DNA from: Actinomycetota bacterium
Lineage (GTDB): Bacteria; Actinomycetota; Acidimicrobiia; Acidimicrobiales; CADCSY01
Direction of reading: 5' to 3'
Assembly (NCBI GenBank): GCA_019347915.1
Contig: JAHWKL010000014.1
Span: 1 to 33,141, forward strand
DNA length: 33,141 nt
The translations under genes were made by a program, and so were the position numbers. The notes under the pieces were generated by a model. That model made no database searches. It was not told the origin of the DNA and saw nothing but the letters and a program-made list of their open reading frames with translations. Shown here piece after piece: positions 1 through 33,141 of this stretch. The stretch's first letter is position 1. Each line of letters begins with the position of its first letter.

Positions 1-347
1 TCCTGGCCAACGGCTACTCCGTGAAGTACGTGCCCATCGAGTACTCGGCCCGGGCGGGAGCGTCGAAGTTCCACTGGTGGCGGGACACCAAGCGCTACCT
101 CACCCAGGTCATCCGCCTGGTGCTGTCGTACAACCCGTTGCGCATCTTCCTCCCGCTCGGCGTGCTGCTGACCGTCATCGGCCTGGGCAAGCTGGGTTAC
201 GACTGGGCGACCAAGGACTTCCGGGTCGCCACCAACACCCTCATCGTGCTCTTCGCCGCCTTCCAGGTCTTCGCCATCGGCCTGCTGGCCGACCTCGTGG
301 TCCGCCTGGCCCGGCCCCGCGACGAGGTCGACCCGGCGTCGCTGTGA
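1..347 (+). CDS. GT2 polyprenyl-phosphate glycosyltransferase, C-terminal part (5' end outside window)
   Basis: The reading frame is open from base 3 and ends at TGA 345-347, so only the last ~114 residues are present. The visible part begins with a stretch typical of dolichol-phosphate-mannose-synthase/GtrB-like enzymes (YSARAGASKF, then a WWRDTKRYL segment and YNPLRIF). Two hydrophobic segments follow, roughly IFLPLGVLLTVIGLG and LIVLFAAFQVFAIGLLADLV, and then a short charged tail. This matches membrane-anchored GT2 enzymes that load a sugar onto a polyprenyl phosphate at the inner face of the membrane. The catalytic GT-A domain lies upstream and cannot be checked, so donor and acceptor are unknown. 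The stop overlaps the next gene's GTG start by four bases (GTGA), which suggests translational coupling. Confidence 0.8.
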   Translation, partial: LANGYSVKYVPIEYSARAGASKFHWWRDTKRYLTQVIRLVLSYNPLRIFLPLGVLLTVIGLGKLGYDWATKDFRVATNTLIVLFAAFQVFAIGLLADLVVRLARPRDEVDPASL

Positions 348-970
348 GCGCACGGCCGCCGGCGGCGACGGACGCCGTCCCCACCGGCAACACCTACGAC
401 AAGTACGGCACCTCCAACCCGGTCGAGCGCAGGATCATGGCCGGCTTCCTCAGGGCCCTCGACACCGCCCTGCCGCCGGCGGGCGTCAGCTCCGTGCTCG
501 AGGTGGGGGTGGGCGAGGGCGACGTCAGCGAGCGGGTGCGGTCCCGCTACCCCGCCGCCTCGGTCGTGGGCGTCGACCTACCGGACGGGATGCTGGCCGC
601 CGAGTGGGCCCGGCGTGATCTGCACAACGCCTTCGCCTCCGCGTCCCGGCTCCCCTTCGCCGACGGCCGCTTCGACCTGGTGCTGGCCATCGAGGTGCTC
701 GAGCACGTGCCCGATCCGGCCGCGGCCCTCACCGAGATCACCCGGGTGGCCAGGGACGCCGTGGTGCTCTCGGTGCCGTGCGAGCCGCTGTGGCGGGTGC
801 TCAACCTGGCGCGGGGCAAGTACGTGCGGGACCTGGGCAACACTCCCGGGCACATCCAGCACTGGGGGCCGAGGTCGTTCTCCCGGCTCGTGGGAGAGCA
901 CCTCGACGTCATCGGGGTCCACCGTCCTCTTCCGTGGACGATGGTGGCGGCCCGTCGTCGGTCGCACTGA
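344..970 (+). CDS. class I SAM-dependent methyltransferase
   Basis: A 208-residue protein with a Methyltransf_11-like fold. SAM-binding motif I is VLEVGVGEGD, followed by an acidic strand end at GVDLPDGM. The sequence PFADGRFDLVLAIEVLEHV is the usual post-motif region of small-molecule methyltransferases. The GTG at 344 was chosen because it overlaps the upstream stop as GTGA and leaves a compact N-terminus; the frame is open further upstream, but that part is out-of-frame shadow of the glycosyltransferase. The substrate is unknown; its position suggests a surface glycan or lipid intermediate. The 3' end (909-970) overlaps the convergent minus-strand gene by 62 bases, affecting only the C-terminal tails of both proteins. 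Confidence 0.85.
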   Translation: MSARPPAATDAVPTGNTYDKYGTSNPVERRIMAGFLRALDTALPPAGVSSVLEVGVGEGDVSERVRSRYPAASVVGVDLPDGMLAAEWARRDLHNAFASASRLPFADGRFDLVLAIEVLEHVPDPAAALTEITRVARDAVVLSVPCEPLWRVLNLARGKYVRDLGNTPGHIQHWGPRSFSRLVGEHLDVIGVHRPLPWTMVAARRRSH

Positions 971-1874
971 CCTTCCCCCGGAGGCCGGGCAGGGCCACGA
1001 GCGCTCCGGCGGCGTCCACCGCGACGAACAGCAGGCGCGCCACCACGGCGGTGGCGACAGCGGCACCGGCGGGAATCCCGCCGGCGAGGGCCACGAACGT
1101 GGCTTCCCGGACTCCCACGCCTCCGGGGACACCCAGCACCAGGAAGCCGGCGAGCCACGACACCACCGCGGCGCCGCCCACGTCGACCAGGCCGGCGGCG
1201 GGTTCGAGGGAGCGGGCGACACACCACGTGGCCGTCGCCACCAGGGCCCACGCCGGAACGTACAGCGCCACCAGCCCGAGGCTCGACCGCCACCGCGGTG
1301 GCTCCAGCGCCAGCGGCCGGCGAACCAGGCGGCCGGCGGTGTTCAGGCCCACCACCAGCAGCCGGGGGTGGAGCAGCACCATGCCGGCCACCGCCAGCGG
1401 GACGATCATGAAGGCCACGCCGGGCGTCGAGCCGGCGCCGGGAAGCAGCAGCAGGGCGGCCCCGGTCACCGCGGCTCCCAGGTACAAGGTCACCAGGGAC
1501 AGGGCGACGCTGGCGTAGGCGCTGGAGCGGGCGACACCCGCCCGGTGCGCCAGCTCGCCCCGGCCGACCACGGGCCAGACGCCGCCAGGGAGGTACTTGC
1601 CGATCTCACCGGCGAAGTACATGGCCACGACGGCGGGGAGGGATGCGCCCACGTCGAGCAGGCGCAGGACCCGCCGCCACGGAAGGGCCATGGCCACCAT
1701 GGCGGCGAGGGCCAGCACGGCGGCGGCGGCGATCCAGCGCAGCGACGCGTTGCCCAGGGCTTCGCGTGCCGCCGGCCACTCCCGCGTGAGGACCCGGACG
1801 ACGAAGACCGACGCCACCACCGCCACCGCCGGGCCGAGCCAGCGCGAGAACGTGGCGAAGCGGCGAAGGTCCAC
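909..1874 (-). CDS. YbhN/UPF0104-type (LPG synthase TM-like) polytopic membrane protein
   Basis: A 321-residue integral membrane protein with about seven or eight hydrophobic segments. Typical motifs of the lysylphosphatidylglycerol-synthase TM region/UPF0104 family are present: AGEIGKYLPGGVWPVVGR in the middle, and FLVLGVPGGVGVREA near the C-terminus. In this family those segments line a putative lipid-flipping cavity; related proteins lie beside polyprenyl glycosyltransferases. GTG 1874 (MDLRRFATFSRW) gives a short basic N-terminus just before the first membrane segment. An in-frame ATG at 1967 exists, but the 31 extra residues are Arg/Cys-rich and overlap the control region of the divergent gene. 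No clear ribosome-binding site is seen for either start. The ~15-residue hydrophilic tail is the part that overlaps the methyltransferase gene. Confidence 0.8.
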   Translation of the reverse strand: MDLRRFATFSRWLGPAVAVVASVFVVRVLTREWPAAREALGNASLRWIAAAAVLALAAMVAMALPWRRVLRLLDVGASLPAVVAMYFAGEIGKYLPGGVWPVVGRGELAHRAGVARSSAYASVALSLVTLYLGAAVTGAALLLLPGAGSTPGVAFMIVPLAVAGMVLLHPRLLVVGLNTAGRLVRRPLALEPPRWRSSLGLVALYVPAWALVATATWCVARSLEPAAGLVDVGGAAVVSWLAGFLVLGVPGGVGVREATFVALAGGIPAGAAVATAVVARLLFVAVDAAGALVALPGLRGKVSATDDGPPPSSTEEDGGPR

Positions 1875-1961
1875 AGTCGGGTCAGGGAGCGGGCGGCGCT
1901 CGAGGCGGCAGACAGCCGACCGGCACGGACACCTTACTCGGGCATCCCCGGGCAGGGTCGC

Positions 1962-1967
1962 TAGCAT
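1962..1967 (+). promoter_or_regulatory. putative -10 box (TAGCAT) of the GT-C gene
   Basis: TAGCAT fits the TAnnnT -10 pattern seen before many genes here. It lies six bases before an in-frame ATC at 1974, the spacing expected for a leaderless transcript. No convincing -35 box is visible. The T-A-G also closes the reading frame upstream of the gene. Confidence 0.4.
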
Positions 1968-1973
1968 TCCGGG

Positions 1974-3749
1974 ATCGACGTCAGCACCGATTCCGCTCCT
2001 CAGCCGCGCCCCGGAACCGCCCAGCACGAAGGTCGGACGCCACGCCGGCGCCCCGTCGACCATCCACTCGCCGCCGCCGGCATCGCCTTCACGCTGCTGC
2101 TGCCCCTGCATCTCTGGTTGTCGAGGAACATCCCCGGGCCGTCGCTGCTGTGGGACGGGCAGGGCTACCTGGGCACGGCCAGCTGGATCTCGGGCGTGGG
2201 CATCCCGTACCTGGGCGACCTGGTCTTCTACCACGCCGGTTACCCGGCCCTGCTGGCCCCGCTCTTCCGGGTGCTGTCGTCTCCTGCCGCCATGTTCCGG
2301 GGCGCCCAGGCGCTCAACGCCGTGGCCGCCGGCGCCGCCTTCGTGGTGCTCGCCCACCTCGGACAGTCGGCGTTCGGCCTGCCCCGCAGGCGGGCGCTGG
2401 CCGTGGCCGGGCTGGCCTCGGTCTACCCGGCGGTGCTCCTCCAGTCGGGTTTCGAGTGGCCCGAGAGCGTCTTCGTCGCCACCTTCGCCGGGTGCAGCCT
2501 CCTGGCCTGGAACTTCCTCCGCCGCCCGAGCGCTCCGGCGGCGGCCACGCTGGGCGCCGCCACTGCGTTCCTCTACGCCCTCCACCCCCGCGGGCTGAGC
2601 ATGGTGGTGGCGACGGCAGGACTGTTGGCAGTCGTGGCCGTGCGCCAGCGACGCCACGCCTGGGCCGCCGCCATCGGCCTCGCCGCCCTCGATGCGGGCC
2701 TGGCCATCACCACCGCGGTCCACGCCGCCAGCCGGGCCGCGCTGTGGGCCGACGGCACCGGACCGGCCAGCCTCGGGCTGGCCGAGCGACTGGCGGACCC
2801 CGCCGTCTGGTCCGAGCTCGCGCTCCGCGCCGCCGGGCAACTCTGGTACCTGATCGTGGTGTCGCTGGGCCTGGCCGTCCTCGGCGTGGCCTTCCTCGTC
2901 TCCATGGCCGCCGGCCGCCGGCCGGCGGCCGACGTGCCAGGGTCACCGGAGCAGGGCCTGGCCCTCTACCTCCTGGTCACCATGGGGGCCATGACCTTCG
3001 CCTCGGTGGTGCAGATCACCACCCACACGAGGGTCGACCACCTGGTCTACGGCCGGTACAACGAGGGCTTCCTGCCGGTGCTGCTGGTGGCCGGAGGCGC
3101 CTGGTTGCTCGGGCCGGCGAGGGCGCGGGCCCGGCTGAACGTGGCGCTGGGAACGGTCACGGCCATCGTCGTGCTGGCCATCGTCGTGGTGACCGGCAAC
3201 GGGCCCGCCGCCTTCCACGGCGACATCGCCGGCATCAACGTGCTGGGCGCCCTGATGATGGACCGGAGCGACCCCGACCATCTCGACGTCGTCATCGTCA
3301 CCGTGGTGGCGTTGCTGGTGGTGATCGCCCTCGCCGTCGTTTCCGTCCGGCGCCCTGCACTGGCTGCCACCCTGGTGGGCATGGCCTTCCTCGCCTCGGC
3401 GATCGACCTCGAGCGACGGGTCACGGCCCCGGTGGCCGACGTGGCCAACCACACCTACGTCCTGGCTCCACAGGTCGATCGGTTCGCCGACGAGGGCGTC
3501 CCCGTCTCGTACGACCTCGCCGCCCACGACCTGTTGGCCGCCAATCGCTACCAGTTCCAGCTCATGGAGCGGCCGTTCGTCTTCTTTGACAGTGCCGCCG
3601 GCGAGGAGCCGGTCAGCGGGGTGGTCATCGCCTCCCGGTCGTGGGGCGACGGCCGACCGGCGGGTCGTATGGTCTTCGCCGAGCCCGATCACGATCAGGC
3701 CCTCTGGATCGTCGAGCCGGCGGAACCGGCCGTCCCGGCCCCCGTGTGA
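1974..3749 (+). CDS. GT-C-type polytopic membrane glycosyltransferase (non-canonical start proposed)
   Basis: A membrane protein with roughly ten hydrophobic segments and a soluble C-terminal portion. The first extracytoplasmic loop carries SLLWDGQGYLG, placing an acidic residue where GT-C enzymes keep their catalytic Asp, so a polyprenyl-sugar-dependent transferase is likely. The first conventional start is TTG 2118, but it falls inside the first membrane segment (GIAFTLLLPLHLWLS), which would be lost. The frame is open from 1965 and contains no ATG, GTG or TTG before 2118. ATC 1974 lies six bases after a TAGCAT box and gives 591 residues with a basic, Pro-rich cytoplasmic N-terminus. Either a leaderless ATC start or a base error of a true ATG would explain this. 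If only canonical starts are allowed, read 2118-3749. Confidence 0.75.
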   Translation: MDVSTDSAPQPRPGTAQHEGRTPRRRPVDHPLAAAGIAFTLLLPLHLWLSRNIPGPSLLWDGQGYLGTASWISGVGIPYLGDLVFYHAGYPALLAPLFRVLSSPAAMFRGAQALNAVAAGAAFVVLAHLGQSAFGLPRRRALAVAGLASVYPAVLLQSGFEWPESVFVATFAGCSLLAWNFLRRPSAPAAATLGAATAFLYALHPRGLSMVVATAGLLAVVAVRQRRHAWAAAIGLAALDAGLAITTAVHAASRAALWADGTGPASLGLAERLADPAVWSELALRAAGQLWYLIVVSLGLAVLGVAFLVSMAAGRRPAADVPGSPEQGLALYLLVTMGAMTFASVVQITTHTRVDHLVYGRYNEGFLPVLLVAGGAWLLGPARARARLNVALGTVTAIVVLAIVVVTGNGPAAFHGDIAGINVLGALMMDRSDPDHLDVVIVTVVALLVVIALAVVSVRRPALAATLVGMAFLASAIDLERRVTAPVADVANHTYVLAPQVDRFADEGVPVSYDLAAHDLLAANRYQFQLMERPFVFFDSAAGEEPVSGVVIASRSWGDGRPAGRMVFAEPDHDQALWIVEPAEPAVPAPV

Positions 3750-3768
3750 CCGTGCCCCACGGCCGACC

Positions 3769-4437
3769 GTGACCGCACCTGTGCCGCCGCCCCTGCCCCC
3801 CGTCGCCGCCTTCGATGTCGACGGCACGCTGAGCCGGCGGGACACCCTCCTGCCCTTCCTCCAGCGACTGTGCGGCGCCCAACGCCTGGGCCGGGCGCTG
3901 GCCGCCAAAGGGATGGCGCTGTCGCGCATGGCGATGGGCCGGGCCGACCGCGACGCGGTGAAGGACGCCCTGCTGGTGCGCCTGCTGGCCGGGCGGGACG
4001 CCGAGGAGGTGGCGGCCGCCGGCCAGGCCTACGCCGACTTCCTGGTCGACCGCGGGCGGCTGCGGCACGACACCCGGCACCGCCTCGACGAGCACCGGAC
4101 CGCCGGGCACCGCGTCGTGCTGGTCTCGGCCTCGCCCGATGTCTACCTCGGGCCGCTCGGTCGCCGGCTCGGTGTCGACGCCGTGCTGGCCAGCGGGCTC
4201 GAGGTGGGCGCCGACGGCCGGCTCACCGGGCGACTGGCCGGGCGCAACTGCCGGGGCCCCGAGAAGGTGACCCGGCTGGACGCCTGGTTGGGGACGGCGT
4301 CCGCCGACGGCGCCTACCTCTACGCCTACGGCGACTCCGACGGCGACCGGGAGCTGCTGGCCCGGGCCGACGTGGGCGTGCTGGTGCGGCCCCGCCACCC
4401 GCTCCCCTTGCTGAGCCTCCCGGGCGGCGAGGGCTGA
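3769..4437 (+). CDS. HAD-superfamily IB phosphatase (SerB-like)
   Basis: A 222-residue HAD hydrolase. Motif I is AFDVDGTLSRRD, with nucleophile Asp16 and Asp18. Motif II is VLVSASPD, the motif III lysine lies in RGPEKVTRL, and motif IV is YAYGDSDGDRELL. The helical cap between motifs I and II is the small IB type found in phosphoserine-phosphatase-like enzymes. GTG 3769 places motif I at the usual distance from the N-terminus; GTG 3781 is a possible alternative. It follows the GT-C gene by 19 bases on the same strand and converges with dprE1, ending eight bases from that gene's stop. Such enzymes dephosphorylate phosphoserine, lysophospholipid or sugar phosphates; the substrate cannot be read from sequence. 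Its neighbour suggests a possible role on the phosphoribosyl-lipid intermediate. Confidence 0.85.
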   Translation: MTAPVPPPLPPVAAFDVDGTLSRRDTLLPFLQRLCGAQRLGRALAAKGMALSRMAMGRADRDAVKDALLVRLLAGRDAEEVAAAGQAYADFLVDRGRLRHDTRHRLDEHRTAGHRVVLVSASPDVYLGPLGRRLGVDAVLASGLEVGADGRLTGRLAGRNCRGPEKVTRLDAWLGTASADGAYLYAYGDSDGDRELLARADVGVLVRPRHPLPLLSLPGGEG

Positions 4438-4445
4438 CCCAGCCG

Positions 4446-5807
4446 TCAGAGCCCGAGGCGGCGGGCCTGGTCGGAGCACAGCACGCCGTCGGGGTCGACC
4501 TGCGCCCGCACCTCCCGCCACTCGTCGAGGCGGGGGTACATGGCGGCCAGGAGCTCGGGACGCATGCGGGAGTCCTTGGCCAGGTACAGCCGCCCGCCGG
4601 CTTCCACCACCATCTCGTCGACGTCGTCGAGCAGGGCCCCTAGGCCGGGGGCGCCGGCGGGGAGGTCGAGCGCCAGCGTCCACCCCGGCATGGGGAAGGA
4701 CAGGGGGCCCGGCGTGGCCTCGCCGAAGCGCTTGAGCACGGCCAGGAACGACGCCGCCCCCGAGACCGCCAGGCGCTCGACGATGCGCCGCAGCGTCGCC
4801 TCCGCCCCGAAGGGGACCACGCACTGGTGCTGGAGAAACCCTCGGGGCCCGTAGAGGCGGTTCCATCCGGCCACGCCGTCGAGGGGGTGGAAGAACGAGG
4901 CGATGCCCTGCACCTCGCCCTCGCGCCGGCGGGGGGCCTTGCGGAACCACAGCTCGTTGAAGGCCGACACGGTGGCGCGGTTCAACAGTCCCGACGGCAC
5001 CCACGGTGGCGCCGCCAGCCGCTGGGCGGGGGCGAAGTGCAAGGGCGCCTCCCGCTGCTCGGGCGGCAGGTCGTCCACGCCGGCGTGGTCGCCCCGGGTC
5101 AGGACCGACCGCCCCAGCTTGGCGCCCGTCGCCGTGCAGTCGATCCACGCCACCGAGTAGCGGTAGCGCTCGTCGCCCGTCTCCATGCGAGCCATGCAGT
5201 CGTCCAGGTCGGTGGCCCGCTCGGTGTCGACGACCATCGAGGCGGTCGTGACCGGGTGCAGGCGGACGTCGGCCTCGAGCACCACGCCGGTCAACCCCAT
5301 CCCGCCGGCCGTGGCCCAGAAGAGCTCGCCCGAGGGCCCGTCGGGACCGATCCGCCGGCGCTGCCCGTCCGGGACCTGGAGGCGCAGCGAGTCGACCCAG
5401 CGGCAGAAGCTGCCGTCGACGTGATGGTTCTTGCCGTGGATGTCGCTGGCCACGGCCCCGCCCACGGTGACGAAGCGGGTCCCCGGGCTCACGGGCACGA
5501 ACCAGCCCAGAGGCAGGAGCCGGCGCATCAGGGTGTCGAGGCTGATGCCGGCCTCGGCCACCACCAGGCCGCCCTCGAGGTCGAGGGCCCGGATGCCCGC
5601 CATCCGGGTGCAGTCGAGCACCACACCGCCGGCGTTCTGGGCGGAGTCGCCGTAGCTGCGTCCCAGCCCCCGGGCGATGACCCCCCGCGGGGGCGCCGCC
5701 GCCAGAGCACCGGCCACCACGCCGGCGTTGCGGGGGGCGACCACGAGCGCGGTGGTGGGCGCCGTCCGGCCCCACCCGCTGACCGGTCTGCGGGCGGCCG
5801 TGGTCAC
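4446..5807 (-). CDS. dprE1: decaprenylphosphoryl-beta-D-ribose 2'-oxidase (DprE1)
   Basis: A 453-residue FAD enzyme that oxidises decaprenylphosphoryl-ribose to the 2'-keto intermediate, first half of the epimerisation giving the arabinan donor DPA. The N-terminal FAD-binding domain has [12 protein letters not shown] (about 46-58) and the DprE1 hallmark [19 protein letters not shown] (116-134). In the C-terminal substrate domain, Cys329 (LQHQCVVP) and Lys359 (AVLKRFG) are ~30 residues apart, as are the benzothiazinone-reactive Cys387 and catalytic Lys418 of M. tuberculosis; the alignment is by eye. GTG 5807 was chosen because it overlaps the upstream stop as GTGA. It is third in the operon dprE2-ubiA-dprE1. 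A general sugar 1,4-lactone oxidase is the alternative, but the operon makes DprE1 far more likely. Confidence 0.93.
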
Positions 5808-6733
5808 ACCTGGTAGACGCCGAAGGCGAAGGTCACGACCCACACCAGACCGAGCACCTGCAGCGTGCGGTCGCCCAGCACCACCTCCTCCGGCGCCCCA
5901 CCACCGCCTTGGTCGAGGCGCAGGGCGTAACGCAGGATGGCCAGGACGAAGGGGATGATGGACAGCTCGAACCACACGAAGGCTCCTCCGGCACCGGCTC
6001 GTTCCAGGGCGAACAGGGTGTAGGCCAGCACGGCCACCCCCGACGACAGCGAGCGCACATAGCCGAGGAAGTCAGCCGAGTACTGGCCCAGCACGGCCCG
6101 CTGGCCCACCACATCCCCGCCGTCGCCCAGCTCCGCCGAGCGCTTGCCGGCGACCATGAACAGCGAGCCGAACGAGGCCACGACCAGGAACCAGTCGGAC
6201 ACGTCGACGCCGGTGGCGGCGGCACCGGCGAGGGCCCGGATCACGAACCCGGCGGCCACGGCGGCGATGTCGAGCACGGCCAGGTGCTTCAGCCAGAGCG
6301 TGTAGGTCGTGGTGAGGGCCACGTAGCCCGCCGCCGCCGCCGGGAGCTTCCAGGAGCCGGTGGCGAAGCCGAGGCCCACGCCGGCGACGACCAGGGCGAC
6401 CCCCAGCACCCGGGCCAGGCCGACCGACACCGCACCGGAGGCCACCGGCCGGTCGCGCTTGCGGGGATGGCGACGATCGGCCTCGGCGTCGTTGGCGTCG
6501 TTGAGGCAGTAGGTACCGCTGGCGGCCAGGCAGAAGGCGGCGAAGGCGACCAGCGTCTCGGCCAGCTCGGCCGGCTGGGTGAGCACCCCGCCGGCACCGG
6601 GCGCGGCGAACACGAGCACGTTCTTGACCCACTGCCGCGGCCGCAGCAGGCGCAGCACCGCCGGGGCACGTGAGGGTGGCGCCGACTCGGGCGAACGCTC
6701 CAGCCGGGTCACCGCCGGCGCGTCGCCGCTCAC
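5804..6733 (-). CDS. UbiA-family decaprenyl-phosphate phosphoribosyltransferase
   Basis: A 309-residue integral membrane prenyl-acceptor transferase, like Rv3806c (UbiA) of M. tuberculosis, which transfers 5-phosphoribose from PRPP to decaprenyl phosphate, first step of DPA synthesis. [15 protein letters not shown] (about 28-42) is the characteristic N-terminal motif. [13 protein letters not shown] (78-90) is the Asp-rich Mg-binding motif, followed by [10 protein letters not shown] second loop with GKRSAELGD corresponds to the other conserved polar loop. About nine hydrophobic segments are visible. Start GTG 6733 overlaps the dprE2 stop as GTGA, and the stop overlaps the dprE1 start in the same way. 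Homogentisate- or heme-type UbiA proteins are unlikely given the two flanking Dpr genes. Confidence 0.92.
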
Positions 6734-7488
6734 ATCGGCATCTTCCGGAACAGCGGCCGGGGCAGGTGACGCAGGACCGTGAAGACGTAGCGCAGGGTGG
6801 CGGGCACGTGGACCACCTCGGCGCCCTTGGCCAGGCCGGAGACGATGGCGTCGGCGACGGCCTCGGGCGTGGTCGACATCGGCACCTCCTCCCGCCCGGC
6901 GGTCATCTTGGTGCGCACGAAGCCGGGGCGTACCACCAGGACCCCCACGCCCGTGCCCACCAGGGAGTCGCCCAGCCCCTGGGCAAAGGCGTCGAGGGCG
7001 GCCTTGGACGAGCCGTAGACGTAGTTGGCCTTGCGGACCCGCTCGCCCGCCACCGACGACAGCACGACGATGGTCCCGTGGCCCTGGGCGGTCATGCGCC
7101 GGGCCAGGGGCAGGCACGTGGTCACCGCCCCCAGGTAGTTGGTGGCCACGATGCGCCGGGCCTCGGCCACCGAGCGCAGGGCCTCCTCCTGATCGCCCAG
7201 GACGCCGAAGGCGACAAGGGCGACGTCGATGTCGCCGTGACGGTCGAACACTCGCTCGACGAGGCCGGCGTGGCTGTCGGTGTCCAAGGCGTCGAACGGC
7301 TCGACCTCGACCGCCAGGCCAAGGCCCCTCAGCTCGTCGGCGGCCACGGCGAGGGCGTCGGTGTCGCGACCGGCGAGCACGACCGACTGCAGTCGCCGTT
7401 GAGCCATGGCCCGCACCGTGGCCAGGGCGATGTCGGAGGTTCCCCCGAGGACGAGGACGGACTGTGGGTCTCCAAAGGCGTTCTTCAC
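6730..7488 (-). CDS. dprE2: decaprenylphosphoryl-2-keto-beta-D-erythro-pentose reductase (DprE2)
   Basis: A 252-residue short-chain dehydrogenase that reduces the DprE1 product to decaprenylphosphoryl-arabinose. It has the nucleotide-binding VLVLGGTSDIA (11-21), Ser144/145 in VVLSSVAGERVRKANY, and the catalytic YGSSK (Tyr158, Lys162). FDALDTDSH, AFGVLGD, the ERVR-AN-YGS block and the C-terminal PLFRKMP closely match the mycobacterial DprE2 as I recall it, which separates it from generic SDRs. Start GTG 7488 gives the expected N-terminus MKNAFGDPQSVLVLGG. It is the first gene of the dprE2-ubiA-dprE1 operon. A TAGCGT box nine bases upstream and a 9-bp inverted repeat at 7513-7536 suggest a promoter of its own. 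Confidence 0.92.
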   Translation of the reverse strand: MKNAFGDPQSVLVLGGTSDIALATVRAMAQRRLQSVVLAGRDTDALAVAADELRGLGLAVEVEPFDALDTDSHAGLVERVFDRHGDIDVALVAFGVLGDQEEALRSVAEARRIVATNYLGAVTTCLPLARRMTAQGHGTIVVLSSVAGERVRKANYVYGSSKAALDAFAQGLGDSLVGTGVGVLVVRPGFVRTKMTAGREEVPMSTTPEAVADAIVSGLAKGAEVVHVPATLRYVFTVLRHLPRPLFRKMPM

Positions 7489-7497
7489 TGGGAGGCG

Positions 7498-7503
7498 ACG
7501 CTA
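7498..7503 (-). promoter_or_regulatory. putative -10 box (TAGCGT) of dprE2 operon
   Basis: On the minus strand TAGCGT ends nine bases before the GTG start of dprE2, which would give a leaderless or nearly leaderless mRNA. No clear -35 box is seen. The inverted repeat at 7513-7536 ends about ten bases upstream. Confidence 0.35.
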
Positions 7504-7512
7504 GTACCCCTT

Positions 7513-7536
7513 GCGCCGGCGATAATCCGCCGGCGC
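7513..7536. repeat. 9-bp perfect inverted repeat with 6-base loop
   Basis: Arms GCGCCGGCG (7513-7521) and CGCCGGCGC (7528-7536) flank the A/T-rich loop ATAATC. It lies between the epimerase stop and the dprE2 start, both on the minus strand. It could be a terminator-like hairpin for the upstream operon or an operator before the dprE2 promoter. No U-tract follows on the minus strand. Confidence 0.5.
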
Positions 7537-7676
7537 CCGTTCGCACGGAGCCGCACCGGCGTCGTCGGCTGCTCCGCCTGGCGGACTCCGCAGCGTCGCT
7601 GACGCATGGGCCTTCCGGGCCTGGTGCCCGGCCGTGGGGTCCAGGCGGGCCTCGACCGGGCGCACCCCCCCTCGGT

Positions 7677-8627
7677 TCAGCGACTGGCGGCGAACCACCG
7701 CAGGACGGCGTCGGCTCCCTCTTCCATGCTCGTCCAGGGGGCCCACCCGAGGTGCAGGCGGGCACGGGTGGGGTCGAGGGCGGACCGGGCCAGCTCCCCG
7801 GGCCGGGCAGGGGCGAACGAGACCGCCGCCTGGGGCACGCCGGCGGCGCCGGCCATGAGCTGGTGCAGGCGCAGCACCGACGTCTCGACGCCGGTGCCGA
7901 TGTTGCACACCAGGCCGCTGCCCCGGTCGGCGGCGCGGGCGAAGGCGTCGACCACGTCGTCGACGTAGACGAAGTCGCGCGTCTGGCGTCCGTCGCCGTA
8001 GACGGTGCAGACCTCGCCGGCCAGCAACCGGCCGGCGAAGATGGCCACCACGCCGGCCTCGCCGTGGGGGTCCTGGCGGGGCCCGTAGACGTTGGCCAGG
8101 GCGAGCACGACGAACTCCAGCCCGTGCAGCGCCCGGTAGGCGTACAGGTAGTCCCCCACCGCCTTCTTGGCCACCCCGTAGGGGGACAGCGGCTGCTGGG
8201 GATGCGACTCGGTCACCGGCAGGTCGGCCGGGTCCGGATCGCCGTAGATGGTGCCGCCGCTGGAGGCGAACACCACCTTGCGGCAACCCGCCGCCCGCGC
8301 CCCCTCCATCACGTTGAGGCTGCCCACCACGTTGACCTGGGCGTCGAGGAGCGGATCGGCGACCGACACCCGCACGTCGGCCTGGGCGGCCAGGTGGAAC
8401 ACGACGTCGGGACGCCGGTGCCCGATGAGCTCGACCACCGCCGGCGAGCGAACGTCGAGCTGGTGCACCCGCAGGTCGTGGTCGCGGTCGGCACGGGCCT
8501 CGGCCAGGTTGGCCAACGACCCGGTCGACAGGTTGTCGACGACGTCGACGGCGTGGCCCTCGGCCAGCAGGCGGTCGACGAGGGTGGAGCCGATGAACCC
8601 CGCCCCCCCGGTGACCAGCGCCTTCAC
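7677..8627 (-). CDS. NAD-dependent sugar epimerase (UDP-glucose 4-epimerase-like)
   Basis: A 316-residue extended SDR. The N-terminal NAD motif is TGGAGFIGS (6-14), Asp31 follows in VVDNLSTG, VFHLAAQADVR precedes the substrate loop, Ser122-Ser123-Gly sits in ASSGGTIYGD, and the catalytic dyad is Tyr150/Lys154 (SPYGVAKK). LANVYGPRQDP and GDGRQTRDFVYVDDVV are typical C-terminal substrate-domain blocks. GTG 8627 gives the canonical start MKALVTGGAGFIGS. It follows the nucleotidyltransferase by 49 bases on the same strand and is probably co-transcribed. The family covers GalE, UDP-GlcNAc and UDP-glucuronate epimerases; the exact sugar cannot be fixed. Confidence 0.88.
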   Translation of the reverse strand: MKALVTGGAGFIGSTLVDRLLAEGHAVDVVDNLSTGSLANLAEARADRDHDLRVHQLDVRSPAVVELIGHRRPDVVFHLAAQADVRVSVADPLLDAQVNVVGSLNVMEGARAAGCRKVVFASSGGTIYGDPDPADLPVTESHPQQPLSPYGVAKKAVGDYLYAYRALHGLEFVVLALANVYGPRQDPHGEAGVVAIFAGRLLAGEVCTVYGDGRQTRDFVYVDDVVDAFARAADRGSGLVCNIGTGVETSVLRLHQLMAGAAGVPQAAVSFAPARPGELARSALDPTRARLHLGWAPWTSMEEGADAVLRWFAASR

Positions 8628-8676
8628 CAGCCGCCGCCCCGGCGCCGGCGCCGGCCGGCGGGCCCCGTGCCCGCCG

Positions 8677-9684
8677 TCACCACGATTCGGGCCCGGGGAC
8701 CAGCACCCCGGCGAGCTCGGCGCCGTCGGCCACCTCGGTGCCGTTGCCCAGCACCGACACGTCGCCCACCACCGCGCCGCGGCCGACCACGGCCGCAGAC
8801 CCGACGACCGACCTGCGCACCACTGCGTCGGCCTCCACCACCCCGCGGGCGAAGACCAGGGAGTCCTCCACCACGGCCCGTGGCCCCACCCGGGCACCGG
8901 GGCCCAGCACCGAACGCCGCACGACGGCGCTGGTGGCCACCACGGCGTCGACGCTGCGCACCACCGAGGGCGGCGGCTCACGGTCGAGGAGGTCGAGGGA
9001 GGCCTGCAGGTAGCGGTCGGGGGTGCCCACGTCGACCCACCACGCCTCCTCGGCCCGGGCCCACAGCACGCCGTCGTCGACCATGCCGGGGAAGACCTCC
9101 CGCTCGACGTTGACCCGCCCGCCCTCGGGGATGCGGTCGAGCACCTCGGGCTCGAGCACGTAGAAGCCGGCACTGATCAGGTTGGACGGCGCCTCCCCGG
9201 GCGCCGGCTTCTCGACGAACGCCTGCACCCGACCGTCGTCGTCGGTGGCCACCACCCCGAACGAGGACGGGTCGTCGACCGGGGTCAGCTGCACGGTGCC
9301 GGAGGCGCCGACCCGCTCGTGGAAGGCCATCAGGGCGCTGAGGTCGATGTCGGTGAGCACGTCGCCGTTGACCACCAGGAAGCGTTCCTCGATGCCGGCC
9401 GAGCGGGCGGCGAAACCGATGGCGCCGGCGGTGTCGAGCGGCTCCGGCTCCACCGCGTAGACCAGGCGCACGCCGGCGCAGGTGGCGTCCGGGTAGGCCC
9501 GGCGGAAGGCGTCGGGCCGGTAACCCAGCGACAACACCACCTCGTCCACCCCGTGGGCGGCGAGGTGGGCCACGACCCGCTCGATCATGGGCCGACCCGC
9601 CACCGGCAGCATCTGCTTGGGCGTGGACAGCGTGAGCGGGCGCAGGCGGGTCCCGAGGCCGCCGACGAGAACGACCGCCCTCAC
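8677..9684 (-). CDS. sugar-1-phosphate nucleotidyltransferase (mannose-1-P guanylyltransferase-like)
   Basis: A 335-residue two-domain protein. The N-terminal nucleotidyltransferase domain has the signature GGLGTRLRPLT (8-18) followed by PKQMLPV with Lys23. Further blocks are VVNGDVLTDID (metal-binding Asp), FVEKP and WWVDVGTPDRYL. The C-terminal ~110 residues are short V/A/G hexads (VVRRSVLGPGARVGPRAVVE), as in a left-handed beta-helix. The architecture matches NDP-mannose/glucose pyrophosphorylases that activate sugars for glycan synthesis; GDP, UDP or dTDP specificity cannot be read. GTG 9684 overlaps the upstream gene's stop (GTGA). The start sits directly beside a 30-base tandem repeat in that upstream gene. 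Confidence 0.88.
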   Translation of the reverse strand: MRAVVLVGGLGTRLRPLTLSTPKQMLPVAGRPMIERVVAHLAAHGVDEVVLSLGYRPDAFRRAYPDATCAGVRLVYAVEPEPLDTAGAIGFAARSAGIEERFLVVNGDVLTDIDLSALMAFHERVGASGTVQLTPVDDPSSFGVVATDDDGRVQAFVEKPAPGEAPSNLISAGFYVLEPEVLDRIPEGGRVNVEREVFPGMVDDGVLWARAEEAWWVDVGTPDRYLQASLDLLDREPPPSVVRSVDAVVATSAVVRRSVLGPGARVGPRAVVEDSLVFARGVVEADAVVRRSVVGSAAVVGRGAVVGDVSVLGNGTEVADGAELAGVLVPGPESW

Positions 9685-10472
9685 GGGGCGGTCGTGGCCG
9701 TGGGATCGCCCCCCGGGGCGGTCGTGGCCGTGGGATCGCCCTGTGGGGCGGTCTCCACGCCCGGAGCCTCTTCCCCCGCGCCGCCGTCGCCCTCGACGCC
9801 CGGAGGCGCCGGCGCCTCAGCCCCGGGAACGGGGCCTCCGCCCACCGGCGCCGCTCCGGGCACGTCGCCGGGAACCGTCCCGGCCGACGGCGGCTTGGGG
9901 ATCTCGGCACCCTCGGGGGCGAAGGCGATGGTCACCAGCGAGCTCTCGGGCGGCGCGAACTGGGCGACCTCGCTCTCCAGCAGGCGCCCATCGGGATCGG
10001 CGGCGCTCTCCCAGACCTTGACCTGCACCACCCCGGGCTCGCCCCCGCAGTCGTCGCCGTTGCGGAAGGCACGGCCATCAGGCAACTCGAACCCGTCGTC
10101 GCTGAGCTCCAGCCCCACCTGGCGGGCGAAGGCCTCGAGGTTGGCGCCCTCACCGGTGTAACGGGTGCTGAAGGGATGGATGTGGATCAGGCCGTCCTGG
10201 TGGGTGTGGATGCCGCTGGCATCCTCGCGAGCGTCGGCCAGGGGCGGCAGGAACTCGCCGCACACGTACAGGCCGTAGGCGGCGTGCCAGTGGTCACCGA
10301 GCCTCGGAGGTTCGGCCTCCGACGGCTCGGGCCGGGACAGGAAGATCAGCACCGATCCGAGGATGACCACGGCGGCCAGGGCCAACGGCCAGGCGAGGTT
10401 GCGCGACTTCTTGTCGCGCCCCGCCGCTCGCGCCGCTCGCGACACCTGCTTCTTGGAGGATGCCCTGCCCAT
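9681..10472 (-). CDS. membrane-anchored His-rich protein of unknown function
   Basis: I do not recognise a characterised family. The 263-residue protein has a basic N-terminus, one membrane segment (about 27-46, LAWPLALAAVVILGSVLIFL) and then a presumably extracytoplasmic domain. That domain holds clustered histidines: DHWHAAYGLYVCG (His61, His63, Cys71) and GIHTHQDGLIHIHPF (His89, 91, 97, 99), with a second Cys142. This looks like a metal site, but that is inference. From about residue 190 it is a low-complexity Pro/Gly/Ala tail ending in a GDPTATTAP repeat encoded by a 30-base tandem repeat. ATG 10472 follows a TACAGT box by nine bases. The gene heads a likely operon with the nucleotidyltransferase and epimerase. 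Confidence 0.7.
   Translation of the reverse strand: MGRASSKKQVSRAARAAGRDKKSRNLAWPLALAAVVILGSVLIFLSRPEPSEAEPPRLGDHWHAAYGLYVCGEFLPPLADAREDASGIHTHQDGLIHIHPFSTRYTGEGANLEAFARQVGLELSDDGFELPDGRAFRNGDDCGGEPGVVQVKVWESAADPDGRLLESEVAQFAPPESSLVTIAFAPEGAEIPKPPSAGTVPGDVPGAAPVGGGPVPGAEAPAPPGVEGDGGAGEEAPGVETAPQGDPTATTAPGGDPTATTAP
9685..9753. repeat. 30-base tandem repeat, about 2.3 copies
   Basis: The 26-base block beginning GGGGCGGTCGTGGCC occurs at 9685-9710 and 9715-9740, and its first nine bases recur at 9745-9753, a period of 30. It encodes the repeated C-terminal GDPTATTAP of the His-rich protein and lies directly before the start codon of the nucleotidyltransferase. Confidence 0.85.
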
Positions 10473-10481
10473 GGCCGGTCC

Positions 10482-10487
10482 ACTGTA
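10482..10487 (-). promoter_or_regulatory. putative -10 box (TACAGT)
   Basis: TACAGT on the minus strand ends nine bases before ATG 10472 of the His-rich protein gene and follows the TAnnnT pattern used elsewhere in the window. No -35 element is evident. Confidence 0.35.
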
Positions 10488-10545
10488 ACGACGTTCGCCC
10501 GGGCGGCCGCGACCGGCGCCGGGAGCACCCTCGAACGTTGCGCAG

Positions 10546-11427
10546 TCACACGGCGGCGTGGGGACGACCCCGCGCCACCCGCTGCACCCACGCCAGCACC
10601 GTGCGCACGGCCAGGGCCACGCCGATGACCGGCAGCCAGAGCCGCCGCGACCCGGTCGCGGTCTTGGTGGCGAAGCGCCACAGCGACCGGTGGTGGGCGG
10701 CGATCATGCGGTACGGGGTCTGGTCGGTGGAGCGGCCGATGGCGTGAGTGACCACCGCGGCCGGCTCGTAGCCCGTGCGCCAGCCCTTCTGGCGCAGCCG
10801 CCAGCACAGGTCGACGTCCTCCAGGTACATGAAGAAGCCCTCGTCGAACCCTCCCACCTCTTCCCAGGCGGTGCGGCGGGCGACCAGGTGCGTCCCGGCC
10901 ACCCAGTCGACGGCGGCGGGCCCGTCGTGGTCCCAGTCGAGCATGCGGTACCGGCGGCTGAACCGGTTGCCCGGCCACACGAAGTGGAGGAAGGCGTGGC
11001 CGGCGGCGTCGACCAGGTCGGGGAAGGTGCGGGCCGAGGGGTACAAGGTGCCGTCGGGCGTCTCGATCCGCGGGCCCACCACCGCCAGCTCCGGGTCACG
11101 CTCGAGCGCCTCGACCAGGGTCTTGGTCGAGCCCGGTTGCACGACCACGTCGGGGTTCATGACGGCGACGTAGGGCGTCGAGGTGCGGGTGACCCCCCGG
11201 TTGGCGCCGGCACCGAAGCCGACGTTGACCGGGAGGGCCAGCACGTCGACGCCGGGATCGTGCCGGCGGGCCGCCTCTGCGGATCCGTCGCCGGAGTCGT
11301 TGTCGACCACCACGATGTCCTCCACGCCGTCGGCCCGGAGGCTGTCGATGCACTGCAGCAGAAGGTCACGCACGTTGTAGCTGACGATCACCGCCGCCAC
11401 CGGAGCCGGGTGGCTTCCGCTCGTCAC
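10546..11427 (-). CDS. GT2 family glycosyltransferase (rhamnosyltransferase/WbbL-like)
   Basis: A 293-residue GT-A enzyme. [21 protein letters not shown] is the start of the nucleotide-sugar domain, and [11 protein letters not shown] and [12 protein letters not shown] follow in order. NPDVVV is the metal-binding acidic region. [20 protein letters not shown] is the acceptor-side motif typical of the WbbL/rhamnosyltransferase group, with the ED pair in the base position. A hydrophobic segment near the C-terminus ([19 protein letters not shown]) could associate with the membrane. GTG 11427 overlaps the stop of the intein-bearing decarboxylase gene as GTGA, making this the third gene of the ugd-UXS operon. 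Its donor might be a product of that pathway; the rhamnosyl label rests on family resemblance only. Confidence 0.85.
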
Positions 11428-13760
11428 GTCGCCGTTGCCCCCAGCCAGCAGGCGGTGCGTGCCAGGCCCTCCCGCAACGACACCTCCGGTTCCCAGCCGA
11501 GCACACGGCGGGCCAGGGCGATGTCGGGCCGGCGCTGCGTCGGGTCGTCGACGGGGAGGGGCTCGAACACGACCGACGACGAGGAGCCGGTCACCTCCAG
11601 GACGAGCTCGGCCAGCTCCGTGACGGTGTGCTCGACTGGGTTGCCGATGTTGACCGGGCCCACGTGGCCGGAGTCGAGCAGGGCGAGGAGCCCCCTGATC
11701 AGGTCGTCGACGTAGCAGAAGCTGCGGGTCTGGGTGCCGTCGCCGTAGACGGTGAGGGGCTTGCCCTCGAGCGCCTGGACCACGAAGTTGGCCACCACCC
11801 TGCCGTCGGCGGGGCGAATGCGAGGGCCGAACGTGTTGTGCGCCATGATGCCTACCCCAGCCCAGAAGTTCTCGCGGCCGGGAACGCTGAAGTCGTAGAC
11901 CATCGGCGTCGCTTCGATCTCATCGACGCGCTTCACCCTCGCCCAGATGAGGTCGCCGGTCCGGCGAGCGTTCAGCGCCTGATCCACCCCTCGGTCCCAC
12001 TCCAAGGGGCTCCAGGGCGCGACCCGCGCAAGGGTGAGGCGCCAGAACGGGTAGAGCCGGTCCCCGGTCTTGTGGCGCATCGTCGTCTCGTAGCGTCCCA
12101 CCGAGGGCACGAGGCCGAAGCGGGCCAGTGCCACGACGAGATCGTCCTTGAGGTCCTCCGAGGTGGTGGAGAACTCGTGGCGGATCCCCTCGGCAAGCTT
12201 CTTGCCCGAGTGGACGCCGTCACCCACTCGGTAGCCCTCGAGGAACCACTTGAGACGGGAAAGCGGCAGCCCGAGGACCCAGCCGGGGATTCGCTTCGCT
12301 CCGTCATCGAACCCGAGCCGATCGAGCAACATGAGCAAGAGGCGAGAGTGCACGAAGATGGCCGGCGCCGACGCGCCAAGGCGACCTTCCGATCGGCAGA
12401 CGTGAAGCCCGAGCTCTCGTTCGAAGATCTTCGTCGCTCGGTCAAGAGTGTCCTGGTCACAAGAGATCGTGACGTACGACGTCTTGGGCAGCGCCTCCTG
12501 CCGGCAACCCTCAGCCACGTACAGGCCCAGCAACCAGAGCATCTCGTCGCTCAACTCGATGATCTCTGGAAGCTCCGCCGAATGGCCCCTCACACGTCGC
12601 CGGACGCTCGCCCCCGGTGGGATGGGGATACCGAGCCTTCGGAGCACGGCCAGCGGCATCTGGTCGCGCTCCCGCATCCTGCGGATCTGGGTCCACACCA
12701 CGTTCCGCCAGACGTTCGACTCCGGCCGGCAGCCCTGGGCGATGGCGCCGAAGACCTCCCTGCGCCGCGACCACGCGAGCTCACCCAGGCCAGCCGCCCG
12801 CACGAAAAGGGTCCAGGGGTCGTTTCCGGCCCAGTCCCACACCTCGGCCATCCGAACGACCGCCCGGTCGCGTACCGGCACCTCGACCCTGCCGGCAACG
12901 GCGATGCAGTCACCGACCCGCAGCTCCCGTACCGGGCGGGGCTCAGGTCGCCCGTCCTCGCCTTCCACGAAGAGGCTGTGATCGCCGGTGACCTTGATGG
13001 TGCGTCCATACGCCGTCTGGACCTGGAAGCACCGGCCGGCGGGAGGATGTCCGATGAAGGCGGTGGCGTCGCTGACGCCGATCCGTCCTCCGGTGTCGAA
13101 GCTGGGCACGGAGAACCCGGTGAGGTCGATCCTCCCGCCGAGCCGTTCGGCCAGACGACCGGCCGGCTCGCGCCGCAGTTCGCACCCGTCGTCGTAGAGC
13201 ACCTGCTCGTCGGCGAGGATGGAGTTGAAAATGCGGGCGATGCGCACGTCGAGCCCGTGGGCCCGGTGGTAGGCCATGGCCATGGCCTCGCCGAAGCGCT
13301 TGGCCTCGTCGTAGACCCCCCGGGGGCCCACCGGGTTGACGTGGCCCCAGTACTCCTCGGGTTGCGGGTGGACCTGGGGATCGCCGTAGACCTCGCTGGT
13401 GGAGGCCAGCAGGTAGCGGGCGCCCTTGTCCTTGGCCAGGCCCAGGGTGTTGTGGGTGCCGAGGCTGCCGACCTTCAGGGTCTGGATGGGAAGCTCCAGG
13501 TAGTCCTTGGGCGAGGCCGGGCTGGCGAAGTGCAGAACGGCGTCGACCCTTCCCGGGACCCACACGTAGGCGCTCACGTCGTGGCGGACGAAGGTGAAGC
13601 CGTCGACGCCGAAGAGGTGCTCGATGTTGGACAGCCGACCGGTGGCCAGGTTGTCGATGGCCACCACCTCGTCACCCCGCTCGAGCAGGCGGTCACACAG
13701 GTGGGAGCCCAGGAACCCGGCTCCGCCGGTCACCACCACTCGCCGGCGACGCCCCGTCAC
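11424..13760 (-). CDS. UDP-glucuronate decarboxylase (UXS-type) precursor containing an intein
   Basis: A 778-residue precursor. Removing residues 180-642 leaves a 315-residue extein, the usual length of UDP-xylose synthase. Extein features are [11 protein letters not shown] (11-21), the UXS-typical [15 protein letters not shown] (77-91), [12 protein letters not shown], the catalytic dyad Tyr150/Lys154 (VYDEAKR), and [15 protein letters not shown] after the intein. The enzyme oxidatively decarboxylates UDP-glucuronate to UDP-xylose using bound NAD; its substrate is made by the adjacent upstream ugd. The intein splits the conserved RIFN/TFGPR block, normally continuous as RIFNTYGPR. GTG 13760 overlaps the ugd stop (GTGA), and the gene's stop overlaps the next glycosyltransferase start. 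Activity presumably requires protein splicing. A dTDP-glucose 4,6-dehydratase is a weaker alternative. Confidence 0.92.
11835..13223 (-). mobile_element. intein with LAGLIDADG homing endonuclease inside UXS gene
   Basis: The segment encodes residues 180-642 (463 aa) of the precursor. It begins with Ser180 (block [14 protein letters not shown]). Block B is VTGDHSLFV (about 257-265, with Thr and His). LAGLIDADG motifs are LLGLYVAEG (410-418, Glu417) and [10 protein letters not shown] (506-515, Asp514). Block F is [15 protein letters not shown] (621-635), and the end is block G, VGIMAHN, with penultimate His641 and Asn642. The +1 extein residue is Thr643. All residues needed for a class 1 mechanism and both endonuclease acids are present, so it may splice and home. 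Two sampled 60-base lines inside it count 58% and 53% G+C (12301-12360, 12421-12480), against 73% in an extein line (13321-13380), suggesting horizontal entry. Confidence 0.93.
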
Positions 13761-15052
13761 CGGCGCCCCAAGCCGGCGTAGTCGAAGCCGTGCCGGCGCA
13801 GCACCGGGGCCTCCAGCAGGTTGCGGGTGTCAACGACCCTCGGCGTCCGCATGACGGCGGCAACCTTGTCGAAGTCGACCCATCGGAACTCGTCCCACTC
13901 GGTGAGCAGGACCAGAACGTCGGCTTCGTCGCAGGCGGCGTAGGGGTCGGCGGCCACCTCGATGCCCTCCAGTTGGGGGGCGCCGCCGGCGGCGTGGTGC
14001 TCGACCGCCGGGTCGTAGGCGCGCACACGGGCCCCACGCCGGCGCAGACGCCGGATGACCTCGATGGCCGGGGAGTCCCGCAGGTCGTCGGTCCGGGCCT
14101 TGAACGTCAGGCCCCAGGCGGCCACCACCGTGCCGTCCAGCGAGCCCCCGGCCATGCCCTCCACCTTGTCGGCCATGCGCTCGTACTGCTCGTCGTTGAC
14201 GGCGATGACGCCTCGCAGGAGATCGAAGTCGTACCCGGCGTCCTCGGCGATGCGCACCATCGCCCGCGTGTCCTTGGGGAAGCACGAACCCCCCCAGCCG
14301 GGGCCGGGCCGGAGGAACTCGAACCCGATGCGCGGGTCGTACCCCATGCCCAGCACCACCTCGCGCACGTCGGCACCCACTGCTTCGCACACGTTGGCCA
14401 AGGCGTTGACGAAGCTGACCTTGGTGGCGAGAAAGGCGTTGGAGGCGTACTTGATGGTCTCCGCCGACGCCGGGTCGGTGATCACCAGCGGTGCCCGCAG
14501 GGCCTCGAACAGCGTGGCCACCCGCATGGCCGCGGCCTGGTCCTCGCTGCCGATGACGATGCGGTCGGGATGGAGGCAGTCGTGCACCGCCGAGCCCTCG
14601 CGAAGGAACTCGGGGTTGGACACCACGAACACGTCGTCCCGACCCAGGGCCCACTCCACCACCCGGGTGGAGCCCACCGGGACGGTCGACTTGTTGATGA
14701 CGATGCACTCCACCTGCAGTGCGGGAGCGATCTCCTCGACCGCCCGACGGAGGTAGGTGAGGTCGGCGGAACCGTCCTCGCCCTGGGGCGTGGGCACGCA
14801 CAAGAAGACGAACTCGGCCTCGGCCACGGCGGCGGCGGCCCCGAGGACGAACGACAGCCGGCCGGCGTGGAGGCCTTCGAGGACGAGGTCGTCGAGCCCC
14901 GCCTCCAGGATGGGCACCTCTCCCCGGCTGAGGCGCTCGACCTTCTCGGGCACCACGTCGGCGCACACGACCGTATGGCCGAGGTGGGCGAGGTAGGCGC
15001 CGGTGGTCAGGCCGACGTAGCCGGTGCCGATGACGGCGACAGTGGCGGTCAC
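13757..15052 (-). CDS. ugd: UDP-glucose 6-dehydrogenase
   Basis: A 431-residue enzyme that oxidises UDP-glucose to UDP-glucuronate in two NAD-dependent steps. The N-terminal Rossmann motif is VIGTGYVGL (7-15). [27 protein letters not shown] and [10 protein letters not shown] are the standard UDPGDH/MDH blocks. The catalytic cysteine is Cys257 in [10 protein letters not shown], preceded by [14 protein letters not shown]. Start choice: GTG 15052 gives the usual N-terminus and lies seven bases after a TAACGT box (leaderless layout). In-frame ATG 15091 would add 13 non-conserved residues but has a good GGGGAG six bases upstream, so it remains possible. It is the first gene of the ugd-UXS-GT2 operon, linked to UXS by a GTGA overlap, and supplies that enzyme's substrate. 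Confidence 0.93.
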
Positions 15053-15059
15053 CGGGAAC

Positions 15060-15065
15060 ACGTTA
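15060..15065 (-). promoter_or_regulatory. putative -10 box (TAACGT) of ugd operon
   Basis: TAACGT on the minus strand is followed by seven bases and then GTG 15052, which fits a leaderless transcript starting at the start codon. It competes with the ATG 15091/GGGGAG reading of the gene start. Confidence 0.4.
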
Positions 15066-15139
15066 GGCCGTGAGCGGGCGTCCGCCTCCATGGCCGCTCC
15101 CCGAGCGGGGCGGTGGGGCGGTCCGGTGCCGCCACGGCA

Positions 15140-16732
15140 TCAGGTCTTCTCGTAGACCCGGATGGAGACGGAGGCGCCCGGCGACCTCAGTGGGGGTGGG
15201 GCCACGGGGCCCAGCAGCGGGTCGAGCGACGGCTCGGCGTCGAGCGCCGTCCGCCACGCCGCACAGTTGCGGTCCATGATCTGGAACCACCGGAGGTCCT
15301 CCGGGTCGACGTCGTAGCGGGGGCACACCAGGGCCACGTGGCCGCCGGTGGGGAGCTCGGCCACCAGTGGCAGGAGCCCCGCGCGGGGCTCAGCCGACTC
15401 CAGGCGCTCGACGGCGTCGCGCCAGTCGGCGATGGCGGGGTCGGCCACCAGCCCGGTGGGGTCGGCGTACCGCAGTTCGGGCCCGAGGTAGTAGCGGAGC
15501 AGGGGCACGTGCTCCATGTGCACCGAGACCACCAGGTCGCCGTCCCGGAGGACCGGAGCGACCACCGAGGTGGCCCGCCGGACGTTGCTCTTCTGAGGCA
15601 GCTCCCGCTCCGGGAAGAACGACGCGGCCACCGGCTGCGCCCAGAATCCCACGATCAGCGCCAAGGCGACCAGCCCCCGCCTCCCCGCCCGGGCCAGCCC
15701 GAGGGCGGCGAGGAGGAGCAGCGGGGGCAGGAACAAGCCGAAGTAGCGGCTGGCCCACGCCGGACGGAGCTGCGAGGACGCCCAGGCGGCGAGCAGCGTG
15801 GCCGCCAGCACCACGGCGAGGGCGGTGACGGTCGAGGCCGCGGCCCGGTCCTGGCCCCGCCGGACCACCTCGAACACGGCCGGAAGGGCGACCAGCACGA
15901 GCGCCACCACCACCCGCTGGTCGCTCAACACCGAGCCGAGGGCGCCCAGCAGGTAGGCGGGATCGGGGCGCTGGGACCACGGGGCGCTGGTGTGGGCGGC
16001 CTGGAACAGCAGCGTCGGGACCCACGGGAGGTAGAGGACGGCGACCGCGCCGAAGGCGACCAGCGCGTCGACGAGGGTCCGCCGGCGGTCGGTGCCGGTG
16101 ACGACGGCCCACACCGTGGCCACCCCCAGGCCGACCACCAGGTACAGCGCCCAGTTGTGGGTGTAGAGGGCCAGGGCCAGACCGGCCACGAGAAGGGGAA
16201 GCCAGCGGCGCCGGCCGAGGACGACGACGTGCACGAAGGCGACCACGGCCACCAGGGCCAGCAGCGCCAGCAGGCTGTACATCCGCGCTTCCCGGCCGTA
16301 GTAGGTGAGGTAGCCGCTGGTGGCGGCGAAGGTGGCGGCGACCCACGCCGTCCGCCGGTCGAACAGCGTTCCGGTCAGCCAGAAGGCGACCGGCACGGTG
16401 ACCAGGCCGAAGAGCAGGGACAGGCCCCGGACCGCCTCCTCGGAACGGCCGAACGCCTCCATCCAGGCGTGCAGCAGCAGGTAGTAGAGCGGCGGCGATC
16501 CGTCCTGGGCCAGCAGTCCGGGGATGTCGGCGATCGGATGCGAGGCGATGCCGACCGAGAGGCCCTCGTCGAGCCACAGCGACACGCCCATCCCCCGCAG
16601 GCTGAGCAGGAGGGAGACCACGGTGAGGCCGAGCAACCCGGCCACGACCAGCACCGGGGAACGCCACCCAGTGGGACGACGGTCCTCGGGAACGGGCTCC
16701 CGCTGGTCGCTCGCCGGCTCCTCGACGGCCAC
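15140..16732 (-). CDS. GT-C/PMT-like polytopic membrane glycosyltransferase
   Basis: An approximately 530-residue membrane protein with about ten hydrophobic segments. The first extracytoplasmic loop contains GVSLWLDEGLSVG, whose Asp-Glu matches the catalytic acid position of GT39/ArnT-like (PMT_2) enzymes, followed by DGSPPLYYLLLHAW. YYGREARMYSLLALL is another family-typical block. The C-terminal ~130 residues are soluble and contain RYDVDPEDLRWF. The frame stays open to GTG 16906, but that start would overlap the upstream LCP gene by 56 bases and add a Pro/Ser-rich leader. GTG 16732 leaves ~20 residues before the first membrane segment; TTG 16816 is also possible. It lies downstream of the LCP gene on the same strand. 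It probably transfers a sugar from a polyprenyl carrier outside the membrane; donor unknown. Confidence 0.8.
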   Translation of the reverse strand: MAVEEPASDQREPVPEDRRPTGWRSPVLVVAGLLGLTVVSLLLSLRGMGVSLWLDEGLSVGIASHPIADIPGLLAQDGSPPLYYLLLHAWMEAFGRSEEAVRGLSLLFGLVTVPVAFWLTGTLFDRRTAWVAATFAATSGYLTYYGREARMYSLLALLALVAVVAFVHVVVLGRRRWLPLLVAGLALALYTHNWALYLVVGLGVATVWAVVTGTDRRRTLVDALVAFGAVAVLYLPWVPTLLFQAAHTSAPWSQRPDPAYLLGALGSVLSDQRVVVALVLVALPAVFEVVRRGQDRAAASTVTALAVVLAATLLAAWASSQLRPAWASRYFGLFLPPLLLLAALGLARAGRRGLVALALIVGFWAQPVAASFFPERELPQKSNVRRATSVVAPVLRDGDLVVSVHMEHVPLLRYYLGPELRYADPTGLVADPAIADWRDAVERLESAEPRAGLLPLVAELPTGGHVALVCPRYDVDPEDLRWFQIMDRNCAAWRTALDAEPSLDPLLGPVAPPPLRSPGASVSIRVYEKT

Positions 16733-16850
16733 GTCGGGATGGCGGGAGATGGCCGGCGAGCTGGTGGCGGTGTGGGCCCCACTCCCCCCGGATCCGACGA
16801 GCCGGCCCCCGCTCAACGCCCGAGCCGGCGCCGGCGTCCGGTACCTGCGG

Positions 16851-18305
16851 TCAGCACGCGGGCTCGAGCTCGGGCTCGGAGCCCTCGTCGGGCGCGGGCG
16901 CGCCACCCGCCGGGGGGTCGCCGGCGGGCGGCGGCGGTGCCGGCGGGGTGGGAGCGGGGTCGCGCGGGGAGTCGAGGATGCCGGTGTAGTCCGACCCGGT
17001 CACCAGGGCCACGTCGACCGTCTTGAGCTGGGCGTCCTCCTCGAGGCGCGGCTCCTCCTCCAGGTACCGGGCGAGCAGCTCGGCGTGGGCCCGCTGCCCG
17101 AAGGCGTAGCGGATGGCGGTGGTGGCGCTGGTGGCGCTGGCATTGCCCACCCCGCCGGCCACGTTGAACCTCGCCTGGGAGAGGGCCAGCGCCGCCTCGC
17201 TGGCCTCACCCTCGCGTCCGGAGCCGTTGAGGACCTGGACGGTCACCGACGAGGGCTGCACCACCTCGCCCCCACCCTCGACGCCCCGGAACACGTCGAA
17301 GATCTCCTCGGCCTCGTCCTCCTTCAGGTACTCGACGACGGCGCCGCCCGCCGTGCGCCCCGGCTCGGTCGGCAGCCGGAAGCGGCGCAGCGCCCCCTGG
17401 TCGAGCGACCGGAAGCGTTGGCCCAACCGGAGGAGGTCCTGGGGGTCGAGCTCCTCGTCGAGGGTGAGGTTGCGCTCGGCCACGCCGATGAGCTCGTTGA
17501 GCTTGGCCGGGTTGACCAGCCCCTTGGCCAGCGCCGCCCGGGCGGCGCTGGCGATGAAGCTCTGCTGGCGCCCGATGCGCCCGATGTCGCCGGTGGGGTC
17601 GGCCTGCCACCCGCCGTCGATGAACCGCTGGAAGTGGCGGCTGCGCACGTAGGCCAGGGCCTGCTCGCCGTCGAGGGTGACGCAACCGGTGTCCTCGATG
17701 TGCAGGCCGCTGGGGTTCTTCCCCTCGGCGGCGCTGTAGTCCCGGACGGGCGCCGGCAGGTACATCTCCACCCCGCCCACGGCGTCGACCAGGCCCCGGA
17801 ACCCGGCGAAGTCGACCTGGGCGTAGTGGTGGATGGGGATGTTGAAGTTGGACTGGATGGTCTCCACCAGTTGTGACGCGCCGTCCTGGAAGGCGGTGTT
17901 GATGCGGTTGCGCTCGCCCGTACCGGCGATCTCCACCCACAGGTCCCGGGGGAACGAGAGCATGGCCGCCGTCTCGGTCTTGGGGTCGATGCGGACCAGG
18001 AGGATGGTGTCGGCCTTCTGCGGCCCGGCGTCGCCCTCCCCGCCGAAGGACTCCCGGTCCCGGTCGTCCTCCACGAAGGCCCGGGAGTCGCTGCCGACCA
18101 GCAGGTAGTTCTGCGGCGCGCCGGGGGCCTTGCCGGCGAGGGAACCACCCAGGGCGACGCGGGGGATGTTGCCGAAGCGGTAGTACGAGTAGCCGACCAT
18201 GCTGGCGGCAAGGACGCACACGGCGATCAGCGAGCAGTTGAAGGTGATGAGAAGGCGCTGCGGCCAGGTCCGGCGCAGGCGCGCGCCACTACCGGCGACG
18301 TCCAT
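16851..18305 (-). CDS. LytR-CpsA-Psr (LCP) family glycopolymer ligase with LytR_C domain
   Basis: A 484-residue membrane-anchored protein. After a short basic N-terminus comes one membrane segment (about 18-42, LLITFNCSLIAVCVLAASMVGY). The LCP domain follows, with NYLLVGSDSRA, ADTILLVRIDP, MLSFPRDLWV, INTAF and the late block ALAYVRSRHF, including the conserved Arg/Asp residues that bind polyprenyl pyrophosphate. A LytR_C-type domain begins at VTVQVLNGSGREG, and the tail is Pro-rich. LCP enzymes transfer polyprenyl-linked glycopolymers, such as arabinogalactan or teichoic acid, onto peptidoglycan, which fits the DPA and nucleotide-sugar genes in this region. ATG 18305 is the only sensible start and follows a TACCAT box by nine bases. 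The gene is divergent from pabB. Confidence 0.92.
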   Translation of the reverse strand: MDVAGSGARLRRTWPQRLLITFNCSLIAVCVLAASMVGYSYYRFGNIPRVALGGSLAGKAPGAPQNYLLVGSDSRAFVEDDRDRESFGGEGDAGPQKADTILLVRIDPKTETAAMLSFPRDLWVEIAGTGERNRINTAFQDGASQLVETIQSNFNIPIHHYAQVDFAGFRGLVDAVGGVEMYLPAPVRDYSAAEGKNPSGLHIEDTGCVTLDGEQALAYVRSRHFQRFIDGGWQADPTGDIGRIGRQQSFIASAARAALAKGLVNPAKLNELIGVAERNLTLDEELDPQDLLRLGQRFRSLDQGALRRFRLPTEPGRTAGGAVVEYLKEDEAEEIFDVFRGVEGGGEVVQPSSVTVQVLNGSGREGEASEAALALSQARFNVAGGVGNASATSATTAIRYAFGQRAHAELLARYLEEEPRLEEDAQLKTVDVALVTGSDYTGILDSPRDPAPTPPAPPPPAGDPPAGGAPAPDEGSEPELEPAC

Positions 18306-18314
18306 GTCGGGGCC

Positions 18315-18320
18315 ATGGTA
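18315..18320 (-). promoter_or_regulatory. putative -10 box (TACCAT) of LCP gene
   Basis: TACCAT on the minus strand lies nine bases before ATG 18305 in the 115-base space shared with divergent pabB. Confidence 0.35.
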
Positions 18321-18401
18321 GCGAGGGCGGCCGCTCACAGCCCCTTCCCCGCTGACCCACCCAGGTCGCCTCGCCATCCTCCGTGGGAGTGCGGGCGGGT
18401 G

Positions 18402-18417
18402 GCGATCGTAGGATCGC
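18402..18417. promoter_or_regulatory. -10 box of pabB within a GCGATC/GATCGC palindrome
   Basis: TAGGAT (18409-18414) ends six bases before GTG 18421 of pabB, a leaderless layout. It is embedded in an inverted repeat, GCGATC (18402-18407) and GATCGC (18412-18417), with a 4-base spacer. A palindrome over a -10 box is a plausible operator, but no regulator is identified. Confidence 0.4.
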
Positions 18418-18420
18418 AGC

Positions 18421-19452
18421 GTGCCCGCCGACGTCGCCGCCCCCATCGCCGTGGTCGGTGGCTGGGCCGCCACCGGGCTGCTGGACGTCACCTCGGACCT
18501 GTCCGCCCTGGACGGCCGGGGCTTCTGGGTGGTGACCGTGCCCTTCGCCGGTCCACCGGTCTGCGCCCGCTTCGCCCGGCGGCAGCCGTTCGCCCCGGGG
18601 CCGATGGGACGCTGGCGGGGGCCCGCCGCCGGCGACTGGTCCACCAGCCTCGGTCGTGACGACTTCGTACGGGGCGTGGAGTCGATCCGGGCCGCCATCG
18701 CCGCCGGCGGCGCCCACCAGGTGAACCTCACCCGCCGGCTGTCGGCCCCGCTGCCCGCCGGTGCCGACGTGGTGTCGCTGGGCGACGCCCTGGCCCGGGG
18801 CAACCCCGCCCCCCACGCCGCCGTGGTCCATCTGCCGGCGCACGGCGTCCACATCGCCTCGGCGTCCCCCGAGCGCTTCCTCCGCCGCTCCGGCGCGGTG
18901 GTGGAGTCCCGTCCCATCAAGGGGACCGCCCCGGACGTCGGGAGCTTGTCGGCCAAGGACCGGGCCGAGAACGTGATGATCGTCGACCTGGTCCGCAACG
19001 ACCTCGGGCGGGTGTGCGAGTGGGGGTCGGTCACGGTGCCCGGCCTGTGCCATCCCGAGCACCACCCTGGTCTCGTCCACCTGGTCAGCACGGTGCGGGG
19101 GCGGCTGCGGCCGGGCGTGGGCTGGCCCGAGCTGCTCGACGCCACCTTCCCTCCCGGTTCGGTGACCGGCGCCCCCAAGGTGGCCGCCCTCGAGCTCATC
19201 GCCCGCCTGGAGCCGGTGCCCCGGGGCCCCTACTGCGGCGCCGTCGGCTGGGTCGACGGCGATGCCGGCACGGGTGACCTCAACGTCGCCATCCGCACCT
19301 TCTGGTTCGACGAGGGACAGGTGCACCTGGGCACCGGCGGTGGCATCACCTGGGCGTCCGAGGCCGGCGCCGAGTGGGAGGAGACCGAGCTCAAGGCCCA
19401 CCGGCTGCTGGCGGTGGCCAGCTCGACGCCGGTGGCGGCGAGGCGGCGGTGA
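18421..19452 (+). CDS. pabB: aminodeoxychorismate synthase component I (PabB-like chorismate-binding enzyme)
   Basis: A 343-residue chorismate-utilising enzyme. Catalytic blocks are SRPIKGTAP (164-171, with Lys167 in the PIKGT signature that marks PabB rather than anthranilate synthase), DRAENVMIVDLVRNDLGRV (180-198), GSVTGAPK (246-253), YCGAVGW and GTGGGITWASEAGAEWEET. PabB adds ammonia to chorismate to make 4-amino-4-deoxychorismate for folate. The protein is shorter than typical PabB (~450 residues), because the N-terminal regulatory/tryptophan-pocket domain is reduced. No glutamine amidotransferase (PabA) gene is in the window, so it would be elsewhere. GTG 18421 follows a TAGGAT box. pabC begins ten bases after the stop, giving two consecutive steps in one operon. 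Confidence 0.9.
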   Translation: MPADVAAPIAVVGGWAATGLLDVTSDLSALDGRGFWVVTVPFAGPPVCARFARRQPFAPGPMGRWRGPAAGDWSTSLGRDDFVRGVESIRAAIAAGGAHQVNLTRRLSAPLPAGADVVSLGDALARGNPAPHAAVVHLPAHGVHIASASPERFLRRSGAVVESRPIKGTAPDVGSLSAKDRAENVMIVDLVRNDLGRVCEWGSVTVPGLCHPEHHPGLVHLVSTVRGRLRPGVGWPELLDATFPPGSVTGAPKVAALELIARLEPVPRGPYCGAVGWVDGDAGTGDLNVAIRTFWFDEGQVHLGTGGGITWASEAGAEWEETELKAHRLLAVASSTPVAARRR

Positions 19453-19462
19453 GGATCGCCCC

Positions 19463-20293
19463 GTGAGCGCCCCGCCAGTGTGGGTCAACGGTCGCCTCCT
19501 GCCCGCCGACCAGGCCGCCGTCTCGGCCTTCGACCACGGCGTGGTGGTGGGCGACGGCGTGTTCGAGACGATGCGCGTCTACCGGGGGACGCCGTTCGCC
19601 CTGCGACGGCACCTCGACCGCCTGGGCCACTCGGCCGCCGGCCTGGGACTGGCCCTTCCCGGTCGCTCCACGCTGGAGGGGGCGCTGGCCGAGGTCCTGG
19701 CCGCCTCCGGGCTCGCCGAGGCCCGCTTGCGACTCACCGTCACCGCCGGCCCTGCGCCGCTCGGCTCCGGGCGGGGCCCCGGTCCACCGACCGTCATCGC
19801 CGCCGTGGCGCCCCTCGACCCCGTGCCGCCCACCGCCGACGTCGCCGTGGTGCCCTGGCCCCGCAACGAGCGGGCGGCCGTGGCCGGGCTCAAGACGACG
19901 TCCTACGCCGAGAACGTGGTGGCCCTGGCCCGGGCGGCGGCGGCCGGCGCCGGCGAGGCGGTGTTCGCCAACACCCGGGGCGAGCTGTGCGAGGGGACCG
20001 GCACCAACGTGGTGGTGGGCGTGGGCGGGCGCCTCCTGACCCCGCCGCTGTCGTCGGGGTGCCTGGCCGGGGTCACCCGGGCGCTCGTGCTCGAGCGGTG
20101 CGGGGTCGACGAGCACGTCCTGCCACTGTCGGCCCTGGCCGGCGCCGACGAGGCGTTCCTCACCTCGACCACCCGGGAGGTCCAACCCATCGCCACCGTC
20201 GACGGCCACCCCCTGCCCCTGGCGCCGGGACCGCTGACGGCGGCGGCCCAGGCCGTCTTCGCCCACCTCGTCGCCGCCGACCTCGACCCCTAG
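19463..20293 (+). CDS. pabC: 4-amino-4-deoxychorismate lyase (class IV PLP aminotransferase fold)
   Basis: A 276-residue fold-type IV PLP enzyme. VWVNGRLLPADQAAVSAFDHG and GDGVFETMRVYRG (31-43) open the N-terminal domain. The Schiff-base lysine is Lys144 in GLKTTSYAENV. EGTGTNVV and LSSGCLAGVTR are the phosphate/substrate-loop blocks, and TSTTREVQPI follows. The lyase eliminates pyruvate from aminodeoxychorismate to give 4-aminobenzoate. The branched-chain/D-amino-acid aminotransferase family is similar, so the PabC call leans on the upstream pabB. GTG 19463 gives the expected N-terminus. The gene ends at a very large hairpin shared with convergent birA. Confidence 0.88.
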   Translation: MSAPPVWVNGRLLPADQAAVSAFDHGVVVGDGVFETMRVYRGTPFALRRHLDRLGHSAAGLGLALPGRSTLEGALAEVLAASGLAEARLRLTVTAGPAPLGSGRGPGPPTVIAAVAPLDPVPPTADVAVVPWPRNERAAVAGLKTTSYAENVVALARAAAAGAGEAVFANTRGELCEGTGTNVVVGVGGRLLTPPLSSGCLAGVTRALVLERCGVDEHVLPLSALAGADEAFLTSTTREVQPIATVDGHPLPLAPGPLTAAAQAVFAHLVAADLDP

Positions 20294-20297
20294 CGGC

Positions 20298-20370
20298 CCC
20301 CCCCACCTCGTTCTTTGTCGGATGAACCACCGTGGCGGTGGGTGAGCCGACAAAGAACGAGGAGGGGGGG
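20298..20370. terminator. large bidirectional hairpin between pabC and birA
   Basis: Arms 20298-20321 and 20347-20370 are complementary over 24 positions with a single mismatch (A20305/A20363). The core arm CTCGTTCTTTGTCGG is non-repetitive and the outer part is a C7/G7 run. The 25-base loop holds a second perfect hairpin, CCACCG/CGGTGG (20327-20332 and 20336-20341). It fills the space between two convergent genes and ends one base before the birA stop, fitting a bidirectional terminator. Confidence 0.85.
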
Positions 20371-21165
20371 CTACCGGCCCGGCGGCTCGGGTGCGACCGT
20401 GCGCAGGTGGACCACGTCCCCGGCGCCGACCTGGTGGCGGCCGCCGGCGGTCTCGACCACCAGGTGACCGGCGCCGGTCAGGCCCACCGCCCGCCCCTCG
20501 AGGGTCCCCTCGTCCAGCGCCACCCGCACCCGCCGGCCGAGGGTGGCGCAGCACCGGCGGTAGTCGTCCACCAGGGCCCGCCGCCCGGCCGGGCCCGCCA
20601 GCGACGGGTAGCGCCGGTCGAGCCGGTCGAGCCACGCCCGCAGCAGTTGCTCGCGGTCGACGGCGCCGCCGGCGAGATCCTCCAGGAACACGGCGCCGGC
20701 GGGGGGCGCCGGGGAGCGCACCAGGTTCAGGCCCATCCCCACCACCACGGCGTCGAGGCGGCTCCCGTCCACCAACGTCTCGGCCAGGATCCCAGCCAGC
20801 TTGCCGCTGCCGCCGGCGTCGTCGTCGTCGACCACCAGGTCGTTGGGCCACTTCAGCGCCGGCCGTACCCCGGCCACCTCCTCGCAGGCCTCGGCGGCGG
20901 CCAGGGCCACACAGGCGACGGCCAGGTGGGCCGAGCCGGGGTCCATCACCGGGCGCAGCAGGACCGACGCCATCAGCGCCGTCCCCGGCGGGGCCACCCA
21001 CGCCCGCCCCCTCCGCCCCCGGCCCGCGCTCTGGTGGTCGGCCACCACCACCACTCCCTCGGGCGCCCCGGCCCGGGCCAGGTCGAGGACCTCCCGGTTG
21101 GTGGAGTCGGTCCGCTCCCGCCTCCGGACGTCGCCGAACCGGGCCGGTTCCCCCTCGGGGAGCAT
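20371..21165 (-). CDS. birA: biotin-[acetyl-CoA-carboxylase] ligase
   Basis: A 264-residue biotin protein ligase that activates biotin with ATP and attaches it to the BCCP lysine. TDSTNREVL (19-27) is followed by the biotinyl-AMP loop AGRGRRGRAW (47-56), then LKWPNDL (104-110) with KLAGIL, and VVGMGLNL. The C-terminal SH3-like cap includes VRVALDEGTLEGRAVGL. There is no N-terminal helix-turn-helix, so this is the non-repressor class. ATG 21165 was preferred: a TATCGT box lies eight bases upstream, and it leaves room for the divergent carboxylase gene. In-frame ATG 21189 would overlap that gene. Its target BCCP domain is encoded next door, diverging from it. Confidence 0.9.
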   Translation of the reverse strand: MLPEGEPARFGDVRRRERTDSTNREVLDLARAGAPEGVVVVADHQSAGRGRRGRAWVAPPGTALMASVLLRPVMDPGSAHLAVACVALAAAEACEEVAGVRPALKWPNDLVVDDDDAGGSGKLAGILAETLVDGSRLDAVVVGMGLNLVRSPAPPAGAVFLEDLAGGAVDREQLLRAWLDRLDRRYPSLAGPAGRRALVDDYRRCCATLGRRVRVALDEGTLEGRAVGLTGAGHLVVETAGGRHQVGAGDVVHLRTVAPEPPGR

Positions 21166-21173
21166 GGTCTGGA

Positions 21174-21179
21174 ACGATA
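21174..21179 (-). promoter_or_regulatory. putative -10 box (TATCGT) of birA
   Basis: TATCGT on the minus strand lies eight bases before ATG 21165, in the 22-base space between the preferred starts of birA and the divergent carboxylase gene. Confidence 0.4.
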
Positions 21180-21187
21180 GGACGACC

Positions 21188-22972
<1,785 letters not shown>

Positions 22973-22984
22973 CGGCGGACAGGC

Positions 22985-23018
22985 GGCCACCCACCCCGGC
23001 CACCCACCCCGGCCACCC
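22985..23018. repeat. 13-base tandem repeat, about 2.6 copies
   Basis: The unit GGCCACCCACCCC starts at 22985, 22998 and, truncated, at 23011. It lies just after the carboxylase gene and directly before the 23019-23067 hairpin. Confidence 0.7.
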
Positions 23019-23067
23019 TTCTGGCGGCGGAAACGGTGCGGAAACCGCACCGTTGTCACCGCCAGAA
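23019..23067. terminator. bidirectional two-part hairpin between carboxylase gene and lpdA
   Basis: Inner stem ACGGTGCGG (23033-23041) pairs with CCGCACCGT (23045-23053) across an AAA loop. Outer stem TTCTGGCGG (23019-23027) pairs with CCGCCAGAA (23059-23067). A symmetric 5-base internal loop separates them. Both stems are perfect 9-mers. It sits between convergent genes, as the 20298-20370 hairpin does. Confidence 0.8.
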
Positions 23068-23080
23068 CGGCCCGGGGGAG

Positions 23081-24439
23081 CTACTCGGCGGCGTCGGCCA
23101 GGGCCTCGGCCAGGGAGGGGTGCACCATCAGGCTCTCGACGATGTCGGTGACCCGCAGGCCGGCGGTGACGGCCAGGGCGATGACCGAGATGAGCTCCGA
23201 GGCGCTACGCCCGACGATCGAGCCGCCGAGCACCACGCCGGTCGCCGGGTCGGAGACGATCTTCACGAACCCCCGGGCGTCACCGTCGATGAGCGCCCGG
23301 GCCGACGCCGCGAAGGGCACCTTGGTGACCCGGATCTTGCGCCCATCGGCGAAGGCGTCGACCTCGGCCAGACCCACGTCGGCGATCTCGGGCTCGGTGA
23401 AGATGGCCGAGGCCGCCTTGTCGTAGGCCAGGTGCCGGTGGGACAGGGTGTGCAGGCCCATCACGTGCTCGGCGATCTTGCGTCCCTGCATGGAGGCCAC
23501 CGACGACAGCGGCAGCTTCCCGGACACGTCGCCGGCGGCGTAGACGTGGCCGACGTTCGACTGGCAGTGGTGGTTCACCGGGACGAACCCCCGATCGGTC
23601 TCCACCCCGGCGGCGTCGAGACCGAGGCCCTCGCTGTTGGGTACCGACCCGATGGCCAGCAGGGCGTGACTGGCGGCGATGCGCCGCCCGTCGTCGCAGC
23701 GCACGGTCACGCCGTCCTCGGTGCGGTCGATGCCCTCGGCCCGCGCCCCCTTGACCAGGGTCACGCCCCGCGCCAGGAAGTCGGCCTCCAGGGCGGCGGC
23801 CACGTCGGGGTCCTTCCCCGGGAGCACCTGCTGGCGGCTGACCACCAGGCTCACCCGGGAGCCGAACGAGGCGAACATGTGCACGAACTCCACGCCGGTC
23901 ACCCCCGAGCCGATGACGGCCAGGTGCTCGGGGACCTCGGGCGGGGGGTAGGCGTCGCGGGTGGTGAGGACGCGGACGCCGTCGACCTCGGCCCACGGCG
24001 GGACGCGGGGCCGGCTGCCGGTGGCGACGAGCACGGCGTCGGCCTCCAGCTCGACGACCTCGTCGGCGGTGTCGACCACCACCTGGTGCGGCCCCTTCAT
24101 CCGACCGGTGCCGTGCAGCAGGCGCACGCCCTGGCTCTCGAGCAGGGTGCGGACCGAAGCGTTGAGGCGGCCGACGATGGCGTCGTTGCGGGCCCGCACC
24201 GCCTGGAAGTCGAGCACGGCGTCGAGGTGCTCCAACCCCATGCCCCCGGCTCGGCGGGTCAAGGCCATGGCCGCCCCGGTGGCGATCATGGCCTTGGACG
24301 GGATGCAGTCGAGCAGGTGGGCGGCACCGCCCAGCAGGTCGCGCTCAACCAGGGTCACCTCGGCGCCGAGCCGGGCGGCGTGGGTGGCGGCGGTGTGCCC
24401 CGCCGGCCCACCTCCGATGATCACGAACCGCACCGTCAC
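23081..24439 (-). CDS. lpdA: LpdA-type NAD(P)H quinone reductase (flavoprotein disulfide reductase family)
   Basis: A 452-residue FAD protein of the pyridine-nucleotide-disulfide oxidoreductase family. VIIGGGPAGHTAA (6-18) binds FAD, VLVATGSRPRVPP and VIGSGVTGVEF bind NAD(P), and VYAAGDVSG binds the FAD ribityl chain. The active-site region reads LGGAAHLLDCIPSK, with Ala40 where dihydrolipoamide dehydrogenases have the first redox Cys and only Cys45 kept. Disulfide chemistry is therefore impossible. The same loss marks M. tuberculosis LpdA (Rv3303c), a quinone reductase rather than a lipoamide dehydrogenase. The C-terminal HPxxxE motif (His440-Glu445) is retained. GTG 24439 follows a TAGCGT box by six bases. 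SthA-type transhydrogenase is a less likely alternative. Confidence 0.85.
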   Translation of the reverse strand: MTVRFVIIGGGPAGHTAATHAARLGAEVTLVERDLLGGAAHLLDCIPSKAMIATGAAMALTRRAGGMGLEHLDAVLDFQAVRARNDAIVGRLNASVRTLLESQGVRLLHGTGRMKGPHQVVVDTADEVVELEADAVLVATGSRPRVPPWAEVDGVRVLTTRDAYPPPEVPEHLAVIGSGVTGVEFVHMFASFGSRVSLVVSRQQVLPGKDPDVAAALEADFLARGVTLVKGARAEGIDRTEDGVTVRCDDGRRIAASHALLAIGSVPNSEGLGLDAAGVETDRGFVPVNHHCQSNVGHVYAAGDVSGKLPLSSVASMQGRKIAEHVMGLHTLSHRHLAYDKAASAIFTEPEIADVGLAEVDAFADGRKIRVTKVPFAASARALIDGDARGFVKIVSDPATGVVLGGSIVGRSASELISVIALAVTAGLRVTDIVESLMVHPSLAEALADAAE

Positions 24440-24445
24440 CTCGTC

Positions 24446-24451
24446 ACGCTA
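24446..24451 (-). promoter_or_regulatory. putative -10 box (TAGCGT) of lpdA
   Basis: TAGCGT on the minus strand is followed by six bases and then GTG 24439, a leaderless layout. The same hexamer precedes dprE2. Confidence 0.45.
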
Positions 24452-24504
24452 CCCCTCACGCCAGCCGCCACCCCCGACGCCGGCTGCGGCAACCGCCGCC
24501 GCCC

Positions 24505-25668
24505 TCAGGACCGTGGGTGGGGCATGCACAGCTCGTCGTACTCGGCGATGACGAGGTCGTCGGGGTCGATGCTGCACGCCGGGCAGTCCTCGTCGCGGCG
24601 CGAACGCAGGGTGCGGAAGCTCTCGTCCATGGCGTCGTAGGTCAGGATCCTGCCGGTGAGGGTCTCGCCCAGGTCGAGGACCAGCTTGATGGCCTCCATG
24701 GCCTGGATCGAGCCGATGATGCCGGGGAGCACGCCCAGCACGCCGGCCTCGGCGCACGACGGCGCCAGCTCGGCCGGAGGCGGTTGGGGGAACAGGCAGC
24801 GGTAGCACGGGCCCAGGTAGGGATGGAACACCGTGGCCTGGCCCTCGAAGCGGAAGATCGACCCGTGCACCACGGGGATGCGCAGCTTCAGGGACGCGTC
24901 GTTGACCAGGTAGCGGGTGGGGAAGTTGTCGGTGCCGTCGACGATCACGTCGTAGCCCCGGAACACGTCGAGGACGTTGTCGGCCCCCAGGCGCACGTCG
25001 TGGGCCACCACGTCGACGTCGGGGTTGATGGCGGTCAGCGTCTTCTTGGCCGAGTCGACCTTGCGCTCGCCGATCCGGTCGAGGTTGTGGAGGATCTGGC
25101 GCTGCAGGTTCGACTCGTCGACCACGTCCATGTCCACGATGCCGAGCGTTCCCACGCCGGCGGCGGCCAGGTACAGCGCCGCCGGCGAGCCCAGGCCGCC
25201 GGCGCCGAGCAGGAGCACCTTGGCGTCGAGCAGTCGCTGCTGGCCGGCCTCTCCCACCTCGGGCAGGAGCAGGTGCCGCTGGTAGCGGTTGCGCTGCTCG
25301 GCGGAGAGGACCCGAGGGACGCTCCAGGCTCGCCCCTCGTCCTTCCACTTGTTGAAGCCCCCCGCCATGGAGACCACGTCGGTGTAGCCGAGCTGGGCGA
25401 GCGTCTCGGCGGCGAAGGCCGAGCGGGTCCCGCCGGCGCAGTGCACCACGATGGGCGCGTCGCGATCGAGCACCCGGTTCTCGATCTGGCTCTCCAGGTG
25501 CCCCCGGGGGATGTGCACCGCACCGGGCAGGGCACCCTGCTCGTACTCGTCGGGCTCCCGCACGTCGAGCACGACCGCGCCCCGGCCGATGGCCTCCTCG
25601 GCGCCGGCGGTGTCGACCTCTCGGATGCGCTCCTTGGTGGAGCTGAGCAGCTCTCTGAAGCTCGGCAT
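24505..25668 (-). CDS. rhodanese-ThiF/MoeB fusion (sulfur-carrier adenylyltransferase/sulfurtransferase)
   Basis: A 387-residue two-domain protein. Residues ~15-115 are a rhodanese domain with active-site Cys77 in VVHCAGGTRSAF and ending MAGGFNKWKDEG. Residues ~120-385 are an E1-like MoeB/ThiF domain: RYQRHLLLPEVGEAGQQRL, ATP loop LLLGAGGLGSPAA (153-165), DMDVVDESNLQRQ, VDGTDNFPTRYLVND, and zinc Cys pairs at 288/291 and 362/365. Such proteins adenylate and thiolate ubiquitin-like sulfur carriers for molybdopterin, thiamine or cysteine synthesis. The order is reversed relative to actinobacterial MoeZ, where rhodanese is C-terminal. ATG 25668 follows TAGACT by seven bases. ATG 25704 in frame would overlap the Sir2 gene. 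The carrier-protein gene is not in the window. Confidence 0.88.
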   Translation of the reverse strand: MPSFRELLSSTKERIREVDTAGAEEAIGRGAVVLDVREPDEYEQGALPGAVHIPRGHLESQIENRVLDRDAPIVVHCAGGTRSAFAAETLAQLGYTDVVSMAGGFNKWKDEGRAWSVPRVLSAEQRNRYQRHLLLPEVGEAGQQRLLDAKVLLLGAGGLGSPAALYLAAAGVGTLGIVDMDVVDESNLQRQILHNLDRIGERKVDSAKKTLTAINPDVDVVAHDVRLGADNVLDVFRGYDVIVDGTDNFPTRYLVNDASLKLRIPVVHGSIFRFEGQATVFHPYLGPCYRCLFPQPPPAELAPSCAEAGVLGVLPGIIGSIQAMEAIKLVLDLGETLTGRILTYDAMDESFRTLRSRRDEDCPACSIDPDDLVIAEYDELCMPHPRS

Positions 25669-25675
25669 GGGCAAA

Positions 25676-25681
25676 AGTCTA
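25676..25681 (-). promoter_or_regulatory. putative -10 box (TAGACT) overlapping the Sir2 stop codon
   Basis: TAGACT on the minus strand lies seven bases before ATG 25668 of the rhodanese-ThiF gene. Its TAG is also the stop codon of the upstream Sir2 gene. Confidence 0.4.
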
Positions 25682-26497
25682 CGTGCCAGGTCGGCTTTCG
25701 CCATCGGGAGCAGCCGCCGGTCCGGGGGATGACGACCCCACGATGACGGGCAGCACCTCGCTGATGGGCCCGGGGACCACGGCGTCGACCACCTCGTCGT
25801 AGGGCGTGGGCGAGGCGTTGATCACCACGACCCTGGCGCCGGCCCGCAACGCCAGGGGGACGGCCGAGGCGACGGGCTGGACGGCCAGGCTGGTGCCCAC
25901 CGCCAGCAGCACGTCGCAGCCCTGCACGGCGTCGAACGCCGCATCGAGCACGCCGGCGGGCAGCGGCTGGCCGAACGAGACGGTGGCCGACTTCAGGATC
26001 CCCCCGCAGCCTGCCTCGGTGCAGGCGGGGTCGTCCTCCCCGTCCCGCAGTCGCTCGAGCACGACCTCCATGGGACCACCGGCCCCGCACGACAGGCAGG
26101 CGTAGCGGCGGAGGGTGCCGTGGACCTCGAGCACCCGCCCGGGGTCGCTGCCGGCCAACTGGTGCAGCCCGTCGATGTTCTGGGTGACGAGGACGTCGAG
26201 CTTGCCCCGGCGCTCCAGGTCGACCAGGGCGAGATGGCCGGGATTGGGCCGGGCCTGCCACGCCGGCGAGTGCAGCCGGGCCTGCCAGGTGCGCCGGCGC
26301 ACGTCGGGGTCGGCCAGGTAGGCCGAGATGTGCGACGACCGCTCGGCGGCCGGGTCCTTGGTCCACACGCCCTGCGGCCCGCGGAAGTCGGGGATGCCCG
26401 AGTCGGTGGAGATGCCGGCGCCGGTCAGCGCCACCACCCGCTCGGCCTCGTCGACCCACCGGCGGGCCCGGGCCACGAGCAGCTCGTCGTCCGTCAC
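25679..26497 (-). CDS. Sir2-family NAD-dependent protein deacylase
   Basis: A 272-residue sirtuin that removes acyl groups from lysine using NAD. VVALTGAGISTDSGIPDFRG (21-40) binds NAD, TQNIDGLH (105-112) is the ribose/nicotinamide pocket, and His126 in VHGTLRRYAC is the general base. Zinc cysteines are Cys134, Cys137, Cys159 and Cys164. VGTSLAVQPVA and VVINASPTPYD close the Rossmann fold. The Tyr/Arg pair that marks class III desuccinylases is not evident by eye, so acyl specificity is left open. GTG 26497 gives a normal N-terminus. The Pro/Gly-rich end (SSSPGPAAAPDGES) is probably disordered. The stop lies 11 bases upstream of the rhodanese-ThiF start. Confidence 0.92.
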   Translation of the reverse strand: MTDDELLVARARRWVDEAERVVALTGAGISTDSGIPDFRGPQGVWTKDPAAERSSHISAYLADPDVRRRTWQARLHSPAWQARPNPGHLALVDLERRGKLDVLVTQNIDGLHQLAGSDPGRVLEVHGTLRRYACLSCGAGGPMEVVLERLRDGEDDPACTEAGCGGILKSATVSFGQPLPAGVLDAAFDAVQGCDVLLAVGTSLAVQPVASAVPLALRAGARVVVINASPTPYDEVVDAVVPGPISEVLPVIVGSSSPGPAAAPDGESRPGT

Positions 26498-26643
26498 GTG
26501 ACCAGGATGGCGTCGTCGCCCCTTGACCGCCGCCCGGACGCCGTGCCAAAGTCACCGAACGCACACAGGTACATGGAACGCCCTGAGATCCTTCGAGCCT
26601 TCCCCCACCACATTCTGCACCGCTCCCGCTGGAAGGAACGCCG

Positions 26644-27297
26644 ATGCCCGCCGCTGCCTTGCCCTCGTTGCCCGCCGCCAGCCTCCACATCCGGCCCTGG
26701 CCCGATCCCGTCATCGACCGCCTGGGCCACGACCCGCGCTCGGCGTACGTCGAGCGGTTCTGGCTGGGCGTGCTGGGCCCGTCCACCACCTGGCTCCTGC
26801 GCCGGCTGGCGGCCCAGCTCGAGGCCGAACCCGCCGGCTTCGACCTGCCCCTGGCCGACACCGCTCGCTCGCTGGGGCTGGGAGGCGAGGGCCGCAGCTC
26901 ACCCTTCGTCCGAGCGCTCTCCCGGTGCTGCCAGTTCCAGCTGGCGCTGGCCGAGGACGAAGGCGTGCTGCGGGTTCGCCGCAAGCTGCCGCCGCTCAAC
27001 CGGCGCCAGCTGGCCCGGCTCCCCGAGGCCGTGCAGGCAGAGCATCAGCAGTGGCAGGAGAGCGAGCTGCACACGCCGCCGGTCGAGAAGCTGCGGCGCC
27101 GGTCACGGCGACTGGCGCTGTCGCTGTTGGAGCTCGGAGAGGACCTCGAGGCCACCGAACGCCAGCTCCTGCGTTGGAACTTCCACCCGGCCCTGAGCCA
27201 GGAGTCGGCGCAGTGGGCGTGGGAACGACACGTCGCCGCGCTGGCCGCGGCCCGCACCAACGACCCCTCCGCCGGCGACGGTCCCGCTGCTGCGTGA
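26644..27297 (+). CDS. conserved-looking actinobacterial protein of unknown function
   Basis: I cannot assign a function. The 217-residue soluble protein has no signal peptide or membrane segment. It contains SAYVERFWLGVLGPSTTWLLRRLA (helical), PLADTARSLGLG, SPFVRALSRCCQF, then a basic half with VRRKLPPLNRRQLARLP and KLRRRSRRLALSLLELG. The arrangement of an amphipathic helical N-part, a short 'SLGLG' element and a basic segment recalls winged-helix or other nucleic-acid-binding proteins, but this is inference. ATG 26644 is supported by GGAAGGAA about five bases upstream. The 146 bases before it hold no other visible feature. It ends convergent with the 51-residue membrane protein gene, with a hairpin between. 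Confidence 0.75.
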   Translation: MPAAALPSLPAASLHIRPWPDPVIDRLGHDPRSAYVERFWLGVLGPSTTWLLRRLAAQLEAEPAGFDLPLADTARSLGLGGEGRSSPFVRALSRCCQFQLALAEDEGVLRVRRKLPPLNRRQLARLPEAVQAEHQQWQESELHTPPVEKLRRRSRRLALSLLELGEDLEATERQLLRWNFHPALSQESAQWAWERHVAALAAARTNDPSAGDGPAAA

Positions 27298-27309
27298 GCG
27301 CAGCCTCCA

Positions 27310-27346
27310 CGCCGGCCCGGCGCCGTTGTGGGGCACCGGGCCGGCG
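27310..27346. terminator. bidirectional hairpin between convergent genes
   Basis: CGCCGGCCCGG (27310-27320) and CCGGGCCGGCG (27336-27346) form a perfect 11-bp inverted repeat with a 15-base loop. It lies in the 85-base gap between two convergent genes. There is no U-tract on either strand. Confidence 0.6.
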
Positions 27347-27382
27347 GACGCCGCCGTGGGGACTGGGCGACCTCGGCTGGCG

Positions 27383-27538
27383 CTACATGCGGGTCCGCCC
27401 GCCCAGCCGGGACCCGCTGACCGCCCCGACCACGAACAGGACGAGGGCGATGATGAGGAGCCACTTGAGGCCCTCGACGAACAGACCGACGCCCCCGAAG
27501 AGCAGGGCGAGGACCAACAGCAGAACCACGAGCCCCAT
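27383..27538 (-). CDS. small hydrophobic membrane protein (51 aa)
   Basis: The open frame from ATG 27538 to TAG 27383-27385 encodes 51 residues. Two hydrophobic segments, VVLLLVLALLFGGVGLF and LLIIALVLFVVGAV, are joined by VEGLKW, and the end is basic (SRLGGRTRM). A perfect AGGAGG lies six bases before the ATG, the best ribosome-binding site in the window, strongly supporting translation. Small proteins of this type are common and mostly uncharacterised in Actinobacteria. It lies just downstream of the broken phospholipase D gene on the same strand. Confidence 0.75.
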   Translation of the reverse strand: MGLVVLLLVLALLFGGVGLFVEGLKWLLIIALVLFVVGAVSGSRLGGRTRM

Positions 27539-27571
27539 GCGGAGCCTCCTTTTGTCGTAGAGGCCAGTTCC

Positions 27572-28619
27572 TTACCCGTAGAGCTCAGGGGGTGAACGAC
27601 CGGCTACAAAGAGTGGCGGAAGCAGCCGCAGACAGCCTCGCACGCCCGGTCGGCCACCGAGCGTCGCGAGGCGGACGTCGACGCCGCGGCGAGCAGCCGC
27701 CGCCAGCGCCTCGGCCACGCCGCGGCGGGGGGCGAAGTAGGCGGTGGTGATCCACAGGCGCTCCTGAGCACCGAGCACAGCGGCGAGGAAGAGAAGCTCG
27801 GCGGCGGCGGGACCGTGCCCTGGTGAGCTCCGGCTGAGCTGCACCGGGACCCCATCGGGCAGTGAGCCCAGCTCGGGGAAGTGGCGGGGCCAGCACCCGG
27901 GACGTGGTGTCGACCCAGTTGTCGAGGAAGGCCCCGGCCAGGTCGCGCACCACCGGGCCTTCCAACCGCAGGTGCGTGTCCCGCCAGCGTCCGACTCCCT
28001 CGGCATCGCCCATCCACTCGTCGGCCATCCCGAACCCACCGGTGAAGCCCACCGTGCCGTCGACAACGAGCACCCGCCGGTGCATGCGGTTGTTGAACTG
28101 GTCGAGCTGGTACCAGCGCGGCGGCCGGAACCAGGCCAGGGCCACTCCCGCTCGCTCCAGGTCGGCGGCCAGCTCGGCGTTGCGCTTGGCCGAGCCCCAG
28201 GCGTCGAGGAGCACGTTGACCTCCACCCCGGCCCGGGCGGCAACGGCCAGGGCGTCGACGAAGTCCCGGGCCATGGGCCCGGACCACAGGATGTAGTTGG
28301 ACAGGTCGACCGAGCGCCGGGCGCCGGCGATGGCGTCGATCATGGACGGCGCGATCTCCTCGCCGTTGCGCAGCACCGACACCCGATTGCCCTCCCGGAG
28401 GGGAGCGGCACACGCGCCTTCCACCCAGCGCGAGAAGGCGGCGGTGCCTGGAACCGCCGGTTCGGACAGCTCGAGGAACCGGCGGGCGTGACGGCGGTAC
28501 TTCGCCGCCTGGCCGGCGTAGACGCCGAGGGCCGCTACGCCGGCAGCTCCGAAGGCCCCGGGCGCCAACCGGCGTGACGAGGCAGCCAGGTGCCGCAGTG
28601 ATAACCCGCCGCCGGCCAC
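27572..28619 (-). pseudogene. degenerate phospholipase D/cardiolipin synthase-like gene (frameshifted, truncated)
   Basis: The frame from GTG 28619 encodes a membrane-proximal N-terminus and then PLD-family sequence: DAIAGARRSVDLSNYILWSG, VNVLLDAWGSAKR, and NNRMHRRVLVVDGTVGFTGG. The first HKD site has His180 and Asp187, but the lysine is Arg182. Near 27880-27893 the homology moves to another frame, which continues HFPELGSLPDGVP, PGHGPAAAELLFLAA and LWITTAYFAPRRGVAEAL. A further shift seems to occur near 27665, and the frames stop at TAA 27572 or TAG 27604. The second HKD motif is absent. An altered catalytic residue, frameshift and missing C-terminal half together make a pseudogene most likely; a sequencing indel could explain only the first shift. 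Confidence 0.8.
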
Positions 28620-28692
28620 GTCGGTCTTAGGCGCTCAGTGGGAAGTGCCGGTGGTCAGAGGTGATCAGTCACGGCCGGCGGTAGGGATGCGT

Positions 28693-28998
28693 CTACTCGG
28701 AGCCCGAGCCCTGGGCGCTGCTCATGGGGTCCTGGTCGCCACTACCCGTCTTGGGCATCCCGCCGAGCGGACCGGGCTCACCCTGGGTGTCAGTGGTGTC
28801 CTGGGCGTCGGAGTGGGGGTGGGACTTCAGGTCCTCCAGCTTGTCCTGCGCCGGGTTCTCGAGCGGCTCGACCGGCTCGACGTCGTGGCGCAGCGGCTCC
28901 TCGCCGCGAGGCCCAGTCGGCTCCGGGGCCGTCCACTTCTGGTCCCGCTGCTGCGGTGTGTCGACGTCCTCCTCGGGAATCGGCTCATTGACGGGCAT
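28693..28998 (-). CDS. small acidic, probably disordered protein (101 aa)
   Basis: A 101-residue hydrophilic protein rich in Glu, Asp, Pro, Gln and Ser, with no hydrophobic core (for example DVDTPQQRDQKW, DVEPVEPLENPAQ, GGMPKTGSGDQDP). It starts at ATG 28998 with AAAGGAA seven bases upstream. It follows pepA on the same strand after a 24-base gap and is likely co-transcribed. No family is recognised. Composition resembles stress-related disordered proteins, but no function can be given. The 73 bases downstream, before the phospholipase D remnant, show nothing clear. Confidence 0.65.
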   Translation of the reverse strand: MPVNEPIPEEDVDTPQQRDQKWTAPEPTGPRGEEPLRHDVEPVEPLENPAQDKLEDLKSHPHSDAQDTTDTQGEPGPLGGMPKTGSGDQDPMSSAQGSGSE

Positions 28999-29022
28999 GG
29001 CGCGTTCCTTTCCACGGCGGCT

Positions 29023-30504
29023 CTACTGGGGCAAGTTCTCCCCGCCCCCCGGCGGCCGGAAACGCTCGGCGCCGGCCAGGAGCTCCAGCAGCGTGCGCAC
29101 CCCGACGCCGGTGGCTCCCTTGGCCACCGGTCCCTCGTCCTCGTCGGCGCGGGCCGGGCCGGCGATGTCGAGGTGGACCCAGGGCACCTCGCCCACGAAC
29201 TCCTGGAGGAACAGCCCGGCGGTGAGGGCGCCGGCCGAGCGGCCACCGATGTTCTTCAGGTCGGCGACCTCGGAGTCGAGCTGCTTGCGATAGGCCTTGG
29301 GCAGCGGGAGGGGCCACGCCGGCTCGCCGGCCCGCTCCGCCGCCGACCGCACCTGGTCGACGAGACCGTCGTCGTTGCCCATCAACCCCATGATCTTGTC
29401 CCCGAGGGCGGTGATGCAGGCCCCGGTCAACGTGGCCAGGTCGACGATGGCGTCCGGCTCCTCCTCCACGGCCAGGGCCAGGCCGTCGGCCAGAACCAAG
29501 CGGCCTTCGGCGTCGGTGTTGAGCACCTCGACGGTCGTGCCGTTGCGGGTCCGCAGCACGTCACCCGGCCTGGTGGCCCGGCCTCCCGGCATGTTCTCGG
29601 TGGCGGGGACGAAGCCGAGCACCTTCACCGGCGGCGCCAGTGCCGGCAGCGCCGCCATGGCGGCGATGACCGCGGCACCTCCGCCCATGTCGGTCTTCAT
29701 CGTCATCATGCCCTCGGCCGTCTTGATGGACAGCCCGCCGGAGTCGAAGGTGATGCCCTTGCCCACGAGGGCCACGGTGGCCTGCGCCCCGGGGGGGTCG
29801 TAGGTCAGCTTGATCAGGCGCGGGGGCTCGTGCGAACCGGCGGCCACACCCAACAGGCCCCCGAGCCCGAGCTCGGACGCCGCCACCTCGTCGAGCACCT
29901 CGACGCCCAGGCCGGCCGCCTCCGCCGCCCGTCGAGCCCGGTCGGCCAGCTCCGAGGGGCTGAGGGAGCCACCCGGCTCGTTGACCAGGTCACGGGCCAG
30001 CTCCACCGCCTCCACCACCGTGGCCGCCCGCCGCAGGGGCTCCTCCAGGGCGACGGCATCGGGGGTGACGAGCACCACGCCGTCGAGGCGGCACGGGTCG
30101 GGGTCGGACTTGTAACGGGTGAAGCGGTAGGCGGCCAGCGCCGCCCCCTCGGCCGCCGCCTGCGCCGCCGCCGCCCGGTCGCCGCCATCGGGCACGGCGT
30201 CGAGCAGGGTGCTGGCCATCGAGCCCCGCTTCCAGGCGGCCCGCACCAGGGCCGCCGCCGCCCGACGGAGCACGTCGGGGCCGACGTCGGCGGCCGGCCC
30301 CACGCCCACGGCCACCACCGTGGCGTCGCCCCGCCCCGGCAGGGTGGTGGTTCCGCCCACCTTGGCCTCGAAGCCCCGGACCTCGAGTTGCCCCGGCTCG
30401 ACGCCATGGGCGTCACCCTGGACGGTGAGCCCTTCGGCCACGGGGATGCCGACCACCTCGACACCGTCGGGCAGGTCGGGGGCGGCGGTGACGGTGAGGG
30501 GCAT
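29023..30504 (-). CDS. pepA: leucyl aminopeptidase (M17)
   Basis: A 493-residue M17 cytosol aminopeptidase that removes N-terminal residues from peptides using two metal ions. The variable N-terminal domain ends near residue 165. The catalytic domain begins with RDLVNEPGG. Metal and catalytic residues are visible in VGKGITFDSGGLSIK (Lys249, Asp254, Lys261), KTDMGGGAAV (Asp272) and the signature NTDAEGRLVLAD (329-340; Asp331, Glu333, Arg335). The C-terminal block HLDIAGPA is also present. ATG 30504 has GGGAGG six bases upstream. The same frame is open much further upstream, but that is shadow antisense to metH. The gene is divergent from metH across 114 bases. Confidence 0.95.
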   Translation of the reverse strand: MPLTVTAAPDLPDGVEVVGIPVAEGLTVQGDAHGVEPGQLEVRGFEAKVGGTTTLPGRGDATVVAVGVGPAADVGPDVLRRAAAALVRAAWKRGSMASTLLDAVPDGGDRAAAAQAAAEGAALAAYRFTRYKSDPDPCRLDGVVLVTPDAVALEEPLRRAATVVEAVELARDLVNEPGGSLSPSELADRARRAAEAAGLGVEVLDEVAASELGLGGLLGVAAGSHEPPRLIKLTYDPPGAQATVALVGKGITFDSGGLSIKTAEGMMTMKTDMGGGAAVIAAMAALPALAPPVKVLGFVPATENMPGGRATRPGDVLRTRNGTTVEVLNTDAEGRLVLADGLALAVEEEPDAIVDLATLTGACITALGDKIMGLMGNDDGLVDQVRSAAERAGEPAWPLPLPKAYRKQLDSEVADLKNIGGRSAGALTAGLFLQEFVGEVPWVHLDIAGPARADEDEGPVAKGATGVGVRTLLELLAGAERFRPPGGGENLPQ

Positions 30505-30605
30505 GGGTCCTCCCAAGGAGCTGGTTTCCGTCGCGACCCTACCGGCGAGGCCATGCGCCGTCGGCGGCCGGGTCCCGGGCCCTCTCCCGGCACGAGGCCG
30601 GTCAG

Positions 30606-30611
30606 TACCCT
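30606..30611 (+). promoter_or_regulatory. putative -10 box (TACCCT) of metH
   Basis: TACCCT is followed by seven bases and then ATG 30619, the leaderless layout seen elsewhere in the window. No B12 riboswitch is apparent in the 114-base space shared with pepA, which is too short for one plus a promoter. Confidence 0.4.
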
Positions 30612-30618
30612 TGCGGCC

Positions 30619-33141
30619 ATGGACTTCCTCGGAGCCGCACGCGAGCGGGTGGTCGTGTTCGACGGGGCCGTCGGCACCAACCTCCAGTTGCGGGAGCTGG
30701 GCCCCGACGACTTCGGGGGGCCGGCGCTGGAGGGCTGCAACGAGATCCTCGTCGCCACCCGACCCGACGTGGTGGCCGAGCTGCACGCGTCGTTCTTCGA
30801 GGTGGGCTGTGACGTGGTCGAGACCAACTCCTTCGGAGCCTTCGCCGTCCCTCTCAGCGAGTACGGGATCGCCGACCGGACCGAGGAGCTCAACGAGACG
30901 GCGGCCCGCATCGCCCGCTCCGTGGCCGCCGACTTCTCCACCCCCGACCGTCCCCGCTGGGTCGCCGGATCCATCGGCCCCGGCACCAAGTTCCCGTCGC
31001 TCGGCAACATCGGCTTCGCCGAGCTGCGCGACGCCTACGAGGTCCAGGCCCGGGGGTTGCTGACCGGGGGTGTCGACCTGCTGTTGATCGAGACGGTGTT
31101 CGACCTGCTCCAGGCCAAGGCCGCCATCGTGGCGTGCCGGCGGGCCATGGCCGCCGCCGGGCGCACCGTCCCCCTCCAGGTCCAGGTCACCGTGGAGCTC
31201 ACCGGTCGCATGCTGCCGGGCACCGAGATCGCTGCCGCCCTCACCGCCCTCGACCCCATGCGCCCCGACGTCCTCGGCGTCAACTGCGCCACCGGCCCGG
31301 CGGAGATGCACGAGCACCTCCGCCACCTCAGCGCCGCCGCCCGCATGCCCCTGTCCTGTCTGCCCAACGCCGGGCTCCCCTCGGTGGTCGAGGGCAAGAT
31401 GCACTACGACCTCAGCCCCAACCAGCTGGCCGAGTTCCACCACCGCTTCGTCACCGAGCTCGGGGTCTCGGTGGTGGGCGGCTGCTGCGGGACGACGCCC
31501 GAGCACCTGCGGGCCGTGGTCGAGCGCTGTGCCGACCTCACGCCCGCACCGCGCGCCCCCGTGCACGAGCCCGGGGCGGCGTCCATCTACACCGCCGTCC
31601 CGTTCCGCCAGGACACGAGCTTCCTGGTGGTGGGCGAGCGCACCAACGCCAACGGGTCGCGCCGGTTCCGCGAGGCCATGCTGGACGACGACTGGGAGAC
31701 CTGCGTGGCCATGGCCAAGGACCAGGTCAAGGAGGGCGCCCATGTCCTCGACGTCTGCGTCGACTACACCGGTGAGGACGGCGTGGCCGACATGGAGCAG
31801 ATCGCCCAGCGTTTCGCCACCCAGTCGTCGCAGCCGCTCATGCTCGACTCCACCGAGCCCGACGTCATCGAGACCGGGCTGCGCTGGATCGGCGGCCGGC
31901 CGGTGCTGAACTCGGTCAACCTGGAGGACGGCGACGCGCCCGGGACCCGCCTCGACCGTTTCCTGAGCCTCGCCCGCGAGTACGGCGCCGCCGTGGTGTG
32001 CACCTGCATCGACACCGAGGGCCAGGCCCGCACCGCCGACTGGAAGCTGCGGGCGGCACGGGCCATCCACGACCTGGCCGTCGAGCGCTACGGGCTCGAA
32101 CCGTCCGACCTCCTGTTCGACCCCCTGGCCCTGCCGCTGTCGACGGGGATGGAGGAGAGCCGGCGCGACGGGATCGAGACCATCGAGGGCATCCGTCGGA
32201 TCAAGGCCGAGCTGCCGGGGGTGTCGACCATCCTCGGGCTGTCGAACGTCAGCTTCGGGCTCAACCCCGCCGCCCGCCACGTCCTGAACTCGATGTTCCT
32301 GCACGAGTGCCTGCAGGCGGGTCTCGACGCCGCCATCGTCCACGCCGGGCGCATCATGCCGCTCAACAAGATCGACGAGCGGGTCCGGGAGATCTGCCTC
32401 GACCTGATCTACGACCGCCGCCGGCCGGGCTACGACCCGCTCCAGGAGCTGCTCGCCGCCTTCGAGGGCGTCACCTCGGCGGCGGTGGAGAAGGAGGACC
32501 GCAGCGGCTGGCCCGTCGCCGAGCGCCTGAAGGCGCGCATCATCGACGGCGACCGCGACGGGCTCGAGGCCGAGCTGGAGGAGGCCCTGTCGGCCAAGCC
32601 GGCGCTGGCCATCGTCAACGACGACCTGCTGGCCGGCATGAAGGTGGTCGGGGAGCTGTTCGGTTCGGGCCAGATGCAGCTGCCCTTCGTGCTCCAGTCG
32701 GCCGAGACCATGAAGCGGGCGGTGGCCTGGCTGGAGCCCCACATGGAGAAGGCCGACCAGGGAGGCAAGGGCCGGGTGGTGCTGGCCACGGTGAAGGGCG
32801 ACGTCCACGACATCGGCAAGAACCTGGTGGCGATGATGATGGAAGGCGCCGGCTTCGAGGTCATCAACATCGGCATCAACAATCCGGTCGAGAACTACCT
32901 CGAGGCGCTCGAGCGCGAGCAGCCCGATATCCTCGGCATGTCCGCCCTGCTGACCACGACCATGCCTTACATGAAGGTCGTGATCGACACGATGAAGGAG
33001 AAGGGCATCCGCGACGACTACATCATCCTCGTCGGCGGCGCGCCGCTCAACGAGGAGTTCGGCCGCGCGATCGGTGCCGACGCCTATTGCCGCGATGCCG
33101 CCGTGGCGGTCGAGACCGCCAAGCAGTTCATGTCGCGCAAG
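30619..33141 (+). CDS. metH: cobalamin-dependent methionine synthase MetH, 5' part (runs off window; 3' end looks chimeric)
   Basis: An open frame of 841 codons with no stop before the window edge. Residues 1-~310 are the homocysteine-binding domain, with zinc ligands Cys223 (VNCATG) and Cys289/Cys290 (GGCCGT). A pterin (methyltetrahydrofolate) domain follows (VVGERTNANGSRRF, LLFDPLALPLSTG, GLSNVSFGLNPAARHVLNS). The B12 cap domain leads to the cobalamin-binding DVHDIGKN with axial His730. MetH transfers methyl from methyltetrahydrofolate to homocysteine through cobalamin. From about residue 735 the sequence departs from MetH: GMSALLTTTMPYMKVVIDTM and GGAPLNEEFGRAIGADAYCR are typical of stand-alone corrinoid proteins. 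No SAM-activation domain is seen. ATG 30619 follows TACCCT by seven bases. Confidence 0.9.
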   Translation, partial: MDFLGAARERVVVFDGAVGTNLQLRELGPDDFGGPALEGCNEILVATRPDVVAELHASFFEVGCDVVETNSFGAFAVPLSEYGIADRTEELNETAARIARSVAADFSTPDRPRWVAGSIGPGTKFPSLGNIGFAELRDAYEVQARGLLTGGVDLLLIETVFDLLQAKAAIVACRRAMAAAGRTVPLQVQVTVELTGRMLPGTEIAAALTALDPMRPDVLGVNCATGPAEMHEHLRHLSAAARMPLSCLPNAGLPSVVEGKMHYDLSPNQLAEFHHRFVTELGVSVVGGCCGTTPEHLRAVVERCADLTPAPRAPVHEPGAASIYTAVPFRQDTSFLVVGERTNANGSRRFREAMLDDDWETCVAMAKDQVKEGAHVLDVCVDYTGEDGVADMEQIAQRFATQSSQPLMLDSTEPDVIETGLRWIGGRPVLNSVNLEDGDAPGTRLDRFLSLAREYGAAVVCTCIDTEGQARTADWKLRAARAIHDLAVERYGLEPSDLLFDPLALPLSTGMEESRRDGIETIEGIRRIKAELPGVSTILGLSNVSFGLNPAARHVLNSMFLHECLQAGLDAAIVHAGRIMPLNKIDERVREICLDLIYDRRRPGYDPLQELLAAFEGVTSAAVEKEDRSGWPVAERLKARIIDGDRDGLEAELEEALSAKPALAIVNDDLLAGMKVVGELFGSGQMQLPFVLQSAETMKRAVAWLEPHMEKADQGGKGRVVLATVKGDVHDIGKNLVAMMMEGAGFEVINIGINNPVENYLEALEREQPDILGMSALLTTTMPYMKVVIDTMKEKGIRDDYIILVGGAPLNEEFGRAIGADAYCRDAAVAVETAKQFMSRK

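Follow-up and report, generated by a model that had tools for sequence, protein, structure and literature searches.

The closest solved relative of the intein described here is PI-PkoII (PDB 2cw7/2cw8), which likewise joins a Hint domain, a middle region and a LAGLIDADG endonuclease in one intein, and which we take to be archaeal and to lie in another host protein. It was the best PDB match by sequence profile (E 2.6e-26) and the first by fold, tied with TliVMA, and its identity to our intein in the structural alignment was 25%. PI-PkoII, intein homing endonuclease II, comes from Thermococcus kodakarensis according to an excerpt of one paper (PMC6293099).

According to a section of a review, metabolic enzymes too can host inteins, which insert at functional sites that are conserved (PMC7765530). 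For UDP-glucose 6-dehydrogenase they are on record as the allele 'udp', in haloarchaea and others (PMC4071816, excerpt). These inteins, and the ugd inteins of the order studied here, resemble the intein in UDP-glucuronate decarboxylase (UXS) reported below in having a nucleotide-sugar enzyme as host, one that acts at the step before UXS, but they occupy a different gene and a different site, and their sequences are only distantly related to that of the UXS intein (E 1.2e-13 and 8.5e-13). Inteins of dCTP deaminase (dcd) were among the nearest non-UXS relatives found; that of cyanophage CL131 carries an HNH endonuclease, as stated in a passage of PMC6293099, in contrast to the LAGLIDADG endonuclease of the UXS intein. 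A word check of PMC5874633 found no sugar enzyme named, and no report of a UXS intein was found in the open-licence literature; an entry in a bacterial intein survey or intein database is possible. The UXS intein is a real and apparently intact allele, undescribed as far as that literature shows, and would extend the range of intein hosts to a nucleotide-sugar decarboxylase.

Interrupted uxs gene and its neighbors

We analyzed a 33,141-nucleotide stretch of DNA (the window) from an uncultured actinobacterium; all coordinates are positions in the window. The uxs gene lies on the minus strand between two other genes of the same orientation:

13757..15091, minus strand: ugd, UDP-glucose dehydrogenase (three Pfam UDPG_MGDP_dh domains)
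11424..13760, minus strand: UXS precursor with its intein, 778 aa, starting with GTG (open frame; Pfam Epimerase and Intein_splicing)
13224..13760, minus strand: N-extein of UXS, residues 1-179, ending RIFN (sequence and UXS alignment)
11835..13223, minus strand: intein, 463 aa, precursor residues 180-642, with Hint domain, helical middle region and LAGLIDADG endonuclease
11424..11834, minus strand: C-extein of UXS, residues 643-778, beginning TFGPR (Thr+1) and including the stop codon
10546..11427, minus strand: family 2 glycosyltransferase (Pfam Glycos_transf_2)

The ugd gene of the window is intein-free and overlaps uxs by 4 bases, and the glycosyltransferase gene overlaps the end of uxs by the same length, suggesting that uxs is probably transcribed with both neighbors in a single operon. 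No RNA families or tRNAs were found in the window.

The initial annotation had proposed a 463-residue insert at 11835-13223 between RIFN and TFGPR, whose excision would give a UXS of 315 residues. These coordinates are exactly those that we measured, and removal of the intein restored a 315-aa UXS. Computed masses are 86.2 kDa for the precursor, 51.9 kDa for the intein and 34.3 kDa for UXS. The top PDB matches of the joined UXS halves were four UXS1 chains (UDP-glucuronic acid decarboxylase 1; E 5.5e-107 to 5.1e-106), followed by a UDP-glucose 4-epimerase (E 2e-36). By sequence comparison, the host protein is an extended SDR nearest to known UXS, and its gene comes after ugd. An alignment with intact UXS, proposed as a check at the outset, indicated that the inserted region is not a normal UXS domain: the solved UXS 4gll has no insert at the intein site, the alignment running straight through, and the order's 30 top-scoring matches to the spliced UXS also cross the site uninterrupted. 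The site lies in a conserved stretch of UXS. We rejected the idea that it is the most conserved spot of the enzyme, as its 10-residue neighborhood ranks 72 of 299.

Splicing and endonuclease residues

To describe the intein we used a residue table of 14 complete UXS inteins, including that of the window; two inteins cut by contig ends (L021 and L059) were left out. The relevant features in the window are:

13221..13223, minus strand: Ser1, first splicing nucleophile, block A (Ser in 14/14 complete inteins)
12975..12989, minus strand: block B TGDHS, with intein T79 and H82 (residue table)
12507..12533, minus strand: LAGLIDADG motif 1, LLGLYVAEG, with catalytic Glu238 (precursor 417; residue table)
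12216..12245, minus strand: LAGLIDADG motif 2, with catalytic Asp335 (precursor 514; Pfam and residue table)
11835..11900, minus strand: region of blocks F and G ending AHN, with Asp444, Glu451, His462 and Asn463

Pfam Intein_splicing (PF14890) matched the window protein with 64.7 bits (cut-off 35.8) and was found in all 11 aligned inteins (E up to 0.01). Ser1, T79, H82, D444, N463 and Thr+1 are present in 14/14 complete inteins, and His462 in 13/14; a Thermoleophilaceae UXS intein (L019, 195-1478) has Lys at this penultimate position and lacks part of its middle region. A block-F His is usual in many inteins, but it is not universal. Glu451 replaces it in the window intein and Glu stands there in all 14 complete inteins, which counts against our best reading. 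PI-PkoII has Glu at the same position, and we therefore did not treat the block-F His as defining for class 1. With a Ser1 nucleophile, a terminal Asn463 and Thr+1 present and the block-F His absent, class 1 is a likely label only.

Pfam LAGLIDADG_3 scored 24.8 bits in the window protein (cut-off 22.5) and was found in 9 of the 11 aligned inteins (E up to 0.01). Both endonuclease acids are kept in 12/14 complete inteins; L008 has Arg and Glu in their place and L058 has Ala replacing the first Glu, which suggests decay of the endonuclease in these two relatives. All the residues named by the initial annotation, that is, Ser1, the block B Thr and His, the terminal His-Asn, Thr+1 and two LAGLIDADG motifs with Glu417 and Asp514 (intein 238 and 335), were found where expected, except that the terminal Asn, given as 462, is intein residue 463.

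An AlphaFold2 model of the window intein, built on the alignment of 11 inteins, had a mean pLDDT of 88.1. The closest solved structure was 2cw7, PI-PkoII, with a Foldseek E of 6.3e-28 and a VIA Z of 35.5 at an rmsd of 4.0 across 405 residues; the TliVMA inteins were tied in VIA Z at 35.2-35.4. Hint folds were among the structural matches, and residues 222-408 of the model aligned with I-DmoI (Z 15.8-16.1). Profile, predicted fold and site conservation thus agree with the original description of an intein in UXS whose homing endonuclease is apparently intact.

Related inteins share the insertion site

Searches of genomes for relatives of the intein covered the phylum Actinomycetota. Eight of 298 genomes of the order matched it (E up to 1e-10). 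The intein is in UXS in four of them, the window's own genome (G000) and G058, G079 and G143. The best matches in the other four lie in dCTP deaminase (G091), ugd (G127 and G205) and a GyrB-like frame (G135), of which the dCTP deaminase and GyrB were recognised by eye and ugd by tblastn. Profile searches gave hits in 8/396 genomes at the level of the phylum and 3/395 at that of the class, the window genome being counted in both, and contributed four loci (L056, L058, L059 and L060). A scan of genome_contigs (84,980 species by its description) with exact peptides of the window intein gave nine loci, of which eight are UXS inteins with actinobacterial titles. The ninth, a myxococcotal candidate (L022), was dropped as a chance match of 24 residues within an unrelated-looking 484-aa frame.

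After removal of duplicates (L053, L054, L055 and L057, equal to L015, L017, L018 and L020), 16 distinct UXS-intein loci were counted in Actinomycetota, with pairwise BLAST identity of at most 76.6%, the two cut by contig ends included. All share the insertion site wherever the boundary is on the contig: RIFN/S in 15/15 loci and [HK]N/T in 15/15.

Empty sites and probable mobility of the intein

A search of relatives for the RIFN/T site, suggested at the start, returned both states: the 16 occupied loci, that of the window among them, and many empty alleles. The spliced UXS was matched in 178 of the 298 order genomes (E up to 1e-60). A congener of the window organism (G136) has the same gene order and an uninterrupted UXS; against the spliced UXS of the window, its identity is 95% at the protein level and 92% at the DNA level. 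Each of the 10 other sampled genomes of the family, the congener included, has a single UXS match that crosses the site. One genus in which an occupied and an empty allele have exteins 95% identical, together with intact and altered endonucleases at one site, makes this a clean system.

We built an extein tree from 14 occupied and 30 empty loci (44 rows), the empties being the best-scoring 30 of the 178 matching genomes; L021 and L059 were excluded from the trees. Occupancy needs 8 changes on this tree, at least 4 of which are forced by branches with good support, and the empty congener groups with the window (SH-aLRT 95). Even so, occupied loci cluster more than they do when labels are shuffled (on average 12.1 changes; 0 and 3 of 500 shuffles gave so low a count), and vertical descent may account for some of the pattern. 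The topology tests were weak: two extein clades were not rejected by the intein data (p-AU 0.21 and 0.13), and the extein data rejected one intein clade (p 0.008), which had been picked after seeing the intein tree.

dN/dS was measured in one genus, not that of the window, with three intein-bearing species including L058, which has lost the first Glu. The ratio was 0.15-0.18 for the intein and 0.14-0.19 for its endonuclease part in 3/3 pairs; on these estimates the intein, endonuclease part included, is under purifying selection in that genus. Intein dS was 1.07-1.25, near saturation and about twice that of the extein (0.48-0.59), which could reflect repeated acquisition or else stronger codon bias in the extein. 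Mismatches beside the site gave no significant signal of co-conversion (14/120 vs 53/720, p 0.14).

A phage or plasmid vehicle was considered and rejected. The plasmids searched held no relative of the intein, an exact-peptide scan of viral contigs matched 2 stretches, neither of them a relative, and phages gave one weak match (24.3% identity over 52%). Thus, no vehicle was seen.

The G+C content is 67.8% in the intein and 70.6% in the extein, not 53-58% and 73% as had been reported from sampled segments. The lowest full 50-codon block of the intein has 60.7% G+C, and its last 13 codons 59.0%. GC3 is 85% in the intein and 94% in the extein, and is below that of the extein in 14/14 complete inteins; total G+C is above that of the own extein in 7/13 other complete inteins. 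Neither G+C nor GC3 of the intein against the extein carries a mark of very recent arrival, and we rejected low G+C as a sign of it, given the small difference in the window and the 7/13 inteins richer in G+C than their exteins. Recent acquisition, for which the initial annotation had argued from base composition, is still plausible on other grounds: since the sister site is empty in a syntenic congener with a 95% identical UXS, the simplest reading is that the window's lineage gained the intein, most likely by homing. More broadly, the UXS intein is a recurrent and probably mobile allele.

Proposed mechanism and alternative readings

Taken together, the anatomy, the shared and the empty sites, purifying selection in one genus and the predicted fold make it very probable that a full-length LAGLIDADG intein parasitises uxs, splicing, homing and spreading horizontally with occasional decay and loss; for splicing, cutting and the direction of transfer we draw on what is known of inteins. 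The Hint domain would fold within the precursor, which would then splice itself: an N-O acyl shift at Ser1, transfer to Thr+1, cyclisation of Asn463 and an acyl shift to an amide bond would free the 51.9 kDa intein and the 34.3 kDa UXS. The freed intein would act as a homing endonuclease and cut intein-less uxs near the RIFN/T codons, and repair of the cut gene would copy the intein across. The allele would persist through horizontal spread among Actinomycetota, the endonuclease decaying and the intein being lost now and then.

An intein that splices but whose endonuclease is inactive in this organism, vertically inherited and heading for loss, is an unlikely alternative for which the altered acids of L008 and L058 speak. 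Its presence in a single species of the family could reflect losses elsewhere, and occupancy is partly clustered. Yet both acids are intact in the window intein, the endonuclease part is constrained in the one genus measured, and vertical inheritance would need several losses, with 10/10 other sampled family genomes empty. It is scarcely credible, on the other hand, that the insert belongs to UXS itself, as a normal or an extended domain, or arose by chimeric assembly, and is not an intein. The assembly, whose 244 contigs include the window, is 86% complete with 4% contamination, but 15 other distinct loci have related inserts at the same codon, the insert has an intein profile and fold, and both 4gll and the 30 best order matches lack it.

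The intein could also be a domesticated regulator whose conditional splicing gates the supply of UDP-xylose and benefits the host. Because the site lies within the catalytic fold, the precursor probably has no activity, and splicing would in that case be required for UDP-xylose production, a gate that the initial annotation had proposed, taking the UXS activity as predicted. Conditional splicing is treated in part of a review (PMC7765530), and in the order inteins are found in the enzymes of two successive pathway steps. We nonetheless regard a regulatory role as very improbable: the intein is sporadic (4/298 order genomes) and the syntenic congener copy is empty, a pattern that a parasite fits better than a conserved switch. 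A wider proposal, that in this order inteins recurrently target both steps (ugd and uxs) of the branch leading from UDP-glucose through UDP-glucuronate to UDP-xylose, and that conditional splicing switches the supply of surface-glycan precursors post-translationally, is very improbable as well.

Inteins in ugd and other genes

An intein in ugd was matched in 10/298 order genomes (E up to 1e-40; L065-L069 among the loci), and two of these genomes belong to the family of the window. The 10 do not include any of the 4 genomes with a UXS intein; at such counts, chance predicts no overlap. In all five ugd-intein genomes that we opened, the intein splits ugd at nearly the same residue, and the uxs immediately downstream is uninterrupted. 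The two ugd inteins that were read have the form GGS/C...HN/C, with Cys1 and Cys+1. Two different inteins therefore use neighboring genes in the order, for consecutive steps of one pathway. That a nucleotide-sugar enzyme is an unusual host, as first supposed, holds only in part: inteins of UDP-glucose dehydrogenase, the preceding enzyme, are published (PMC4071816, excerpt) and present in the order, which makes UXS a less odd host. With ugd inteins just upstream elsewhere, the question arises of whether the presence of inteins in this pathway is due to chance, to conserved sequence or to tolerance of delayed maturation.

Other inteins were seen in the course of the searches. In the GyrB-like frame of G135 (L012, contig C62), an intein of LAGLIDADG type stands before TDADVDGSHIRTLL, the host being GyrB-like by eye. 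The genome of the window organism itself encodes a dCTP deaminase split by a LAGLIDADG intein (L062, contig C61, 58-2112, plus strand; IHS/S...SN/TAG by eye), whose Intein_splicing score of 35.7 bits is just below the Pfam cut-off of 35.8. Like the UXS intein it has Ser1 and Thr+1, by eye, but the host gene, dcd, differs; its identity to the UXS intein is 32% over residues 38-372. A DnaB helicase of 1289 aa in the same genome (L061, contig C198, 6662-10531, plus strand) has two Intein_splicing and two LAGLIDADG_3 matches, indicating two inteins.
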